Below are positions 1 through 64,000 of a stretch of DNA of 64,000 bases, one piece after another (position 1 is the first letter of the stretch; each line of letters opens with the position of its first letter). The position numbers and the translations under genes are program-made. This stretch comes from Variovorax paradoxus (lineage in GTDB: Bacteria > Pseudomonadota > Gammaproteobacteria > Burkholderiales > Burkholderiaceae_C), in NCBI RefSeq assembly GCF_022009635.1, contig NZ_CP091716.1, positions 4,417,001 to 4,481,000 of the forward strand, given 5' to 3'. The notes under the pieces were generated by a model. It ran no database searches, was not told the origin of the DNA, and saw only the letters and a list, made by a program, of their open reading frames with translations.

Positions 1-684
1 CCCGAAGGCAATGCCGGTGGCCAGCACCGATTCGCCCAGCGCGACGATCACGAACAGCTGGCAGCGCTCCGCCAGGTGGCCGCCGTCGATGGTCCAGTCG
101 CTCGTCAATGAACGGCCCAGGCCCGGAAAGCGCAGGCCGATCATCGGCGCGATGTACTCGCACAGCACGCCGCCGAGCCACAGCGCAAGGCGCGCCTCCC
201 CTTGCGCGAAGCCGCCCGCGATCCAGAACACGCCGGCCACGCAGTTCCAGGCCAGCAGGCGGCGGAAGTTGGGCGTGAGCGGGTCGTTCGGGCCGATGGC
301 GATCAGCATGCACAGCGTGCGCCCCGCCTGGATGCCCACGAAGCACAGCGCGAACACCAGCCCCCGCTCCGCGAAGGCGCCCGGCAGCGCCGAGGCCATC
401 ACCATGGCCAGCAGCATGATGGCGAACAACACGCCGCGGATGCGCAAGGTGCCGGGGTTGAACCAGTTGGTGGTCCAGGCGGTGTACTGCCAGCCCAGCC
501 ATACCGCGAACCACATCACCAGCGTCTGCAGCGCCCCCAGCAGCGTGAGGTGGTCGAGCAGGTAGTGGGACAGTTGCGTGACGGAAAACGCGTAGACCAG
601 GTCGAAGAACAGCTCTTCGTTCGAGACCCTGGCCGCCTCGCTGCGCGAGCGCAAGGTCGTGGCCCGCTTGTTGTCGTGGCTCAT
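1..684 (-). CDS. Low temperature requirement A (LtrA)-like membrane protein, 3' part cut by window edge
   Basis: The frame is open from ATG at 684 to the window edge, 228 codons without a stop, so the C-terminus is missing. The N-terminus has the motif EELFFDLVYAFSVTQLSHYL, typical of the LtrA family, followed by several hydrophobic helices. LtrA proteins are polytopic inner-membrane proteins of unclear biochemical role, named from a Listeria cold-growth mutant. An AGGGG ribosome site precedes the ATG. It lies 75 bp downstream of the ABC permease on the same strand and could be read through from that operon, but a functional link is only inferred. Confidence 0.8.
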   Translation of the reverse strand, partial: MSHDNKRATTLRSRSEAARVSNEELFFDLVYAFSVTQLSHYLLDHLTLLGALQTLVMWFAVWLGWQYTAWTTNWFNPGTLRIRGVLFAIMLLAMVMASALPGAFAERGLVFALCFVGIQAGRTLCMLIAIGPNDPLTPNFRRLLAWNCVAGVFWIAGGFAQGEARLALWLGGVLCEYIAPMIGLRFPGLGRSLTSDWTIDGGHLAERCQLFVIVALGESVLATGIAFG

Positions 685-759
685 TCTTTACCCCTGTGAA
701 GTCGTTGTGGCGCTCCTTGATGCTCCAGGGCGCCGCGCGGAATCATCGCACGAGGGTTG

Positions 760-1602
760 CTACAGCTTCTCTGTCTCGCCCGTCTTGGGCTGCCACTTCA
801 TGAGGCGCTTCTCGATCAGCCCGACGATGCCGTCGAGCACCAGCGCAAATGCCGTGAGCACCACGATGCCCGCGAACACGGTGTTGACGTCGAAGGTGCC
901 CTCGGCCTGCAGAATGAGGTAGCCCACGCCCCGCGCCGAGCCCAGGTACTCGCCCACCACCGCGCCCACGAAGGCCAGCCCCACCGACGTGTGCAGGCTG
1001 GAGAACACCCAGCTGGTGGCGCTGGGCAGGTACACAGTGCGCAGCAGCTGCCGCTGGCTGGCGCCCAGCATCTTCGCGTTGGCCAGCACCACCGGGCTCA
1101 CCTCGCGCACGCCCTGGTAGACGTTGAAGAACACGATGAAGAACACCAGCGTCACCGCCAGCGCCACCTTGCTCCAGATGCCCAGGCCGAACCACAGCGC
1201 GAAGATGGGCGCAAGAATCACGCGCGGCATCGAGTTGGCGGCCTTGATGTAGGGGTCGAGGATCAGGCTCGCCGTGGGCGCCAGCGCCAGCCACAGCCCG
1301 CAGGCCAGCCCCAGCACGGTGCCGATGCCGAAGGCCAGCACCGTCTCCAGCAGCGTGGTGCCCAGGTGCAGGTAGATGTCGGCGTTGCCCTTGAGCCCTT
1401 CGGGAAAGAGCGCGTTGGCCGGCACCTCGAACGGCAGGAACCAGCTCCAGATGCGGCCCGCGACCTGGATCGGCTCGCCCACGAAGAAAGCGAACTGCTG
1501 GTTGCGCGAAGCCAGGTGCCACGCAATCAGAATCAGCACCAGCAGCGCCAGTTGCCAGAAGCGCGCATTGCGCTCGTTGAGGCCGAAGTTCGCGCGCGGC
1601 AT
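760..1602 (-). CDS. ABC transporter permease, NitT/TauT (SsuC/TauC) type
   Basis: A 280-residue polytopic permease with an N-terminal membrane helix and the usual binding-protein-dependent transport core. The EAA-like loop lies around residues 180-200. This family forms the inner-membrane channel for importers of nitrate, sulfonates, taurine or related anions. Its ATG shares one base with the stop of the upstream ATPase gene (TGATG at 1600-1604), so the two are translationally coupled. With the ATPase and the binding protein at 2473-3510 it completes one importer. The substrate cannot be read from the sequence. Confidence 0.88.
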   Translation of the reverse strand: MPRANFGLNERNARFWQLALLVLILIAWHLASRNQQFAFFVGEPIQVAGRIWSWFLPFEVPANALFPEGLKGNADIYLHLGTTLLETVLAFGIGTVLGLACGLWLALAPTASLILDPYIKAANSMPRVILAPIFALWFGLGIWSKVALAVTLVFFIVFFNVYQGVREVSPVVLANAKMLGASQRQLLRTVYLPSATSWVFSSLHTSVGLAFVGAVVGEYLGSARGVGYLILQAEGTFDVNTVFAGIVVLTAFALVLDGIVGLIEKRLMKWQPKTGETEKL

Positions 1603-2417
1603 CAGGCGGCCTTCCTCAACTGCTGGGCATAGCCCTTGAGCACCTCGTCGCGCAGCACCTCCCAGATCTGGGTGTGCAGCTCGACGAAGCGCGGCTGCGT
1701 GCGCACCTCGGCCACGTCGCGCGGACGCGCCAGGTCGATGGCGAACTCACCGATGGGATGCGTCGCCGGTCCGGCCGACAGCACCACCACGCGGTCGCTC
1801 ATCGCGATGGCCTCGTCCAGGTCGTGCGTGATGAACAGCACCGCCTTCTTCTTCGCGCTCCAGAGGTCGAGCACTTCGTTTTCCATCAGCTGGCGCGTCT
1901 GGATGTCGAGCGCGCTGAAGGGCTCGTCCATGAGGATGATGTCGGGGTCGAGCACCAGCGTCTGCGCCAGCGCCACGCGCTTGCGCATGCCGCCGGAAAG
2001 CTGGTGCGGATAACGGTCGCCGAAGCCCGCCAGGCCCACACGCGCGAGCCATGCTTCGGCCTGCCTGCGCGCATCGGCGTCGGGCACGCCGCGGTACTGC
2101 AGCCCGACCATCACGTTGTCGATGGCGCTGCGCCAGGGCATCAGCGCTTCGGTCTGGAACATGTAGCCCGCTCTCGCGTTGACGCCCTCCAGCGTCTTGC
2201 CGAACACCTTGACCGTGCCCGATGAGGGTTCCAGCAGGCCCGCGCCCACGTTCAGCAGCGTCGACTTGCCGCAGCCGGTGGGGCCGACCACCGACACGAA
2301 CTCCCCGGCCCTGATGCGCAGCGTGGTGTCGGCCACCGCGGTGTAGCGCTGGCCGGGATCGTCCTTCGAATGGAAGGTGCAGCTGATGGAGAGGAGTTCG
2401 AGTGCGTGGTCGGACAT
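1602..2417 (-). CDS. ABC transporter ATP-binding protein, NitT/TauT type
   Basis: The cytoplasmic ATPase of the importer, 271 residues from ATG 2417 (MSDHAL). Walker A is GPTGCGKST, the signature is LSGGMRKR, and Walker B plus D-loop is IILMDEPFSALD, followed by the H-loop ITHD. The frame is open further upstream, to 2507, but ATG 2417 fits the family N-terminus and leaves a normal gap to the binding-protein gene. It ends in a one-base overlap with the permease. The family resembles SsuB/TauB/NrtD. Confidence 0.9.
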   Translation of the reverse strand: MSDHALELLSISCTFHSKDDPGQRYTAVADTTLRIRAGEFVSVVGPTGCGKSTLLNVGAGLLEPSSGTVKVFGKTLEGVNARAGYMFQTEALMPWRSAIDNVMVGLQYRGVPDADARRQAEAWLARVGLAGFGDRYPHQLSGGMRKRVALAQTLVLDPDIILMDEPFSALDIQTRQLMENEVLDLWSAKKKAVLFITHDLDEAIAMSDRVVVLSAGPATHPIGEFAIDLARPRDVAEVRTQPRFVELHTQIWEVLRDEVLKGYAQQLRKAA

Positions 2418-2472
2418 GGTCGGACGGGGCATAAAAAACCCGGCCAGGGCCGGGTCGCGAGGACGTTCGGAA

Positions 2473-3510
2473 TCAGGCTTTGAACCTGTCTTTCGCGCGC
2501 CGGGCAAAATCGTTGGTGTAGGTCTTGGCGAGGTCGATCTTGTCGGCCTTCACGGTGTTGTCGAAGCTGGCGATCGCGGTGAGCGCGGTCTTGGGGCCGT
2601 CGGCCGGCACCAGGCCGTCTGTCGCGATCGACTCGCGCACCTTGTCGAAAGAAGCGAGGTACAGCGCGCGGTCGCCCAGCAGGTAGGTCTCCGGCACCGT
2701 CTTGATGATGTCGCCCGGCCCCGCCGTCTGCAGCCATTTCAGGCCGTGCACGATGGCATTCGCCAGCGCCTGGCAGGTGTTCGGATTCTTCTGGATGAAC
2801 TCGGTCGACGCATACAGGCAGGCCGCCGGCATCGTGCCGCCGAACACCTGCTGCGTGCCCTTGAGCGTGCGCGTGTCGCTGATGATCTTCACGTCACCTT
2901 TCTGCTCGAGCATCGTCATCACCGGATCGGTGTTGCTGATGGCGTCGATCTGCCCCGAGCGCAACGCGGTGAGCGCACCGGCCGCCACGCCCACGCCGAT
3001 GTAGCTCACGTCGCTGGCCTTGAGACCGCCGCGCGACAGCACGAGGTTGGCCACCATGTTGGTCGACGAGCCCGGTGCCGAGACGCCGATCTTCTTCCCC
3101 TTGAGATCCTGGATGCCGGTATAGCCGGCCATGTTCTTGGTCGACACGCCCACCGCGATCTGCGGTGCGCGGCCCTGCAGCACGAAGGCCTGGAAGAACT
3201 GGTTCTTGGCCTGCAGGTTGATGGTGTGTTCGTAGGCGCCGGAGCAGACGTCGGCCGAGCCGCCGACCACGGCCTGCAACGCGCGCGCGCCGCCGGCGAA
3301 GTCGGAGATTTCCACGTCCAGCCCCTCGGCCTTGAAATAGCCGAGCTGCTCGGAGATGGTCAGCGGCAGGTAGTAGAACGCCGCCTTGCCGCCCACCGCG
3401 ATGGAGACCTTGGTCTTCTCCAGCTTCGCCTGCTGCGCAAAGACGCGCGGCAACGCGATGGTTGCGGCGGCAATGGCGGAGGCGGAAATGAGGGTGCGGC
3501 GATGGAGCAT
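2473..3510 (-). CDS. ABC transporter substrate-binding protein, NitT/TauT type
   Basis: A 345-residue periplasmic solute-binding protein. An RR-containing signal peptide (MLHRRTLISASAIAAATI) ends near AFA-like residues at about 25. The mature part has the NMT1/SsuA-like pattern, with a GGARALQAVVGGSADV segment and the two-lobe spacing of NitT/TauT proteins. ATG 3510 is chosen because it starts directly at the signal peptide; the longer open frame upstream runs into the next gene. It is the first gene of the minus-strand importer operon, 55 bp before the ATPase. Likely substrates are sulfonates or other small anions, but the specificity is unknown. Confidence 0.88.
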   Translation of the reverse strand: MLHRRTLISASAIAAATIALPRVFAQQAKLEKTKVSIAVGGKAAFYYLPLTISEQLGYFKAEGLDVEISDFAGGARALQAVVGGSADVCSGAYEHTINLQAKNQFFQAFVLQGRAPQIAVGVSTKNMAGYTGIQDLKGKKIGVSAPGSSTNMVANLVLSRGGLKASDVSYIGVGVAAGALTALRSGQIDAISNTDPVMTMLEQKGDVKIISDTRTLKGTQQVFGGTMPAACLYASTEFIQKNPNTCQALANAIVHGLKWLQTAGPGDIIKTVPETYLLGDRALYLASFDKVRESIATDGLVPADGPKTALTAIASFDNTVKADKIDLAKTYTNDFARRAKDRFKA

Positions 3511-3647
3511 GAAACGGTGCCTGGAGGCTCTGTGATTCGTCTGGACTGAATCGAGCTTAGGGGCCGCATCACGCGACTGCATCGGGGTCATCCCGTGCGG
3601 GTTTCCACGTAAGCATGAAGGCCTCCAGAAGGCCCTGCGCACGGGGC

Positions 3648-4040
3648 TTATCGCGCGATGAAAAGGATCGCGGCGTTGACCAGGAAACCGAGCGCCCAGA
3701 CCGCGCTGCGCGCGCTGCCGATGCCCTTGATGTAAAGGCCGATATAGATCACGCGAAGCACCACGTAGGCCACTGCGAGCATGTCGAGCCGCCCCTGCGC
3801 CGCGCCGAGCTGGTGCGCGATGATCACGGCGCCGATGAAGAACGGCAATCCCTCGAAGCTGTTGGCCTGCGCGCTGTTGGCACGCGCGCGCCAGCCGCTC
3901 TGCTTCGCGGCCCATTCGCGCGGCTGCATGTTGTCGCGCGGGCCGAAACTGCCCGCCTTGGCGATCCACGCGGCCAGGTACGGCAGCCCACAGGCGATGA
4001 ACACGCACCAATAGGCTACCGTGAGCAGTGAAAAAGTCAT
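3648..4040 (-). CDS. MAPEG family membrane protein
   Basis: A 130-residue protein with about four membrane helices. It carries the MAPEG-type features seen in bacterial members: a PREWAAKQSGWRARANSAQAN segment (loop 1) and FEGLPFFIGAVI. Eukaryotic MAPEG proteins act in eicosanoid and glutathione metabolism, but the bacterial members are mostly uncharacterised. It begins 27 bp after recR ends, so it is probably the last gene of the dnaX-ybaB-recR transcript. An unannotated gap of 137 bp separates it from the ABC operon. Confidence 0.85.
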   Translation of the reverse strand: MTFSLLTVAYWCVFIACGLPYLAAWIAKAGSFGPRDNMQPREWAAKQSGWRARANSAQANSFEGLPFFIGAVIIAHQLGAAQGRLDMLAVAYVVLRVIYIGLYIKGIGSARSAVWALGFLVNAAILFIAR

Positions 4041-4067
4041 TTCGTTTTGTCTCCGCCGGCGGCGTGG

Positions 4068-4658
4068 CTACCGCCGATCCACCAGCGCGTGCGCGATGGT
4101 GCCGAGGTCCACGTACTCGAGTTCGCTGCCGGCCGGCACGCCGCGCGCGAGACGCGTCACCATCAGGCCACGCTGCTTGAGCGCTTCGCCGATCACGTGC
4201 GCCGTGGCTTCGCCCTCGGCCGTGAAGTTGGTGGCGAGGATGACCTCGCTCACCGTGCCGTCGAGCGCGCGATTGAAGAGCTTCTGCAGCCCGATGTCGT
4301 TGGGCCCGATGCCGTCGAGCGGACTGAGCTTGCCCATCAGCACGAAGTAATAGCCGCGGAATGCGCCGGTGCGCTCCAGTGCGGCCTGGTCGGCCGGTGT
4401 CTCGACCACGCAGAGCTTGGTCACGTCGCGCCGCGAGTCCATGCAGACACTGCAGATCGGCGCTTCGGTGAAGGTGTTGCAAAGTTCGCAGTGCCGCACA
4501 TTGCCCGCCGCCTGCTGCAGTGCGCGCGCGAGCAACTGCGCGCCGTCGCGGTCATGCTGCAGCAGATGAAAGGCCATGCGCGAGGCCGACTTGACGCCGA
4601 CACCGGGCAGGCGGCGCAGCGCATCGATCAGGGCGTCGAGCGAACTGGCGTCGGCCAT
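4068..4658 (-). CDS. recR: Recombination mediator RecR
   Basis: A 196-residue RecR of normal length. It has the N-terminal helix-hairpin-helix ([14 protein letters not shown]), a four-cysteine zinc finger (CELCNTF then CSVC) near residues 57-70, and a Toprim domain starting [13 protein letters not shown]. It acts with RecF/RecO to load RecA on SSB-covered gaps. It starts 7 bp after the ybaB stop, the conserved dnaX-ybaB-recR arrangement of many proteobacteria. Confidence 0.97.
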
Positions 4659-4665
4659 GTGCCGC

Positions 4666-4998
4666 TTAGAACGGCAGCTTCATGCCGGGCGGGAGGCCGG
4701 GCATGCCGGCCGTCAGCTTGCCCATCTTCTGCTCGCTGGTTTCCTCGGCCTTGCGCACGGCGGCGTTGAAGGCGGCGGCCACCAGGTCTTCGAGCATGTC
4801 CTTGTCGTCGGCCAGCAGGCTCGGATCGATGGTGATGCGCTTGACGTCGTGCTTGCAGGTCATGACGACCTTGACGAGACCGGCGCCGGATTCACCCTCG
4901 ACCTCGATGTGGGCCAGCTCTTCCTGGGCCTTCTTGAGGTTGTCCTGCATTGCCTGCGCCTGCTTCATGAGGCCGGCCAGTTGTCCTTTGTTGAACAT
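4666..4998 (-). CDS. ybaB: YbaB/EbfC family nucleoid-associated protein
   Basis: A 110-residue DNA-binding protein from ATG 4998 ([18 protein letters not shown]). The methionine-, glutamine- and lysine-rich first helix and the [20 protein letters not shown] core are diagnostic. It is thought to bind DNA as a dimer and influence nucleoid structure. It sits between dnaX and recR on the same strand, 56 bp after dnaX. A longer open frame upstream (to 5319) is only an out-of-frame reading of dnaX. Confidence 0.95.
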
Positions 4999-5054
4999 CG
5001 TTGGTCCTGATTGTTGGGTTGGAAAAATGGGAGAAGGATAAGAGAGACGAAAGC

Positions 5055-6926
5055 TCAGGCCGGTTTCAGGGTTCCTGGGACGATCTTCGCATCGAAGTCG
5101 CGCATCAGCGCCTGTACTTCGGGGTCGTTGTGAATGGCGTCCTCGGCCACGCGCTGACGCTCGTCGGCGGCCTGCCTGTTGCGGCGCGCAGGGCTGTCGA
5201 CCACGCCACCGATCTCGATCGTGAGCTTGATGTCGTGGCCCAGGCCGTTGAGCGCGGCCGTCAGCTTCTCGCGGCTGGAAGGCTGGTTGAGCGTCTCGCG
5301 CTCGATGCGCAGCATCCATTGGTCGGTGTCACGGCCCACCAATTGCGACTGCAGCGCCAGCTCGCGCGTCAGGGCGTTGATGGCCTCGGACGCGACCAGT
5401 TGCGTGACCGTGGCATGCCAGAAGTCGCCGTCTTCGCTCTGGGGAATGGGGGTGTAGGGAACGCGCTGCGAGCCCTCGGCAGGAGGAATGTCGCGCGCAC
5501 TCGGCGGCGGCTGCACGCGGATGGGCACGCCGACGACCTTGGCCGGTGCGTCGGGCGGCTCCGGGCGCTGCTCGGGCTGGCGGCGGGGTTCGTCGACCAC
5601 GGCGAGGCGTTGGCCCGCGGGTGCCGGCGGAGAAGTCGGGGCTGGCGAAATCGGAGCCGGCGCGGGGGCTGCGGCAGCCGGCTGTTCGGCCGGCGGACGC
5701 ACGACCGGCGCAGGGGCCGGAACGGGTGCCGGGGCACGTGCCGGCGCCTGCGGCGCGGCGGCCGCGGCTTCATTCAGAGTTTTTTTTTCCGTGGAGGCCG
5801 TCGAAGCAGCCGCGTTGGAAGGCTTGAAGGCCAGGAGCCGCAGCAGCACCATGGTGAGCGCCGCGTATTCGTCGGGAGCCAGGCCCAGCTCGCCACGGCC
5901 GTGCAGGCAGAGGCTGTAGAGCAGTTGCGTCTCGTCGGCGGGCATCAGCGCGGCCAGGCGCGCGGTGTCGGCCGCGTCGGGGTCGGTGGCGGCATCGGCG
6001 GACTCGGCACGCGAAGGCACAGCCTGCAGCACGGCCATGGCCTGCAGCACCGCCGTCATTTCTTCGAGCGTGGACGCAGCCGACATGCCGTCGACGCGCA
6101 GCGCCTCCGAGGTCTCGACCACCGTCTTGCCGTCGCCTTGCGCCAGTGCCTCGATCAGGCGGAACACATGGCCGCGATCGACGCTGCCGAGCATCTGCCG
6201 CACGCCGGTTTCGACCAGCTCACCGTTGCCGAAGGCGATGGCCTGGTCGGTGAGCGACAGCGCGTCGCGCATCGAGCCGCGTGCCGCGCGAGCCAGCAGG
6301 CGCAGCGCCTGCGGCTCGGCCGGAACGTTTTCGGTCTGCAGCACGCCCGTCAGGTGTTCGAGCACCGTCTCCGGCGCCATCGGCCGCAGGTTGAATTGCA
6401 GGCAGCGCGACAGCACCGTGACCGGCACCTTCTGCGGATCGGTCGTGGCCAGCACGAACTTGAGGTACTCGGGCGGCTCCTCGAGCGTCTTCAGCATTGC
6501 GTTGAACGCGGTGTTGGTGAGCATGTGCACTTCGTCGATCATGAAGACCTTGAAGCGCCCCTGCACCGGCTTGTAGACGGCCTGTTCGAGCAGCGACTGC
6601 ACCTCGTCCACGCCGCGGTTCGAGGCCGCGTCGAGCTCGGTGTAGTCGACGAAGCGGCCGGAGTCGATGTCGCGGCAAGCCTGGCAGACCCCGCAAGGCG
6701 TGGCGGTGATGCCGCCCTGCCCGTCCGGCCCCTGGCAGTTGAGCGACTTCGCCAGAATCCGCGAGACCGTGGTCTTGCCCACGCCCCGGGTGCCGGTGAA
6801 AAGATAGGCGTGATGCAGGCGCTGCGTGGTCAACGCGTTCTCGAGCGCCTGCACCACATGCCCCTGACCGACCATCTCACCGAAGGTTTTCGGACGGAAC
6901 TTGCGAGCGAGCACGAGATAAGACAT
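5055..6926 (-). CDS. dnaX: DNA polymerase III subunit tau (candidate tau/gamma gene)
   Basis: A 623-residue clamp-loader subunit. It has the N-terminal [15 protein letters not shown], Walker [10 protein letters not shown], a four-cysteine zinc site (C..CGVCQAC), Walker B MIDEVHML and the SRC motif (LSRCLQF). An Ala/Pro-rich linker (about residues 380-480) follows, then the tau-specific C-terminus. ATG 6926 matches the family start; an ATG three codons upstream is possible. At 5780-5788 the coding strand has nine A, read as GAA AAA AAA ACT, at the end of domain III. The -1 frame reaches TGA after three codons (AAC TCT GAA) and the +1 frame after one (CTC), so slippage would give a gamma-like protein of about 385 residues. 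Confidence 0.97.
5770..5788 (-). other. Candidate programmed slippage/frameshift site in dnaX (A9 run with stops in both alternate frames)
   Basis: On the coding strand, A at 5788-5780 forms a nine-base run that is exceptional in this GC-rich gene, where lysine could be AAG. The -1 frame stop is TGA at 5772-5770 and the +1 frame stop is TGA at 5776-5774. This resembles dnaX of Thermus thermophilus, where slippage on nine A with nearby stops makes gamma, and E. coli, where a -1 shift at A6G makes gamma. No clear stimulatory ribosome-binding site lies upstream. The sequence downstream is very GC-rich and could fold. Confidence 0.6.
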
Positions 6927-6982
6927 TGCGGGCATTCTAAAAGGCGCGGCGTCCCTCCCACCCCAGCTTCAACCCCGCAATC

Positions 6983-7008
6983 AAAAAAGCCCCCGTCTTT
7001 TCGTGGGC
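6983..7008 (-). terminator. Hairpin with T-run, minus strand
   Basis: On the minus strand, GCCCACG and GGGGGC flank an AAAAGAC loop and are followed by six T (6988-6983). It could end a transcript reaching past the flavoprotein gene at 7294. It also lies just upstream of dnaX, insulating it. Confidence 0.45.
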
Positions 7009-7095
7009 CACCGCGGAACCGGCTTCGCCGGGCCGCCGGTGTCGCCCCCAGCAGGGGGAAGGAGAAGCGACACGAAGTGCGCGCATCCTGGGGGG
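6989..7095. repeat. Cluster of small palindromes resembling an intergenic REP-like element
   Basis: Between dnaX and ffs there are successive short palindromes: the terminator stem, CCGGC-TTC-GCCGG at 7019-7031, and CCCCC-AGCA-GGGGG at 7045-7058, followed by a GACACGAAGTGC stretch. Such clusters recur between genes in Comamonadaceae genomes as far as I recall. There is no second copy in this window to prove repetition. Confidence 0.35.
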
Positions 7096-7107
7096 TTACA
7101 ATAAGCG

Positions 7108-7206
7108 CTGACGGGCCTCCCTGCATGGTGAAGTGGCCAACCGGGTCAGGTGGGGAACCAAGCAGCCCTAACTGCGTAGTCAGTGCCAGGGGTAAGGCTC
7201 GTCAAC
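7108..7206 (+). ncRNA. ffs: Signal recognition particle 4.5S RNA (small SRP RNA)
   Basis: An RNA of about 99 nt. The conserved Ffh-binding loop reads GTCAGGTGGGGAACCAAGCA followed by GCCC at 7145-7168. The ends pair (TGACGGGCC near 7109 with GGCTCGTCA near 7196), giving the long hairpin of bacterial small SRP RNA. A TACAAT hexamer at 7097-7102 is a good -10 element a few bases before the 5' end; no strong -35 is visible. The RNA joins Ffh for co-translational membrane targeting. The exact ends are estimated. Confidence 0.88.
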
Positions 7207-7293
7207 CTCTTCCGCAGCTTCGTTTCATTCCACGCGAAATGAAACGGAGCTTGCAAACTCACTCAGCGAAAACTCCGATACGGCGCGGGGCTT

Positions 7294-8532
7294 CTACAGC
7301 CCCAGCCGCTGAATAGCGCCGCGCGCCGCGGCAGCGCCGCTCGCCATCGACGCCGTGAGCAGGTAACCGCCGGTCGGCGCCTCCCAATCCAGCATCTCCC
7401 CTGCCGCGAACATGCCGGGCAGCGCATTCGCCATCAGCGCCGCGTCCAGCGCGTCGAAGCGCACCCCGCCCGCCGTGCTGATCGCCTCGTCCACCGGACG
7501 TGTCGCGACCAGCTTCAGCGGCACGGCCTTGATCGTGGTCGCCAGTTGCACGGGGTCCTGCATCGCTTCCTTGCTCAGCGCCTCGTGCAGCACGCCCGCC
7601 TTAATGCCCTCGATGCCGAGCCGGCTCTTGAGGTGGCTGCTCAACGAGCGCGCACCGCGCGGATGCTTCACCGCCGCGAGCACCTGCTCCTGCGTGCGAT
7701 CGGGCAGCAAGTCGAGCAGCAGCGTCGCGCTGCCGTTCGCGGCAATCTCGTCGCGCAGCAGCGCAGATGCGGCATAGACCAGGCTGCCTTCGATGCCCGT
7801 GGCTGTCGCGACGAACTCGCCCTTGCGCGCGAAATGACGTCCCTGGCTGTCGGTGAACGAGATCGCGACCGATTTGAACGGCTGCCCCGCGAAACGGCTC
7901 GAAAAATGCTCGCTCCACCCCGCGCCATCGAAGCCGCTATTGGCAGGCAACAGAGGTGCCACTTCCACGCCCTTGGACAGCAGCCACGGCGCCCATGCCC
8001 CGTCGGAGCCAAGGCGCGCCCAACTCGCGCCGCCCAGCGCCAGCACCACGGCATCGGCTTTCACGGTGACCTCGCCGGCCGGCGTCGCGAACCGCAACGC
8101 GCCCAGGTCGATTGCGCCCTCGCCCAGCCAGCGATGCCGCATATGAAATTGCACGCCCGCCGCGCGCAACCGATGCAGCCACGCACGCAGCAGCGGCGCA
8201 GCCTTCATGTCGGTCGGGAACACGCGGCCCGAGGTGCCGACGAAAGTCTCGATGCCCAGCCCCGCCGCCCACTCGCGCACCTGCTGCGGACCGAACTTCT
8301 CGAGCATCGGCTGGAGTTGCGCGCGGCGCTCGCCGAAGCGGCTCATGAACACGTCGAAAGGCTCCGAGTGCGTGAGATTCAGGCCGCCACGCCCGGCCAG
8401 CAGGAACTTGCGGCCCACCGAGGGCATTGCGTCGTACACATGCACTTGCGCACCGGATGCGCTCAGTACTTCGGCCGCCATCAGGCCGGCGGGTCCGCCG
8501 CCGATCACGGCAACGGCAGGAGAAACATTCAT
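7294..8532 (-). CDS. BaiN/HI0933-like FAD-dependent oxidoreductase (TIGR03862-type flavoprotein)
   Basis: A 412-residue flavoprotein from ATG 8532. It has the N-terminal Rossmann motif GGGPAGLMAAE, then VGRKFLLAGRGGLNLTHSE, typical of the HI0933/BaiN family, a FPTDMKAAPLL segment, and a C-terminal FAD contact (GMFAAGEMLDWEAPTGGY). The substrate is not known for most members. Its ATG overlaps the addA stop by four bases (ATGA, 8529-8532), so it is the third gene of the addB-addA operon. Why a flavoprotein is coupled to recombination genes is unclear. Confidence 0.88.
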   Translation of the reverse strand: MNVSPAVAVIGGGPAGLMAAEVLSASGAQVHVYDAMPSVGRKFLLAGRGGLNLTHSEPFDVFMSRFGERRAQLQPMLEKFGPQQVREWAAGLGIETFVGTSGRVFPTDMKAAPLLRAWLHRLRAAGVQFHMRHRWLGEGAIDLGALRFATPAGEVTVKADAVVLALGGASWARLGSDGAWAPWLLSKGVEVAPLLPANSGFDGAGWSEHFSSRFAGQPFKSVAISFTDSQGRHFARKGEFVATATGIEGSLVYAASALLRDEIAANGSATLLLDLLPDRTQEQVLAAVKHPRGARSLSSHLKSRLGIEGIKAGVLHEALSKEAMQDPVQLATTIKAVPLKLVATRPVDEAISTAGGVRFDALDAALMANALPGMFAAGEMLDWEAPTGGYLLTASMASGAAAARGAIQRLGL

Positions 8533-11500
8533 TCGAGATTTACCAGTTCGCCCTGCCCGGTCAGGAACGCGACGCGCACCGTGGCACCGGGATAGGCATG
8601 TTGCACTGCCGCGCGGTAGCGCTGCATCTGTGCGATCAGCGCGGCGTCCCGTTCGGGACGCGCCGCGGATTTGTAGTCGAGGATCCACCAGGCGCCGCCG
8701 TCGCGCTCGCGCACCAGACGGTCGATGCGCAAGGTCTCGCCTTCATGCACCAGCGTGACTTCATTGCCATGCCAGTCGACCCTGCGATCGTCCCACACCC
8801 AGGCGCCCTCTCCGGCGCGGATGCGCTGGGCCAGTGCGGCGGCGCCGCGTGCCTGCTGCGCATCGAGCATGAATTCGCGGGCGGCGGCACGCACATGGGC
8901 GGCGGGCAGAGGCTCCCCCGGCACTGCCCATTCGAGCAAGCGGTGCATGGCCTGGCCGAAGGCCGCGGCGCGGGCGTCGACGGTGGCGGTCGCGGCGGCT
9001 TTCCTGGTGGAGGGCACTTCGACCGGCACAGGCGCCTCGGGCATTTTCTTCATCGAGAAGCTGCCCGCGCCGCTCTCCGTCGGCAGCGCGACCAGCGGCT
9101 CGTCGGCCTCCGTGGGCTCGCACAGCGGCTCCAGCCGCGTCCACCAGCTGCCCTCGTTGGCCCGCGCGGGGCGCACCGAGGACAACACCAGCCGCTCGCG
9201 CGCCCGCGTGGTCGCCACATAGAGACCGTTCAGCTCCTCGCGATGGCGGGCGCGCTGCTCCTCCTCGAGCAACGCCGCGGCACAGGCCGGCGGCGTCTTT
9301 TCGCTCGCAAGGAACACGAAGCGCGTCGGCGCGCTGTCGCTGCCTTTCCACTCGACCAGCACGCCCATGGTCTGGGCGCGCGGCGGCGGGGCATCGCAGT
9401 CGAGCATGAGCACGGTATCGGCCTCCAGGCCCTTGGCGCCATGCACGGTGAGCAGTTGCACCGCGTCGGGCGCGGCGACGGACGGCGCCCGCACACCGCC
9501 TGCGCGCAACGAGCGCACCAAGGCATAGGGCGTGGTGAAGCGCGCGCCGTCGATGTCGAGCGATGCGGTCAGCACGCCACGCAGATTGGCCAACGCGCTT
9601 TGCCGCATCGGCGCCGGCACCGCCGCACCGAATTTCGCGAGCAGATCCCCATCGTTGAAGATCGCGTCGAGCGCATCGTGCGGCGGCAGCGTCATCAGCC
9701 AGCGCTGCCATTTGCGCAGCTTGACGCCCGCCTCCGTCAGTTCCGCTGGCAGGTCTTCGCTTTTCTGGATCAGCGAGAACCAGTTGAACGACGGGCGCTC
9801 CCGCTGGCGCAGCGCCAGTTGCACCAACGCGTCGTCGCCGATGCCGAACACCGGCGACTTCAGCGCCCGCGCCAGCGAAAGATCGTGGGCAGGCGACACC
9901 AGTGCGTCGATGAGCGCGACCACGTCCTGCACTTCGGGTGCGTCGTGCAGTTCGTTCTTCTCGGGCTGCTGCACGGGGATGTGGCGCTGGCGCAGCGCGT
10001 CCTGCATGGCCGACAACCGGCTGCGACGACGCGCGAGCACCATGATCTGCCGCGGCGGCGTGCCGTCGGCGATGCGCTGCGCGACCCACTGCGCGGCCTG
10101 CTCGCATTCTTTTTGCAGCAGTTGCTCTTCGGGCAGCACGCGCGGCGTGACGAGGCTGTCTCGCCAATGCAGCATGCCGTCGTCGGCTGGTGCGGCCTCG
10201 GCGGCGCCGAGCGCATCGCGGTCGATGGCCGGGAGCTTGAGCAGTTCGCCCTCGTCCTTGCGCTCGGTGGTGTGGGCGCGGTAGCCGTCGAATTCGCCGG
10301 CATCCTGCGCGGCCAGCATCGCCGAGTTGACCAGACCGACCACGGCGCGCGCATTGCGGTGCGTGTGGTCGCAGTTCAGCAACTCGCCGTCGAGACCTTC
10401 GCGCACGAACTTCTTGGCGGCAATGAACACCTGCGGCTCGGCACGGCGGAAGCGGTAGATGCTCTGCTTCGGGTCGCCCACGATGAACACGCGCGGCGCC
10501 CGGCCCTGCGCGCCGGTGTAGGCGCTGAGCCAGCCGTAGAGTGCCTGCCACTGCAGCGGGTTGGTGTCCTGGAACTCGTCGATCAGCAGGTGCGCGATGC
10601 GCGCGTCGAGCCGCTCCTGCACCCAGCCCGAAAGTGCCGACTGGCCGAGCAGCAACTGGGCCGCCTGCTCCACATCGTTCATGTCGACCCAGCCGTGCGC
10701 GCGCTTCACGTCGGCGAAGGCCGCGATCAGGATGCGCGTGAGGCGCGTCATGCGCTGCTGGTAGAGCCAGGCGGCATGCTGGGCCTGCGCGCCGCACAGC
10801 ACCTGCAATTCGGCCTCGGCCTCCTGGGCGGCGGGGAACTTCTGCAGGTTCTTGTTGAGCCGGTCTTCCGTGGCCACGAAGAAGTTCTTGCGCAGGTGCG
10901 CCAGCGCGGCCGGCAGTGCGCCAGCTTCGGGCTCGCCCGTGCCGAAGATGTCGATGATGGCCTCGGCGGCCTTCTGCGGCGTCTTGTTGGACTCCTTGCC
11001 CAGTGCGGCGGCACGGTCGAGCCAGCGCTGTCGCACCGCACTGCCGCGCAGGGCGTCGGTCGGCTCCTCGAGCCCATCGAGCGAGGGATAGAAGGCGCTG
11101 AAATGCTGCACCGCGTTCTCTGCGTCGGCCAGCGAGAACTCGACGCGCTTGGACAGCGCCTCGCCCAGCGCCTTGGCCGTCTGCGAGCGGCCGTGCGTGG
11201 CGACGACGGCGTAGTAGTCGGCCAGCGCATTCCTGTCGGCGGTGACGGCCTCGAAGAACGGGCGCCACGTGTGGCTGCGCGCCTCGGCATCGTCCTCGAG
11301 CAGCTCGTAGTTCGACGGCAGGCCCAGTTCGCGCAGCACCGCCAGCGGCGCATTGCGCAGCAGGCCCGCGAACCATGCGTGAAAGGTGCGGAACTGCACC
11401 GGCCGGCCGCCTTCGAGCAGGCGACGGTAGAGGCCCTTCAGGCGTGGAACCGCCGCAAGTGCCGCCGCAGGCTCGACGCCGCGCATGACGAGTTGCGCGA

Positions 11501-11789
11501 CCAGCTCTTCCGGCGTGCGCTCGACGAAATCTTCGAGCCACTGATCGAGCCGCTCGCGCATTTCGCCGGCAGCCTTCTTGGTGAAGGTGATGGCCAGGAT
11601 CTCGTGCGGCTCGCAGGCGGAATCGCCTTCTTCGAGCAGTGCGCGCAGGATGCGCGATACCAGCATCCATGTCTTGCCCGCGCCCGCGCAGGCCTCGACG
11701 GCCACCGACCGGCGCGGGTCGCACGCGACGACGTAGAAGGCTTCGCGCGTGACGTGCCGGCCGTTGTGTTCGTAGGCTGCGCCGTTCAT
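8529..11789 (-). CDS. addA: UvrD/AddA-like helicase-nuclease (exodeoxyribonuclease V-type)
   Basis: A 1086-residue superfamily 1 helicase with a C-terminal nuclease. Walker A (ACAGAGKT) is near residues 33-40, motif II is LLIDEFQDTNP in the middle, and motif V is TVHGAKGLE. The C-terminus has the PD-(D/E)XK-type pattern LRIDRLV ... WWILDYKSA. AddA with AddB resects double-strand breaks and loads RecA. It starts in an ATGA overlap with addB (11786-11789) and ends in one with the flavoprotein gene, indicating one translationally coupled operon. The name rests on domain layout and the addB neighbour. Confidence 0.88.
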   Translation of the reverse strand: MNGAAYEHNGRHVTREAFYVVACDPRRSVAVEACAGAGKTWMLVSRILRALLEEGDSACEPHEILAITFTKKAAGEMRERLDQWLEDFVERTPEELVAQLVMRGVEPAAALAAVPRLKGLYRRLLEGGRPVQFRTFHAWFAGLLRNAPLAVLRELGLPSNYELLEDDAEARSHTWRPFFEAVTADRNALADYYAVVATHGRSQTAKALGEALSKRVEFSLADAENAVQHFSAFYPSLDGLEEPTDALRGSAVRQRWLDRAAALGKESNKTPQKAAEAIIDIFGTGEPEAGALPAALAHLRKNFFVATEDRLNKNLQKFPAAQEAEAELQVLCGAQAQHAAWLYQQRMTRLTRILIAAFADVKRAHGWVDMNDVEQAAQLLLGQSALSGWVQERLDARIAHLLIDEFQDTNPLQWQALYGWLSAYTGAQGRAPRVFIVGDPKQSIYRFRRAEPQVFIAAKKFVREGLDGELLNCDHTHRNARAVVGLVNSAMLAAQDAGEFDGYRAHTTERKDEGELLKLPAIDRDALGAAEAAPADDGMLHWRDSLVTPRVLPEEQLLQKECEQAAQWVAQRIADGTPPRQIMVLARRRSRLSAMQDALRQRHIPVQQPEKNELHDAPEVQDVVALIDALVSPAHDLSLARALKSPVFGIGDDALVQLALRQRERPSFNWFSLIQKSEDLPAELTEAGVKLRKWQRWLMTLPPHDALDAIFNDGDLLAKFGAAVPAPMRQSALANLRGVLTASLDIDGARFTTPYALVRSLRAGGVRAPSVAAPDAVQLLTVHGAKGLEADTVLMLDCDAPPPRAQTMGVLVEWKGSDSAPTRFVFLASEKTPPACAAALLEEEQRARHREELNGLYVATTRARERLVLSSVRPARANEGSWWTRLEPLCEPTEADEPLVALPTESGAGSFSMKKMPEAPVPVEVPSTRKAAATATVDARAAAFGQAMHRLLEWAVPGEPLPAAHVRAAAREFMLDAQQARGAAALAQRIRAGEGAWVWDDRRVDWHGNEVTLVHEGETLRIDRLVRERDGGAWWILDYKSAARPERDAALIAQMQRYRAAVQHAYPGATVRVAFLTGQGELVNLE

Positions 11790-14350
11790 TGCGCCACCTC
11801 CCAGAAGTCTTTTCGGCAGAGGCCGCGTGCGGCGCAGTAGTCGCAGACGGCGCCCTCCCCCAGCGGCGGCAGCGGCGCACCCTGTGCGATGCGCGTGAAG
11901 TCGCTGATGATGCCGGCGACCAGCGCGTCGCGCGCTTCCACCACGGCAGGTTGCTCGACGGTCTGCGTGCCGGAGGACTTTTCACCCACGTTCACGTAGG
12001 CCGCGCGCAAGGTGTCGTCGGCCACCAGCGCCGCGTAGAAGGCCAGCTGCGTGTCTTCGGTCGGGTCTTTCACCCGCTCCTTGCTGACGGAGGCGGACTC
12101 GGTCTTGTAGTCGATCACGAAGGGCTGGCCGTCGGGCATGCGGTCGATGCGGTCGAGCCGGCCGATCAGGCGCAGGTCGCCCAGCGGCTGTTCCTTCCAG
12201 GGCTCGGATTCGACGAAGACCGCGCCGCTGGCCTCGTGGCCCGTCAGCCACTGGAGGTAGCCGTCGCGCACTGCGGGCCATGCCGCCGCGAACGGCAGGA
12301 ACTCGGCGTCGGACAGGCCGAGTTCGCGCGTGGCCCGGCGTGCGGCCTCCTCGATGAACGCGGCGCGCTCCTGGGCGTCCTGCGTCGGTGTCTCGGTCAG
12401 CGCCTGGTGGAAGTGGCCGAGCACGGCGTGCAACCAGTTGCCGAAGTCGCGCTTGTCGACCTCGGCATCGAGCTCGTCGGCGCTGCGCAGGCCAAGCTGG
12501 CGCAGCGCGAAGAAGCGGTACGGGCAGCGCCGCAGGTCCTCGTACACGCTGGTCGAGATGTTCTGCAGCGGCAGCAGCGCGCCGGAAGGCTTCGGGTATT
12601 CGGTCGGCTGCACGGCGACCTCGCGCGGCAATCGCGGGTCGGTGGCGGGCCGCAAGGCGTGGTCGAGGTGCAGGGCCTGCACCAGCGGGCTGGGGCGCAC
12701 GGGCTCGCCGTTGGCATCGGACTGGCGCCACAGCAATTCGCATGACGGGTTGTGCAGCGCCATGGCCCAGGCCGCGCGCTGCGCGGCTTCCAAGGCGTCG
12801 CGCGAAGGCAGGCCCAGGTCGGCGCGTTGTGCCGCGCTCCAGTTGCCGGGCGGCTCGGGCGATGCGGGCAGACGGCGGTCGTCGCAGCCAGGGATGACGA
12901 CCGCGCCGAAGGCGCGGCCCAGCAGTTGGTAAAGCGGCAGCACCACGACCTTCGGTGCCTGGTCGCCGGCGGGGGGCACGAAGCTCGCATCCTCCAAGAC
13001 ATCGCGGACCCAGGCGGTGAACTCGGCGAGCGTGTGGCGCCCGCCCGGGAATTCTTCGTCGTCGCCATGGGCGCCGGCATCGAGCCACAGCGCGCCGATG
13101 ACCTTGCCGCCGGCCATGTCCTCGCTGAGCGGCTCCCACTGCTCGCCCGCCTCCAGCAGCTCGCGCAGCGCGCGCAGCCACTCGGCCAGGGGCCGGGAAC
13201 GGGTCATGGGGGCCCGGCGGGCCTCGATGGCCTCGGTGAAGGTCATCAGCGTGGCGTCGTGCGGTTTCTCGCTGCGTGCCACCAGCGCGCACCAGGCGGA
13301 CCAGGCGGACCAGTCGCGTACGCCTTCACGGCGCAGGCGGGCCTCGAGCGACTGGATGATCAGCGCGTCGCCGTCGGCACCGCTCTTGAGCCATTCGAGC
13401 ACTTGGTCGCTGCTGGCGTCATGGGTGCAGGCGCGCAGCGAACTCATCAACGTGGCGGCGGCGCGCGTGGTCGAAAGTTTCCATCCGGTCTCGTCGTGGG
13501 TGATGACGCCCTGTGCCTTGAGCTGGGCGCTGATACGGCGCGTGAGCGCGCGGTCGGTCGCCACCAGCGCGACCGGCGCGCGGTCTTCGGCCAGGTGGCG
13601 CAGCACGCAGGCGGCCGCGCGCTCGGCCTCGTCCTCAGGATCGAGCGCTACGTGCGAGGCTGCGGTTTCGGCCGGCGCATCGGTGGGAACCAGCGAGAGA
13701 TGCAAGGCACGGTCTCCCCAGAGGGCGCAAAGCGCCTGGGTGAGCGGATCGGTCTGGAAGCCTTCGAGCACGATGAGCGCATCGACCTGTGCGCGCGTGC
13801 TCTCGCGCTGCAGCACATCGGTGGCATAGCCCGATGTGGCGACCCAGGCCACGGCGATGCGGATGAGCGCGCTCTCGGTGCGGAACCACTCGGACTCGCT
13901 GCCCGCCTCCGCCACCTGCGCCGCGCGGGCGGCCCAATCGCCCACGCGATCGTCGGGCGACACGGCGGCCGCGAGCGGTACCAACTGATAGGCCAATTCG
14001 ACCACACGGCCGGCCAGCGCGAAGCGCTCGGCGCTGAAGCCTGCCTGCGACAGCAGCGCCTGTGCCGTGACGAGATCACGCGCCATGTCGTGCGCGATGT
14101 CGTAGCCGGTGGGTACGAAGCCGCCTGCGCTGCGGGCCCAGTTGTGCGTGGTTTCGAAGCGCGGCACGAAGCCCGGGCTGCCGCAGCGCGCCCACATGGC
14201 GCGCGCCACACCCATCAACTGGGCGTAGGGCACCAGCACCACCGTGCGGGCGGCGTGCAATTCGCGCTCGGCGAGCGCGCGGACGATCCGCGCGACGACG
14301 CCGTCCGCGGGGTCGCACCACAGGGCCTGGACGGGGTGGCCTTCATTCAT
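11786..14350 (-). CDS. addB: AddB-like PD-(D/E)XK nuclease, partner of the AddA helicase
   Basis: An 854-residue protein with a degenerate helicase-like body. A C-terminal RecB-type nuclease carries GRLDRIDRMPDGQPFVIDYK. Four cysteines that could hold a 4Fe-4S cluster frame the nuclease: one in LRRCPYRFF and three in CDYCAARGLC, as in characterised AddB proteins. Such proteins pair with AddA for end resection. It is the first gene of the operon; the next gene upstream, trxA, is divergent, so the promoter should lie in 14351-14508. Confidence 0.85.
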   Translation of the reverse strand: MNEGHPVQALWCDPADGVVARIVRALAERELHAARTVVLVPYAQLMGVARAMWARCGSPGFVPRFETTHNWARSAGGFVPTGYDIAHDMARDLVTAQALLSQAGFSAERFALAGRVVELAYQLVPLAAAVSPDDRVGDWAARAAQVAEAGSESEWFRTESALIRIAVAWVATSGYATDVLQRESTRAQVDALIVLEGFQTDPLTQALCALWGDRALHLSLVPTDAPAETAASHVALDPEDEAERAAACVLRHLAEDRAPVALVATDRALTRRISAQLKAQGVITHDETGWKLSTTRAAATLMSSLRACTHDASSDQVLEWLKSGADGDALIIQSLEARLRREGVRDWSAWSAWCALVARSEKPHDATLMTFTEAIEARRAPMTRSRPLAEWLRALRELLEAGEQWEPLSEDMAGGKVIGALWLDAGAHGDDEEFPGGRHTLAEFTAWVRDVLEDASFVPPAGDQAPKVVVLPLYQLLGRAFGAVVIPGCDDRRLPASPEPPGNWSAAQRADLGLPSRDALEAAQRAAWAMALHNPSCELLWRQSDANGEPVRPSPLVQALHLDHALRPATDPRLPREVAVQPTEYPKPSGALLPLQNISTSVYEDLRRCPYRFFALRQLGLRSADELDAEVDKRDFGNWLHAVLGHFHQALTETPTQDAQERAAFIEEAARRATRELGLSDAEFLPFAAAWPAVRDGYLQWLTGHEASGAVFVESEPWKEQPLGDLRLIGRLDRIDRMPDGQPFVIDYKTESASVSKERVKDPTEDTQLAFYAALVADDTLRAAYVNVGEKSSGTQTVEQPAVVEARDALVAGIISDFTRIAQGAPLPPLGEGAVCDYCAARGLCRKDFWEVAQ

Positions 14351-14508
14351 GTTCTATCGAGGGATTTGAGAGCGTGGGAGAGGTGACGCACAAGGGCTTT
14401 GGCTATCGCCGCCATAGCGGCCGCCCATGGCACGCCACCCCTTGGTTTCTGTCACAATGACCTGAACTTTAGCTGCACCGAAACTCTCTGCGCACAAGGA
14501 TCCATCAC

Positions 14509-14841
14509 ATGGCCAGCGAACTCATCAAACACATCTCCGATTCCTCCTTCGAGGCCGACGTGCTCAAGTCCAGTCAGCCCGTCCTGGTCGACTACTGGGC
14601 CGAATGGTGCGGCCCCTGCAAGATGATCGCCCCGATCCTCGACGAAGTGTCCGCCACCTACGAAGGCAAGCTGCAAATCGCCAAGCTCAATGTCGACGAG
14701 AACCGCGACATCCCCGCCAAGTTCGGCATCCGCGGCATCCCCACGCTGATGCTGTTCAAGGACGGCCAGCTGGCCGCCACCAAGGTCGGCGCCATGAGCA
14801 AGGCGCAACTCACGGCCTTCATCGACCAGCAACTCGCCTGA
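14509..14841 (+). CDS. trxA: Thioredoxin 1
   Basis: A 110-residue cytoplasmic thioredoxin with the active site WCGPC at residues 33-37, the conserved Asp in VLVDYWAEW, and the cis-proline motif [11 protein letters not shown]. It is the general dithiol reductant for ribonucleotide reductase and other targets. It is followed by an intrinsic terminator and then rho, an arrangement shared with many proteobacteria. Confidence 0.98.
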
Positions 14842-14854
14842 GCGACATTTCATC

Positions 14855-14890
14855 CCGGCCAGCGCGCAATGCGTTGGCCGGCGCGTTTTT
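14855..14890 (+). terminator. Intrinsic terminator after trxA
   Basis: An 11-bp stem (CCGGCCAGCGC paired with GCGTTGGCCGG) with loop GCAAT, followed by CGCG and five T. It starts 13 bases after the trxA stop. Confidence 0.85.
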
Positions 14891-14901
14891 CCTGTCATAA
14901 T
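14874..14901 (+). promoter_or_regulatory. Candidate sigma70 promoter and long leader for rho
   Basis: TTGGCC (14874-14879) and CATAAT (14896-14901) are spaced by 16 bp and overlap the trxA terminator. This would give rho an untranslated leader of about 115 nt containing an imperfect hairpin (GTTGG-TGAAGC near 14951 with GCTTCA-C-CAAC). Leaders of rho are autoregulated by Rho in other proteobacteria; here that is inference. Confidence 0.45.
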
Positions 14902-15025
14902 CTCCAACAGATCACCGGCCCTTACCTAGGCAACCGGTTCGAGTTCCCCGGTTGGTGAAGCAGTTCTCGCTTCACACCCAACCTCCCCCCGTTTTCCGTT
15001 CGATTACCCCGCGAGGGGTCATTCC

Positions 15026-16291
15026 ATGCACTTAAACGAACTCAAGGCACTCCACGTGTCTGAAGTCCTCAAGCAGGCTGAAGCGCTTGAGATCGAAAAC
15101 GTCGGCCGCATGCGCAAGCAGGAGCTGATGTTCGCGATCATCAAGAAGCGCGCCAAGGCCGGCGAGCAGGTCTTCGCCGACGGCGTGCTCGAAATCCTGC
15201 CGGACGGCTTCGGCTTCCTGCGCAGCCCCGACACCAGCTTCACGGCCAGCACGGACGACATCTACATCTCGCCCAGCCAGGTGCGCCGCTTCAACCTGCA
15301 CACCGGCGACATGATCGAAGGCGAAGTGCGCACGCCCAAGGACGGCGAACGCTACTTCGCGCTGACCAAGCTCGACAAGGTCAACGACGGTCCGCCAGAG
15401 CAGAACAAGCACAAGGTGATGTTCGAGAACCTGACGCCGCTGTTCCCCAAGGAGCAGATGAAGCTCGAACGCGACGGCATCAAGGGCGAAGAGAACATCA
15501 CGGGCCGCATCATCGACATCATCGCCCCCATCGGCAAAGGCCAGCGCGCCCTGCTCGTGGCACCGCCCAAGAGCGGCAAGACGGTGATGATGCAGCACAT
15601 CGCCCACGCGATCAGCGCCAACTACCCCGACGTCCACATGATGGTGCTGCTCGTCGACGAGCGCCCCGAAGAAGTGACCGAAATGCAGCGCACGGTGAAG
15701 GGCGAGGTCATTGCCTCGACTTTCGACGAGCCCGCAGCGCGCCACGTGCACGTCGCCGAAATGGTGATCGAGCGCGCCAAGCGCCTGGTCGAACTCAAGA
15801 AGGACGTGGTGATCCTGCTCGACTCGATCACCCGCCTCGCCCGCGCCTACAACAACGTCGTGCCCTCGTCGGGCAAGGTGCTGACCGGCGGTGTCGATTC
15901 CAACGCCCTGCAGCGCCCCAAGCGCTTCCTGGGCGCCGCGCGCAACGTGGAAGAAGGCGGCTCGCTGACCATCATCGGCACCGCGCTGATCGACACCGGC
16001 AGCCGCATGGACGAAGTGATCTTCGAAGAGTTCAAGGGCACCGGCAACTCCGAAATCCACCTCGACCGCCGCCTGTACGAAAAGCGCGTGTTCCCCTCGA
16101 TCCAGCTCAACCGCAGCGGCACCCGCCGCGAAGAGCTGCTGCTGGCACCCGAGATCTTGCAGAAGACCCGCATCCTGCGCCAGCTCATGTACAACATGGA
16201 CGAGATCGAGTCGATGGAGCTGATGCTCAAGAACATGAAGGCGACCAAGACCAATGTCGAGTTCTTCGACATGATGCGTCGCGGCGGCTGA
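15026..16291 (+). CDS. rho: Transcription termination factor Rho
   Basis: A 421-residue hexameric RNA helicase. The N-terminal helical part ([15 protein letters not shown]) is followed by an RNA-binding domain ([13 protein letters not shown]), Walker [12 protein letters not shown], Walker [17 protein letters not shown], and the Q- and R-loop region ending [19 protein letters not shown]. It terminates untranslated transcripts. Length and motifs are typical and nothing is missing. Confidence 0.98.
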
Positions 16292-16315
16292 GCACCACTT
16301 CGCTCTGTCCGCGAA

Positions 16316-16350
16316 AGCGCGTTGACCCGTTGGGGCCAACGCGCTTTTTT
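16316..16350 (+). terminator. Intrinsic terminator after rho
   Basis: AGCGCGTTG (16316-16324) pairs with CAACGCGCT (16337-16345) and is followed by six T. The T-run touches the stop codon of the convergent oxidoreductase gene, so the hairpin may serve both directions, although the minus-strand T-run is poor. Confidence 0.85.
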
Positions 16351-17417
16351 CATGGGCGCGCTACAGCGATTGCACGGCCTTCGAGCGCACTCTGGCGGCC
16401 AAGGTCGAGCAGCTCCATGAGCGCGACGGCCTGCTCAGGCGGCACAGGATTCGGGCCCTTGCCCAGGATGGCGTCACGCACCGCGGCGTAGTAGTCGACG
16501 TAGTTGCCCGCGCGCGTGGGCACGCCGCGTTTGCCGGACGTACCGTCGCTTTCGGCCAGCGTGAGTTCGCCATCGAGCGGGTCGGCGCCCCACCCTTCGG
16601 CCGGCGGCCTCTGCCCTGAGCGCAGCGCGTCTTCCTGCGTGTCGACGCCATGCTTGAGGTAACTGCCGCGCGTGCCATGCACGATGTAGCGCGGTGCGGC
16701 TTCGGCTGCCAGCGTTGTCGAGTGCAGTACCACGCGCAGCGGCGCATGCGGTCCGCTTTCGTAGCGCAGCACGGCGTGAAAGTAGTCCTCGACCACGGCG
16801 CCGTCGCGCAGCACGGCGGTGTCGAGCTGGATCGTGTCGGGACGGCCGAACAGTTGCACGGTCTGGTCGACCAGATGCGCGCCCAGGTCCACCCAGAGGC
16901 CGGAACCCGGCACCGCCTGCTCGCGCCAGCGCACTTTCACCTCGGGCCGGAAACGGTCGAAATGCGACTCCATGTACACGGGACGCCCCAGTTCGCCGCT
17001 TGCCAGGATGTCTTTGAGTGTCAGGAAGTCGGCATCGAAGCGGCGGTTCTGATAAACCGCCAGCACGCGCTTGTTGCGCTCGGCCAACGCATGCAGCGCC
17101 CTGGCCTCGGCCACATCGAGCGTGAAAGGCTTGTCGACCACCACATGCTTGCCGGCTTCCAGCGCGGCCTTGGCGACCGGAAAATGTTGGGCATTCGGTG
17201 TCGCAACTACGACAAGATCGATGTCCGATCGGGCCACCAGCGCCGCCACGTCGGAAACCACGGCCACGCCCGGCCAGTCTTTCTGGACCTTGGCCGGCTG
17301 CGAACTCGCCACCGCGGCCAATTCGAGCCCTGGCACCGCAGAAAGCACGGGCGCATGGAAAGTCTGGCCGGCAAAGCCATAGCCGACGAGGCCGGCGCGC
17401 AAGGTTGTAACAGTCAT
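16350..17417 (-). CDS. Gfo/Idh/MocA family oxidoreductase
   Basis: A 355-residue NAD(P)-dependent dehydrogenase. It has the N-terminal Rossmann motif [33 protein letters not shown], and the family's catalytic EKP-like signature as [11 protein letters not shown], then [12 protein letters not shown] and the C-terminal sheet domain. The family acts on sugars, inositols or related polyols, and the substrate here is unknown. ATG 17417 starts directly at the Rossmann strand; the open frame further upstream is rejected because it crosses the rpmE2 promoter. It is divergent from rpmE2. Confidence 0.9.
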
Positions 17418-17429
17418 GGGAGGGCTGGT

Positions 17430-17459
17430 TTGCTCGGAAAAGCGGCAGTATGCGATAAT
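17430..17459 (+). promoter_or_regulatory. Candidate sigma70 promoter for rpmE2
   Basis: TTGCTC (17430-17435), an 18-bp spacer and GATAAT (17454-17459, preceded by TATGC, close to an extended -10). This predicts a leader of about 130 nt, mostly GC-rich palindromes around 17475-17530. It lies between the divergent oxidoreductase and rpmE2. Confidence 0.55.
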
Positions 17460-17598
17460 CATGGGCTCCGCGAAAAGTGCGGCCGGGCAGCGTCGCCCGG
17501 CTTCCCAGGCTTGCCTGGGGCGGCGCGTCAAAAGACTGGCGCACTGGTGGCTCTCGCATCGACCGCGCATTGATTCCAACAGCGCAAAAGGAAATAGC

Positions 17599-17868
17599 AT
17601 GGCAAAAGAAGGCATCCACCCGAATTACCGCGAAGTTCTGTTCGTCGACATGTCGAACGGCTTCAAGTTCGTGACCCGTTCGTGCGCGAACACCAAGGAA
17701 ATGGGCAAGACCGAAGACGGCCGCGAGCTCCCCCTGTTCAAGCTGGACACCACCAGCGAATCGCATCCCTTCTACACCGGCACCCAGAAGTCGGTCGACA
17801 ACATGGGCGGTCGCGTCGAGAAGTTCCGCAACCGCTTCGGCAAGACCACCGGCGCCGCTTCGAAGTAA
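17599..17868 (+). CDS. rpmE2: Ribosomal protein bL31, type B (zinc-independent paralogue)
   Basis: An 89-residue bL31 of the longer B type. Conserved parts are [21 protein letters not shown], cut by one cysteine in [10 protein letters not shown], then [10 protein letters not shown] and [11 protein letters not shown]. The CxxC zinc motif of type A is absent. In other bacteria this C-minus form replaces the zinc form when zinc is scarce, or is the only copy. ATG 17599 follows an AAAGGAAA ribosome site. No Zur box was recognised upstream. Confidence 0.95.
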
Positions 17869-17887
17869 AGCACGCGCTTTTGCGTCG

Positions 17888-17919
17888 AGGGCAGCCCGGT
17901 TTACCGCGCTGCCCTTTTT
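17888..17919 (+). terminator. Intrinsic terminator after rpmE2
   Basis: AGGGCAGC (17888-17895) pairs with GCTGCCCT (17908-17915) over a 12-base loop and is followed by a T-run. Confidence 0.8.
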
Positions 17920-17946
17920 GTTTCTGAAACCTGCCTCCCGCCACTT

Positions 17947-19683
17947 TTGAACCAACCCACCCCAGCGATCGTTGCCCAGAGTGCCGTGCGCCGGCTGCCG
18001 CGCATCGCACTGCTGCTGCTGTGCGCGGCCTACCTGCTGCCGGGCCTGGTCGGCCGGGGGCCATGGAAAAGCGCGGACATCACCGCCTTCGGCTACATGG
18101 CCGAACTGGCCCGCACCACTGAAGGCATCTCGCGCTGGTTCGACCCGTTGCTGCTGGGCCTTCGCCCCGAGACCCCCGCGCTGGTTCCGTACTGGATCGG
18201 TGCCTGGGCCATCAAGATCGCTCCCTCGTGGCTCAACCCCGATCTGGCGGTGCGCATCGCGTTTGCATTCCTCCTCTGGGGCACGTTCACCGCCACCTGG
18301 TACGCCGTCTACTATCTGGCCCGCACCGCGCGCGCCCAGCCCGTGGCCTTCGCTTTCGGCGGTGAAGCGCGTCCTACCGACTACGCACGCGCCATCGCCG
18401 ACGGTGGGCTGCTGGCGCTGATCGCCTGCCTCGGCCTGGCCCAACTCGGCCACGAGACCACACCCGCGCTCGCGCAGCTATTCTTCGCCTCGTACCTGTT
18501 CTACGGCGTCGCCGCGCTGCCGTACCGCCGAGCCGGCCCGGTGATCGCGCTGATCGTGGGCACCCTGGGCATCACCTTGAGCGGTGCGCCCACGGTCGGC
18601 CTGGCACTGGCCATCGGCAGCACGCTGTACATCGCCTACGAGCGCCGCAGCGTGGCAAAGAACCGGACCGAATTCGATATCGATTCCGACGACGGCCCCG
18701 GCTACACCCTTGGCGCCTTCGCAACGATGGCGAGCGTCACCGCGCTGGCCGCGGTGCTGGTGTTCGCACTCGGCCTCCCGCAATGGAAGATCACGCTGAC
18801 CGGCGGCTCCTTGTTCGGCGACATCCGCGGCCAGGCCAAGCTGCTGCTGTGGTTCACATGGCCGGTCTGGCCTCTCGCGATCTGGACGCTGTGGCGGTGG
18901 CGCCGACAACTCAATGCGCGCCATGTGGCGCTGCCGTTCTGGTTCGCGCTGGTGCCGCTGGCCGCGACCTGGACGACCGACTTCTCCGACCGCTCGCTGA
19001 TGCTGGCGCTGCCCGCCTTTGCCACGCTGGCGGCATTCGCGCTGCCCACCTTCCGCCGCAGCGCTGCAGCACTGGTCGACTGGTTCAACGTGCTTTTCTT
19101 CAGCGGACTGGCGCTGCTCGGCTGGATCTACTGGATCGCCATGCAGACCGGCGTGCCGCCCAAGCCAGCAGCCAGCGTGACCCGGCTGGTGCCCGGCTTC
19201 GTGCCCGAGTTCTCGCCCATCGCCGTGGTGCTGGCTGCAGCCGCGACCATTGCCTGGTGCTGGCTGGTGCGCTGGCGCACCGGGCGGCATCGCGCGGCCC
19301 TCTGGAAAACGCTGGTGCTGCCGGCCGGCGGCACGGCGCTGTGCTGGATGCTGCTGATGACGCTGTGGCTGCCCCCGATCGACTACGCGCGCAGCTACGT
19401 GCCGCAGGTGCACGCCGTGGCCGAACGCGTCGGCCAGCCGAACTGCATCGCGGAACTCGCGTTGAGCCGCCCGCACATCGCAGCACTGCGCTACCACGGC
19501 CAGTTCAACCTGCAGCCACTGCTGCTGGGCACCGATTGCCCCTGGCTGCTGGCGAGCCCGGAGACCATCGAGCGCCTGCACACGATCATCCCCTTCGATC
19601 AATGGCGCTTCAGCGGCACCCTTCGCCGTCCCAGCAGCCCGGCCGACGACCTGCTGCTCTACCAGAAGATCACGCCCCAGTGA
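17947..19683 (+). CDS. Polytopic membrane protein, probable GT-C (ArnT/PMT-like) glycosyltransferase
   Basis: A 578-residue protein with about ten or more hydrophobic helices. The first periplasmic loop contains GRGPWKSADITAFG, resembling the acidic loop of GT-C enzymes such as ArnT that take sugars from polyprenyl phosphate. The C-terminal 150 residues are soluble. The start is TTG at 17947; a GTG 13 codons later, directly before the first helix, is an alternative, and neither has a strong ribosome site. It ends in a GTGA overlap with the MATE exporter gene. The enzymatic role is inferred from topology and the loop, not proven. Confidence 0.65.
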   Translation: MNQPTPAIVAQSAVRRLPRIALLLLCAAYLLPGLVGRGPWKSADITAFGYMAELARTTEGISRWFDPLLLGLRPETPALVPYWIGAWAIKIAPSWLNPDLAVRIAFAFLLWGTFTATWYAVYYLARTARAQPVAFAFGGEARPTDYARAIADGGLLALIACLGLAQLGHETTPALAQLFFASYLFYGVAALPYRRAGPVIALIVGTLGITLSGAPTVGLALAIGSTLYIAYERRSVAKNRTEFDIDSDDGPGYTLGAFATMASVTALAAVLVFALGLPQWKITLTGGSLFGDIRGQAKLLLWFTWPVWPLAIWTLWRWRRQLNARHVALPFWFALVPLAATWTTDFSDRSLMLALPAFATLAAFALPTFRRSAAALVDWFNVLFFSGLALLGWIYWIAMQTGVPPKPAASVTRLVPGFVPEFSPIAVVLAAAATIAWCWLVRWRTGRHRAALWKTLVLPAGGTALCWMLLMTLWLPPIDYARSYVPQVHAVAERVGQPNCIAELALSRPHIAALRYHGQFNLQPLLLGTDCPWLLASPETIERLHTIIPFDQWRFSGTLRRPSSPADDLLLYQKITPQ

Positions 19684-21032
19684 GCGCACCCAGCGGCGAA
19701 AGGGGCCTGATCGCTCGGCACGCCGGCACCGTGCTGGTCGGCCAGTTGGCCGTGATGGCCTTCGGCGTGACCGACACCATCATCGCCGGCCGCTACTCCG
19801 AGGGCGCACTGGCCGCACTGTCGGTCGGCGCCGCGATTTTCGTCAGCGTGTACGTCTCGCTGATGGGTGTGCTGCAGGCGCTGCTGCCTGTGTGGGCTGA
19901 ACTGCACGGCGCCGGGCGAAGCAACGAAGTGGGCCGCTCGGTGCGGCAATCGCTGTACCTCGCTGCCATTGCGATCGTGGTGGGCATGGCCGCGCTGCTG
20001 GCACCCGCCGCGGTGCTGCGGCTGACTCAGGTGCCCCCCGAAATGCGCGGCGACGTGGAGATGTACCTGCGCGTGCTGGCCTTCGCCTTGGCACCAGCCC
20101 TGCTCTTTCGCCTGTTCAGCACGCTGAACCAGAGCCTGGGCAAGCCGCAGCTCGTGACGTGGCTCCAGTTGGGCTCGCTGTTCGTGAAGCTGCCGCTTTC
20201 GATCTGGTTCACCTTCGGCGGTGCGGGCCTGCCCGCGATGGGGCTGGTGGGTTGCGGCTGGGCCACGCTGTGCGTGAACTGGGCCATGCTCGCCTGCGCG
20301 ATCTGGTTGCTGCGCAGCAGTCCCTTCTATCGCGGCTATCGGTTGTGGGAACGCCTCGAGAAGCCCGACTGGCACCAGATCCGCCTGTTCGCCAAGCTGG
20401 GCGTGCCGGGAGGCCTGGCCGTGCTGGTCGAAGTGACTTCGTTCACGCTGATGGCGCTGTTCATCGCGCGCCTGGGCACTGCTGCGGCGGCGGCGCACCA
20501 GATCGCGGCGAACCTGATGGCGGTGGCATACATGGTGCCGCTGTCGCTCTCGATCGCGACCAGCGCGCGCGTGAGCTTCTGGCTCGGCGCCGGCGATGCC
20601 ATGCGGGCGCGCCACGCATGCAGGCTGGGATTCGAGCAGACCGTGTTGTGCGCGCTGCTGTTCTCGACTGCGCTGGTCACCTTCCGCCATCCGTTGGCCA
20701 ACGTGTATTCAGACAACCCCGCAGTGGTCGCCTTGGCAGCGTCGCTGATGCTGGCCGTGGCTGCCTATCACCTGGCCGACGCCATGCAAACGCTGTGCGT
20801 GTTCCTGCTGCGTTGCTACCGGGTCACGCTGGCGCCGCTGGTCATCTACTGCACGATGCTCTGGGGCCTGGGACTCGGCGGCAGCTACCTGCTTGCGTAT
20901 CACGGCCTGGGGCCGTGGACAGCCATGCGATCGCCGCTGGCGTTCTGGATGATGAGTGCTGGCGCACTGGCGCTGACGGCCATGTTCTTCATCAGCCTGC
21001 TGCGCTGGACCATGAAGAAGCGCGCGGCCTGA
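19680..21032 (+). CDS. MATE family efflux transporter
   Basis: A 450-residue protein with twelve predicted membrane helices in two homologous halves. Family motifs include FGVTDTIIAGRYSEGALAAL near the N-terminus and ALGLVGCGWATL-like helix 6 (MGLVGCGWATL). It exports cationic drugs or metabolites in exchange for Na+ or H+. The start is taken as GTG 19680, which overlaps the stop of the preceding gene (GTGA). A reading frame extending upstream to 18783 is an artefact. Coupling to the glycosyltransferase-like gene suggests co-expression, not a known shared pathway. Confidence 0.88.
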   Translation: MSAPSGERGLIARHAGTVLVGQLAVMAFGVTDTIIAGRYSEGALAALSVGAAIFVSVYVSLMGVLQALLPVWAELHGAGRSNEVGRSVRQSLYLAAIAIVVGMAALLAPAAVLRLTQVPPEMRGDVEMYLRVLAFALAPALLFRLFSTLNQSLGKPQLVTWLQLGSLFVKLPLSIWFTFGGAGLPAMGLVGCGWATLCVNWAMLACAIWLLRSSPFYRGYRLWERLEKPDWHQIRLFAKLGVPGGLAVLVEVTSFTLMALFIARLGTAAAAAHQIAANLMAVAYMVPLSLSIATSARVSFWLGAGDAMRARHACRLGFEQTVLCALLFSTALVTFRHPLANVYSDNPAVVALAASLMLAVAAYHLADAMQTLCVFLLRCYRVTLAPLVIYCTMLWGLGLGGSYLLAYHGLGPWTAMRSPLAFWMMSAGALALTAMFFISLLRWTMKKRAA

Positions 21033-21051
21033 AAGCCGCCGTGCCGCCTGC

Positions 21052-22395
21052 TTAGTGCTGCTTGGCCAGCAGTCGCGCTTCCCGGACACGCGCAGCCGGG
21101 AACACCAGCGCGAAGCGAGAGCCCTTGCCCACCGTGCTTTCGATGCGCAACTCGGCGCCGTGGCGTTGCGCGATGTGCTTCACGATGGCAAGGCCCAACC
21201 CGGTACCACCGGTCTCGCGCGAACGACTGCGGTCGATGCGGTAGAAGCGTTCGGTCAGGCGGGGAATGTGCTCAGCCGCGATGCCGGGGCCCGTGTCCTT
21301 CACCGCATATTCACCGCGCCCGTCAGGCAGCACCCGCCAGCTGACGGCCACCTCGCCGCCACCGGGCGTGTAGCGGATGGCGTTGCTCAGCAGGTTCGAC
21401 ATCGCGCTCTGCAGTTCGGTCGGCGCGCCCGACACCTCGGACTCTGCATCGATGGTGAACGAAAGGCGGTGGCCCAGCGGTGCCAATCGGCCCGACAGTC
21501 CTCGGCCCTCATCCTCGCAATGCGCCAGCAGGGCCCGGATGCGGATCCACTGGTTGCCCGAAGGCGCCGCGCTGCCCTCCAGCCGCGACAGCGTCAGCAG
21601 GTCGTTCACCAGCGTTTCCATGCGGTGCGACTGCTGCCCCATCAGCGACAGGTAGCGCGTGCGCTCGTCCGCATCGAGCGGCAGGTTCTGCAGCGTTTCG
21701 ACAAAGCCCGCGAGCACGGTCAGCGGCGTGCGGATCTCATGAGACACGTTCGCCACGAAATCGCGGCGCATGGCTTCCGCCTGCTCCAGCGCCGTGATGT
21801 CGCGCGTCAGCAGCATGCGGCGGTTGCCCGCATAAGGATGCACCTGCACCGACAGCCGCACGAGGTGGCTGCGCTGGTGCGCATGACCCGGGCCGAAGGC
21901 GTCGATGATGACGTCGCGGCTGTAGTTCCACGACGCGAGGTAGGCAACGAAAGCCGGGTCTCGCACCAGGTTGGCCAGGTGCTGCGCAAGGTCGCGCTCC
22001 GCGTCGATGCCGAACTGGCTGGCTGCCGTCTGGTTGCACCATTCGATGCGGCCTTGCTCGTCGAGCAGCACCACGCCGTTCGGCGATGCCTGGATGGCGG
22101 CCAGGAACTCCTGCAGCCGGTCTTCGGCCTGCCGGGTCTGCTGCTCGCGGTCTCGCAGCAGCTTGCGGATTCGCTCGGACAACTCGCCCCACACACCCGG
22201 CCCACGCGCCGGCAGGCCCACTGCGTCGTTGCGAAGCACCTGCAGCAGCCGCTGTGCGCGCCAGGCATCGAATCCCAGCCACAGCACCGCGCCCAACCAG
22301 GCACCCAACCAGCCGAATTTCCAGCCGAAAGCGGCAACAGCGCCCGCTCCGATCGCAAGGGACGCTATTAAAAATGTAGCAATACGGAAAGGCAT
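21052..22395 (-). CDS. phoR: Phosphate regulon sensor histidine kinase PhoR
   Basis: A 447-residue inner-membrane kinase. Two N-terminal helices (residues 5-45) are followed by a PAS domain (EFLAAIQASPNGVVLLDEQG). The H box FVANVSHEIRTPL has its phosphorylated His at about 219. The N box is LLSNAIRYTPGG and the G boxes are DTGPGIA and GTGLGLAIVKH. It senses Pst transporter state through PhoU and phosphorylates PhoB. It is the last gene of the pstS-to-phoR run, 44 bp after phoB. Confidence 0.95.
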   Translation of the reverse strand: MPFRIATFLIASLAIGAGAVAAFGWKFGWLGAWLGAVLWLGFDAWRAQRLLQVLRNDAVGLPARGPGVWGELSERIRKLLRDREQQTRQAEDRLQEFLAAIQASPNGVVLLDEQGRIEWCNQTAASQFGIDAERDLAQHLANLVRDPAFVAYLASWNYSRDVIIDAFGPGHAHQRSHLVRLSVQVHPYAGNRRMLLTRDITALEQAEAMRRDFVANVSHEIRTPLTVLAGFVETLQNLPLDADERTRYLSLMGQQSHRMETLVNDLLTLSRLEGSAAPSGNQWIRIRALLAHCEDEGRGLSGRLAPLGHRLSFTIDAESEVSGAPTELQSAMSNLLSNAIRYTPGGGEVAVSWRVLPDGRGEYAVKDTGPGIAAEHIPRLTERFYRIDRSRSRETGGTGLGLAIVKHIAQRHGAELRIESTVGKGSRFALVFPAARVREARLLAKQH

Positions 22396-22439
22396 GGCGG
22401 GCGATTATCCGCGCCCGCAGCCAAAGGAAGCCACGGCGC

Positions 22440-23132
22440 TCAAACCGTGACTTGAGCGGTCAGGCGGTAGCCGGCTCCGCGCACGGTTTCCACCATGGGC
22501 GCTGCCGCGCCCAGCGATTCACGCAGGCGCTTGACGTGCACATCGACTGTGCGTTCCTCGATGTAGACATGGTCGCCCCACACCTTGTCGAGCAACTGGG
22601 CCCGGCTGTGCACGCGCTCGGCATGCTGCATCAGGTAAGCCAGCAGCTTGAATTCGGTCGGGCCGACCTTGAGGGCGCCGCCCTGCCAGGTCACGCGATG
22701 AGTGGAGGTGTCGAGCGCCAGTTCGCCGATTTCGACGCGCTCCGTCACTACTTCCGGCGCCCGGCGGCGTAGCACCGCGCGGATGCGGGCCAACATTTCC
22801 TGGGTAGAGAAAGGCTTGGTGATGTAGTCGTCGGCACCGGCGTCGAGGCCCGCGACCTTGTCTGGCTCGTCGCCGCGCGCCGTCAGCATCAGGATCGGGA
22901 TGGCCTTGGTGCGCGGGTCCTTGCGCCACTGGCGCGCGAGCTGCAGGCCGCTTTGGCCGGGCAGCATCCAGTCGAGCAGGATCAGGTCCGGCAGGAAGGC
23001 GTCGATCTCGCGCTGGGCTGCGGCACCATCTTCCGACCAGATCGGCTCGAAGCCGTTATGGCGCAGGTTGACGGCGATCAGCTCGGCGATCGAGGACTCG
23101 TCTTCGACGATCAGGACTCGGGGTTTCTTCAT
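22440..23132 (-). CDS. phoB: Phosphate regulon response regulator PhoB
   Basis: A 230-residue OmpR-family regulator. The receiver domain has the acidic pair VEDE near residue 10, phospho-acceptor Asp54 in ILLDWMLPG, and Lys in TKPFS. The C-terminal winged helix contains VGPTEFKLLAYLM and RTVDVHVKRLR. Phosphorylated PhoB binds pho boxes. Four candidate boxes occur in this window, before pstS, ppx, ppk and olsB. Confidence 0.97.
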   Translation of the reverse strand: MKKPRVLIVEDESSIAELIAVNLRHNGFEPIWSEDGAAAQREIDAFLPDLILLDWMLPGQSGLQLARQWRKDPRTKAIPILMLTARGDEPDKVAGLDAGADDYITKPFSTQEMLARIRAVLRRRAPEVVTERVEIGELALDTSTHRVTWQGGALKVGPTEFKLLAYLMQHAERVHSRAQLLDKVWGDHVYIEERTVDVHVKRLRESLGAAAPMVETVRGAGYRLTAQVTV

Positions 23133-23160
23133 TGCTTTCTTGGGAGTCTTGCCGCCGTTG

Positions 23161-23862
23161 TTACTGCAGCGCGGACTCTATTTCTTGCATCGAAGTGTGC
23201 CGCACATCGGCACCCTTGACGATGTAGATGATGAATTCGGCGATGTTCTTGGCATGGTCGCCGATGCGTTCGATGGCCTTGGCCAGGAACAGCAGGTCGA
23301 GGCTGGCGGAAATCGTGCGCGGGTCTTCCATCATGTAGGTGACCAGCTTGCGCACGAAACCGTCGAACTCGCGGTCGATCAGGTCGTCGTCCTTCAGGAT
23401 CGACAGCGCTGCGGCGGTGTCGAGCCGGGCGAAGGCGTCGAGCGCGGTGCGCAGCAGGCCCGAAGCCAGGTCGGCAGCGATGCGCAGCTCGGTCGTGGGC
23501 AGTTGGCGTGCCGCGCCGCTCTCGATGATCGACTTGACCATGCGCGCGATCTTGTTGGCCTCGTCGCCCACGCGTTCGAGGTTGGCGGTGGTCTTGCTGA
23601 TGGCGATCAGCAGGCGCAGGTCGCGAGCCGTGGGCTGGCGACGCGCGATGATCGACGACAGCTCGCGGTCGATGTCGATTTCCATCGCATTGACACGGTG
23701 CTCGGTCTCCATCACGCGGTCAGCGGCTTCGGAGTCGAACTGCAGCAGCGCGTACACGGCCTGGTGAATCTGCGACTCGACCATGCCGCCGAGTTCCATC
23801 ACGCGCGACGAGACGCCGTTGAGTTCGCTGTCGAACTGGCTGGAAAGGTGTTTCTCGGTCAT
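23161..23862 (-). CDS. phoU: Phosphate signalling protein PhoU
   Basis: A 233-residue helical protein with two PhoU three-helix repeats. The metal-binding E/DxxxD-type motifs are visible as RVMETEHRVNAMEIDID in the first half and AKAIERIGDHAKNIAEF in the second. It links the Pst transporter to PhoR and represses the regulon when phosphate is plentiful. It sits 16 bp after pstB and 28 bp before phoB. Confidence 0.96.
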   Translation of the reverse strand: MTEKHLSSQFDSELNGVSSRVMELGGMVESQIHQAVYALLQFDSEAADRVMETEHRVNAMEIDIDRELSSIIARRQPTARDLRLLIAISKTTANLERVGDEANKIARMVKSIIESGAARQLPTTELRIAADLASGLLRTALDAFARLDTAAALSILKDDDLIDREFDGFVRKLVTYMMEDPRTISASLDLLFLAKAIERIGDHAKNIAEFIIYIVKGADVRHTSMQEIESALQ

Positions 23863-23878
23863 TTTGTCTCCTTTGACT

Positions 23879-24658
23879 TCAACCGAAGCGGCCGGTGATG
23901 TAGTCCTCGGTCTCCTTGCGCTGCGGCTTGAAGAACATCTGTTCGGTGGCGCCGAACTCGATCAGGTCGCCGAGGTACATGTAGGCGGTGTAGTCGCTGC
24001 AGCGGGCGGCCTGCTGCATGTTATGCGTCACGATGACCACCGTGTATTCATTCTTCAGTTCGGCGATCAGTTCCTCGATCTTCGCGGTGGAGATCGGGTC
24101 GAGCGCAGAGCAGGGTTCGTCGAGCAGCAGCACTTCGGGCTTGATGGCGATGCCGCGTGCGATGCACAGGCGCTGCTGCTGGCCGCCGGAGAGGCCCGAG
24201 CCGCTTTGCTGCAGCTTGTCGCGCACTTCGGTCCACAGGGCGGCCTTCTTCAGGGCCCATTCGACACGGTCGTCCATTTCGCTGGCCGAGAGGTTCTCGA
24301 ACAGCTTCACGCCGAAGGCGATGTTGTCGTAGATCGACATCGGGAACGGCGTGGGCTTCTGGAACACCATGCCGACCTTGGCGCGGATCAGCGCCACGTC
24401 TTGCTTGGAGGTGAGCAGGTTCTCGCCGTCGAGGGCGATGGTGCCTTCGGCGCGTTGCTCGGGGTAGAGCTCGAACATGCGGTTGAAGGTGCGCAGCAAG
24501 GTCGACTTGCCGCAGCCCGACGGGCCGATGAAGGCCGTGACCTTGTTCTCGGGGATCTCGAGGTTGATGCCCTTGAGCGCGTGGAACTTGCCGTAGTAGA
24601 AGTTCAGGTCCTTGACCGAAATCTTCGAGCGCGACGGTTGTGCGACGGTGTTTGGCAT
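23879..24658 (-). CDS. pstB: Phosphate ABC transporter ATP-binding protein PstB
   Basis: A 259-residue ATPase from ATG 24658 (MPNTVA). It begins the fold with [19 protein letters not shown]. Walker A is GPSGCGKST, the signature [14 protein letters not shown], and Walker [16 protein letters not shown], typical of PstB. It energises high-affinity phosphate uptake through PstC/PstA. It lies 17 bp after pstA. Confidence 0.97.
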
Positions 24659-24675
24659 GTTGGCGTCTTCTTGAT

Positions 24676-25563
24676 TTAGTGTTTGTTGCGCGTCAGGACC
24701 CGCGCCAGGATATTGAGGGCGAGCACGGCGACGGTGATCAGGAACACGCCGGCCCATGCCAGCTGTTGCCAATTCTCGTACGGGCTCATTGCGAACTTGA
24801 AGATCGTGACCGGCAGGCTGGCCATCGGCTGGCTCACGTCGGCGGTCCAGAACTGGTTGTTCAGCGCGGTGAAGAGCAGCGGCGCGGTCTCGCCAGCGAT
24901 GCGGGCCACGGCCAGCAGCACACCGGTGACCACACCGGCGCGGGCCGCGCGCAGCGTGATGCTGATGATGACCTTCCACTTCGGCGTGCCAAGTGCGTAG
25001 GCTGCCTCGCGCAGGCCCGGGGGCACCAGCTGCAGCATGTTCTCGGTGGTGCGGATCACGACCGGAATCACGATCAGCGCCAGTGCGATGGAGCCGGCAA
25101 GGCCGGAGAAGGTCTTGAAGTAGGCCACCACCACGGCATAGACGAACAGGCCGATCACGATCGACGGCGCCGACAGCAGGATGTCATTGACGAAGCGAGT
25201 GATCGAGGCCAGCCAGCCCTTGGGGTTGTACTCGGCCAGGTAGATGCCGGCCATGATGCCGATGGGCGTGCCCACGAAGGTGGCCAGCATCACCATCACG
25301 AACGAACCGAAGATCGCGTTGGCGATACCGCCCGCCTCGTTCGGCGGCGGCGTCATTTCGGTGAAGGTGGCGATGGCCAGGCCGCCGACGCCCTGGCGTA
25401 GCGTTTCCCACAGGATCCAGACCAGCCAGAACACGCCGAATGCCATCGCGGCGAGCGACAGCGTCAGTGCGATCTTGTTGACACGGTTGCGCGAGGCGAA
25501 CTTGGCCTGGCGCATTTCGGCGAGCGCCTTGGCGCTCAGGAGGTTTTGCGCGGTGGTGCTCAC
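24676..25563 (-). CDS. pstA: Phosphate ABC transporter permease PstA
   Basis: A 295-residue permease with six membrane helices and the PstA pattern [20 protein letters not shown] in the first periplasmic loop, then the EAA-type loop [16 protein letters not shown]. Its ATG overlaps the pstC stop by four bases (25560-25563). It forms the channel with PstC. Confidence 0.96.
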
Positions 25564-26642
25564 GACTTGGTTCCTTCGCTCTTCTTCATCTTGGCAAGCA
25601 GCATCTTCGACAGCGACAGCACGACGAAGGTAATGAAGAACAGCACGAGGCCGAGGTACATCAGTGCAGCCTGGTGCAGGCCGGCGCCGGCTTCGGCGAA
25701 TTCGTTGGCGAGTGCCGAGGTGATGCTGTTGGCAGCCTCGAACACGGAAAGGGAATTGAGCTGGTTCATGTTGCCGATCACGAACGTGACCGCCATCGTT
25801 TCACCCAGCGCCCGGCCGAGGCCGAGCATGATGCCGCCGATCACGCCGGCCTTGGTGTAGGGCAGCACGACCTTGGAAACGACTTCCCAGGTGGTCGAAC
25901 CCAGGCCATAGGCCGATTCCTTGAGAAGCGGTGGCGTCACTTCGAACACATCGCGCATCACCGAGGCGATGAACGGGATGATCATGATCGCGAGGATGAT
26001 GCCTGCCGACAGAATACCGATGCCCACGGGCGGGCCGGACACCAAGGCGCCGAGGTACGGCACGCCGGTCAGCAGCTTCTGCAGCGGCTGCTGCACCCAG
26101 GTCGACAGGATCGGGCCGAACACCAGCAGGCCCCACATGCCATAGACGATGGACGGCACCGCCGCCAGCAGTTCAATGGCCGTACCCAACGGGCGCTTGA
26201 GCCAGTTGGGCGAAAGTTCAGTAAGAAAGAGTGCAATGCCGAAGCTCACCGGCACAGCGATGACCAGCGCGATGATCGAGGTGGCCAGCGTGCCGTAGAT
26301 CATGACCAGGCCGCCGTACTCCTCCTTCACCGGGTCCCACACGCTGCTCGTGAGGAAGCCGAGGCCGTACTTGGAAATGGCGGGCCATGCGCCGACGATC
26401 AGCGACACCAGGATGCCGATGAGCATCGCGAGCGTCAGCAGCGCGGCGCCCTTGGCAGCCCAGCCGAACAAACGGTCGGCCATCGGGCCGGAGCGCGGGG
26501 CCTTGACGGGGGGCGGAGGGGCGGTAACGCGGCCGCGCTCGGCCGCGAGGTCGAGGGAGGCGCCTGCGGCGGGAAAGGTGGATGACACGGGTCGCTCCGG
26601 CAAAGACGAAAGCGGCGCGTCCTCGAGCGAAGAATTGCTCAT
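25560..26642 (-). CDS. pstC: Phosphate ABC transporter permease PstC
   Basis: A 360-residue permease with a proline-rich cytoplasmic N-terminus of about 55 residues followed by six helices. Motifs include [20 protein letters not shown] and the EAA loop [16 protein letters not shown]. The N-terminal extension is longer than in E. coli PstC, which is about 319 residues; a later start would be possible, but none is clearly better. It lies 30 bp after pstS. Confidence 0.95.
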
Positions 26643-26672
26643 GGGCGCGCCGTTCTGGACTGATGGGTTGTT

Positions 26673-27707
26673 TTACTTGTAAGCGACGGCCTTGCCCGAC
26701 GCATCCTTCACATCACCCCATGCCTTGGCGATGGATGCCTTCACGGCGTCAGGCATCGGCACGTAGTCGAGTTCGTCGGCCGTCTTGTCGCCGCTCTTGT
26801 AGGCCCAGTCGAAGAACTTCAGCACGGTGGTCGCGTTGGCGGGCTTGTCTTGCACCTTGTGCAGCAAGATGAAGGTCGCGCCGGTGATCGGCCATGCGCC
26901 CTTGTCGGACTGGTTGGTCAGCACCTGGTAGAAGGTCTTGCTCCAGTCGGCGCCGGAAGCAGCGGCCTTGAAGGCGGTGTCGTCGGGCGACACGAAGGTG
27001 CCAGCGGCGTTTTGCATTTGCGCGTACGTCATCTTGTTTTGCTTGACGTAGGCGTATTCGACGTAGCCGATCGAGTTGGGCAGGCGGTTCACGAAAGCGG
27101 CAACGCCTTCGTTGCCCTTGCCGCCCGCGCCGGTGGGCCAGTTCACGGCCGTGCCTTCGCCGACCTTGCTCTTCCACTCGGCGTTGACCTTGCTCAGGTA
27201 GTTGGTGAACAGGAAGCTGGTGCCCGAACCGTCGGCGCGGCGGACCGGGGCGATGGCGGCGTCAGGCAGAGCCAGCGAACCATTCAGCGCCTTGATGGCG
27301 GGGTCGTTCCACTTGGTGATCTTGCCGAGGTAGATGTCGCCCAGGACTTGGCCGTTGAGCTTCAGTTCACCGGGCTTGATGCCCTGAATGTTGACCACGG
27401 GGATCACGCCGCCGATGACGGTGGGGAACTGCATCAGGCCCTTGGCTTGCAGTTCGTCGTCCTTCAGGGGAGCATCCGAAGCGCCGAAATCGACGGTCTT
27501 GGCTTCGATTTGCTTGATGCCGGCGCCCGAACCGACCGACTGGTAGTTGATCTTGACGCCGGTAGCCTTGTTGAAGTCGGAAGCCCACTTGGCGTACAGC
27601 GGTGCCGGGAAGCTGGCGCCGGCGCCGGTCACGTCTTGCGCGAAGGCGGGAATGGTGAACATCGCGGCCAGGAGACCGGCGGTTGCAAATTTGAACGTCG
27701 TTTTCAT
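26673..27707 (-). CDS. pstS: Phosphate-binding periplasmic protein PstS
   Basis: A 344-residue protein from ATG 27707. A signal peptide ([16 protein letters not shown] to AFA) is followed by [17 protein letters not shown] and the phosphate-site segments SVGSGAG and [10 protein letters not shown]. It binds inorganic phosphate for PstCAB. An AAGGAAG ribosome site precedes the ATG, and a three-unit pho-box-like array sits 65 bp upstream. Confidence 0.97.
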
Positions 27708-27772
27708 GAAGCTTCCTTTTAGAAGTAAGAAGTAGTCCCTTTCGGGCTTGGGACGGACTCTAAAAAGCTTCT

Positions 27773-27799
27773 GTGACATCAATATGACACCCCTCTGTC
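27773..27799 (-). promoter_or_regulatory. Candidate pho box upstream of pstS
   Basis: Read on the minus strand, three units spaced 11 bp apart: GACAG (27799-27795), GTCAT (27788-27784) and GTCAC (27777-27773). The E. coli PhoB site has TGTCAT-like half-sites with the same 11-bp period. It lies 66-92 bp before the pstS ATG. Confidence 0.7.
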
Positions 27800-27841
27800 G
27801 AGGGAAAATGACGGTAATCCCACGGTGACTTGTGTGACGCT

Positions 27842-27857
27842 GTCACACAATCGTCAT
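27842..27857 (+). promoter_or_regulatory. Candidate pho box upstream of ppx
   Basis: GTCAC (27842-27846) and GTCAT (27853-27857), 11 bp apart, on the plus strand. They are part of a larger TGTGAC-GC-TGTCACA palindromic stretch between the divergent pstS and ppx genes and lie about 100 bp before the ppx start. Confidence 0.5.
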
Positions 27858-27957
27858 GCACCACGCCTAGCCTCCACCCCCTGCTGTGATGAGACTTGAG
27901 GCGCGGCGCGTTCTGTCACGGCGCTACGATTCAGAGAACCGCCCTCTCCACTACAAA

Positions 27958-29478
27958 ATGCAAAACGGCACCCGCCTCGCAGCGGTCGATCTGGGTTCGA
28001 ACAGCTTCAGGCTGGAAATCGGACAGGTCGACCATGGTCAGATTCATCGCACCGAATATCTCAAGGAGACGGTGCGCCAGGGCAATGGCCTGGACAGCGC
28101 GCGCAACCTCACGACCGAGGCCATGCAGCGCGGCTGGGACGCGCTTGCGCGCTTCGGGGAGCGCCTCGCTGGCTTCAAACGCGCGCAGGTCCGCGCCGTC
28201 GCTACCCAAACATTGCGCGAGGCACGCAATCGCGAGGAATTTCTATTGCGCGCGCGCACCATTCTGGGGTTCGGCATCGACGTGATCCCCGGGCGCGAAG
28301 AAGCCCGCCTGATCTACCAGGGCGTGGCGCACATGCTGCCGCACTCCGACGCCTCCGATCGCGAACGGCGCCTGGTCATCGACATCGGGGGGCGCTCCAC
28401 CGAAATGATCATCGGCCACGCACTGGAGGCCGACCGCATGGAGTCTTACCGTGTCGGCAGCGTGGCCTGGTCAATGAAGCATTTCGGCGAAGGCCTGTTC
28501 ACCCCCACCGCCTTCCGCGCCGCCGAGGTGGCCGCCAAGGCCGTGCTGGACGACGCGCTTGCCACGTACACCCGCGACCAGTGGGACGTGGCCTACGGCG
28601 CCTCCGGCACGATCGGCGCGGTCGGCGACGTCCTGGCCGCGGCCGGCGGCGAGCCCGGGCTCGTCACGCGCGAAGGTCTCGACTGGCTGCTCGACCGCCT
28701 GCTGAAGGCCGGTAGCGCCGACAAGCTGCGCATGGACGGCATGCGCGAAGACCGCAAGGCCGTGATCGGCGGCGGCGTCAGCGTGCTGCGTGCGGTGTTC
28801 GAGCTGCTCGGCATCCAGGAAATGAAAGTCGCCCAGGGCGCGCTGCGCCACGGCGTGCTTTATGAATTGCTGGAACGCGACGAAAGCGTGGCCGACATGC
28901 GCACCGCCACGGTCGCGCGGCTGGCCAACCGCTTCACCGTCGATACGGCGCAAGCCAAGCGCGTGGGCGACACGGCCGCCAGCCTGTTCCTGCAGCTGTC
29001 TCCCGCCGCCCGCGGCGGCAACACGTCGAGTCGCGCCGGCCGCGCGCTGCGCAAGCTGGGCTGGGCGGCACAGCTGCATGAGATTGGCACCCAGATCTCG
29101 CACAGCGACTATCACAAGCATGGCGCCTACATCCTCGACAACGCCGACGCCCCCGGCTTCGCAGTGAACGAGATGCACGCGCTCGGCCAGTTGGTGCTGG
29201 GCCAGCGCGGCAAGCTGCGCAAGCTCGAGGTGGCACTGGACGACGAAACCTTCGTGATGCAACTGCTGTCGCTGCGACTCGCGATCATTCTGTGCCATGC
29301 GCGGCGCGATCCCGATCCGCAGGCGCTGCACCTGGCGGCGCTGGGAGCGCGAGCCTTCACGATCGCCTGCGCGCCGGACTGGGCCGAGGCCTATCCACAG
29401 TCGGCGCACCTGTTGCGCGAAGAAGTGCTGGCCTGGCAGAAGACCAGCAGCTGGCGCGTAGAGCTCAGCGGCTGCTGA
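27958..29478 (+). CDS. ppx: Exopolyphosphatase (Ppx/GppA family)
   Basis: A 506-residue phosphatase of the actin-like ATPase fold. The N-terminal phosphate loop is AAVDLGSNSFRLEIG, the second loop is VIDIGGRSTEMIIG, and the C-terminal part is HD-like helical (ending near YHKHGAYIL). It releases phosphate from polyphosphate or acts on pppGpp. ATG 27958 is chosen because it starts right before the first strand; an upstream ATG (27886) would place 24 extra residues over the promoter. It is divergent from pstS and convergent with sixA. Confidence 0.92.
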   Translation: MQNGTRLAAVDLGSNSFRLEIGQVDHGQIHRTEYLKETVRQGNGLDSARNLTTEAMQRGWDALARFGERLAGFKRAQVRAVATQTLREARNREEFLLRARTILGFGIDVIPGREEARLIYQGVAHMLPHSDASDRERRLVIDIGGRSTEMIIGHALEADRMESYRVGSVAWSMKHFGEGLFTPTAFRAAEVAAKAVLDDALATYTRDQWDVAYGASGTIGAVGDVLAAAGGEPGLVTREGLDWLLDRLLKAGSADKLRMDGMREDRKAVIGGGVSVLRAVFELLGIQEMKVAQGALRHGVLYELLERDESVADMRTATVARLANRFTVDTAQAKRVGDTAASLFLQLSPAARGGNTSSRAGRALRKLGWAAQLHEIGTQISHSDYHKHGAYILDNADAPGFAVNEMHALGQLVLGQRGKLRKLEVALDDETFVMQLLSLRLAIILCHARRDPDPQALHLAALGARAFTIACAPDWAEAYPQSAHLLREEVLAWQKTSSWRVELSGC

Positions 29479-29496
29479 GCCGCGCGAACTCGGCGC

Positions 29497-29964
29497 TCAG
29501 AGCAGTTCCGGCGACTGCACCGTCACCACGACGGTCTGCACGTCGCCGTCGCGCTCGCGCGTGCGGATCCACCAGAGCGCCCCCTTGCGCACGGGGCAGC
29601 TGTCCTGCTTGAGGCCCAGCAGCAGAGAAATCGCCTGCCCCACCGACGGCTGGTGGCCGATCATGAGCACGACCGACTTGCCATTGGGCCACCCGGCAGC
29701 GCCGAGCAACGCCTCGGCCGTGGTGTCGGGCGCCAGTTCGGAGCGCAGCTTGTACTTGCGGCCCAGCGCCAGGGCTGTCTGCTCGCAGCGCCGTGCAGGG
29801 CTGCAAATGATGCGCGTGCCGTCAGGCAGCTGACGGTCGAGCCAGGTCGCCATGCGCTTGGCCTGCTTTTCGCCGCGCGCAGTAAGAGAGCGCTGCAGGT
29901 CGTCGCAGCCCTCGGTCCAGTCCTCGGCTTCGGCGTGGCGCCAGAAGATCAAGTCCATGGTCAT
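29497..29964 (-). CDS. sixA: Phosphohistidine phosphatase SixA-like
   Basis: A 155-residue histidine phosphatase with the catalytic RHG-like motif as FWRHAEAEDW near the N-terminus, ICSPARRCEQTA, and the second catalytic His in LMIGHQPSVGQ. SixA removes phosphate from histidine on phosphorelay or PTS proteins in E. coli; targets here are unknown. The start is ATG 29964; ATG 29958 two codons on is equally possible. It follows ppk by 13 bp on the same strand, so it is likely co-transcribed with it. Confidence 0.88.
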   Translation of the reverse strand: MTMDLIFWRHAEAEDWTEGCDDLQRSLTARGEKQAKRMATWLDRQLPDGTRIICSPARRCEQTALALGRKYKLRSELAPDTTAEALLGAAGWPNGKSVVLMIGHQPSVGQAISLLLGLKQDSCPVRKGALWWIRTRERDGDVQTVVVTVQSPELL

Positions 29965-29977
29965 CGTCTTTCGGTCT

Positions 29978-32116
29978 TCAGTTGCTGGATGCATCCCGGA
30001 GGTGCCCTCGGGATGCATAGCGGTTCATCAGCGCGGCTTGCGCGCCGTGTGCTTCGATCATGCGGGAAGCGCCCGCCTCGCCTGAATGTGTGTCGTGGTT
30101 GACGCGGGTGTAGATGCCATCGCCGCCCAGGTCCCAGGCGTCACGCCCGTCGTGCAGGTAGGCCACCAGGCATTCGTCGATCAGGCGCTGGCGCAGGCCC
30201 GGGTCGGTCACCGGCCAGGCAAGTTCGATGCGCCGCATCATGTTGCGGTTCATCCAGTCGGCGCTAGAGAGATAGAGCGACTCGTCCTCACCGTTGCGGA
30301 AGTAGAAGACCCGCGAATGCTCGAGGAAACGCCCGATGACCGAGCGCACGCGAATGTTGTCGGTCAGCCCCGGCACCTGCGCCGGCAGCGTGCAGGCGCC
30401 GCGCACGATCAGGTCGATCTTCACGCCCTTCTGCCCCGCGCGGATCAGCGCGGCGATGATTTCCTCGTCGGTCAGCGCATTCATCTTGGCGACGATGCGG
30501 GTCGGTTGCCCCGCTGCAGCCGCCACGCCCAATGCATCAATCTGTGTGACGAGGTTTTTGTGCAGGTCGAACGGCGCCAGCCACATGCGGTTGAGCTTGG
30601 GCAGGCGGCTCTGGCTTGCGAGGTGGACGAACACGGTCTCCATGTCGGCCGTCAGCAGCGGGTCGGCCGTGAGATGGCTGATGTCGGTGTAGAGCTTGGC
30701 GGTACGCGGGTTGTAGTTGCCCGTGGAGAGATGGCCATAGCGGCGCATCTGCTTCCCTTCGCGGCGGGTCACCAGCAGCATCTTGGCGTGGGTCTTCAGG
30801 CCGACCACGCCGTACACCACCTGCGCACCGATCGACTCGAGCATCTCGGCCCAGTTGATGTTGGCCTCTTCGTCGAAGCGCGCCTTCAGTTCCACCACCA
30901 CCGTGACTTCCTTGCCGCGGCGCACTGCTTCGCGAAGGAGATCCATCAGCACCGAGTCGGCACCGGTGCGGTAGATGGTCTGCTTGATCGCCAGCACCTG
31001 GGGGTCGAGCACCGCCTCGCGCAGGAACGCGAGCACGCCGTCGAAGCTCTCGAAGGGCTGGTGGATCAGCACGTCCCCGCGCTGCAGCCGATCGAAGAAC
31101 GATTGCGACGGCGACAGCGTGACCGGGTACGACGCCGGATACGGCGGAAAGCGCAGCTTGGGCTCGTCGAGCAGGTCCGCCAGTTGGGTGAACCGGGCCA
31201 GATTCACCGGACCGTGCACGCGGTACAGCGCCTGCGGCGGCAGGTTGAACTGCGCCAGCAGGAAACTCGCCAGCGACTCCGCGCAGCTCGATGACACCTC
31301 CAGCCGCACGGCCTGGCCGTAGTGGCGGTGCTGCAGACCCTGGCGCAACGCGGTGCGCAGGTTCTTGACGTCTTCTTCGTCCACGGCAAGGTCGGAATGC
31401 CGCGTAACGCGGAACTGCGAAAAATCGCCCACCTCGCGGCCTGGGAACATGCTCGACAGGTGCGCACGCACCACGCTCGAAAGCGCTACGAACAGCGTCT
31501 TGCCGTCCGACACCTTGGCCGGCATCTTGATCAGGCGCGGCAGCACGCGCGGCACCTTCACGATCTGGATCGGGTTTTCTCGCCCGAAGGCGTCCTTGCC
31601 GCCCAGCCGCACGATGAAGTTGAGCGACTTGTTCGCCACCTGCGGGAACGGATGCGCCGGATCCAGCCCGACCGGGATCAGCAGCGGGCGCACTTCGCGC
31701 TCGAAATACTCGCTGACCCACTTGCGTTGCGCCGGGTTGCGCTCGCCATGCGAAATGATGTGGATGCCGTGCGTGGCAAAGGTCGGCATCAGCTCGTCGT
31801 TGTACAGCGCGTACTGGCGCGCCACGAGCGTGTGGGCGGCTTCGGCCAGGCGCTCGAACGATTCGACGGTATAGGTGCCTTTGTGGTCTCCGGCGCTGCC
31901 CGCGATCAGGTGCGGCGCGGCACGGACTTCGAAGAACTCGTCGAGATTCGACGAAACGATGCAAAGGTAGCGCAGCCGCTCGATGAGCGGCACTTCGGGC
32001 CGATGAGCCCAGTCGAGCACGCGCTCGTTGAATGACAGGATGCTGTGATCGCGGTCCAGCAGCGTGAACGTGGGCGCCGCGACGTCAAGCGACGGATCTG
32101 CGGGGTCGGATTGCAT
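29978..32116 (-). CDS. ppk: Polyphosphate kinase 1
   Basis: A 712-residue PPK1 making polyphosphate from ATP. The N domain starts LLDRDHSILSFNERVLDW. The autophosphorylated His is in KTHAKMLLVTRREGKQMRRY and the second conserved His in GHLSTGNYNPRTAKLYTD, matching E. coli His435/His454 contexts. ATG 32116 (MQSDPADPS) is chosen; the frame is open to 32299, but that stretch carries the pho-box array and has no PPK similarity that I recognise. It forms a phosphate-storage pair with ppx and sits between sixA and olsB. Confidence 0.95.
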   Translation of the reverse strand: MQSDPADPSLDVAAPTFTLLDRDHSILSFNERVLDWAHRPEVPLIERLRYLCIVSSNLDEFFEVRAAPHLIAGSAGDHKGTYTVESFERLAEAAHTLVARQYALYNDELMPTFATHGIHIISHGERNPAQRKWVSEYFEREVRPLLIPVGLDPAHPFPQVANKSLNFIVRLGGKDAFGRENPIQIVKVPRVLPRLIKMPAKVSDGKTLFVALSSVVRAHLSSMFPGREVGDFSQFRVTRHSDLAVDEEDVKNLRTALRQGLQHRHYGQAVRLEVSSSCAESLASFLLAQFNLPPQALYRVHGPVNLARFTQLADLLDEPKLRFPPYPASYPVTLSPSQSFFDRLQRGDVLIHQPFESFDGVLAFLREAVLDPQVLAIKQTIYRTGADSVLMDLLREAVRRGKEVTVVVELKARFDEEANINWAEMLESIGAQVVYGVVGLKTHAKMLLVTRREGKQMRRYGHLSTGNYNPRTAKLYTDISHLTADPLLTADMETVFVHLASQSRLPKLNRMWLAPFDLHKNLVTQIDALGVAAAAGQPTRIVAKMNALTDEEIIAALIRAGQKGVKIDLIVRGACTLPAQVPGLTDNIRVRSVIGRFLEHSRVFYFRNGEDESLYLSSADWMNRNMMRRIELAWPVTDPGLRQRLIDECLVAYLHDGRDAWDLGGDGIYTRVNHDTHSGEAGASRMIEAHGAQAALMNRYASRGHLRDASSN

Positions 32117-32186
32117 AGGCACTGATTCTGGAGCAAGCGGCACAGGAGAACACGTAGGCTGAAATATGACAGTGTCAGCCTCGCTT

Positions 32187-32213
32187 GTGTCAGTTAGATG
32201 ACATTCTTGTGAC
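32187..32213 (-). promoter_or_regulatory. Candidate pho box upstream of ppk
   Basis: On the minus strand, GTCAC (32213-32209), GTCAT (32202-32198) and GACAC (32191-32187) are spaced exactly 11 bp, 71-97 bp before the chosen ppk ATG. A further GACACTGTCAT stretch follows downstream. Confidence 0.7.
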
Positions 32214-32295
32214 GCCCCTGTGCCAACTGCGACAGGTTCGGCGGTTCCGCTGGGAGAAGCAAGCGGCCCCGGTTCGGGCCGGGCAGCCGCCGGCT

Positions 32296-33180
32296 TCATG
32301 CGCCCAGGAAGTGCTTGCGGTAACGCGCCGGCAAATCGTCAATGCGCATCAGCATCGGCAGATCGGCGGCATTGAAATCCGGATCCCAGGCCGGTGCGCC
32401 GAGCACCTTGGCCCCCAGGCGCAGGTAACCCTTGATGAGTGCAGGCGGCTCCACGTCGAGCGTGCTGTCCAGACGCTCGACCGGCAGCGGCAGGCGCGGC
32501 TGCACCTGATACTGGATCGGTGCCATGTGGCTGGCCGACACCTGGCGCCAGATGCTCGCGGCGGCATCGCCATTCGTCACACCATTGTGTGACATGGGAA
32601 TGCTCGCGCAGCCGATCATGGTGTCGAGCTTGTTACGGTGCATGAAACCGGCCAGAGCACCCCACAGCGCCAGGATCACGCCGCCTTGGCGGTGTTCGGG
32701 GTGCACGCAGCTGCGACCCAGCTCGACCATGCGCTCGCGAAGGTCGCGCAGGCGGGTGAGGTCGAATTCAGTATCGCTGTAGGTGCTGCCGACGCGGCGC
32801 GCCTGCGCCGGGGTCAGCACGCGGTACGTGCCGATGACTTGCTGCGTCAGTTCGTCGCGCACCAGCAGGTGTTCGCAGAAATCGTCGAACAGGTCGATGT
32901 CGTGGCCGGCCAGCGGTGAGGACACGCGGGCGCCCATCTCGCCGACGAACACGTCGTAACGCAGGCGTTGCGCGGCGCGCACATCATCGAGGTGGCGGGC
33001 CCAGCCCACAGTGATGCCCTGACGGGCTTCGGTGGATGGCGGAAGAATGACAGCGGGCGCCTGGGGCACCGACGTGCGGGCAGCGGTGGTGGTCGAAACA
33101 CCAACTGCGGGAGCGGGCCACAAGGCCGCGCGCAGCCCGATCTGCGAAAGCGGAAACGTCGGGTTGGGCAGTTCTTTCAT
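32296..33180 (-). CDS. olsB: OlsB-like L-ornithine N-alpha-acyltransferase (GNAT-type)
   Basis: A 294-residue acyltransferase of the hemolysin/OlsB group. A variable N-terminal 60 residues are followed by the GNAT-like core: AQRLRYDVFVGEMGA, DDFCEHLLVRDE, GTYRVLTP, ELGRSCVHPEHR and MIGCASIPMSHNG. OlsB makes lyso-ornithine lipid from ornithine and a 3-hydroxyacyl-ACP. In some bacteria ornithine lipids replace phospholipids under phosphate starvation. ATG 33180 is preferred over the longer frame from 33231, which would run into a candidate pho box. No olsA-like partner is adjacent. Other 3-hydroxyacyl N-acyltransferases cannot be excluded. Confidence 0.75.
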   Translation of the reverse strand: MKELPNPTFPLSQIGLRAALWPAPAVGVSTTTAARTSVPQAPAVILPPSTEARQGITVGWARHLDDVRAAQRLRYDVFVGEMGARVSSPLAGHDIDLFDDFCEHLLVRDELTQQVIGTYRVLTPAQARRVGSTYSDTEFDLTRLRDLRERMVELGRSCVHPEHRQGGVILALWGALAGFMHRNKLDTMIGCASIPMSHNGVTNGDAAASIWRQVSASHMAPIQYQVQPRLPLPVERLDSTLDVEPPALIKGYLRLGAKVLGAPAWDPDFNAADLPMLMRIDDLPARYRKHFLGA

Positions 33181-33229
33181 GGGGAACCCTTTCTGCCGAG
33201 GGAGTCTCCGCACCTGCCATGAAGCCGGC

Positions 33230-33256
33230 ATGTCAGGAACATTGCAAGCACATGAC
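33230..33256 (-). promoter_or_regulatory. Candidate pho box upstream of olsB
   Basis: On the minus strand, GTCAT (33256-33252), GCAAT (33245-33241) and GACAT (33234-33230) at 11-bp spacing, 50-76 bp before the olsB ATG. The middle unit is a weak match, but the layout copies the ppk array. Confidence 0.5.
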
Positions 33257-33325
33257 GGTGTTACAGCCCCTCTGGCGCACTTCGTCGTCTAATGCGGTGG
33301 ACTCGCGAAAAGGAGCTTTTCACGC

Positions 33326-35005
33326 ATGGCCACCGACGCACGCGGCACCGACAACGGCCGCCTCCAGCAGACCTTTCCCGTACTCAGTGACACCGAGATT
33401 GCGCGCATTGCGCGTTTCGGCACCGTGCAGCAGTTCGCGCGCGGTACGCGACTTTTCACGGCCGGCGAAACTGGCCCCGGCATGTTCGTGCTGCTCAAAG
33501 GGGTCGTGGCGGTCACGCAACGTGACGGGCTCGGGCATGTCGTGCCCATCGTGCGGCAGGGCCCGGGAGAATTCCTGGCCGAAGTCGGCCAATTGAGCGG
33601 CCGCCCTGCCTTGGTCGACGGACACGCCGATGAAGACGTCGAGGTGCTGCTCGTGCCTCCGGCGCAGCTACGCGCCCTGCTGGTCGCCGAAGCCGACCTG
33701 GGCGAACGCATCACCCGCGCACTCATCCTGCGGCGCGTGGCGCTGATCGAATCCGGCGCTAGCGGCCCGGTGCTGATCGGCCCTCCGCAGTCGCCCGACA
33801 TGGCGCGGCTGGAGAACTTTCTTCGGCGCAACGGCTACCCCTATCACCTGGTCGACGCGGATGAAGACAGCGACGCCGCCGCACTCATTGCGCAGTACGG
33901 CGCGGGAAAGCTGCTGGCCGTGTGCCCCGACGGCTCCGTGCTGGTGAACCCTAGCGACGACGCGCTGGCGCGCTGCCTGGGCATGGTCGACACCGCCGAA
34001 CGCGACGAGTTGTACGACGTGGCCGTCGTGGGCGCCGGGCCGGCCGGCCTGGCGACGGCGGTGTACGCCGCCTCCGAGGGCCTGCGCGTGATCGTGCTCG
34101 ATTGCCGCGCTTTCGGCGGACAGGCCGGCGCCAGCGCGCGCATAGAAAACTACCTGGGCTTTCCGACCGGCATCTCGGGCCAGGCACTCGCGGGCCGCGC
34201 CTTCGTGCAGGCGCAGAAGTTCGGCGTGGAGATGCTGATCCCCGCCAAGGTGACATCGCTGGACTGCTCGCGCGACAACCCACAGGAGAGCTTGCGTATT
34301 TCGCTGGCCGATGGCCGCGCCATCAACGCGCGCACCGTGGTGATTGCCAGCGGCGCGCGCTACCGGCGGCCCGCCGTGCCGCGCCTGGCCGAGTTCGAAG
34401 GCCGCGGCATCTGGTACTGGGCCTCGGCCATCGAAGCGAAGATCTGCTCGCAGCAGGAAGTGGCACTGGTCGGCGGCGGCAACTCCGCGGGACAGGCGGC
34501 AGTGTTTCTGTCGCGCCACGCGGCCAAGGTCAACGTGCTGGTGCGCGGGCCGTCGCTCGCGGCCAGCATGTCGCGCTACCTGATCGACCGCATCGAAGCC
34601 ACGCCCAACATCTCGCTGCAGCCTCACACCGAGCTGATCAGCCTGCACGGCGGATCGGACGAAGGCCTCACGGGTGCGACGTGGCGCTGCCACACGTCGG
34701 GCAACGAACACGACTGCCCTGCGCGCAACATTTTCCTGTTCGTGGGCGCGGAGCCTGAGACCTCGTGGCTCGAAGGCTGCGGCGTGTCCGTCGACAAACA
34801 CGGCTTCGTGCTGACCGGCGCGGCTGCGAGCAGTGGCTTTCCGGCGCGGCCGGCGACCGCGCTCGAGTCCAGCGTGCCTGGCGTGTTTGCCGTGGGTGAC
34901 GTGCGCTCGGGCTCGGTCAAGCGCGTCGGCGGCGCCATCGGCGAAGGCGCGGCTGCAGTCGCGCTGATTCATCAACACCTGTCGCAGGCCTCGACCACGG
35001 CCTGA
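33326..35005 (+). CDS. Cyclic-nucleotide-binding domain / thioredoxin-reductase-like fusion flavoprotein
   Basis: A 559-residue three-part protein. Residues 1-130 form a cNMP-binding (CRP-like) domain (GTRLFTAGETGPGMFVLLKG). A short thioredoxin/glutaredoxin-like segment (ARLENFLRRNGYPYHLVD) follows. From about residue 230 there is a TrxR-like FAD/NAD(P) module with VGAGPAGLATAVYAAS, FGGQAGASARIENYLGFP, VGGGNSAGQAA and FAVGDVRSGSVKRV. The redox CxxC of thioredoxin reductase is missing from the expected NAD domain position, so it is probably not a classical TrxR. The small zinc-finger gene follows 29 bp later on the same strand. Confidence 0.88.
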   Translation: MATDARGTDNGRLQQTFPVLSDTEIARIARFGTVQQFARGTRLFTAGETGPGMFVLLKGVVAVTQRDGLGHVVPIVRQGPGEFLAEVGQLSGRPALVDGHADEDVEVLLVPPAQLRALLVAEADLGERITRALILRRVALIESGASGPVLIGPPQSPDMARLENFLRRNGYPYHLVDADEDSDAAALIAQYGAGKLLAVCPDGSVLVNPSDDALARCLGMVDTAERDELYDVAVVGAGPAGLATAVYAASEGLRVIVLDCRAFGGQAGASARIENYLGFPTGISGQALAGRAFVQAQKFGVEMLIPAKVTSLDCSRDNPQESLRISLADGRAINARTVVIASGARYRRPAVPRLAEFEGRGIWYWASAIEAKICSQQEVALVGGGNSAGQAAVFLSRHAAKVNVLVRGPSLAASMSRYLIDRIEATPNISLQPHTELISLHGGSDEGLTGATWRCHTSGNEHDCPARNIFLFVGAEPETSWLEGCGVSVDKHGFVLTGAAASSGFPARPATALESSVPGVFAVGDVRSGSVKRVGGAIGEGAAAVALIHQHLSQASTTA

Positions 35006-35034
35006 TCGATCTTGAATCACAAAGGAGCTGATTC

Positions 35035-35298
35035 GTGCCCATCAAACCCTGCGACCACGTGCCCGCCGACATCGCGCAACCGTACACCCTGCGCGGCTGC
35101 GAAGACTGCTTGAAAACAGGCGACACCTGGGTCCACCTTCGCCTGTGCGTGCACTGCGGCCACGTGGGGTGCTGCGACTCGTCGAAGAACCGGCATGCGA
35201 CGAAGCATTCGCATGCGGAAGACCATCCGGTGATCCAGTCGATCGAGCCTGGGGAAGATTGGATGTGGTGCAACGTGCATCAGAAGCAGGTTGGCTGA
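35035..35298 (+). CDS. UBP-type zinc finger domain protein
   Basis: An 87-residue protein from GTG 35035, preceded by a clear AAAGGAG at 35021-35027. Cysteines and histidines follow the UBP/ZnF pattern: C..H near residue 6, GCEDCLKTG, CVHCGHVGCCDSS, HATKHSHAEDHPV and a terminal WCNVH. Bacterial members often sit next to or fuse with TrxR-like flavoproteins, as here. A partner role to the upstream fusion protein is inference. Confidence 0.85.
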   Translation: MPIKPCDHVPADIAQPYTLRGCEDCLKTGDTWVHLRLCVHCGHVGCCDSSKNRHATKHSHAEDHPVIQSIEPGEDWMWCNVHQKQVG

Positions 35299-35412
35299 TC
35301 GGGGGCATGACCATAGGCCGCATCAACATCTGGTCGATAAGTAAGGCTCCGGGCTTAGGGATTCACTTTCGCGCCGTAACCATGCCGAGTTCAACAAGTA
35401 GAGGATTGAGGC

Positions 35413-35808
35413 ATGGTTTTTCTGCGCATCGCGCTATTGGTGTTCTGGGTGTACTTTTCGTGGACCATGGGGCAGATCCCGTCCAATGAGATCAACACAT
35501 TCGGCACGGTCGTATCCCTTTCATCCCTGTTGGCAGCCGCACTGCTCTATCTGCTGCCTACCTATGAAGCATTGCGCCGCAAGCACGCCAGCCTTATTGC
35601 GGTTTCCTTGATCAATGTATTTTTAGGATGAACGTTCGTCGCGTGGGCGGCGGCGATGGCATGGGCCTGCATTGGCGTCGACCGATCGAAAACAGACCAA
35701 CAGGTCGATACAGAAGCTCCCATGAAGAGTTGCCCCTTCCGTGCGGAGCGCATCAAGGCTGAGGCCATCAAGTGCAAGCATTGCGAATCGATGCTTGCTG
35801 ATGCCTAG
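35413..35808 (+). pseudogene. Superinfection-immunity-like membrane protein with zinc ribbon, broken by an in-frame TGA
   Basis: The first 72 codons encode two hydrophobic helices and LLYLLPTYEALRRKH, the pattern of the superinfection immunity family, up to INVFLG. At 35629-35631 TGA stands where this family has a conserved Trp (LGW). The same frame then stays open for 59 codons (TFVAWAAAMAW..., MKSCPFRAERIKAEAIKCKH) to TAG 35806. The C-terminal part is a zinc ribbon whose second cysteine is Arg (CPFR instead of CPFC), so both halves show decay. It lies at the start of the accessory region. The family call is from memory of the motif. Confidence 0.7.
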
Positions 35809-36038
35809 GATCCGCGTTCTGAAAAGACTGAAAAGGGCGAGCCAGACGGCGTGCCGGCATTCGATCCACCCGATGGCGTGCCAAACGGTTCCCCGCCAGG
35901 CGAACGGTAGTGGCAGCCAACGGCACTGAGACCGCACTCTCAAATTGACATAGAAAGTTCACATTCTTGGGTCTTGCTACGGTACATTTGCTCGCCTTTC
36001 GACCTCGCGCGGAGAAGGTAGCTTTTGTGCCGAAGGCC

Positions 36039-36881
36039 ATGCAAATAAACGCTCTCAAGAATTTTCAAGTCGCACTGGCCATCCTGCTTTTTTGCAATTC
36101 AGCCATCGCGTTCCAATGGCCGGAAAACAAGAAGAGTGCTGTCAGCCTGACTTCCGATGACGGATGGAACTCACAGCTCCTCCAGGCGGCGATCCTTGAT
36201 TCCCGAGGAATCAAAGGCACCTTCTACCTCGCTGCAGTAGGCACGGTCACACTGCATGCCAAGCAGTGGGCCAAGGTCCACCGGCGCGGGCATGAGGTAG
36301 GAAACCACTCCTTCTCGCATTGGAACAACAAAATCCTGGCGACCAAAACGAAGCGAGAAGTTGCGATCGACATTGGCAGCATGGAGGCGTGGCTGCTCCA
36401 TAACATCTACGGCAAGGTGCCTACCGACCACACTTACGCCTACCCTCATGGCAACGGCATGATGGGCTCGCAGGAGACGATCGGAAGCAGGCAGGCCGGC
36501 GCATGCGAGTACGAGATGCTCTTGTCCACCATGGTCACGGGCGCGCGCACGCTCGGCTCCGGAGAGAACGAACCCGAAACAGTGGCCAAGCGGCGCTTCG
36601 GCATCAGCGGCATTCCCGTCAACGGGGACGATACGACCGCATTCAACATCGCCAAGAACGCCATCGACAATGGCATCGCCAAGGGCACTTGGACGGTTGC
36701 TGTCTTTCACTCTCTCGGTGACGCAGGCGACGGCTACTCGATCAGCCGCGCGGCGTACACGCGAATTGCGGACTATCTAGTCTCACGCGAAGCCGATCTC
36801 TACATAGCGCCGGTCGTCACAGTAAAAAATCACATATTGGCCAACACGGTGCCCTCCGGCTCAGCCTGCGCGTCGCTGTAA
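36039..36881 (+). CDS. Secreted polysaccharide deacetylase (NodB homology)
   Basis: A 280-residue protein. A signal peptide (residues 1-25, ending AIAF) is followed by a carbohydrate-esterase-4 domain with the catalytic Asp pair in SLTSDDGWNS, the metal histidines in GHEVGNHSFSHW (HxxxH), and YAYPHGNG in place of the usual RPPYG motif. Such enzymes remove N-acetyl groups from peptidoglycan, chitin-like or exopolysaccharides. The start is ATG 36039, directly at the signal peptide. The gene stands alone on the plus strand inside the accessory region. Confidence 0.82.
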   Translation: MQINALKNFQVALAILLFCNSAIAFQWPENKKSAVSLTSDDGWNSQLLQAAILDSRGIKGTFYLAAVGTVTLHAKQWAKVHRRGHEVGNHSFSHWNNKILATKTKREVAIDIGSMEAWLLHNIYGKVPTDHTYAYPHGNGMMGSQETIGSRQAGACEYEMLLSTMVTGARTLGSGENEPETVAKRRFGISGIPVNGDDTTAFNIAKNAIDNGIAKGTWTVAVFHSLGDAGDGYSISRAAYTRIADYLVSREADLYIAPVVTVKNHILANTVPSGSACASL

Positions 36882-37046
36882 CCGGAGACTCCGCAGCACC
36901 CTCTCGCGGACAACTGCCCGCGCGACGAAGATCGATACCTCAGCCAGCGCCTTGAGTGCGGTGTATAGCGACTGGATCTGAAGGTCAGCAAGGCGTAGGG
37001 CTTGCGCACTGTTGGGCGGTTCGAGGTTCGAAGGCGGGGGGTGCAT
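36861..37046 (-). CDS. Possible small hypothetical protein
   Basis: A 61-codon frame from ATG 37046 with plausible composition (LADLQIQSLYTALKALAEVS, then a basic tail), overlapping the 3' end of the deacetylase gene by 21 bases. The ribosome site is weak and no family is recognised. The gap 36882-37114 holds nothing else that I can support. Confidence 0.25.
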   Translation of the reverse strand: MHPPPSNLEPPNSAQALRLADLQIQSLYTALKALAEVSIFVARAVVRERVLRSLRLQRRAG

Positions 37047-37114
37047 CGCGCAATCTCTGTGCAATGGACCGCACGCAAAATGCGGAGCTTTACGCCTAGC
37101 CGACAGCCTTCACG

Positions 37115-37420
37115 ATGAAAACCTCCGACCTCTCGGGCGCATTGCTTGATTCTTGGGTAGCCAAAGCGGATGGGCGCGCGTCCGAATCGGATTTCGCTCC
37201 CTCCTCCAACTGGGCGCAAGGCGGCCCGATTTTGGAGCGGGAGGGCATCCATGTTGCGCCGATGCCTGCCAAAGGCGGCACTTGGTGCGCCATTTCCCTG
37301 GGACGCCTTCAGGACCGGTCAAACGGTGTCCGCGGCCCATGGGTAGAGGGGCCATCGTTCCTTGTCGCCGGCATGCGTGCCTACGTGGCAGCGAAATTCG
37401 GCTCCACCGTTAGCGCCTGA
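37115..37420 (+). CDS. Phage NinX-like protein (DUF2591 type), copy 1
   Basis: A 101-residue protein with the pattern of phage NinX/DUF2591: an N-terminal MKTSDLSGALLDSWVAKADG, central SNWAQGGPILEREGI, and a C-terminal LVAGMRAYVAAKFG. The function is unknown; genes of this kind sit in lambdoid nin regions and other prophages. By hand count about 80% of residues match the second copy at 39125. No other early phage genes are adjacent. Confidence 0.75.
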   Translation: MKTSDLSGALLDSWVAKADGRASESDFAPSSNWAQGGPILEREGIHVAPMPAKGGTWCAISLGRLQDRSNGVRGPWVEGPSFLVAGMRAYVAAKFGSTVSA

Positions 37421-37426
37421 GGCCGT

Positions 37427-37498
37427 ACACCCTGCGCTGCCGTCGATCTCCTTCTTGGCAGCAGCCGTCGCAGCGAGCACCGCAGAAGCCGAGCGGTA
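37427..37498 (-). pseudogene. C-terminal fragment of the small gene that is intact at 39420-39635
   Basis: The minus frame encodes RSASAVLAATAAAKKEIDG followed by SAG, nearly the same as the C-terminal part of the 71-residue protein at 39420-39635 (SSASAVLAAMAAAKKEIDG). The N-terminal two-thirds and the start are absent, so this copy of the duplicated module has lost its partner gene. Confidence 0.65.
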
Positions 37499-37704
37499 CG
37501 ACAAGCATCTCCGGGCAACAACTACCCGACTGATTAGGGACCAGTGGCATCGACGTAACGCTCGCAAATGGTGCCGGCGGCGCCGCGTTGATCAGCGATT
37601 GCGGCCAATTCTCCAGCTCGGGCGTCAGCCCAGCGGAGCAGCGCAATGCACTCGAAGTGCGGCGACAAACTTGGCACTGAAGGTGACGAGTAGGGCCCCA
37701 GTGC

Positions 37705-37917
37705 CTATCGCCTGCGGCCACCCACATAGTGGCTGCCCTTACCGCTGCTGTTACGGCCGCCGACGCGCCGGCTGCCTGAACGATTGGCTGTTTCGAAAAT
37801 CGGCGCAGACGAAGCGCCGGCAGGGTTGAATCCCAGACTGCCTGGCATGCTCAGGGAACCTGCATTGGAGCTGCAGGCAGCGGCCTCAAGCAGGATGGCG
37901 AACAACATTGTTTTCAT
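37705..37917 (-). CDS. Small secreted protein, GKGSHYVGG type
   Basis: A 70-residue protein. A hydrophobic signal (MKTMLFAILLEAAACSSNAG) is followed by a Ser/Gly/Arg-rich tail ending GKGSHYVGGRRR. The cysteine in AAACSS could be a lipobox or just the signal cleavage region. A GGAG ribosome site is correctly spaced before ATG 37917, supporting a real gene. Short proteins with this GKGxHYVGG tail occur in Burkholderiales; function unknown. Confidence 0.6.
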   Translation of the reverse strand: MKTMLFAILLEAAACSSNAGSLSMPGSLGFNPAGASSAPIFETANRSGSRRVGGRNSSGKGSHYVGGRRR

Positions 37918-39060
37918 GGTTTTGGTCTCCTCGTGCCGAGCTGGGTTGGGCGCCCGGCTTTCCCGTATTTGATAACGGCTGGGCACGATGCTCTCATGCT
38001 GCAGGTGCGCTGGCGAGCCCATCGGGATACCACATTTGTGGGAGGCCGCACTTTGAATTGCGTGCCAGCGAGCCCTCGGCATCACCATCGAGGTCGCGCG
38101 TGAGGTCATCGCCACGCAATCACTGAAAGAAGCTTGACCATGAGCATGAGCAGCGCGTCAGAGTTGCAAGGTGCCCGCCCGCAGCTTTCCATTGCAGCCT
38201 ACACGGCATCAATCAATGTTCGCGCGTGCGCGCCCAAGCTCTCAAGCGAAGCTGCGCAAATGTCGAAGATCAGTGCGCACTCGATCACTGCAGAAAAGTT
38301 CTGCTCGAAAGTTCGAACACCCGGGCAAGCGCGCCTCCGGCCATCACCGCACGTATCAGCCAATACTCCTCAGTGCGTGCCACGTCGAGCTTTCGAAAGG
38401 CCTCTGGAAATGGCTAAGCCTCACCGAGCATCTTCACAAGGAGAATACATTCCTAGGCCCGGAGGGGATTGAAGGACGAGCTGCAGGGCAGCGCCAACAT
38501 TCGACTCCTCAGATTGGCGTGCCAGACGTTCCCCGTCTGTTCCCCCGCCTTGAAGGTACTAACTCGCCGTACGTGCTGTCGACTCTCTGGCATCGAAAAG
38601 CTCGACCGACGGCAGCTCGAGCATCACTCGGGCCTCCTCGACGGTGCCGTCAACCAGCGTTCGAAGTCGTGCATCTCGGGATCACAGAGCCCTTGTCCTG
38701 CTGGTGGGGCGGCAACCTGCGAACTGGGTCGCGGCGGTCGGGCCTGAACGCTCGGCAGAGGGAGCAGGTGTCGACGATGGAGTTGGCAGAAATCCGCGGC
38801 TCGTGGCCTAGATCGAGATGGCGCTGGCGGTAATGAACCAGACCGCTGTGCGGCGCAGGGCAAAGGCGATCCCGCCAGACGTTTTCTTGCTGCGCTTGCG
38901 TGGCTTCTTCTTGGGCATCGGGGGCAGGATGTTAACCCGCTCTGCGGAGGTGACTTGCGCTACGTCCGAGAGCCATCAATCAGGATCTGCAACGCCCACC
39001 CAGCTTGCAAATGCTGCGGATCGTTCTGCAATTGCTTTAGGCCTTCACCGCGCGGGGCAT
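37918..39060. other. Gene-poor, degenerate stretch
   Basis: I find no convincing intact gene in about 1.1 kb. On the minus strand 38680-38560 the reading EMHDFERWL switches frame into TVEEARVMLELPSVELFDA, which looks like a frameshifted gene remnant. Near 38915 a 38-codon minus frame starting MPKKKPRKRSKKTSGG may be another fragment. The longer plus-strand frames (38134-38472, 38171-38833) have no protein-like composition. Confidence 0.4.
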
Positions 39061-39064
39061 TGCG

Positions 39065-39515
39065 CGAACTCTGCAACGTCCCACGCGCAGAATTCGGGGC
39101 TTCACGCCTCGCCGACGACCTTCCATGAAAACCTCCGAACTCTCAGGCTCACGGCTCGACTTTTGGGTAGCCAAAGCAGATGGCCGTGCATCCGAAGCGG
39201 ATTTCACGCCCTCCTCCAACTGGGCGCATGGTGGTCCAATCATGGAGCGTGAAGGCATCCATGTTGCGCCGATGCCTGCCAAGGGCGGCACTTGGTGCGC
39301 GATATCTATGGGACGTTTGCCAGTCCAGTCAAGCGGAGGCCGCGGTACGTGGGTTGAGGGACCGTCACTCCTGGTCGCCGCCATGCGTGCATACGTGGCA
39401 GCGAAGTTCGGTCCCTCCGTTATCGCCTAAGGCTAGACACCCCCGCGCTTCCGTCGATCTCTTTCTTGGCTGCGGCCATGGCAGCGAGCACCGCGGATGC
39501 CGAACTGCGCGACAC
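39065..39515. repeat. Segmental duplication, copy 2 (pairs with 37050-37503)
   Basis: The second copy of the NinX-like module. It keeps the full convergent small gene at its right end, whereas copy 1 keeps only that gene's 3' end. Confidence 0.7.
39125..39430 (+). CDS. Phage NinX-like protein (DUF2591 type), copy 2
   Basis: A 101-residue paralogue of the protein at 37115, with the same motifs (SNWAHGGPIMEREGI, MRAYVAAKFG) and about 20 substitutions by hand count. Changes are spread through the protein and no frame is broken, so both copies may be under selection. Its last 11 bases overlap the convergent small gene. Confidence 0.75.
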   Translation: MKTSELSGSRLDFWVAKADGRASEADFTPSSNWAHGGPIMEREGIHVAPMPAKGGTWCAISMGRLPVQSSGGRGTWVEGPSLLVAAMRAYVAAKFGPSVIA

Positions 39516-39635
39516 GAATTCGTCCTTTCGCACCGGCAGCCCGCCATCGATCTTGAAGGCGTATTCGAATTGCCCGTCTTTCTCCAGCACGTCGACTTCG
39601 ACCCGCTTGCCCTTGTGCGAAAAACTGTGATCCAT
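39420..39635 (-). CDS. Small hypothetical cytoplasmic protein
   Basis: A 71-residue protein starting MDHSFSHKGKRVEVDVLEKD, with a short beta-rich N-half and an alanine/lysine-rich helix (SAVLAAMAAAKKEIDG). A strong AGGAGG lies right before ATG 39635. No family is recognised. It is convergent with and overlaps the NinX-like gene, and the pair was duplicated together. Confidence 0.65.
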   Translation of the reverse strand: MDHSFSHKGKRVEVDVLEKDGQFEYAFKIDGGLPVRKDEFVSRSSASAVLAAMAAAKKEIDGSAGVSSLRR

Positions 39636-39672
39636 CGTGCCTCCTGTATTTAGTCTTAGTTTGCAGCGCCAC

Positions 39673-41520
39673 TCACAAACTGGGTTTGAATAGCCGGTAA
39701 GTTTTATCGCCAGCCGTTACCTCTCCGAGCAAGTTGTAGCCCGCCGGGAAGTCCATTTCGGCCGATCCAAGAAGCAGCTGAAGCTCCGCGTCGTGAGCAT
39801 CCAAGTCAAGCAGCACGAGAGCCGCACGCACGCGTGCCTTCTCCGCAAAGCCCAAAGCCATCTTGCTGTACGCGAGATAGCCCGGCGTGCCGAGCAAGAA
39901 GGTTGGGTGACCAGGCGACCTACCGCCCATCGCGTAGACCAAGCCCGGTAGGTAGCTCACCGCCACGATATCGTCGCCAGGCGTGAAGCCGCTGCGCACC
40001 GCTGCCGCACGCAGCTGCTCGATCAGCTTGTGCGACTCGCTGTCCAACTTCATCCAGTGCGCAGGGAATCCGACCTCTGTCGGTATGGCTTGCAGCTGCA
40101 GCCCGGTCGAGACCTGTGATGGTGCCTGCACGCTGCCCTGCACTACTTGACTGCAGGTCACCCCGCCCATAACGGCCATAACGCCAAGCAGCAGCGCTGG
40201 CCGGGCCTTGTAGCGCGCAATCAGCGCAAGGCCAAGCAAGAAGACCAGTCCGAACCACGGAACGGCGTAGAAGGAGATGACGTTGTAAAGCGGATTGGCA
40301 GTGCCAACCGAGCCAGCAATCGGGAGGCCAAGCAGAAACAAAACCAAGCCGCGACACTGCATCGCGGCCGGGTCGCATTCGGGGCGTACGTCGGCGGGCT
40401 GCATGGCGAAGAGCGCATAGACCGCAATCAGCACCAGGATCCAGGCGCTGTAGAACGACAGGTAGATAGACACGCCGCCTGAGGCAGGCAGCCGGCTGGC
40501 CAGCACGTTCGCGCCAACGCGCCACGACAGCACTGCCGCGACAACGAGAACGAGCGCGGCGACGACCGACGGGCGAAAGATCGCCAACAAGGCAAACCGC
40601 CTGCGCGCGACTCGCGGTACAAGCAAAGCTGCGGCGACCAGCAAATGGCATGGCCAGAATGCCAGGAAGGCAGCGAGACCAAGAGCAAAAAGGTCTCGCG
40701 GGTAGGCGAAGATTTTTGCTCCAGGCGAGTGCGTGCCGATAGCTTGATACAGCTGCCAGCCGTGCGTAAACATCTCCCATTGCCGCACCGGCCCTTGCAC
40801 TGCAATGAAATGAAAACCTGACCAAACCACCATCCCCACGCCCACCGTCAGCAGAAGCCGGATTCTGCGCATACGACCGACACCAGGCCAATACCAAAGC
40901 AGCGCGAACAGGCAGCCCAACACCAGCGCAGCAGAGGTGAAGCGGACGAAGACGCCAGAGCCCAGCGCCAAGCCGGCGACCCCGAAGAAAAAGGTTGTGT
41001 GCACGTTGCGAGGTTTCAGCGTCTCCAGCGCCAGCGCCCACATGACGAACCCAGCGAAAAGGTTGAGTGAGATCGCTGTCAACGTGTAGTAATTCGGCGT
41101 CGCAAACGCCCACTGGTAGTACAGGATGCCACCGAGTTGGATGAACAGAAGCGAGTTCAGGCGCAAATGCTGAGCATGTTTGGCCCCCGGGAACATGATC
41201 AGCAGGAGCTTCTGAAACCCGGCCCAGAACGCCACGGCCGAAAGCATGATCGCCGCCAGCCCAGCCAGTCGGAACAACGCTGGGTGATAACCCACCAGCC
41301 TGAAGACCGCCCCGGTGTAGTCGAAGACCGCTGAGACGTTTTGCTCAATCTCCATTGGATAGCGGGCAGCCAACAAGTAGACGCCCTCATCTGCGATGCC
41401 CAAGCCTCGATCGGCGCCCCAAGCAATCACGGCGGTGGCTACTACCAGCAGAAGCGCCAGCAGAACCCCGATTCCCCGCGCAGCAATGCACGCCCCAGAT
41501 GATTTGGCTGATTGATTCAG
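39673..41520 (-). CDS. Polytopic membrane protein, glycosyltransferase-39-like; start uncertain
   Basis: A very hydrophobic protein with about 11-12 membrane helices and a soluble C-terminus of roughly 130 residues. The first loop has GIADEGVYLLAARYP, similar to the acidic DEG/DE loop of GT-C sugar transferases. The first ordinary start is GTG 41430, but that omits a good first helix (VLLALLLVVATAVI) encoded just upstream. Extending in frame reaches CTG 41520, preceded by GAGGG, with no ATG, GTG or TTG between. Either CTG is used, the helix is lost, or the 5' end is frameshifted. The gene is isolated in the accessory region. Confidence 0.6.
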   Translation of the reverse strand: MNQSAKSSGACIAARGIGVLLALLLVVATAVIAWGADRGLGIADEGVYLLAARYPMEIEQNVSAVFDYTGAVFRLVGYHPALFRLAGLAAIMLSAVAFWAGFQKLLLIMFPGAKHAQHLRLNSLLFIQLGGILYYQWAFATPNYYTLTAISLNLFAGFVMWALALETLKPRNVHTTFFFGVAGLALGSGVFVRFTSAALVLGCLFALLWYWPGVGRMRRIRLLLTVGVGMVVWSGFHFIAVQGPVRQWEMFTHGWQLYQAIGTHSPGAKIFAYPRDLFALGLAAFLAFWPCHLLVAAALLVPRVARRRFALLAIFRPSVVAALVLVVAAVLSWRVGANVLASRLPASGGVSIYLSFYSAWILVLIAVYALFAMQPADVRPECDPAAMQCRGLVLFLLGLPIAGSVGTANPLYNVISFYAVPWFGLVFLLGLALIARYKARPALLLGVMAVMGGVTCSQVVQGSVQAPSQVSTGLQLQAIPTEVGFPAHWMKLDSESHKLIEQLRAAAVRSGFTPGDDIVAVSYLPGLVYAMGGRSPGHPTFLLGTPGYLAYSKMALGFAEKARVRAALVLLDLDAHDAELQLLLGSAEMDFPAGYNLLGEVTAGDKTYRLFKPSL

Positions 41521-41605
41521 TTGACCCTCGCTCCACGATGTTTGGCTCGCATTTTGACAGTAGGAATCGGGAGAGACCAGCAGATGTGAAGAACACCACC
41601 AATAG

Positions 41606-41634
41606 AAAAATCCCCCAGCGCGAACGCTGGGGGA
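41606..41634 (-). terminator. Strong intrinsic terminator, minus strand
   Basis: A perfect 10-bp stem (TCCCCCAGCG with CGCTGGGGGA, loop TTCG on the minus strand) is followed by T5 at 41610-41606. It ends the spanin-like transcript that comes from 41991. Confidence 0.85.
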
Positions 41635-41658
41635 TGCGATAGGGGTAGAGACCGGCCA

Positions 41659-41991
41659 CTATGGAGGGGCAGTAAGAGCTCGATCGTTCTTCAAGGTGCC
41701 GAGCAGAAGCCGCACTTCGTTGTCTCGCCCTTCAACAACGAGTCGGCCTCGCTCAAGAAGCTCTCGACTTCGAGCAGCCATGGCTGCGAGGACTGTGGAT
41801 CGATCCGCGATACGCTGGCAGGCAGCGAGGTCGGTTGTGGCCTGCTCGCGATCACGGGCAGCGTAGTCGGCGTAATGCTTGCACACCCGGCCAAGATCAG
41901 CAGCAATAGTGCGGCCGCGGCCGGCCAGCGCTTCGAGGCCTGCTTCGTATGCATCGACGTTCTCCTGTTGAGTTTTGGCGTGCGCCGCCAC
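41659..41991 (-). CDS. Rz-like (inner-membrane spanin) fragment
   Basis: A 110-codon frame from GTG 41991 rich in Ala, Arg, Glu and Gln (MAAHAKTQQENVDAYEAGLE, DREQATTDLAACQRIADR), a coiled-coil-like periplasmic part typical of phage i-spanins. The N-terminal membrane anchor is not present; the same frame continues upstream as KQRDRAKENTARALAVLADL but degrades near 42090-42130, where the repressor fragment starts. A lipoprotein gene is embedded in another frame, the classical Rz/Rz1 arrangement. Probably a truncated prophage lysis gene. Confidence 0.5.
   Translation of the reverse strand: MAAHAKTQQENVDAYEAGLEALAGRGRTIAADLGRVCKHYADYAARDREQATTDLAACQRIADRSTVLAAMAARSRELLERGRLVVEGRDNEVRLLLGTLKNDRALTAPP
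41691..41954 (-). CDS. Rz1-like outer-membrane spanin lipoprotein, embedded in the Rz-like frame
   Basis: An 87-codon frame from ATG 41954. A basic N-terminus, a hydrophobic stretch and the lipobox LLILAGCAS are followed by a proline- and serine-containing tail (TTLPVIASRPQPTSLP). It lies wholly inside the 41659-41991 frame in a different phase, which is the known gene-in-gene design of Rz/Rz1. It is longer than lambda Rz1. The strong terminator at 41606 follows. Confidence 0.5.
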   Translation of the reverse strand: MHTKQASKRWPAAAALLLLILAGCASITPTTLPVIASRPQPTSLPASVSRIDPQSSQPWLLEVESFLSEADSLLKGETTKCGFCSAP

Positions 41992-42137
41992 CAGCGTGAC
42001 GGTGCGCTGCAGGTCCGCCAGAACGGCCAGCGCCCGGGCGGTGTTTTCCTTCGCGCGGTCGCGCTGCTTGGGGCCAGGTCGGCCCGGGCACCAGCGGCCC
42101 GCGTGCGCTCGACGCCGGCCGTCAACAGCGCCGCGTC

Positions 42138-42389
42138 GTGTCCATCGCTAAGGCGCTTCGCGTGTCGCCGGAATGGCTGGAGACGGGCAGGGGGCCGAGG
42201 ACCGAGCGCGCCTCGCTCAAGCTCGTGGGAGCCTATGCGGAGCCGTCAGTGCGGGCGCTGGAGGAGTACCTGGCCGAGATCGCCGCTCAGCAGCGGCTGA
42301 CTCTTCGAAAGAACTTGGTCAACCTGCTGGTCGATTTGATCGAGCACCCCGAAGACACGGCTTATCGAGCAGACCATCGCGGACGTTGA
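42138..42389 (+). pseudogene. Truncated phage-type (XRE/CI-like) repressor
   Basis: The frame contains IAKALRVSPEWLETGRGP, the second half of a helix-turn-helix domain as in CI-like repressors, followed by a helical tail (VRALEEYLAEIAAQQRLTL). The first half of the HTH and a normal start are absent; the GTG at 42138 is just the first possible codon. It abuts the spanin-like fragment head to head, marking a deletion junction inside former prophage DNA. Confidence 0.6.
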
Positions 42390-42484
42390 GCGGTTCTGCC
42401 CTCCGCCCCAGAAATAACAGGGTTCCTGCTCAGTTCATCGCTGTAACGAAAAGTTATAGTCGCATGCAGCAAAGGAGAGAGGGA

Positions 42485-43219
42485 ATGAAGGCATTTGGAA
42501 TCTTCGCCATGACCATGGCTTTGACGGCATGTACTGCACCGTTGCGCCCAGAGGGGGTACGTCATCTGGGCAATCAACATGTGCTAAAGAGCAACTACGA
42601 CGTTGGCAAGCCGCTCACTGTGAATGTGGGCGACCCCATGGTGAAGGTCCAGGACTACTGGGAGGACTCCTTCGAGGAGCCATCTGCCACACCCAACAAG
42701 TCATTCACGATGACGGGCGGCCCGGTGAACGTTGCTTTTCAGGAAGGACAGAGCTACCAAGTAAAAGGGCGCATTGCTGTTGATGGGAAAGACTACCAAG
42801 TAGTAGCGAATCAATCCAACCCAGTGCAATACCAAGCGGCCCTTCTCGGGGATGACGGAAAGCTCCTTCCGCGAATTGTTGCAACCAATCCTGGGATGAA
42901 CGGGGACCACGTCCTGGTGATCTACACGCTGCAGATCTCACCACCGGACGGCACTCTCATTCGCCAGCCCAAAACCAAGGTGAACACCAACAAGGGCTTC
43001 GTGAACTATGAAATATTGTTCACAGGCATCACAGACAGCGCAATAAACCTTACCTATCGCGAGTTCAGTCCTGAAGGCTTGGCGCGCGTGGCGTTCTTTC
43101 AGAACCTTACTTACCCGCGAAACGCCCAAACCATTACGTTCCGGAACCTGAAGATGTCGATTGACCAAGTGTCAGGCAACAACATCACCTTTCGAGTCCT
43201 AGAGGACAAGCGTACGTAG
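42485..43219 (+). CDS. Lipoprotein of unknown function
   Basis: A 244-residue protein with a lipoprotein signal (MKAFGIFAMTMALTACTAP, lipobox LTAC). The rest is mostly beta-strand-like with no recognised domain. An AGGAGAG ribosome site precedes ATG 42485, and TATAGT at 42455-42460 could be its -10 element. A good terminator follows at 43378. Base composition is lower in GC than the flanking core genes, consistent with acquisition. Confidence 0.7.
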   Translation: MKAFGIFAMTMALTACTAPLRPEGVRHLGNQHVLKSNYDVGKPLTVNVGDPMVKVQDYWEDSFEEPSATPNKSFTMTGGPVNVAFQEGQSYQVKGRIAVDGKDYQVVANQSNPVQYQAALLGDDGKLLPRIVATNPGMNGDHVLVIYTLQISPPDGTLIRQPKTKVNTNKGFVNYEILFTGITDSAINLTYREFSPEGLARVAFFQNLTYPRNAQTITFRNLKMSIDQVSGNNITFRVLEDKRT

Positions 43220-43377
43220 TACACCGGTCCGACGGCCATCGCCATAGCCCTACCCTGCTCTGGCGCACCAAGGCACTTGATGCTCTTGAGATGATCAACG
43301 CCGAGTTGGGTCAGATCTTGGCATCAAAACTCGCAATGACTGAATCTCACTGACCTGCCTTCATTTGCCGATATAAG

Positions 43378-43400
43378 GCCACCCGCGAGGTGGCTTTTTT
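43378..43400 (+). terminator. Intrinsic terminator
   Basis: GCCACC and GGTGGC with a CGCGA loop, followed by six T. It ends the lipoprotein transcript from 42485. The stretch 43220-43377 holds nothing else I can name. Confidence 0.8.
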
Positions 43401-43412
43401 CATGAGCGCGCT

Positions 43413-43566
43413 CTACCCCCGCCCATCCAGCACGATCCTCGACACCCGTCCCCGCTTCAGCTCCGACCTGATCCCAAATCCAAGCGCAACGTAGTCAGCA
43501 CACGTGGCCAGCAGCGCCTCGCGCTCGCGCTGTAGAGATCGGCGCAGACCTTGATCTTGAGTGGGG
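43413..43566 (-). pseudogene. C-terminal fragment of a gene cut by the IS element
   Basis: The minus frame reads out of the IS junction as PTQDQGLRRSLQRERE, then ALLATCADYVALGFGIRSEL to TAG 43413. Removing the IS and one GGG copy keeps a short open frame on the other side (44888-44925: GGGNDSLACRLR), where a TGA then stops it. The sequence looks protein-like but I do not recognise the family. Confidence 0.35.
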
Positions 43567-43616
43567 TGAATCGCCCCGGATTTTGTGGAGGCTCAACACT
43601 CTGAGAGGATTGAGCC

Positions 43617-43940
43617 ATGAAGAAGTCGAACAAGTTCTCACCCGAGGTGCGTGAGCGCGCAGTGAGGATGGTGCAGGAGCACCGTGGGGAATACCCGTCG
43701 CTGTGGGCGGCGATCGAGTCGATTGCACCGAAGATCGGCTGCGTGCCGCAGACGCTGAACGAATGGGTCAAGCGTGATGAGGTCGACAACGGCGTTCGAG
43801 AAGGCGTGACGACCAGCGAGTCCCAGCGGATGAAGGAGCTCGAACGCGAGGTCAAGGAACTGCGCCGAGCCAACGAGATCCTGAAGCTGGCGAGCGCGTT
43901 TTTCGCCCAGGCGGAGCTCGACCGCCGGCTGAAGTCCTGA
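43617..43940 (+). CDS. IS3-family transposase OrfA
   Basis: A 107-residue DNA-binding part. It has a helix-turn-helix ([13 protein letters not shown]) and a leucine-zipper-like C-terminus ([20 protein letters not shown]). Near the end, GCG TTT TTC GCC (43897-43908) offers a T5 slip site for a -1 shift into the orfB frame, the usual way IS3 elements make OrfAB. Confidence 0.9.
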
Positions 43941-44848
43941 GGGATTTCATCGACAGGCATCGTGCCACCTTCGGGGTCGAGCCGATCTGCAGGGTCTTGC
44001 AGGTCGCCCCGTCGGGCTACCGGCGGCACGCGGCGCTGCTGCGCGAGCCGCATAAGCGCTGCGCCAGAGCACTCCGCGACGATGTCCTCATTCCGGCGAT
44101 ACAGCGCGTCTGGCAGGCCAACATGCAGGTCTATGGGGCCGACAAGGTCTGGAGGCAACTGGCGCGCGAGGGCACGACGGTGGCCCGCTGCACGGTCGAG
44201 CGGCTGATGCGGCGCCTGGGGCTGAGAGGTGTGATGCGCGGCAAGGTGGTGAAGACCACTATCAGCAACTCCAGAGCACCATGCCCGCTGGATCGGGTCA
44301 ACCGGCAGTTCCGAGCGCAGCGCCCGAACCAGCTGTGGGTCTCGGATTTCACGTACGTGTCGACATGGCAGGGCTGGCTGTACGTCGCCTTCGTGATCGA
44401 TGTGTTCGCCCGACGCATCGTGGGCTGGCGGGTCAGCAGCTCGATGCGCACGGACTTCGTGCTCGATGCTTTGGAGCAAGCGCTGTACGACCGTCAACCC
44501 GAACGCGACGGCAGCTTGATTTGTCACTCCGATCGTGGCTCGCAATACGTCAGCATCCGGTACACGGAACGACTGGGCGAGGCTGGCATTGAGCCATCAG
44601 TGGGCAGCAAAGGCGACTCATATGACAACGCCCTGGCCGAGACGATCAACGGCCTCTACAAGGCCGAGCTGATCCATCGCCGGGCGCCGTGGAAGACCAA
44701 GGAGTCGGTGGAGTTCGCGACGCTCGAATGGGTGTCCTGGTTCAACCACCATCGCCTGCTCGAACCCATCGGCTACATCCCGCCTGCAGAAGCTGAGGCA
44801 AACTATTACCGGCAACTCGCCAGTCAGTCCGCCAAGACGGCGGCATGA
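43937..44848 (+). CDS. IS3-family transposase OrfB (integrase catalytic domain)
   Basis: The frame is open from at least 43900 in the -1 phase. An independent start is uncertain: CTG 43937 (LRDFIDRH) or TTG 43997. The rve/DDE domain shows the first Asp in [12 protein letters not shown], the second in HSDRGSQY, and the Glu in [14 protein letters not shown]. The helical domain before it has the KVWRQL and [13 protein letters not shown] motifs. It is normally made as an OrfAB fusion by frameshifting. Confidence 0.88.
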
Positions 44849-44928
44849 CTTAAACCAACTGGCCTCCATGAAAGCCGGGGCGATTCAGGGGCAACGAAGC
44901 CGGCAGGCCAGTGAGTCGTTGCCTCCAC

Positions 44929-45264
44929 CTAGTCAACGCTCCGCCTAGTGGCGCACGCGATGGCGGTCACTGCCAGCTCGCCCCAGCCCCGCCGCCGGAA
45001 CGCAGGGGCCATCCAGGCCTGGTCGAGCTCGACCTCCAACTCGTCCACCTCCCCCATGCCTGTGCAGCCATCAGCGATCCACTTCAGGCCGAAAGACACG
45101 AAGCCGACAGCATCGCCGCCCGGTCGCTGGGTGACGATGGCCAGCAGATCAGTCGTGATGTACGCACGGACGGCAAAGCGCCCCGACTGCAGTTCACGCC
45201 CGCCTTCAACATACAGATCACGGCTCGTCCCGAGCGCGCAGGCTTGCATCTCGTAGTGGCGCAT
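44929..45264 (-). CDS. Short GNAT-like protein, probably truncated
   Basis: A 111-residue frame from ATG 45264. It contains DAVGFVSFGLKW, a strand, and LEVELDQAWMAPAFRRRGWG, which resembles the acetyl-CoA-binding motif A of GNAT enzymes. The domain then stops at TAG 44929 about 40-50 residues early, 41 bp from the IS end. It overlaps the small gene 45218-45433. Function unknown; phage- or plasmid-derived GNATs of this kind exist. Confidence 0.5.
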   Translation of the reverse strand: MRHYEMQACALGTSRDLYVEGGRELQSGRFAVRAYITTDLLAIVTQRPGGDAVGFVSFGLKWIADGCTGMGEVDELEVELDQAWMAPAFRRRGWGELAVTAIACATRRSVD

Positions 45265-45433
45265 CGCTGAGCCTGCTGAGCCCGTGCTCCGTCTTGTAGG
45301 TCTCATCTGCATCGTGCAGCTTGCGTAGCTGGCGCGCCCAACTACGAATCCGCGCGCAGTGCCGCGTGACGATATAGACCGCGCCCTCCTCTTCATCCAG
45401 CGACCTGTCTTCATCCCAGGTGACAGGCGTCAC
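45218..45433 (-). CDS. Small charged hypothetical protein
   Basis: A 71-residue frame, MTPVTWDEDRSLDEEEGAVY then TRHCARIRSWARQLRKLHDA. It is strongly charged with likely helices and no recognised family. Its 3' end overlaps the GNAT-like gene by 47 bases in another phase, so the two could be coupled phage genes, or one gene split by a frameshift. I favour two genes because each has its own plausible composition. Confidence 0.4.
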   Translation of the reverse strand: MTPVTWDEDRSLDEEEGAVYIVTRHCARIRSWARQLRKLHDADETYKTEHGLSRLSDAPLRDASLRARDEP

Positions 45434-45504
45434 GGCATCAGGGCAGACGGGGTTGATCGACTTCGTTGGATATGCTCACGCCCTACTACATGAGGAGCGT
45501 GAGA

Positions 45505-45993
45505 ATGGATCTGCAGGTTTGGAAAGTTCAGAAGCGGGCGGCGATAAAACGGCCAGCCATCGCTCGGATCTTTGGTGCAGCGCTTATCGCTTCAGCGACT
45601 TGCCTCGCATCAGCACAAGTCCCGGAAACTGTGCAGGCAGGCTATGTGGCCAACGCTTGTTCCAAATTCCTGAAAAACACCGGCACGTCGAGCGCCGACG
45701 AGAAATGTGTCACGACCATTTCTGCGTTCATGACCGGGTGGATGAAAGGAACCCGAAGGGGTGTGATGTCTGCGACCATCGATCTGCGCCCCAAGAACGA
45801 CAAGCGCGGCAACCAGGAACTTCTTGAGGCAGTAAACAGGATCTACCCGGATGCGACCTGTCTGCGTAAAACGAGATTCAAGTCGATCGCGCAGGGGTTT
45901 GTTGACTACGTCGCAGCCAACCCCTCTCGGTCGAGTGAAAGCTACGGCGATGTCCTCGCCGATTACTTCCTGGACAACCTTTGCGACCGCTGA
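45505..45993 (+). CDS. Secreted protein, Rap1a/Tai immunity-like
   Basis: A 162-residue protein with a signal peptide (positive start, then IFGAALIASATCLASAQ). The mature part has four cysteines and the order ACSKFL, CVTTISAFMTGWMKG, ATCLRKTRFKSIAQGF, VDYVAANPSRSSESYGDV and a terminal LC. This resembles Rap1a/Tai-type periplasmic immunity proteins, which protect against type VI amidase effectors. No effector gene is adjacent. ATG 45505 is chosen for its GAGGAG site eight bases upstream. The family call is tentative. Confidence 0.55.
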   Translation: MDLQVWKVQKRAAIKRPAIARIFGAALIASATCLASAQVPETVQAGYVANACSKFLKNTGTSSADEKCVTTISAFMTGWMKGTRRGVMSATIDLRPKNDKRGNQELLEAVNRIYPDATCLRKTRFKSIAQGFVDYVAANPSRSSESYGDVLADYFLDNLCDR

Positions 45994-46038
45994 GGGATAC
46001 TTCGCTGAACTTCGACGTCAACGCATCCACCAGACAAC

Positions 46039-46536
46039 ATGTCAATCAACCACCGTCGTTCTATGAGCAAAGTCTTCTGCGCTCAGGTCCTGCTCGTCGT
46101 AGCTTGCGCTGCAGCCAGTTCGTTTGCTGCAGCTTCAGACTCAGTGTTTTTGAGGTGCGACGTAGAAGGTTTCATCGCACTCGATGATGCCGAAAAGCCT
46201 TTGGCGGAAACCGTAGCCGTTGAAGTAATGGGCGAAGACGGGAGACTTAATATCGACATCGCCGGCCGCGATGTCGCTGCGGTGTTGATGTCAAGAGACA
46301 TGGAGAACGACAAGGCCAAGATGGCTGGCAAGAACCTTAGCCGTGATCATGATTGGTACTTAGTCAGCAACGTGAAATTGAAAGATCGCCAAGCCTCGTT
46401 TGAGACTTCTGTGCGAATCAACCGGCTCAGCGGTGCTTTTTCGTTCACCCAACGAGGGGTCATCAAGAAAACGCAGCACCTGAAAATCGTGGCGGATGGA
46501 ACCTGCATCAAGCAAGAGCCTGAGCGCAAGTTTTGA
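46039..46536 (+). CDS. Secreted hypothetical protein
   Basis: A 165-residue protein (157 if ATG 46063 is used) with a signal peptide (VFCAQVLLVVACAAASSFAA). The mature part has FLRCDVEGFIALDD, FSFTQRGVIKKTQ and a final GTCIKQ, giving one likely disulfide. It looks like a small beta-barrel or beta-sandwich periplasmic protein. It follows the Rap1a-like gene by 45 bp on the same strand and may be in the same operon. Family unknown. Confidence 0.6.
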   Translation: MSINHRRSMSKVFCAQVLLVVACAAASSFAAASDSVFLRCDVEGFIALDDAEKPLAETVAVEVMGEDGRLNIDIAGRDVAAVLMSRDMENDKAKMAGKNLSRDHDWYLVSNVKLKDRQASFETSVRINRLSGAFSFTQRGVIKKTQHLKIVADGTCIKQEPERKF

Positions 46537-46674
46537 GCGGCGGACGGTTCACTGTTGTTGAACTCGGGCTGCAGTCGTTCTGTTCTGTAATAGGTGGCTG
46601 CCGCTTGTTTGGGAAGAGCCAGAGTCCTCATGTTTATGGCAGCCCTTCCACACGGGCTCCTCGGCGTGCGTCTT

Positions 46675-46697
46675 AGCCCGCATCAAAAGGGCTTTTT
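46675..46697 (+). terminator. Probable terminator, weak stem
   Basis: AGCCC (46675-46679) pairs with GGGCT (46689-46693) followed by T5. It could end the transcript from 46039. The same AGCCC...GGGCTTTTT-plus-tRNA-like arrangement recurs at 47346. Confidence 0.5.
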
Positions 46698-46701
46698 CGT
46701 T

Positions 46702-46757
46702 CCGGGCCTGGCATCGACCCGGCACAACTTACGGCGGGGGATTTTGAGTCCCCTGCT
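46702..46757 (-). pseudogene. Decayed 3' half of a tRNA-Leu-like gene
   Basis: On the minus strand GGGGACTCAAAATCCCC (46753-46737) is an intact anticodon arm with anticodon CAA. It is followed by CGCCGTAAG and a T-arm-like GCCGG-GTCGATG-CCAGG with mismatches, then CCCGG. No D-arm or 5' acceptor strand can be found upstream and no CCA end is present. It resembles the tRNA 3' fragments left at ends of integrated elements. The stretch 46537-46674 shows no other feature. Confidence 0.5.
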
Positions 46758-46878
46758 CCACTGTGAGGCAGATTGCAGCAGCGGAGCTCGAACGCGGGGT
46801 TTTCGGTCGTGATCAACGAAGGCGAGCACCGCCAATCCTTCGCTATGCTTGCGGCCAACAAACAGGAGTGAAAAGAGG

Positions 46879-47295
46879 ATGAAACTACGTTTGGGTATCT
46901 GCGCCTCGACGGTCGGCCTGCTCGCAATCTCGGGCTGCTCACAAATTCCGATTGAGTTCTCTCCCGATACTTTCGAGCCGGTCGCACAGGGGCAGTATGA
47001 GCCCTCCAAGCAGGCGCTTTTGGCAGATTGCGTTTTCGACGGCTGGGACACCGTGATGAACCTCGCCGCACCATCACAGGCGCGGCTCGTAAAGCGAGCG
47101 TGGGGTTATAGGGTGGACGCCATATCGCTCACCAACAAGCTCATGACGGCCGAACTCCGCGACGATGGAACGTACACCGTATCGCGCATGAAGGAGCGAA
47201 GGACTATAACCACGCTTGAGCCAGAGATCAAAGCGGCGACGGCATGCCTTCAAAAGTATGGAGCTACCGCTTCTAAACCCGGGTCGAAACCATAG
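46879..47295 (+). CDS. Lipoprotein, paralogue of 47733-48137
   Basis: A 138-residue lipoprotein (MKLRLGICASTVGLLAISGC, lipobox ISGC). The mature part carries DCVFDGWD, AWGYRVD, AELRDDGTYTV and a late CLQKYG. The same spacing CVxDG...GYR...DG...C..(F/Y)G occurs in the protein at 47733, so the two are diverged duplicates. An AGAGG ribosome site precedes ATG 46879. Function unknown. Confidence 0.65.
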   Translation: MKLRLGICASTVGLLAISGCSQIPIEFSPDTFEPVAQGQYEPSKQALLADCVFDGWDTVMNLAAPSQARLVKRAWGYRVDAISLTNKLMTAELRDDGTYTVSRMKERRTITTLEPEIKAATACLQKYGATASKPGSKP

Positions 47296-47345
47296 GGCTA
47301 GAAGCTCGCCCAAACCCATTCTTCCCTGCGCATCGAAGATTCCGA

Positions 47346-47369
47346 AGCCCGCCCAATGCGGGCTTTTTC
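47346..47369 (+). terminator. Intrinsic terminator
   Basis: AGCCCGC pairs with GCGGGCT over a CCAAT loop, followed by T5. It ends the lipoprotein transcript from 46879. Confidence 0.8.
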
Positions 47370-47373
47370 ATTT

Positions 47374-47393
47374 CCGGGGCCGGCATCGAACCG
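47374..47393 (-). other. tRNA T-arm/acceptor-like remnant
   Basis: On the minus strand CGGTTCGATGCCGGCCCCGG resembles the T-arm and 3' acceptor of a tRNA (GGTTCGA core). It sits, like the piece at 46702, immediately beyond a terminator hairpin. There is no rest of a tRNA. Confidence 0.4.
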
Positions 47394-47457
47394 AAATGCC
47401 TTTCATTGGAGGGCGCTACTTTCCCAGATAGAGTCGCACGTCGACGACCATACAGGA

Positions 47458-47655
47458 TCACATTGATAAAGACTGTGCTGACTCGCACCCAGCCGGACCG
47501 ACACATCGGCCACCTTGTGGCCGCGCTTGATGATTTGCTTGATCGCTTCGGCCTTGCCTTGAATTCTTCGGGATATCTCTGCTCACTCATGGCACCTCCT
47601 ATTGGTGCCTCAGGTTTGAGGCTCAGAGGTGTATAAAAAAACGCGGGGCGATTCA
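47458..47655 (-). mobile_element. Truncated IS3-family remnant with broken orfA
   Basis: The end at 47655 starts TGAATCGCCCCGCG, close to the inverted repeat of the complete IS at 43567. From ATG 47590 the frame reads MSEQRYPEEFKA, then a 5-bp tandem duplication (GCCTTGCCTT on the plus strand at 47551-47560) shifts the frame. The correct continuation EAIKQIIKRGHKVADVSVRL is found in the next frame. Similarity ends near 47458 after LYQ, so orfB and the other end are gone. Confidence 0.75.
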
Positions 47656-47732
47656 CTATTGGTTAGGATTGCGCCCGACTACAAAAATCGGCCGAACTTG
47701 TTGCTTGTCCGAGCAGTTTGAGGAGAAATGAT

Positions 47733-48137
47733 TTGCAACGGAAGGTTTTATTCTTACTCGCATCTGCCACTTGTTTGGCCGGATGCGTAGCCCCAGCACT
47801 TCGCGGTGAAGAAGAGTATCGATTCAAGTTCAGAGCAGCGGGTCAAATTCAAGAGGGTCGAGTATTGCAGTTCGTGGAATGCGTGCAGGACGGATTCACG
47901 GCCGAACAGCGTTATGTCAATGCAACGGTGTATCAGACACGCCGAGCCAATGGCTACAGAATTAACTTGAACAGCGACAAACACATCCTGCTAAGCGCAG
48001 ACGTGCTTGAGGACGGCAGAACTCAACTCGTGGAGGGCCCTGGCGCCTCGCTAATCCCAACTGGCGCAGAGATTGGACGATACACAGAGTGCGTTGCTCG
48101 ATTCGGCCGCTCCCTTGATGCGAGCCCGATTAAGTAA
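47733..48137 (+). CDS. Lipoprotein, paralogue of 46879-47295
   Basis: A 134-residue lipoprotein from TTG 47733, chosen because AGGAG at 47721-47725 is correctly spaced and the signal (LFLLASATCLAGC) follows at once; an in-frame TTG at 47718 lacks such a site. The mature part has ECVQDGF, ANGYRIN, DVLEDGRTQL and ECVARFG, parallel to the lipoprotein at 46879. The IS remnant lies between the two paralogues. Confidence 0.65.
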   Translation: MQRKVLFLLASATCLAGCVAPALRGEEEYRFKFRAAGQIQEGRVLQFVECVQDGFTAEQRYVNATVYQTRRANGYRINLNSDKHILLSADVLEDGRTQLVEGPGASLIPTGAEIGRYTECVARFGRSLDASPIK

Positions 48138-48291
48138 GGTGCCAGAACGTGACTTCGCGAGAGTTTCGAGCCTCATCCTGTTGAGGTCGACTGCATTGCA
48201 GTGGATCAACGCGTTTTCCGCCTGTGTGGAGTTCTACAGAGGGAAAGTGGGTGATTATGGTGCCTTGAGGGGCTTCGTGAATCACTGAAAT

Positions 48292-48368
48292 TGGCCTGCC
48301 CGGAGGGGATCGAACCCCCGACAACCTGCTTAGAAGGCAGGTGCTCTATCCAACTGAGCTACGGGCAG
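48292..48368 (-). tRNA. tRNA-Arg (anticodon UCU)
   Basis: A 77-nt cloverleaf with encoded CCA. The acceptor is CTGCCCG paired with CGGGCAG, discriminator G. The anticodon arm CTGCC-TTCTAAG-... reads TCT, and the T-arm is GGGGG-TTCGATC-CCCTC-like. Its 3' end faces the accessory region, the usual side for integration. Confidence 0.95.
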
Positions 48369-48510
48369 ATGCGAGCCGAAGAGAACCCAGGAGAATCAAC
48401 GACTTAGACGTCTTTGTTTCCGGGCCGGCAGCGGCTGCGATTCTACCCAGTTCCGCACTTTGCCTCGCGCGGCAACGCTGCCGATTCGGCACTCTCCATG
48501 GCCCGAAACG

Positions 48511-48547
48511 AAAAATGCACACAGCCCGCAAAAGACTGTGTGCATTT
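48511..48547 (-). terminator. Terminator between tRNA-Pro and tRNA-Arg
   Basis: A 12-bp perfect stem (AAATGCACACAG with CTGTGTGCATTT) with T-runs on both sides, so it can act on either strand. On the minus strand it ends the tRNA-Pro transcript. Confidence 0.8.
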
Positions 48548-48555
48548 CGATTTTT

Positions 48556-48632
<77 letters not shown>

Positions 48633-48680
48633 ACAAGCCTTCTATTCTAGCCCGGATATTGCCCCGTTCCCGAAAGTTTC

Positions 48681-49385
48681 TCAGCGTTTCTCGTACTGCG
48701 TCTTGCCGAACAGAATTTCGCGCTCCTTGTCGCCGGTGATCGGCTGGCGCAGATCGGCCAGCACTTTCACGCCGCGCTGCACGGCCGGGCGCGCCGCGAT
48801 GCCGTCGAACCAGGCCTTCAGGTGCGGGAAGTCGGTGAGCGTGATGCCCTGGTTTTCCCAGCTGCGCAGCCACGGGAAGATGGCGATGTCGGCAATCGAA
48901 TAGCTCTTGCCGGCAATGAACTTGTTCTTCGACAGTTGCTTGTCGATCACGCCATAGATGCGCTTGGCCTCGTTCGTGTAGCGGTCGATGGCGTAGGCAA
49001 TCTTCTCGGGCGCATACATGCGGAAGTGATGGGCCTGGCCGAGCATCGGGCCAACGCCGCCCATCTGGAACATGAGCCACTGAAGCACGTCGTAGCGCTC
49101 GCGGTCGCTTGCCGGCAGCAGCTTGCCCGTCTTGCCCGCCAGGTAGACCAGGATCGCGCCCGATTCGAAGAGCGAGATCGGCTTGCCGTCCGGCCCATCC
49201 GGGTCGGTGATGGCGGGGATCTTGTTGTTGGGGCTGATCTGCAGGAAGTCGGGCGCGAACTGGTCGCCCTTGCCGATGTTCACGGGGTGCGCGTGGTACG
49301 GCAGGCCGCATTCCTCGAGCATGATGTGAATCTTGTGGCCGTTCGGCGTGGGCCAGGAATAGACCTCGATGGGCTGTGCGGACAT
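48681..49385 (-). CDS. Glutathione S-transferase, YghU/YfcG (nu-class) type
   Basis: A 234-residue cytoplasmic GST from ATG 49385 ([18 protein letters not shown]). The thioredoxin-like domain has [13 protein letters not shown] and the glutathione-site SPNNKIPAI and [11 protein letters not shown]. The C-terminal helical domain has the N-capping-box region [14 protein letters not shown]. Nu-class members have strong disulfide-bond oxidoreductase activity with glutathione. It reads from its own upstream region toward tRNA-Pro. Confidence 0.92.
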
Positions 49386-49525
49386 GTGTCTCGGGCTCCG
49401 GTGGAAGTGATGCGAGCCCGGCAGCATATACGTGGCCATCCGATCGCGTGTGCGACCGGGAATTGCTCGCCATCGTCACTGCTCGGCGGGTGCTTTCACC
49501 CGCGTGATCCGAACTCCGGCGGCTG

Positions 49526-49714
49526 TCAGCGCCCGTCGTAAATCAAGCGCCAGACATTGCATCCGCCAGCGCAGGGCGACTCCCCGTACGTCTGCGCCGC
49601 AACCACTTGCGGCGCCAGTGGAGAAAGATCCGAAACCCCGCCGTTCGGCGACGGAGTGCCCCCGATCACGAGGGCCGCCACGCCGGCTGCAACCACTTTT
49701 GTAACCATCAACAT
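49526..49714 (-). CDS. Small secreted hypothetical protein
   Basis: A 62-residue protein. A hydrophobic N-terminus (MLMVTKVVAAGVAALVIGG) is followed by a short tail with CAGGCNVWRLIYDGR, two cysteines near the C-terminus. GGAG lies ten bases before ATG 49714. No family is recognised. Confidence 0.5.
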   Translation of the reverse strand: MLMVTKVVAAGVAALVIGGTPSPNGGVSDLSPLAPQVVAAQTYGESPCAGGCNVWRLIYDGR

Positions 49715-49784
49715 GTTTGTCTCCAGCAATTGGTCACAAATCCAAGATAGACCTGCTGCAGACAAAAATCGCCCGGGTTTACCC

Positions 49785-50081
49785 TCAGTTCGCTGCCGCC
49801 CCACCCGGCTTGGAAGGCAGATCGCCCTCTCGCAGTTTCCGGCCGACCCACATCATTCCCGTCTCGTAGTTCGCGGCACCGACCTGAATACCGCCCACGG
49901 TGCGAAGCGCGCCGGTTCCGTCATCGGTGGCGGGCCCCTCGCCCGTGTACTCGCCGGGAAGCAGCAAGCGGCCTTCCTTCAGGAAATCGGCGATACGCAG
50001 TTCGCGCATTGCACGGCCCCAGTGCCACTGCTTCTTGATGTCGTAGGTGCCCGCCTTTTTCGGGGGCTTGGATTTCTTCAT
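49785..50081 (-). CDS. Hypothetical protein
   Basis: A 98-residue soluble protein from ATG 50081 (MKKSKPPKKAGTYDIKKQWH), basic at the start, with MRELRIADFLKEGRLLLPGE and a C-terminal GGAA-rich tail. The start fits the lysine-rich beginning; the longer frame to 50210 crosses the neighbouring gene. No family is recognised. Confidence 0.55.
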   Translation of the reverse strand: MKKSKPPKKAGTYDIKKQWHWGRAMRELRIADFLKEGRLLLPGEYTGEGPATDDGTGALRTVGGIQVGAANYETGMMWVGRKLREGDLPSKPGGAAAN

Positions 50082-50139
50082 GTGCCTCGGTCGCTCGCAA
50101 AACAAACAGGCGCCAGCATAGCTTGCGCCTGTTCGCTCA

Positions 50140-50406
50140 TCAGAGCCGGCCGTTGGCACCCCGCTCTTCCGCGACCAGAGCTTCGTCGCCCTCTTCCCGC
50201 GGCCCGACATTCAAATCTTCCGACATCCCCTTCAGCACCACGTACCCCGCCTGCAGGGCCTCCACGTAAGTTGGAAAGCCCGTTGCCGCTTCCATCAGCG
50301 GCTCGAATTCCATCGAGTTGTCGAAGGATTCCAGGAGCACCCAGAAATAGTCTCCTGCGTCGTGTTGATCGACCGTCAGGGCAATAGAGATAAGTTGGCC
50401 AGCCAT
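50140..50406 (-). CDS. Hypothetical protein
   Basis: An 88-residue, acidic, cytoplasmic protein (MAGQLISIALTVDQHDAGDY, FEPLMEAATGFPTYVEAL). A helix-strand pattern is plausible, but no domain is recognised. It stands 63 bp before the bicupin gene end on the same strand, and the pair with 49785-50081 may be a small operon. Confidence 0.55.
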   Translation of the reverse strand: MAGQLISIALTVDQHDAGDYFWVLLESFDNSMEFEPLMEAATGFPTYVEALQAGYVVLKGMSEDLNVGPREEGDEALVAEERGANGRL

Positions 50407-50469
50407 TCACACATGGTGACAACGCCAAGTGACAGTTCGGCTTCTGGGTGAAGTAAGCCGCGTGACTCG

Positions 50470-51405
50470 TTACCCGGCTGCCTCGAGAAAAGCGAAGCCC
50501 ATGGTCCTCGCGTGATAGTGCAGTCCGCCGTCCTGCACGATCAGGAAGCGCGCGCCATGCGCACCCGGGTTGTGATGCGAATGCGGGGCACCCGGTGGCG
50601 TCACGAGGGTTGCCCACGGCGCCCACGGGCAATGCGCATCGCCGACGACCGAATGGCAGCCCTCGCCCTGCACCACCAGCGTCACCGCAGCGGAGTTATG
50701 GCGGTGCGAGCGCTGCCAGGTGCGGGGCGACAGCGTGTTGAAGCTCAGCGTCAATGTCGGCGTGAGGTTGCGCGCGGCGGCCTGCCGGTCGGACGAAAAG
50801 ATCAGCGCCCTGCCCGAGGTCTCGTCGCGCGTCCCCGTCGAAAAGATCCGCGCAAACTGCCGCTCGATCTCTGCGGCCGGATAGTGCACCACGTCGATCG
50901 ACGCATCGATCACCGGCGCAGGCTCGGCACGCTCGAACGCCAGTTGCGGCTCGTTCCCGACGGTCCACAGCAGCGCGCCCTCGGCACCGGCCGCAAGACG
51001 GTAGCCGCTCGCACCGGGCAGCAGGAAGACATCGCCCGCGCCGAACTCGAAGCCGTCGAAGGCGCCGTCGAGCCGCCCGCTGCCGGAGATCACATACCAG
51101 ACCGCGCCGGTCGCGCGCACATCCAGCGGCAGCAGCAAGTCGCCGGGCGCGATGCGCACGTAGCGGGCCAGCATCAGCGGCGTGGTGGCCGCGAAGCCAC
51201 TGCCCAGCGCCTCGGACTGGTCGCAATCGAACACGCCGAACTGCCCCTCCCCCGGCGGCGAAAAGAGCCGCGCCGGCACCTCGGGCAGCTTCACGTTGAA
51301 GGCATTGCCCGAGTTGAAGAAACGCGCACGCGCCTGCGCAGCGCTGGCCGGTGCGCTCGGATGCTGCATCGGCAGATCCGCCATGTCGGTGACGGTTTCG
51401 TTCAT
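50470..51405 (-). CDS. Bicupin protein of the catabolic cluster
   Basis: A 311-residue protein with two cupin barrels. The first (about residues 70-140) lacks most metal histidines (AVWYVISGSGRLDG). The second keeps them in SHRHNSAAVTLVVQGEG and the later GAPHSHHNPG. This resembles gentisate-dioxygenase-type or ureidoglycine-aminohydrolase-type bicupins. Its ATG overlaps the amidohydrolase stop by four bases (51402-51405), and it is the last gene of the cluster. The reaction is not assigned. Confidence 0.75.
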   Translation of the reverse strand: MNETVTDMADLPMQHPSAPASAAQARARFFNSGNAFNVKLPEVPARLFSPPGEGQFGVFDCDQSEALGSGFAATTPLMLARYVRIAPGDLLLPLDVRATGAVWYVISGSGRLDGAFDGFEFGAGDVFLLPGASGYRLAAGAEGALLWTVGNEPQLAFERAEPAPVIDASIDVVHYPAAEIERQFARIFSTGTRDETSGRALIFSSDRQAAARNLTPTLTLSFNTLSPRTWQRSHRHNSAAVTLVVQGEGCHSVVGDAHCPWAPWATLVTPPGAPHSHHNPGAHGARFLIVQDGGLHYHARTMGFAFLEAAG

Positions 51406-52691
51406 GGGGTCGCACCCTCCCCGACACCCGCGTACGGCAGCAACACGCGCAGCAGCACATTTGCGCCAGCGGCCACATGCTCTGGCTCGGCCCATTCGTG
51501 CTCGGCATGGCTCACGCCGTCGCGGCAGGGAATGAAGATCATCGCGCTCGGACACAGCGGCGCCATGTGCCGCGCGTCGTGCCCGGCCGCTGAAAGAATC
51601 GGCATGTGCAGCTGCCCGATGCTCTCGGCCGCATCGGCAATCGCCTGCTGCAGCGCCGGATCGAAGTCGTTGGAAGGCGCATCGACCAGTGGCGTGACCT
51701 TCGCCTCGCAAGGTGCCGCGAAGGTGTCGCACAGCATGCCGATGCGCTCGCCCAGGTACGCGAGCACCGCGTTGTCGGGGTGCCGCAGGTCGATGCGCAG
51801 CGTCACCCGCTCGGGCACGACCGAAGGCGCGTTCGGCTCGACCTGCAAACGGCCGATGGTGAACTTCACCGCTTCGTCGTAACCGCCGATTTCCGCGTAC
51901 AGCGCACCCGCGATGCGCGTGAAGGCTTCGAGCGCATCGCGCCGGTAGACCATCGCCAGCGTGCCCGCGTGGCCGCGCTCGCCCTCGATCACGATGTCGA
52001 ATGTCTTCTTGCCCTGGATGCCGGTGACGACGCCGATCACATGCTCTTGCGCTTCCAGCACCGGTCCCTGCTCGATATGCGCTTCCACATAGGCCTTCAA
52101 TGGAAAGCCCAGCGTTCGCCGCGGCAGTTCGGCAAAAGCCGCATGCAACGCATCGAGCGCATCGGCCACCGACACGCCCTTGGCATCGCGCACCGCGCGC
52201 ACGGCCTCGAGGCTGCGCACGCCGGCGAAGGCTTCGGAGCCCATCATGCCGGGCGCGAAGCGCGAGCCTTCCTCGTTCATCCACGCAACGCAGACGATGT
52301 CCACCGGCGGCCGCACGCCGCGCTCCGCCAGCGTGGTCAGCACTTCCAGCGCGGCCACAACGCCGTATACGCCGTCGAAGCGCCCGCCGCCGGGCTGGCT
52401 GTCGAGATGGCTGCCGGCGAGCACCGGCGGCGCCACGCGGCCGGTGCCTGGCAGCGCGATGAATAGGTTGCCCGCCGCATCGGTCGAGGGCTCCAGGCCG
52501 GCCTGCAAGGCCCAGTCGATCATGGTGCGCCAGGACGCTATTTCTTCCGCGCTCAGCGCCTGCCGGTCGACGCCGCCGCCCGGCGTGGCGCCGATGCGCG
52601 CGAGCGTCATGAGGCGGTCCCAGAGCCGCGCGGCGTCGATGCGCCAGGCGCCCTGCTGTGTATGGGTGATCGTGGCTGCGTCGGCGTTCAT
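51402..52691 (-). CDS. M20-family Zn-dependent amidohydrolase (N-carbamoyl-amino-acid / allantoate amidohydrolase type)
   Basis: A 429-residue metalloenzyme. The di-zinc ligands are visible in GSHLDSQPGGGRFDGVYG, WMNEEGSRF and AHIEQGP; the dimer-domain HAG and the late GHDARHMA follow. This subgroup hydrolyses N-carbamoyl amino acids, beta-ureidopropionate or allantoate, releasing ammonia and CO2 from ureido groups. ATG 52691 is chosen over the longer frame, which runs into the preceding gene. It lies 2 bp after the alpha/beta hydrolase gene. Confidence 0.9.
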   Translation of the reverse strand: MNADAATITHTQQGAWRIDAARLWDRLMTLARIGATPGGGVDRQALSAEEIASWRTMIDWALQAGLEPSTDAAGNLFIALPGTGRVAPPVLAGSHLDSQPGGGRFDGVYGVVAALEVLTTLAERGVRPPVDIVCVAWMNEEGSRFAPGMMGSEAFAGVRSLEAVRAVRDAKGVSVADALDALHAAFAELPRRTLGFPLKAYVEAHIEQGPVLEAQEHVIGVVTGIQGKKTFDIVIEGERGHAGTLAMVYRRDALEAFTRIAGALYAEIGGYDEAVKFTIGRLQVEPNAPSVVPERVTLRIDLRHPDNAVLAYLGERIGMLCDTFAAPCEAKVTPLVDAPSNDFDPALQQAIADAAESIGQLHMPILSAAGHDARHMAPLCPSAMIFIPCRDGVSHAEHEWAEPEHVAAGANVLLRVLLPYAGVGEGATP

Positions 52692-52693
52692 GG

Positions 52694-53575
52694 TCAGTCC
52701 GTCTTCATGATCTGGCTGGGCAGCGCGCGCGGATCGCGCGGCTTCCACTGGCCCGCTTCGACCTGCGCGAAGAACTCGGCCAGCAAGGCGTTGAAGGCGG
52801 CGGGCTCCTCGAGATTGAGCGTGTGCCCGGTCTTTGGCATCACCGCGAGGCCGCAGGCCGGCACGGTCTTCTTGAGGAAGATGCCGGGCTGTAGGCAGTG
52901 GTCATCTTCGTCGCCGACCACCACCAGCGACGGCACGGGCATCTCGCGCAGTTCGCTCTCCAGGTCGTAGATCGACGGGCGGCGCGCCTGCACGCCGCGC
53001 ATGGTGTTGGCCGCGCCCACCGAATCGTGCTGGCCCAGCCAGGTCGCGAATTCCTGCCAGCCGCGCGGGTCCTTGTTCTGGAACTGCACGCGGCTCGCGC
53101 CCAGCGAATAGGTGCGCGCGAATTTCTCGGAGCCCTGCGCCTCGAACTGCCTGGCCACCTCGAGCGAAACGCCGCGGAAATACTCTTCGTGCTCCTTCTC
53201 GGCGCCGTAGCCCGCGCCGGCAATCACCAGCGAGGCAGCGCGCGCCGCGTGGCGCAGGCCGAAGTGAAGCGTCGCGAAGCCGCCCATCGACAGGCCCACG
53301 ATGTGCGCGCGCCGCAGTCCCAGCGCGTCCATCACGGCCAGGATGTCGTCGGCGGCCGTGGCTTGCGAATAGCGTTCCATGTCGGCCGGCACGTCCGACG
53401 GCGGATAGCCGCGCGCGCCGAAGGTCACGCACTGGTGGCGTCGCGCGAAGAAGCGCATCTGCGGCTCCCAGCTGCGGTGGTCGCCGCCGAACTCGTGCAC
53501 GAACACGATGGGCGTGCCGCTTCCGGCGGTCTCGTAGTACAGGCGAACGCCGTCGGGCGTGGTGGCGAAGCTCAT
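52694..53575 (-). CDS. Alpha/beta hydrolase
   Basis: A 293-residue alpha/beta-fold hydrolase. It has the oxyanion-hole HEFGGDHRSW, the nucleophile elbow GLSMGGF (Ser), the acid in VVGDEDD and the catalytic His in KTGHTLNLEEP. Similar proteins include 3-oxoadipate enol-lactonases and C-C bond hydrolases. It sits between the aminotransferase (11 bp) and the M20 hydrolase. The substrate is unknown. Confidence 0.88.
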   Translation of the reverse strand: MSFATTPDGVRLYYETAGSGTPIVFVHEFGGDHRSWEPQMRFFARRHQCVTFGARGYPPSDVPADMERYSQATAADDILAVMDALGLRRAHIVGLSMGGFATLHFGLRHAARAASLVIAGAGYGAEKEHEEYFRGVSLEVARQFEAQGSEKFARTYSLGASRVQFQNKDPRGWQEFATWLGQHDSVGAANTMRGVQARRPSIYDLESELREMPVPSLVVVGDEDDHCLQPGIFLKKTVPACGLAVMPKTGHTLNLEEPAAFNALLAEFFAQVEAGQWKPRDPRALPSQIMKTD

Positions 53576-53586
53576 CGTTCGCCTCC

Positions 53587-54762
53587 TCAGAACAGCGCTG
53601 CCGTGGCCGGCAGCGTGCGTGCTCGCTCGACCGCTTGCGGCAGCGCATCGCACAGCGCCTGCGCCCATGCCTTGGGCACGGTGGTCGAGATCTTGATGAA
53701 GCGATGGCCGAAGCGCGGCGTGTGATACGTGCCCTGCCGCACCATGATGTCGCGCTCGCCCAGCGCCGTGACCAGTGCCTCGGGCGTCACGCCCGCGCCG
53801 GTGCACTCGACCACGATGAAGTTGGCCTGCGACGGAAACACCGGCACCAGGAAGCCCGGCAGTGCATTGAAGGCGTCGATGATCATCCGCTGGTTCTCGC
53901 GCTGCTGCGCGATCACCTCGGCCATCCATTCGGCCTTGACGCCGAGGCCCGCGATGGCGGCGCGCTGCGCCAGCACGCTGGCACCCAGCGGCGCCTGCGA
54001 GTGCGGCAGTATGCGCGCCAGCAGCTGCGGCGACGCCACCAGCGCGCCCAGCCGCAGCCCCGCGAGGCCCAGCCACTTCGAGAAGCTCACGATGGTCACC
54101 GTGCCTTCCGGATAGAAGCGCGAAGCCAGCGTGTGGGTATCGGCAAAGTCGCGGTAGGTGCAGTCGTGAATGAGGATGGCGCCGATCTCCCGCGCGCGAT
54201 CCGCGAAGGCGCGGATCTCTTCCTCGGTGTAAGTAGTGCCCAGCGGGTTGTTGGGGTCCACCAGGTAGATGACCGCGGTGTCCGCGTCGGTCGAAGCGGC
54301 CAGGGCCTCGGCCGACAGCTTGAAGCCGTACTCGGGCCCGTAGATCGGGATCTCGGTGATCGCACAGCCGGCCTTGGCCGCGAACTGCAGCGGCCACTTC
54401 CACCCCGGGTCGGTGGTCACGAAGCCCTTGCCCTCTTCGCAGAAGGCACGGCATGCCAGCGCGAGTGCCGCGACCGCGCCGTCCGTCACCACGGCCGACT
54501 GGCCGGGCACGCCCAGGTCGTCCACGATGGCCGTGCGCAGCGTCTCCATGCCCAGCGGCGGCGCATAGGCGTGAAAGCTCTCGTCGTCGATGGCATCGTG
54601 CAGCGCCTTGCGCACCGCCGGATGCAGCGGAAAGTGGTTGGTGTTCTGGCCCAGCCACATCAGCTCGGGGTTGGTGAAGAGGCGGTCGAAGTAGCGGTTG
54701 CGGGTTTCCGCGTCGCTCGTCACGGCCGGCACCGCCACGGTGGGGTTCAATGCCGCGTTCAT
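53587..54762 (-). CDS. PLP-dependent aminotransferase, class I/II
   Basis: A 391-residue fold-type I enzyme. The PLP lysine is in SFSKWLGLAGLRLG; VDPNNPLGTTYTEEE and HDCTYRDFAD are the usual Asn/Asp contacts, and the C-terminal RFGHRFIKIS provides the carboxylate-binding Arg region. Its ATG overlaps the SDR stop by four bases. In this cluster it would move or remove an amino group of the imported compound or a breakdown product. Confidence 0.9.
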   Translation of the reverse strand: MNAALNPTVAVPAVTSDAETRNRYFDRLFTNPELMWLGQNTNHFPLHPAVRKALHDAIDDESFHAYAPPLGMETLRTAIVDDLGVPGQSAVVTDGAVAALALACRAFCEEGKGFVTTDPGWKWPLQFAAKAGCAITEIPIYGPEYGFKLSAEALAASTDADTAVIYLVDPNNPLGTTYTEEEIRAFADRAREIGAILIHDCTYRDFADTHTLASRFYPEGTVTIVSFSKWLGLAGLRLGALVASPQLLARILPHSQAPLGASVLAQRAAIAGLGVKAEWMAEVIAQQRENQRMIIDAFNALPGFLVPVFPSQANFIVVECTGAGVTPEALVTALGERDIMVRQGTYHTPRFGHRFIKISTTVPKAWAQALCDALPQAVERARTLPATAALF

Positions 54763-55592
54763 GCCGCGAGCCTCCGGGCCTGCTCGGCCTCGACCACCTT
54801 CTTGCTGGTCTTGATGATCGAGCCGCGCGCGGCGATGCCGCCGTCGATGGTCACGACCGTGCCGGTGATGTAGCCCGCGCGCGCCGAGGCCAGGAACACC
54901 ATCAGCTCGGCCACTTCTTCCGGCGTCGCGGGGCGGCCGCCCGGGTAGTTGTCGAAGAGCTCCTCCCAGCGGCCTTCGTCGCCGTGGGTGTCGAAGGCGC
55001 GGCGCTTCATGAGCTTGACCATGCGGTCGGTGGCCACGGGGCCGGGGTTCACGCCCACCACGCGGATGCCGTCGTCCAGGCTCACGCCGCCGAGCGCGCG
55101 GGTGAAGGCCATGACGGCTGCATTGCCGGTGGAGCCGGCGATGTAGTTGGCGTCCCAGTTCTCGCCGGAGTTGCCGATGTCGTTCACGATCACGCCGCCA
55201 CCCGCGGCCTTCATTCGCGCGTAGTAGATCTGCGTGAGCTCCATGTAGCCCAGCACCTTGAGCTGGAAGCCGCGCCGCACCACCGCGAAGTCGAGCGACT
55301 CGATCGGGCCGGCGGGAATGTCACCCGCGTTGTTCACCAGGATGTCGACATCGCCGGCCGCTTCGGCCAGTTGCGACATGGCGCCGGGCGCTGCCAGGTC
55401 CATCGGATGGATACGCACGTTGATGGGATAGATCTTCTCGATCTCTTCCTTTGCGGCTGCCAGAGCCACGCCGTCGCGCGCGGCAAGATGCAGGTGGCAG
55501 CCTTCGGCCGCGAAAGAATGGGCGGCTGCGAGGCCGATGCCTTTGGAGGCGCCGGTGATGAGTACGGTCTTGCCTTCGAGTTCGAGTTTCAT
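54759..55592 (-). CDS. Short-chain dehydrogenase/reductase
   Basis: A 277-residue SDR. It has the NAD(P) motif TGASKGIGLAAAHSF, the NNAGD motif, and an active-site region in which the usual YxxxK is replaced: where YAASK is expected the sequence reads YIAGSTGNAAV. The Tyr is present but the Lys at +4 is not, so activity may be altered. A C-terminal GGIAARGS loop follows. It is the gene directly after the GntR regulator. Confidence 0.82.
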   Translation of the reverse strand: MKLELEGKTVLITGASKGIGLAAAHSFAAEGCHLHLAARDGVALAAAKEEIEKIYPINVRIHPMDLAAPGAMSQLAEAAGDVDILVNNAGDIPAGPIESLDFAVVRRGFQLKVLGYMELTQIYYARMKAAGGGVIVNDIGNSGENWDANYIAGSTGNAAVMAFTRALGGVSLDDGIRVVGVNPGPVATDRMVKLMKRRAFDTHGDEGRWEELFDNYPGGRPATPEEVAELMVFLASARAGYITGTVVTIDGGIAARGSIIKTSKKVVEAEQARRLAA

Positions 55593-55651
55593 GGCGTGAT
55601 GTCCTGGGGGATGCGGTCGAAAAATGGGTTTCGTTGAAAAGAAGAAGGCTG

Positions 55652-56386
55652 TCAGGCGCCGCCCGCGTCCTGCTCGGACAGCGCGGCGATGAGGTCGACG
55701 ATGTCGTCCTCGAGCAGGCTCACGTGGTCGATGGCGGACGAGAACGCCGCGTCGGGGTCGTTGCGGCGGATGGCGTCGAGGATGGCCCCGTGCTCGCCGA
55801 TGGTCGCGGTCATGCGGCCGGGCTGGAAGGTGACGTAGCGGCGGTACACGCGCACGCGCTTGCGCAGCGCGCGGGTCTGCTCCGCCAGGTAGTGCGTGTT
55901 GGAGGCTTCGTACAGCGCGTCATGGAAGTCCTGGTTCACGTCATAGAAGCGCGAGTGGTCGCCCGAAGCGAGGATGCTGGTCAGCTCGTCGTGCAACTGG
56001 CTCATGCGCAGCTTCTGCGCCTCGGTGGCGCGGCGCGCGGCGAACTTGGCGCACAGGCCTTCCATCACCGCCATCATCTGGAACATCTCGATGAGCATGG
56101 GCAGCGAGATGCGCGCCACGCACACGCCGCCCTGGCGGCTTCGCAGGTCGACGAGGCCGGTGGCGGCCAGCGCCTTGAGCGCCTCGCGCACCGGTGTGCG
56201 CGAGACCTTGAAGCGCTCGGCCAGCTCGGCTTCGTCGAGCCGCGCGCCGGGCTTCATGACGCCGCTGACGATCAGGTCTTCCAGCGTGTCCTTCAGTTCG
56301 TCGGACAGCGTGGCGCCCTTGCCGCGCTGACGCTCGCGTCCGCGCAGCGCCGTGGGTTCCACCATCTCGGGTTCGTCGCGTTCCAT
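55652..56386 (-). CDS. GntR-family transcriptional regulator (FadR/FCD subfamily)
   Basis: A 244-residue regulator. A winged HTH (LAERFKVSRTPVREALKALA) is followed by an all-helical FCD ligand-binding domain with the metal histidine pattern (DFHDALYEASN, GEHGAIL, AIDHVSLLED). The start is ATG 56386 with AAGGAAGG just before it; a TTG at 56425 is the alternative. It lies inside the catabolic cluster between the dioxygenase and the SDR, so it most likely controls it in response to the substrate. Confidence 0.9.
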   Translation of the reverse strand: MERDEPEMVEPTALRGRERQRGKGATLSDELKDTLEDLIVSGVMKPGARLDEAELAERFKVSRTPVREALKALAATGLVDLRSRQGGVCVARISLPMLIEMFQMMAVMEGLCAKFAARRATEAQKLRMSQLHDELTSILASGDHSRFYDVNQDFHDALYEASNTHYLAEQTRALRKRVRVYRRYVTFQPGRMTATIGEHGAILDAIRRNDPDAAFSSAIDHVSLLEDDIVDLIAALSEQDAGGA

Positions 56387-56461
56387 TTTCTTGCCTTCCT
56401 TTTTGTGGTTGTCGTCAGTCTTCAAGCGCGGGGGCTCCAGGGAATCGGTTCAGCTCGGGTG

Positions 56462-57301
56462 TCAGAACGGGCGGTCGCCCGCCACCGTGGTGCGGTGCAT
56501 CACGCGGCGGTACACGTTGTCGTCGTACGGCGTGGCGCGGTGCATGGTGCAGCGGTTGTCCCACACCAGCAGGTCGCCGGCGAGCCACTTGTGGCGATAG
56601 CTGAATTCGGGCGAGATGGCATGCGCATTCAGCTCGGCCAGCAGCGCGGTGCTTTCGTCGGCGGGCAGGCCGTCGATCTGCTTGACCACGTCTTCGCCCA
56701 CGTAGAGCGACAGGCGGCCGGTCTCGGGATGCGTGCGCACCAGCGGATGCACCACGTCCGGCGTGGCGGCCAGTTGCTCGGGCGTGAGCGGATTGCGGTC
56801 CGCGAAGGCCTTGCCGTAGTAATTGGCGTAGCTGTGCGTGGCCGTGAGGTGGCGGATGCGCGCCTTCATGTCGTCGTCCAGCGCGTCGTAGGCGGCGTGC
56901 ATCGACGCGAAGAAGGTGTCGCCTTCCACCGGGGGCACTTCGAGCGCATAGAGCAGCGCGCCCATGGAAGGCTCGGCCTTGTACGACAGGTCGGAGTGCC
57001 AGTTCCAGCCTTCCTTGTGGTTGCCGATGGGCTTGCCGTTTTCCGACACGTTCGACAGCACGTAGACCTCGGGGTATTCCTTCTTGAGGAACTGCGTGAG
57101 CACATGGCCCAGCAGCGTGCCGAAGCGGCGCGAGAAGGCGACGTGCTGCGCCTCGTTGATGCTCTGGCCGCGAAACAGCAGCACCGAGCGCTGGTTGAGC
57201 GTGTCGCGCAGCACGGCGAAGTCGGCGTCGCTCACGGGCTCGCGCAGGTCGATGCCTTTGACTTCGGTGCCGATGAAAGAGGTGAGGTTCTCGAGTTGCA
57301 T
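56462..57301 (-). CDS. TauD/TfdA-family Fe(II)/2-oxoglutarate dioxygenase
   Basis: A 279-residue dioxygenase. Iron ligands are His and Asp in WNWHSDLSY and the distal His in NRCTMHRATPYDD; the 2-oxoglutarate Arg is in YRRVMHRTTV. The family hydroxylates taurine, 2,4-D, alkyl sulfates and other compounds next to a leaving group. It would catalyse an early oxidative step of the cluster. It lies 41 bp after the aldolase-like gene. Confidence 0.9.
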   Translation of the reverse strand: MQLENLTSFIGTEVKGIDLREPVSDADFAVLRDTLNQRSVLLFRGQSINEAQHVAFSRRFGTLLGHVLTQFLKKEYPEVYVLSNVSENGKPIGNHKEGWNWHSDLSYKAEPSMGALLYALEVPPVEGDTFFASMHAAYDALDDDMKARIRHLTATHSYANYYGKAFADRNPLTPEQLAATPDVVHPLVRTHPETGRLSLYVGEDVVKQIDGLPADESTALLAELNAHAISPEFSYRHKWLAGDLLVWDNRCTMHRATPYDDNVYRRVMHRTTVAGDRPF

Positions 57302-57342
57302 GGTTGAAAGATGTCTCAGGGGATTGAGGAAAGAAACGGCTG

Positions 57343-58119
57343 TCAGAGCCGGTAGTCGGGCTGGGTGCGCTCCAGCATGCGCAGGAACGCAGGCCATTCG
57401 CGCGTGCCGGGCGGCAGGATGTCGCCGGCGAATTCGGTGAACTGGCGCGCGGCCAGTTCGCTCGCTTCGGGCTGCGGATACACCAGCGACTCGCCAGGCG
57501 CCACGCCGCCCTGCGCGAGCAGCTGCACCTTGGCGGCCTTCTCGAAGTAGTACATGAGGATGAAGGCCTCGGGAATGGTCCGGCCCACGGTCAGGATGCC
57601 GTGGTTGCGCAGCACCAGCGTGTGGTGCGGGCCCAGGTCGCGCACCAGCCTTTCGCGCTCGCCGGTTTCCAGCGCCACGCCCTCGTAGTCGTGGAAGGCC
57701 GTGTGGCCCTGGTAGCGCATCGCGAACTGGCTCAGCGGCGCCAGGCCGTTGGGCATGGCCGCGATGGCGGTGCCGGCTTCGGAGTGGGTGTGCAGCACGC
57801 ACAGCGCGTCGGGCCGGCCCGCGTGAATGGCGCTATGGATCACGAAGCCGGCCTGGTTGACTTCGGCGTCGGTGGCGTCCACCTTGTTGCCGTCGAGGTC
57901 GATCTTCACCAGCGAAGAGGCCGTCACCTCCGAGAACAGCAGCCCGTACGGGTTGATGAGGAAGTGATGCTCAGGCCCCGGCACGCGCGCCGAGATGTGG
58001 TTGTAGATCAGGTCGTCCATGCCGAAGTGCGCCACCAGCCGGTAGCAGGCGGCGAGCTGCACGCGCAGCTCGGCTTCGGTTTGCGGATACGCCGCGGGAT
58101 TGTTCTTTGCCACGTTCAT
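57343..58119 (-). CDS. Class II aldolase/adducin-domain protein
   Basis: A 258-residue protein. The zinc histidines are in CVLHTHSEAG and LVLRNHGILTVG; an NHISARVPG motif marks the substrate phosphate or carboxylate site. Bacterial members are aldolases, epimerases or decarboxylases. ATG 58119 overlaps the permease stop by one base. The real reaction in this cluster is unknown. Confidence 0.88.
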   Translation of the reverse strand: MNVAKNNPAAYPQTEAELRVQLAACYRLVAHFGMDDLIYNHISARVPGPEHHFLINPYGLLFSEVTASSLVKIDLDGNKVDATDAEVNQAGFVIHSAIHAGRPDALCVLHTHSEAGTAIAAMPNGLAPLSQFAMRYQGHTAFHDYEGVALETGERERLVRDLGPHHTLVLRNHGILTVGRTIPEAFILMYYFEKAAKVQLLAQGGVAPGESLVYPQPEASELAARQFTEFAGDILPPGTREWPAFLRMLERTQPDYRL

Positions 58120-58877
58120 CAACGCCACCACACCAGTTTTTGATCGATCCAGACGAGCAGGCCATAAAAGACCATGCTCGCCACCGATGCGATGAGCACC
58201 GCCGACCACACGCTCAGCAGGTCGACCTGCTGCGTCGACTCATAGATCATTCGCCCGAGCCCCGCGTAGGCGCCCAGCATCTCGCCGACGATCGCGACGA
58301 TCATGCTGCGCGGCACGCCGATGCGAAGCGCGGTGACCACCGAAGGCATCGCCACCGGCAGGCGCAGGCGCCACACGATCTTCAATGGCCCTGCCCCGAA
58401 GCTGCGCATCAGGTTCACCGCCGCGGCATCGGCCTGCTTCAGGCCGTGCAATGCATTCACCAGCATGGTGAAGCCCACCGCCAGCGCCACCAACGCGATC
58501 TTCGACGCGGCGCCAAGGCCGAACCAGATCAGGAACAGCGGCGCATACGCCACCGTAGGCACCGCGTTGACCGCCACGGCCAGCGGCATCACCACGCGTT
58601 CCAGCGGCGGCGCGAGCAGCAGCAACACGGCCAGCAGCAGGCCCAGAATGCTGCCCAACGCATAGCCGCCCAGCGCCTCGCCCAGCGTGGCCAGCAGCGC
58701 AGCCATCAGGCGGCCGGTGTCCGTAAAGGCGTGCTGCACGATCGAGCCCAGGCTGGGCAGCACGAAAGGCGGAATCTTGAAGAGCAGGATCGCGCCCTCC
58801 CACACCGCCAGCAGCACGACGATGCTCAGCACCACCGGCACCACGGGCGAAGCCATCAGCTTTCGCTGCGCCACCAT
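58119..58877 (-). CDS. ABC transporter permease 2 of the catabolic cluster
   Basis: A 252-residue permease with about six helices and the EAA-like loop VNLMRSFGAGPLKIV. ATG 58877 has an excellent AAGGAGG five bases upstream and overlaps the first permease by 22 bases; ATG 58856 (a TGATG overlap) is the alternative. With 58856-59614 it forms a likely heterodimeric channel. Confidence 0.85.
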   Translation of the reverse strand: MVAQRKLMASPVVPVVLSIVVLLAVWEGAILLFKIPPFVLPSLGSIVQHAFTDTGRLMAALLATLGEALGGYALGSILGLLLAVLLLLAPPLERVVMPLAVAVNAVPTVAYAPLFLIWFGLGAASKIALVALAVGFTMLVNALHGLKQADAAAVNLMRSFGAGPLKIVWRLRLPVAMPSVVTALRIGVPRSMIVAIVGEMLGAYAGLGRMIYESTQQVDLLSVWSAVLIASVASMVFYGLLVWIDQKLVWWR

Positions 58878-59614
58878 ACGAGCCTCCTTTCCACGAAGGT
58901 GAGCAACCCGTAGAGCAGCGCACCCATCAGCCCGCAGGCAAACATCACCACCCACAGGCGCACCACCAGGTCAGCGTTCATCGCCTCCATCAGCATCACG
59001 CCCAGGCCCACGGTTTCGCCGAACCACTCGCCCACCACCGAGCCGATCAGGCTCAGGCCGATGGCCACGCGCAGCCCCACCATGATCTGCGGCAGCGCCG
59101 AGGGCACGGCCAGCTTGAAGAACATGACGAGACGGTTCGCGCCGAAGCTCTTCATCAGCGCGATGCGCTGCGGGTCGCATGACTTCAGCCCGCGCAACGT
59201 GTTCACCGTCACGGGAAAGAAGGTGAGAAAGAACGCCGTCATCACCTTGGCCAGCAGCGAGTTGCCGAACCAGATGACGATCAGCGCGCCGAAGGCCACC
59301 ACCGGCACCGTCTGCGACACCACGAACAGCGGGAACACCGAGCGCTCCATCCAGCGCGAATAGGTGAACACCGTGCCGCAGAAGCAGCCGAACACGGCGC
59401 CCAAGGCGAAGCCGAGCACCGTTTCGAGCAACGTGCGGCCGAAGCCGCGCACCAGTTGAGGCCACACCGACCACGCGTCCTGCGCGATGGCGCTCAGCGC
59501 GGGCAGGTAGCGCGGCGACGGCGCGAAGGCGTGCACGTACAGCTCCCACACCAGCGCCAGGCCGATGAAGGCCAGCGCGGGCGAGCGCACGGCGCGCTGC
59601 AGGAAGGTGTTCAC
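58856..59614 (-). CDS. ABC transporter permease 1 of the catabolic cluster
   Basis: A 252-residue permease of the same family, EAA-like loop IALMKSFGANRLVMF. The start is GTG 59614, overlapping the ATPase stop (GTGA, 59611-59614). Two related permeases point to a heterodimer, as in thiamin-precursor and some pyrimidine-type importers. Confidence 0.85.
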   Translation of the reverse strand: MNTFLQRAVRSPALAFIGLALVWELYVHAFAPSPRYLPALSAIAQDAWSVWPQLVRGFGRTLLETVLGFALGAVFGCFCGTVFTYSRWMERSVFPLFVVSQTVPVVAFGALIVIWFGNSLLAKVMTAFFLTFFPVTVNTLRGLKSCDPQRIALMKSFGANRLVMFFKLAVPSALPQIMVGLRVAIGLSLIGSVVGEWFGETVGLGVMLMEAMNADLVVRLWVVMFACGLMGALLYGLLTFVERRLVWWRSES

Positions 59615-60462
59615 GGCGCGGTGCCCTCCTGCGCGAAGGTCTTCTGGCTCTCTTCCTCGATCTCGGCCAGCAGGCGCTGCTTCAGGCCGATGAACTCGGG
59701 CGTGAGCACCACCGACGGATCGCGCGGGCGCGGCAGGTCGATCACGGTTTCGCTCTTCACCGTGCCGGGGCGCGCCGTCATCACCAGCACCTTGTCGCCA
59801 AGCAGGATGGCTTCGTCGATGTCGTGCGTGATGAAGAGCACCGTGCGGCGGTGGCGCGCCCACAGCTCCAGCAGCCAGTGCTGCATGCGGGTGCGGGTGA
59901 GTGCATCGAGCGCGCCGAAGGGCTCGTCGAGCAGCATCAGGTCGCGCTCGAACAGAAAGGTGCGCATCAGCGCCACGCGCTGGCGCATGCCGCCCGACAG
60001 CTGGTGCGGGTAGTGGTTGGCGAATCCGGCCAGGCCGAACTCGGGCAGCATGGCGCGGGCGCGTTCGCGCGCTTCCTTGCGCGGCGTGCCTTCCACTTCG
60101 AGCGCAAGGATGGCGTTGTCGAGCACGGTTCGCCACGGAAACAGCAGGTCGCGCTGCGGCATGAACGAGACCTTGCCCAGCAATTGCCCGTCGCGCTGCG
60201 GCGCACCGCCGAACAGCAGCGAGCCGTCGTCGTCCGGTGGCAGCAGGCCCGCGATCATGTTGAAGAGCGTCGACTTGCCGCAACCCGATGGGCCCACGAG
60301 CGTGACGAACTCGCTCTTCGCGATCCGCAGGTTGACGCCCGACACCGCGACGGTCCGCGACTGCGCTTCGCCGAAGCGCTTCCACACATTGACCAGTTCC
60401 AGCATGGGCGGCGCCGTGTCGGCAGCCGCCGGCGGCATCACTTCGTGAGGCATGAACTTCAT
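59611..60462 (-). CDS. ABC transporter ATP-binding protein of the catabolic cluster
   Basis: A 283-residue ATPase: Walker [10 protein letters not shown], signature LSGGMRQRVALMR, Walker B LMLLDEPFGALDALT, H-loop ITHD. ATG 60462 (MKFMPHEV) or 60453 are both possible. It lies 11 bp after the binding-protein gene and overlaps permease 1. Confidence 0.88.
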   Translation of the reverse strand: MKFMPHEVMPPAAADTAPPMLELVNVWKRFGEAQSRTVAVSGVNLRIAKSEFVTLVGPSGCGKSTLFNMIAGLLPPDDDGSLLFGGAPQRDGQLLGKVSFMPQRDLLFPWRTVLDNAILALEVEGTPRKEARERARAMLPEFGLAGFANHYPHQLSGGMRQRVALMRTFLFERDLMLLDEPFGALDALTRTRMQHWLLELWARHRRTVLFITHDIDEAILLGDKVLVMTARPGTVKSETVIDLPRPRDPSVVLTPEFIGLKQRLLAEIEEESQKTFAQEGTAP

Positions 60463-60473
60463 GGCGCGGCGGC

Positions 60474-61481
60474 TCAGAACTTCTTGTCGCCGGCCGGCAC
60501 CTGGTTCCAGAAGCTGGCGTCGTAGGCCTTCGACAGGTCGGCCGGGGCCTTTAGCGCCTTGTAGCCGACGAGCTGCGTCTGCATCTTCTCGACGGTCGGC
60601 AGGTCGATGGCCAGGATGCCGTCGGTGGTGCCCTTGCCGGCCTTCACCAGCTTCTCGAACTCGTCGAGCATGGCTTCCTGGTGCGCGCGGTTCAGGCTGG
60701 GCGCGGCGGCCATGACGATGTCGATGGCTTCCTTCTTGTTCTGCAGCGCGTACTTCCAGCCCTTGATGGTGGCGTTCATGAAAGCCTGCACCTGCTGCGG
60801 CTTCTCGTTGCGGTATTTCTCGGACACGAGCACCGTGTCCTGCTGCACCACCACGCCGTAGTCGTCGGGCTTGATGAGCGTGAGCTTGTCGCCCAGGCCC
60901 TGCTCCTTGAGCGTGTTGAGCTCGTTGTAGTAGGTGGCGGCGGCCACGTCGAACTGCTTCTCGACGAAGGGGGCCATGGAGCCGGACTGGGGCACGATGG
61001 TCAGGTCGCTCTGCTTCACGCCGGCCGAGGCGAGCATCGAGTACAGCGTGTACTGCGTGCCGGTGAACCAGGTCGCGACCTTCTTGCCGGCGAAGTCCTT
61101 CACCTTGGTGATGCCGGAATCCTTGTAGGTCACGTAGGTGAACGGCGTGTTCTGCACGGTCACGCCGATGCACACCAGCGGCAGGCCCTTTTCGCGTGCG
61201 AGCAGCACGGTCTCGGTGCCGCCGGCCAGGCCGAAGGTGTCGTTGCCGGAGGCCACGAGCGTTTCGACGTTGAGGTTGGGGCCGCCCGGGTTGATCGTCA
61301 GGTCGAGGCCGGCCTGGTCATAGAAGCCCTTGGCCTTGGCCACGTAGAAGCCGGCGAACTGCGCCTGCGCCAGCCACTTGAGGCGCACGGACACCTTCTC
61401 CGCCGCGGACGCGGGCATGCCCGCCAGAAGAGCCATCGACGCTGCGACGGCGGCCAGGATACGCAAGGACTTGAAAGACAT
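60474..61481 (-). CDS. NMT1/THI5-like substrate-binding protein
   Basis: A 335-residue periplasmic protein with a signal peptide (residues 1-27, ending ASA). The mature start KVSVRLKWLAQAQFAGFYVA is characteristic of the NMT1/THI5-like group, which includes ThiY and RibY-type binders of heterocyclic precursors. FGLAGGTETVLLAREKGLP matches the ligand-binding hinge. It is the first gene of the minus-strand cluster and lies 139 bp from the divergent amidase gene. A nitrogen heterocycle ligand is inferred. Confidence 0.85.
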   Translation of the reverse strand: MSFKSLRILAAVAASMALLAGMPASAAEKVSVRLKWLAQAQFAGFYVAKAKGFYDQAGLDLTINPGGPNLNVETLVASGNDTFGLAGGTETVLLAREKGLPLVCIGVTVQNTPFTYVTYKDSGITKVKDFAGKKVATWFTGTQYTLYSMLASAGVKQSDLTIVPQSGSMAPFVEKQFDVAAATYYNELNTLKEQGLGDKLTLIKPDDYGVVVQQDTVLVSEKYRNEKPQQVQAFMNATIKGWKYALQNKKEAIDIVMAAAPSLNRAHQEAMLDEFEKLVKAGKGTTDGILAIDLPTVEKMQTQLVGYKALKAPADLSKAYDASFWNQVPAGDKKF

Positions 61482-61504
61482 TGGAAGGCCTCATGGATAC
61501 AAAA

Positions 61505-61522
61505 AATACTCTCAGCAGTATT
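61505..61522. promoter_or_regulatory. Candidate operator palindrome in the divergent promoter
   Basis: AATACT-CTCAGC-AGTATT, a perfect 6-bp inverted repeat with 6-bp spacer between the binding-protein and amidase genes. AT-rich palindromes of this size fit FCD-type GntR regulators. It may be the site of the regulator at 55652. Confidence 0.4.
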
Positions 61523-61620
61523 CATGCCAGGCACTTTCAGGCTTGTTTTCAGGCCGAAGACAGGAAATTGGCCCGGAATGTGCACCGGAGTGCAGCTTCT
61601 GCCCCAACTTCGAACCCGCG

Positions 61621-63063
61621 ATGAACCGAATCCATGCGCTGACCGATCTTTCCGCCCGCGAGGCCGCCGAGCAGATGGCACGCGGCGAATTGCGCGCCAC
61701 CGAATACGCACAGGCGCTGCTGGCGCGCGCCGAGGCCATCGCGCCCTTCGGCGCCCTGCTCCACCTCGACGCCGCGCAATTGCTCGATGCCGCAGCCGCG
61801 CTGGATGCATCTCCGCGCCCGGCGCCCGGCGTGCAACCGCTGCGCGGCGTGCCGCTGGCATTCAAGGACAACATCGACGTCGCCGGCATGCCCACCACCG
61901 CCGGCAGCCCATGGATGGCCGACCACGTGCCGCGCAGGCATGCGGGCGTGACGCAGCGGCTCGTCGATGCCGGCGCGCTGGTGCTCGGCAAGACCAACCT
62001 GCATGAATGGTCGCAGGGCGTCACCGGCCACAACCACGGCTTCGGGCCGTCGCGCAATCCGTTCGACAGCACGCGCGTCACCGGCGGCTCGAGCGGCGGC
62101 AATGCGGCGCTGCTGGGCCTGCGCGCCGCGCCGGTCGCCATCGGCACCGACACGGGCGGCTCGGTGCGCGTGCCGGCCGCGCTGTGCGGGCTGGTCGGCT
62201 ACAGGCCCACGGTGCACCGCTGGCCGGACGACGGGCTGGTGCCGATCTCACCGACCTTCGACACGGCGGGCGTCATGGCCCGCTGCGTGGACGACTGCGT
62301 GCTGGTCGACCATGCGGTCGCCGGCGGCCCGCTGCGGCTGGCCGCGATGCCGCTCATGGGCGTGCGACTGGGCGTGCCGGAGGCTTACTTCTGGGAAGAA
62401 CTCGATCCGCCCGTGGCCGAACTCGCCCGCGAGAGCCTGCACGCCCTTCAGACGGCTGGCGCCGTGCTGGTGCCCTGCGATCTTGCGGAAGCCGGCGCAC
62501 TATTCCAGAAAGGATCGATGTCGATCTCGTTGCACGAGATCCTGCCCGCGCTGGCCGCGTACTTCGCACGCCATGAGCGCCCATTCGATGCACGCGCGCT
62601 GACCGATGCGGTGGCGAGCCCCGATGTTCGCCCGCTGTTCGAGCGGCTGTTCGGCGACAGCGCCATCACGCCCGAGGCGTACGCGCATGCGCTGCATGTG
62701 CTGCGGCCCCGCATGCAGGCGGCCTACCGCGATTGCTTCGCCCGGCACGACATCGCCGCGCTGGTGTTCCCGACCAGCCCGCTGACCGCCGCGCGCATCG
62801 GCGAGGACGTGCAGGTCACGCTTTGCGGGCGACCGACCTCGGCTTTTTCCGCCTACATCCGCAACACCGGGCCGGCCGGCATGGCCGGGCTGCCGGCCGT
62901 GAGCCTGCCGATCGGACTGACGCGCGACCGGCTCCCCGCCGGGCTGGAACTCACCGGCCCCGAAGGCGCCGATTCGATGCTGCTGGCGCTGGCGCTGGGG
63001 GTCGAATCCGCGCTGCCGCCAGCACCGGTTCCGGCCGCATTGCAAGGGCTGAACGGCGGCTGA
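61621..63063 (+). CDS. Amidase-signature-family hydrolase
   Basis: A 480-residue amidase. The Ser-cisSer-Lys triad is visible as Lys in PLAFKDNIDV, the cis-Ser in TGGSSGGNAAL, and the nucleophile Ser in GTDTGGSVRVPAALCG. It hydrolyses an amide to acid and ammonia; the specificity is unknown. It is divergent from the transporter and catabolic operon and probably shares its control region. Confidence 0.92.
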   Translation: MNRIHALTDLSAREAAEQMARGELRATEYAQALLARAEAIAPFGALLHLDAAQLLDAAAALDASPRPAPGVQPLRGVPLAFKDNIDVAGMPTTAGSPWMADHVPRRHAGVTQRLVDAGALVLGKTNLHEWSQGVTGHNHGFGPSRNPFDSTRVTGGSSGGNAALLGLRAAPVAIGTDTGGSVRVPAALCGLVGYRPTVHRWPDDGLVPISPTFDTAGVMARCVDDCVLVDHAVAGGPLRLAAMPLMGVRLGVPEAYFWEELDPPVAELARESLHALQTAGAVLVPCDLAEAGALFQKGSMSISLHEILPALAAYFARHERPFDARALTDAVASPDVRPLFERLFGDSAITPEAYAHALHVLRPRMQAAYRDCFARHDIAALVFPTSPLTAARIGEDVQVTLCGRPTSAFSAYIRNTGPAGMAGLPAVSLPIGLTRDRLPAGLELTGPEGADSMLLALALGVESALPPAPVPAALQGLNGG

Positions 63064-63142
63064 AACCCGCATCGCCAAAGCACTACATCCCTTCGCGCAT
63101 CAGGCCTTCACGCGTCGCCGCGCAATCGGCGATGCTAGGGGC

Positions 63143-63457
63143 ATGCCGATCGCAAATTCAGCGAATTCCCAGCCGCACCACCGCCCCGGATGGCGCACCG
63201 CCGCGCTGATCTACACGGTCGCGGGAACGGTATGCATCCTCGGCTGCGCACTGGTGCCGGAGAGCGACGTGGGCATGCTCGTGGCCATCGCGGGCGGACT
63301 GCCGTGGTCGCTGAGCCTGCTGACGCTGGGGCTGTCGCCGGGCGTGGCGCACACGGCGCTGCTGATGCTCACCGGCAGCTGGGCGGTCAATGCCGCGCTG
63401 CTGTGGTGGCTGGCGCTGCGGAGGCCGGGCCACCATTCGCCGTCGCACCCGGCCTGA
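63143..63457 (+). CDS. Small membrane protein of unknown function
   Basis: A 104-residue protein with three hydrophobic helices (LIYTVAGTVCILGCALV, MLVAIAGGLPWSLSLLTLGL, ALLMLTGSWAVNAALLWWLA). There is no recognised domain. It lies 79 bp after the amidase and converges on the FAH-family gene. Confidence 0.6.
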   Translation: MPIANSANSQPHHRPGWRTAALIYTVAGTVCILGCALVPESDVGMLVAIAGGLPWSLSLLTLGLSPGVAHTALLMLTGSWAVNAALLWWLALRRPGHHSPSHPA

Positions 63458-63478
63458 GCCGGCGGCCCTGGAGAAATA

Positions 63479-64000
63479 TCAGCCGCGCGGCTCGTCGGCC
63501 ACCGGGTTCGAGAGCAGGCCGACGCCTTCGATTTCCACCTCGCACACGTCGCCGGCCTTCATGAAGACCTGCGGATTGCGCGCCAACCCCACGCCCGATG
63601 GCGTGCCCGCGATGATGATGTCGCCCGGCTGCAGCGCGAAGGGCTCGGAGCACACCGACACCAGCGTGGCCACGTCGAAGATCATGTCGCGCGTGTTGGC
63701 GTCCTGCAGCACGGTGCCGTTCAAGCGGGTCTGCAGCCGCAGGCCGGCGGCGCCCGCGGGCAGTTCGTCGGCGGTGACGAACTCGGGGCCGAAGGAGCCC
63801 GAGCGGTCGAAGTTCTTGCCCATCATCCATTGCGCGGACTTGAACTGGTAGTCGCGGATCGAGCCGTCGTTGAACACCGAATAGCCGGCCACGTGGTTCA
63901 GCGCCTCGCCCTTCGAGATGTAGCGCCCGGCCTTGCCGATGACGACGAGCAGCTCGCCCTCGTAGTCGAACTGCGTCGACACGTGCGGGCGCACGATGGG
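63479..64000 (-). CDS. Fumarylacetoacetate hydrolase family protein, 5' part cut by window edge
   Basis: The C-terminal 173 residues are present and the frame runs off the window. Motifs: FDYEGELLVVIGKAGR (metal Glu and Asp region), NDGSIRDYQF, GKNFDRSGSFGPEFVT and GTPSGVGLARNP. The family cleaves C-C bonds of 1,3-diketo or related acids, or hydrates or decarboxylates them. Its position beside the amidase suggests a late step of the same pathway, which is inference. Confidence 0.88.
   Translation of the reverse strand, partial: PIVRPHVSTQFDYEGELLVVIGKAGRYISKGEALNHVAGYSVFNDGSIRDYQFKSAQWMMGKNFDRSGSFGPEFVTADELPAGAAGLRLQTRLNGTVLQDANTRDMIFDVATLVSVCSEPFALQPGDIIIAGTPSGVGLARNPQVFMKAGDVCEVEIEGVGLLSNPVADEPRG

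Follow-up and report, generated by a model that had tools for sequence, protein, structure and literature searches.

A conserved run of nine A's in dnaX of Variovorax paradoxus and its relatives as a probable site of transcriptional slippage

Several routes by which bacteria obtain the short gamma form of DnaX beside the full-length DNA polymerase III subunit tau have been described. In Escherichia coli, dnaX is recoded at the heptamer A_AAA_AAG, which is assisted by a stem-loop and, on its upstream side, by a Shine-Dalgarno-like stimulator (PMC3711429, PMC5009743). For Thermus, gamma has been described as the product of slippage at nine A's that are followed by stops in both frames (PMC1088944, PMC5009743), and the presence of two tRNA-Lys was named as a possible reason for the use of polymerase slippage in this organism (PMC5009743). 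Moreover, a GeneTack cluster contains dnaX genes made of two ORFs, of which nine of seventeen carry A10, and the authors propose transcriptional slippage for them (PMC3711429). According to PMC5009743, the gamma protein of Caulobacter is formed by proteolysis of tau. A review from 2012 states that most bacteria besides the enterobacteria and Thermus keep no dnaX frameshift signature and may lack gamma (PMC3290774). In E. coli, gamma has been linked to UV resistance and to Pol IV (PMC5009743, PMC11253446). For the group of bacteria considered here, the accessible parts of the literature contained nothing on dnaX slippage or frameshifting beyond PMC3711429 and PMC5992433, and an earlier mention is possible in the original Thermus paper, Larsen et al. 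2000, in which further candidate dnaX sites may be listed.

The A9 run of the Variovorax dnaX gene

The window, which is the whole analysed stretch of 64,000 nucleotides from Variovorax paradoxus, contains a dnaX gene with a run of nine A's (Table 1). The run encodes residues 383-386 (E-K-K-T) and lies about 61% through the ORF (codon 383 of 626), directly after domain III. An earlier note had marked this run, together with immediate stops in both other frames, as a likely tau/gamma recoding site. Its coordinates 5770-5788 are exact, since the more distant stop ends at 5770 and the run extends to 5788, and the two readings it gave were confirmed: one A lost from the run leads to L-stop and one A added to N-S-E-stop. 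The predicted gamma forms comprise 386 or 388 amino acids (41.5 or 41.7 kDa), and tau 626 amino acids (67 kDa). The cut point just after domain III is where gamma requires it. A second in-frame ATG is present at 6926, three codons into the ORF; it may be the true start of dnaX, as many distant relatives align from residue 3 or 4 only.

Table 1 Features of the dnaX locus in the window
Feature	Position	Strand	Remark
dnaX (DNA polymerase III tau and proposed gamma)	6935..5055	minus	626 codons, ATG at 6935
A9 run, proposed slippage site	5780..5788	minus	read GAA AAA AAA ACT CTG AAT GAA
TGA, +1 frame (mRNA with 8 or 11 A's)	5776-5774	minus	predicted gamma end ...E-K-K-L
TGA, -1 frame (mRNA with 10 A's)	5772-5770	minus	predicted gamma end ...E-K-K-N-S-E
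Clamp-loader domains I-III, common to tau and gamma	5820..6935	minus	Pfam matches end at residue 372
C-terminal part with the alpha-binding tau domain V, tau only	5055..5447	minus	Pfam match residues 497-618
GC-rich foldable 50 nt downstream of the run	5726..5775	minus	-25.9 kcal/mol; possible stimulator

The stretch 4068-6935 on the minus strand contains dnaX followed by a YbaB-like and a RecR-like ORF, both named by eye from their translations, and this order matches the annotation beside dnaX in the E. coli record. Upstream of dnaX and divergent from it lies a gene for the bacterial small SRP RNA (7110-7206, plus strand; Rfam RF00169, 63.2 bits). The SRP RNA was the only element listed when 4600-7600 was scanned with Rfam at E values up to 1, with nothing near the run, and a known RNA element at the run was rejected on this basis. 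No relatives in viral contigs were confirmed.

Among the described systems, that of Thermus thermophilus comes closest, as both organisms have nine sense-strand A's in a single tau ORF, near stops in both frames and two tRNA-Lys species. The comparison relies on the published description and spans distant lineages. Moreover, slippage was measured in Thermus, whereas for Variovorax slippage, its rate and the production and use of gamma are what we infer. As judged from its sequence features, the site would be a new, clade-wide example of the Thermus-type kind, which is defined at the molecular level by mRNAs of mixed A-run length and by a gamma protein beside tau. The earlier note had held that E. 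coli and Thermus use other sequences, which is correct for E. coli but not for Thermus, whose dnaX is also described with nine A's and stops in both frames; the Variovorax site therefore resembles that of Thermus and differs from that of E. coli. With E. coli it shares the gene, a slippery run of Lys codons and the proposed outcome, a gamma that ends in the linker or shortly behind domain III; unlike E. coli, it has A9, no enrichment of Shine-Dalgarno-like motifs and stops close by in both frames. The two-ORF dnaX genes have A-run recoding in common with the Variovorax gene, but in those genes tau arises only through the shift, whereas here it would be the unshifted product. Caulobacter shares the need for a short DnaX form but meets it by proteolysis, which is unrelated to slippage on a sequence.

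The following course of events is proposed. RNA polymerase would slip while copying the nine template T's, so that a share of the dnaX mRNAs would carry 8, 10, 11 or more A's. An mRNA with nine A's, or with a length differing from nine by a multiple of three, would be translated into full-length tau, and all other lengths would lead the ribosome to a stop within a few codons and thereby yield gamma. This gamma would consist of domains I-III and a short tail, lacking most of the linker and the alpha-binding domain V. That the polymerase of this genus slips on A9 is assumed by analogy with other bacteria.

Conservation of the run and of its reading frames

A scan of named genomes yielded 565 confirmed DnaX loci, of which the best 80 were kept and which are thus the nearest relatives by design; by name, they belong mostly to the Comamonadaceae (Variovorax, Xenophilus, Rhodoferax, Acidovorax, Ramlibacter, Polaromonas and others). 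The run is found at the same place and in the same phase in all 80 loci, as A9 in 79 of them and as A10 in one. The A10 occurs in a Rhodoferax metagenome-assembled genome (L052), in which Glu is replaced by Lys so that the run is one A longer on its 5' side and the frame is kept. In the window and the 80 named loci, the nine columns of the run are invariant (81/81). For comparison, the columns 4 to 30 bases upstream hold 0.03-0.97 bits of information and those from the seventh base downstream onward 0.11-1.19 bits. The +1 stop is formed by the six bases directly 3' of the run, and these show fair conservation (1.2-1.8 bits).

To these nearest relatives, an even draw over the family was added, for which 80 genera were sampled; 68 had the search motif, 66 were analysed and, together with five loci from the order search, 71 rows were obtained. 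The run is present as A9 in 46 rows and absent from 24, of which 22 have no A6 or longer, and one row is uninformative because it is too short (L213). Some genomes may be represented, identically or nearly so, among both the named loci and the genus-level rows; L029 and L242 do not differ in the tree. In a quick protein tree of 116 rows, which carries SH-aLRT support only, the A9 rows of the family fall into one clade of 80 rows (SH-aLRT 95), 77 of which have the run; the exceptions are L205 (A8), L210 (A6) and L237 (no run). All 21 family rows outside the clade are without the run. A single origin followed by about three losses is consistent with this distribution. The total branch length of the run-bearing clade amounts to 17.6 changes per protein column. 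Thus, the A9 run in dnaX is kept across the Comamonadaceae-like part of the window's family, in one clade of the aligned sequences. The earlier note had proposed a comparison with related Burkholderiales: the run and both stops are indeed conserved in this clade, but their conservation does not extend over the order (see below).

The stops in both other frames are conserved as well. A +1 stop occurs within two codons of the run in 80 of the 81 genes (window and 80 named) versus 5.2% of control positions in the linker, and in 79 of the 81 a -1 stop is reached within ten codons, versus 18.4% of the control positions. The exceptions are L062, with its +1 stop after 5 codons, and L038 and L064, with their -1 stops after 16 and 13 codons, respectively. 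In the genus-level set, both stops lie within ten codons in 44 of 46 genes versus 3.8% of 7,699 control positions; here the exceptions are L211, whose +1 stop follows after 67 codons, and L108, whose -1 stop follows after 11. Stop distances vary by up to one codon between the analyses because the counting starts at different positions. The +1 stop is preserved by peptides that differ after the two Lys residues, such as TLN, TLK, SPL, TPAL and TVI.

If the run merely encoded a peptide E-K-K-T that is important for tau, the A's would be a by-product, and indeed nearly all genes with the run encode EKK[TS]. However, the family set includes 126 genes with the run, 46 from the family draw and 80 named. 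Every one of them has AAA at both Lys positions, the second codon never being AAG (0/126), whereas at the four other columns with Lys in at least 90% of the genes AAA accounts for 19, 24, 30 and 22%, the Lys codons there being 70-81% AAG. Moreover, the residues at both ends of the run vary while the nine A's stay: the first is E in 122 genes, Q in 3 and K in 1, and the fourth is T in 102 and S in 24, so that the protein changes and the bases do not. The peptide is also absent where the run is absent. Within residues 229-329 downstream of the motif, neither KK nor EK nor KT occurs in 23 of the 25 family rows without A9 (L213 included), or 22 of the 24 informative ones, and the two rows with traces are L205 (EKK on A8) and L210 (SKK). 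A similar picture emerged in another family of the order, f8, in which the 38 rows without A9 include three or four traces (L296, L320, perhaps L319 with EKT on A6, and L333 with EKK on A8) and the other 34 rows, three of them truncated, contain nothing resembling the peptide. Finally, a conserved peptide leaves the stops in the two other frames unexplained. The codon choice and the lack of the peptide in genes without the run led us to reject this explanation, which we consider highly improbable. According to the aligned genes, the run is kept as DNA rather than as a peptide, with selection acting on the bases.

Homopolymers are error-prone in replication and in sequencing. A hypermutable run serving phase variation, a chance homopolymer or an assembly artefact therefore had to be considered, and by the window's own statistics the run is not very improbable: A8 matches were equally or more numerous in 7 of 100 dinucleotide shuffles of the window, so that the run is only mildly unusual by this measure alone, which is weak evidence. 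Against these origins, the run is exactly nine A's long in 79 of the 80 named genes and ten in one, in many separate assemblies, and no length that breaks the frame occurs among them. Moreover, phase variation would entail the loss of tau, which should be lethal; the title of a reference in PMC11253446 states that only tau is essential in E. coli. Phase variation and artefact were rejected on the exact length across many assemblies, and there is very little likelihood left for any explanation of this group. Conservation is the strongest evidence in the sequences against chance.

The whole 7.95-Mb genome has four places with A9 or longer, the dnaX run included, and all four lie on contig 1 and read as A9 on its minus strand. 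Apart from dnaX, none of them falls within a recognisable gene, as judged from ORFs and domains: L082 lies between a DnaJ ORF and a PrkA ORF, L084 downstream of a TamB ORF and L085 in front of the EF-Tu domains that another ORF encodes. L084 and L085 adjoin hairpins, which are terminator-like. In 12 other genomes of the family, 1 to 18 A9 matches per genome were counted, overlapping matches included, and the dnaX run is among them in all nine genomes whose dnaX has the run.

Slippage of the RNA polymerase versus a shift of the ribosome

The features described above suggest that recoding at the A9 run is programmed and that slippage of the RNA polymerase there would yield gamma beside tau, and we put the probability of this reading at roughly 0.77. 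The earlier note's proposal of a recoding site is thereby supported by the conservation of the run and the stops. Two observations weigh against this reading: some members of the family (L211, L108, L038 and L064) have A9 but protect one of the frames weakly, and part of the family lacks the site. Slippage is ranked before a ribosomal shift because two frames are protected, nine rather than seven A's are fixed, Shine-Dalgarno-like motifs are not enriched and two tRNA-Lys are available.

It is unlikely, but deserves weighing, that gamma is instead made as in E. coli by a -1 ribosomal frameshift, here on A_AAA_AAA, either alone or together with polymerase slippage. The heptamer A_AAA_AAA is indeed in phase at the run, and the -1 stop is near in almost all genes. 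However, a ribosomal -1 shift alone needs only the -1 stop, and in the window's family the +1 stop is held at least as tightly; likewise, a ribosomal heptamer needs seven slippery bases, whereas nine are fixed. The heptamer is also not A_AAA_AAG, the second Lys codon never being AAG. Shine-Dalgarno-like motifs upstream of the A9 occur at background frequency (13 of 81 genes versus 14.8% in control windows), and the window's genome has tRNA-Lys genes with CTT and with TTT anticodons, unlike the E. coli-type system with its single tRNA-Lys for AAA and AAG. The folding downstream of the run gives some room to the ribosomal shift: with an average of -19.7 kcal/mol in the 81 genes versus -16.2 kcal/mol in linker controls, it somewhat exceeds that of the remaining linker, so that a stimulator is possible. 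Only 32 of the 81 genes have their first base pair at a distance of 3-10 nt from the run. Moreover, frameshifting was reported in PMC3711429 to rise with the length of the A run in E. coli constructs, in which the two mechanisms were not separated.

A contrast is provided by dnaX A_AAA_AAG sites on runs of six A's, at which the +1 stop is more distant. The distances to the -1 and +1 stops are 1 and 11 codons in E. coli, Salmonella and Enterobacter, which are near-copies of each other, 6 and 15 in Proteus, 5 and 216 in Neisseria, 4 and 59 in L159, 3 and 47 in L246 and 1 and 40 in L210. No A_AAA_AAG site was found in dnaX of Aeromonas and Halomonas. Two sites on runs of seven A's depart from this contrast, namely L132 (4 and 2 codons) and a second site of L204 downstream of its A9 (12 and 14 codons).

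L210 (genome G227) belongs to the window's family and lacks A9. It has A_AAA_AAG in phase instead, followed at once by a -1 stop, which speaks for the ribosomal shift as an option in this family. An AGAGGAG is located 15 nt upstream of this site, and the stretch downstream is foldable, possibly into a hairpin. L210, a single genome on a long tree branch, is therefore a candidate for a switch to ribosomal frameshifting of the E. coli type.

The run could also act in another way at the level of DNA or RNA, for instance in pausing, mRNA decay or an antisense transcript, with no gamma being made. This is scarcely plausible, as it fails to explain the stops in both frames right behind the run and the position of the run after domain III.

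Similar runs in other families of the order and the class

For the survey of the order, 200 genomes were searched, of which 177 had the motif, and 90 loci from 40 families were compared (30 preselected and 60 chosen, one to three per family); nine loci were added later to fill groups. Of the 90 loci, five of which belong to the window's family, 64 contain no A6 or longer in the linker. A9 or A10 occurs in 16, of which 11 are outside the window's family and 5 of these come from genomes with a GC content of at least 0.6. Some rows are too short, or possibly too short, to show a run: besides L213, these are L301, L303 and L308 of family f13 and L293, L334 and L335 of f8.

In f8, A9 is present in 21 of 59 rows, at another position of the linker that is mostly nearer to domain V. 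The site usually takes the form C-A9-C-T-G-A, for example in L112, L274, L311 and L315. Its -1 stop is immediate in all 21 genes, which again would suit a ribosomal shift, and a +1 stop lies within ten codons in 15 of them versus 26.2% of the controls, so that protection of the second frame is looser than in the window's family. On a quick tree, 14 changes of the f8 run fall on weak branches, so that each may be a gain or a loss. In f13, all five of the eight rows that are long enough have A10 close before domain V, which makes this run a candidate recoding site as far as the sequence tells. In these five rows (L302 and L304-L307), the A10 is followed by GCTGA, and the genomes have a GC content of 0.66-0.68.

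A9 is also found in 3/3 rows of f37, 2/2 of f48 and 2/4 of f43. The other families with A9 or longer are f4, f26 and f45, which are AT-rich, and the f43 cases have a GC content of 0.40-0.42; in these AT-rich genomes (f4, f26, f45 and f43), the run may be due to chance. A survey of the class covered 29 new loci from 78 genomes with the motif (94 searched). Only three of the 29 have A9 or A10, none of them with a GC content above 0.5, and L257, L267 and L269 are possibly too short to show the run.

It is tempting, if somewhat short of an even bet, to regard gamma production from dnaX in this order as an exchangeable module. Slippage on A9 or A10 at several positions of the linker would seemingly have been gained separately in the window's family, f8, f13, f37 and f48, and L210 would use a ribosomal shift on A_AAA_AAG with only the -1 frame protected; the mechanism may follow the repertoire of tRNA-Lys.

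Taken together, dnaX has retained a slippage signature throughout much of a large clade of GC-rich betaproteobacteria, with strong selection at the level of the bases, and similar runs exist in other families of the order. If the proposed reading is true, selection for gamma as a product would extend to many more bacteria. The role of gamma could then be addressed by comparing lineages with and without the site, and the set of sites would show when transcription rather than translation serves recoding.
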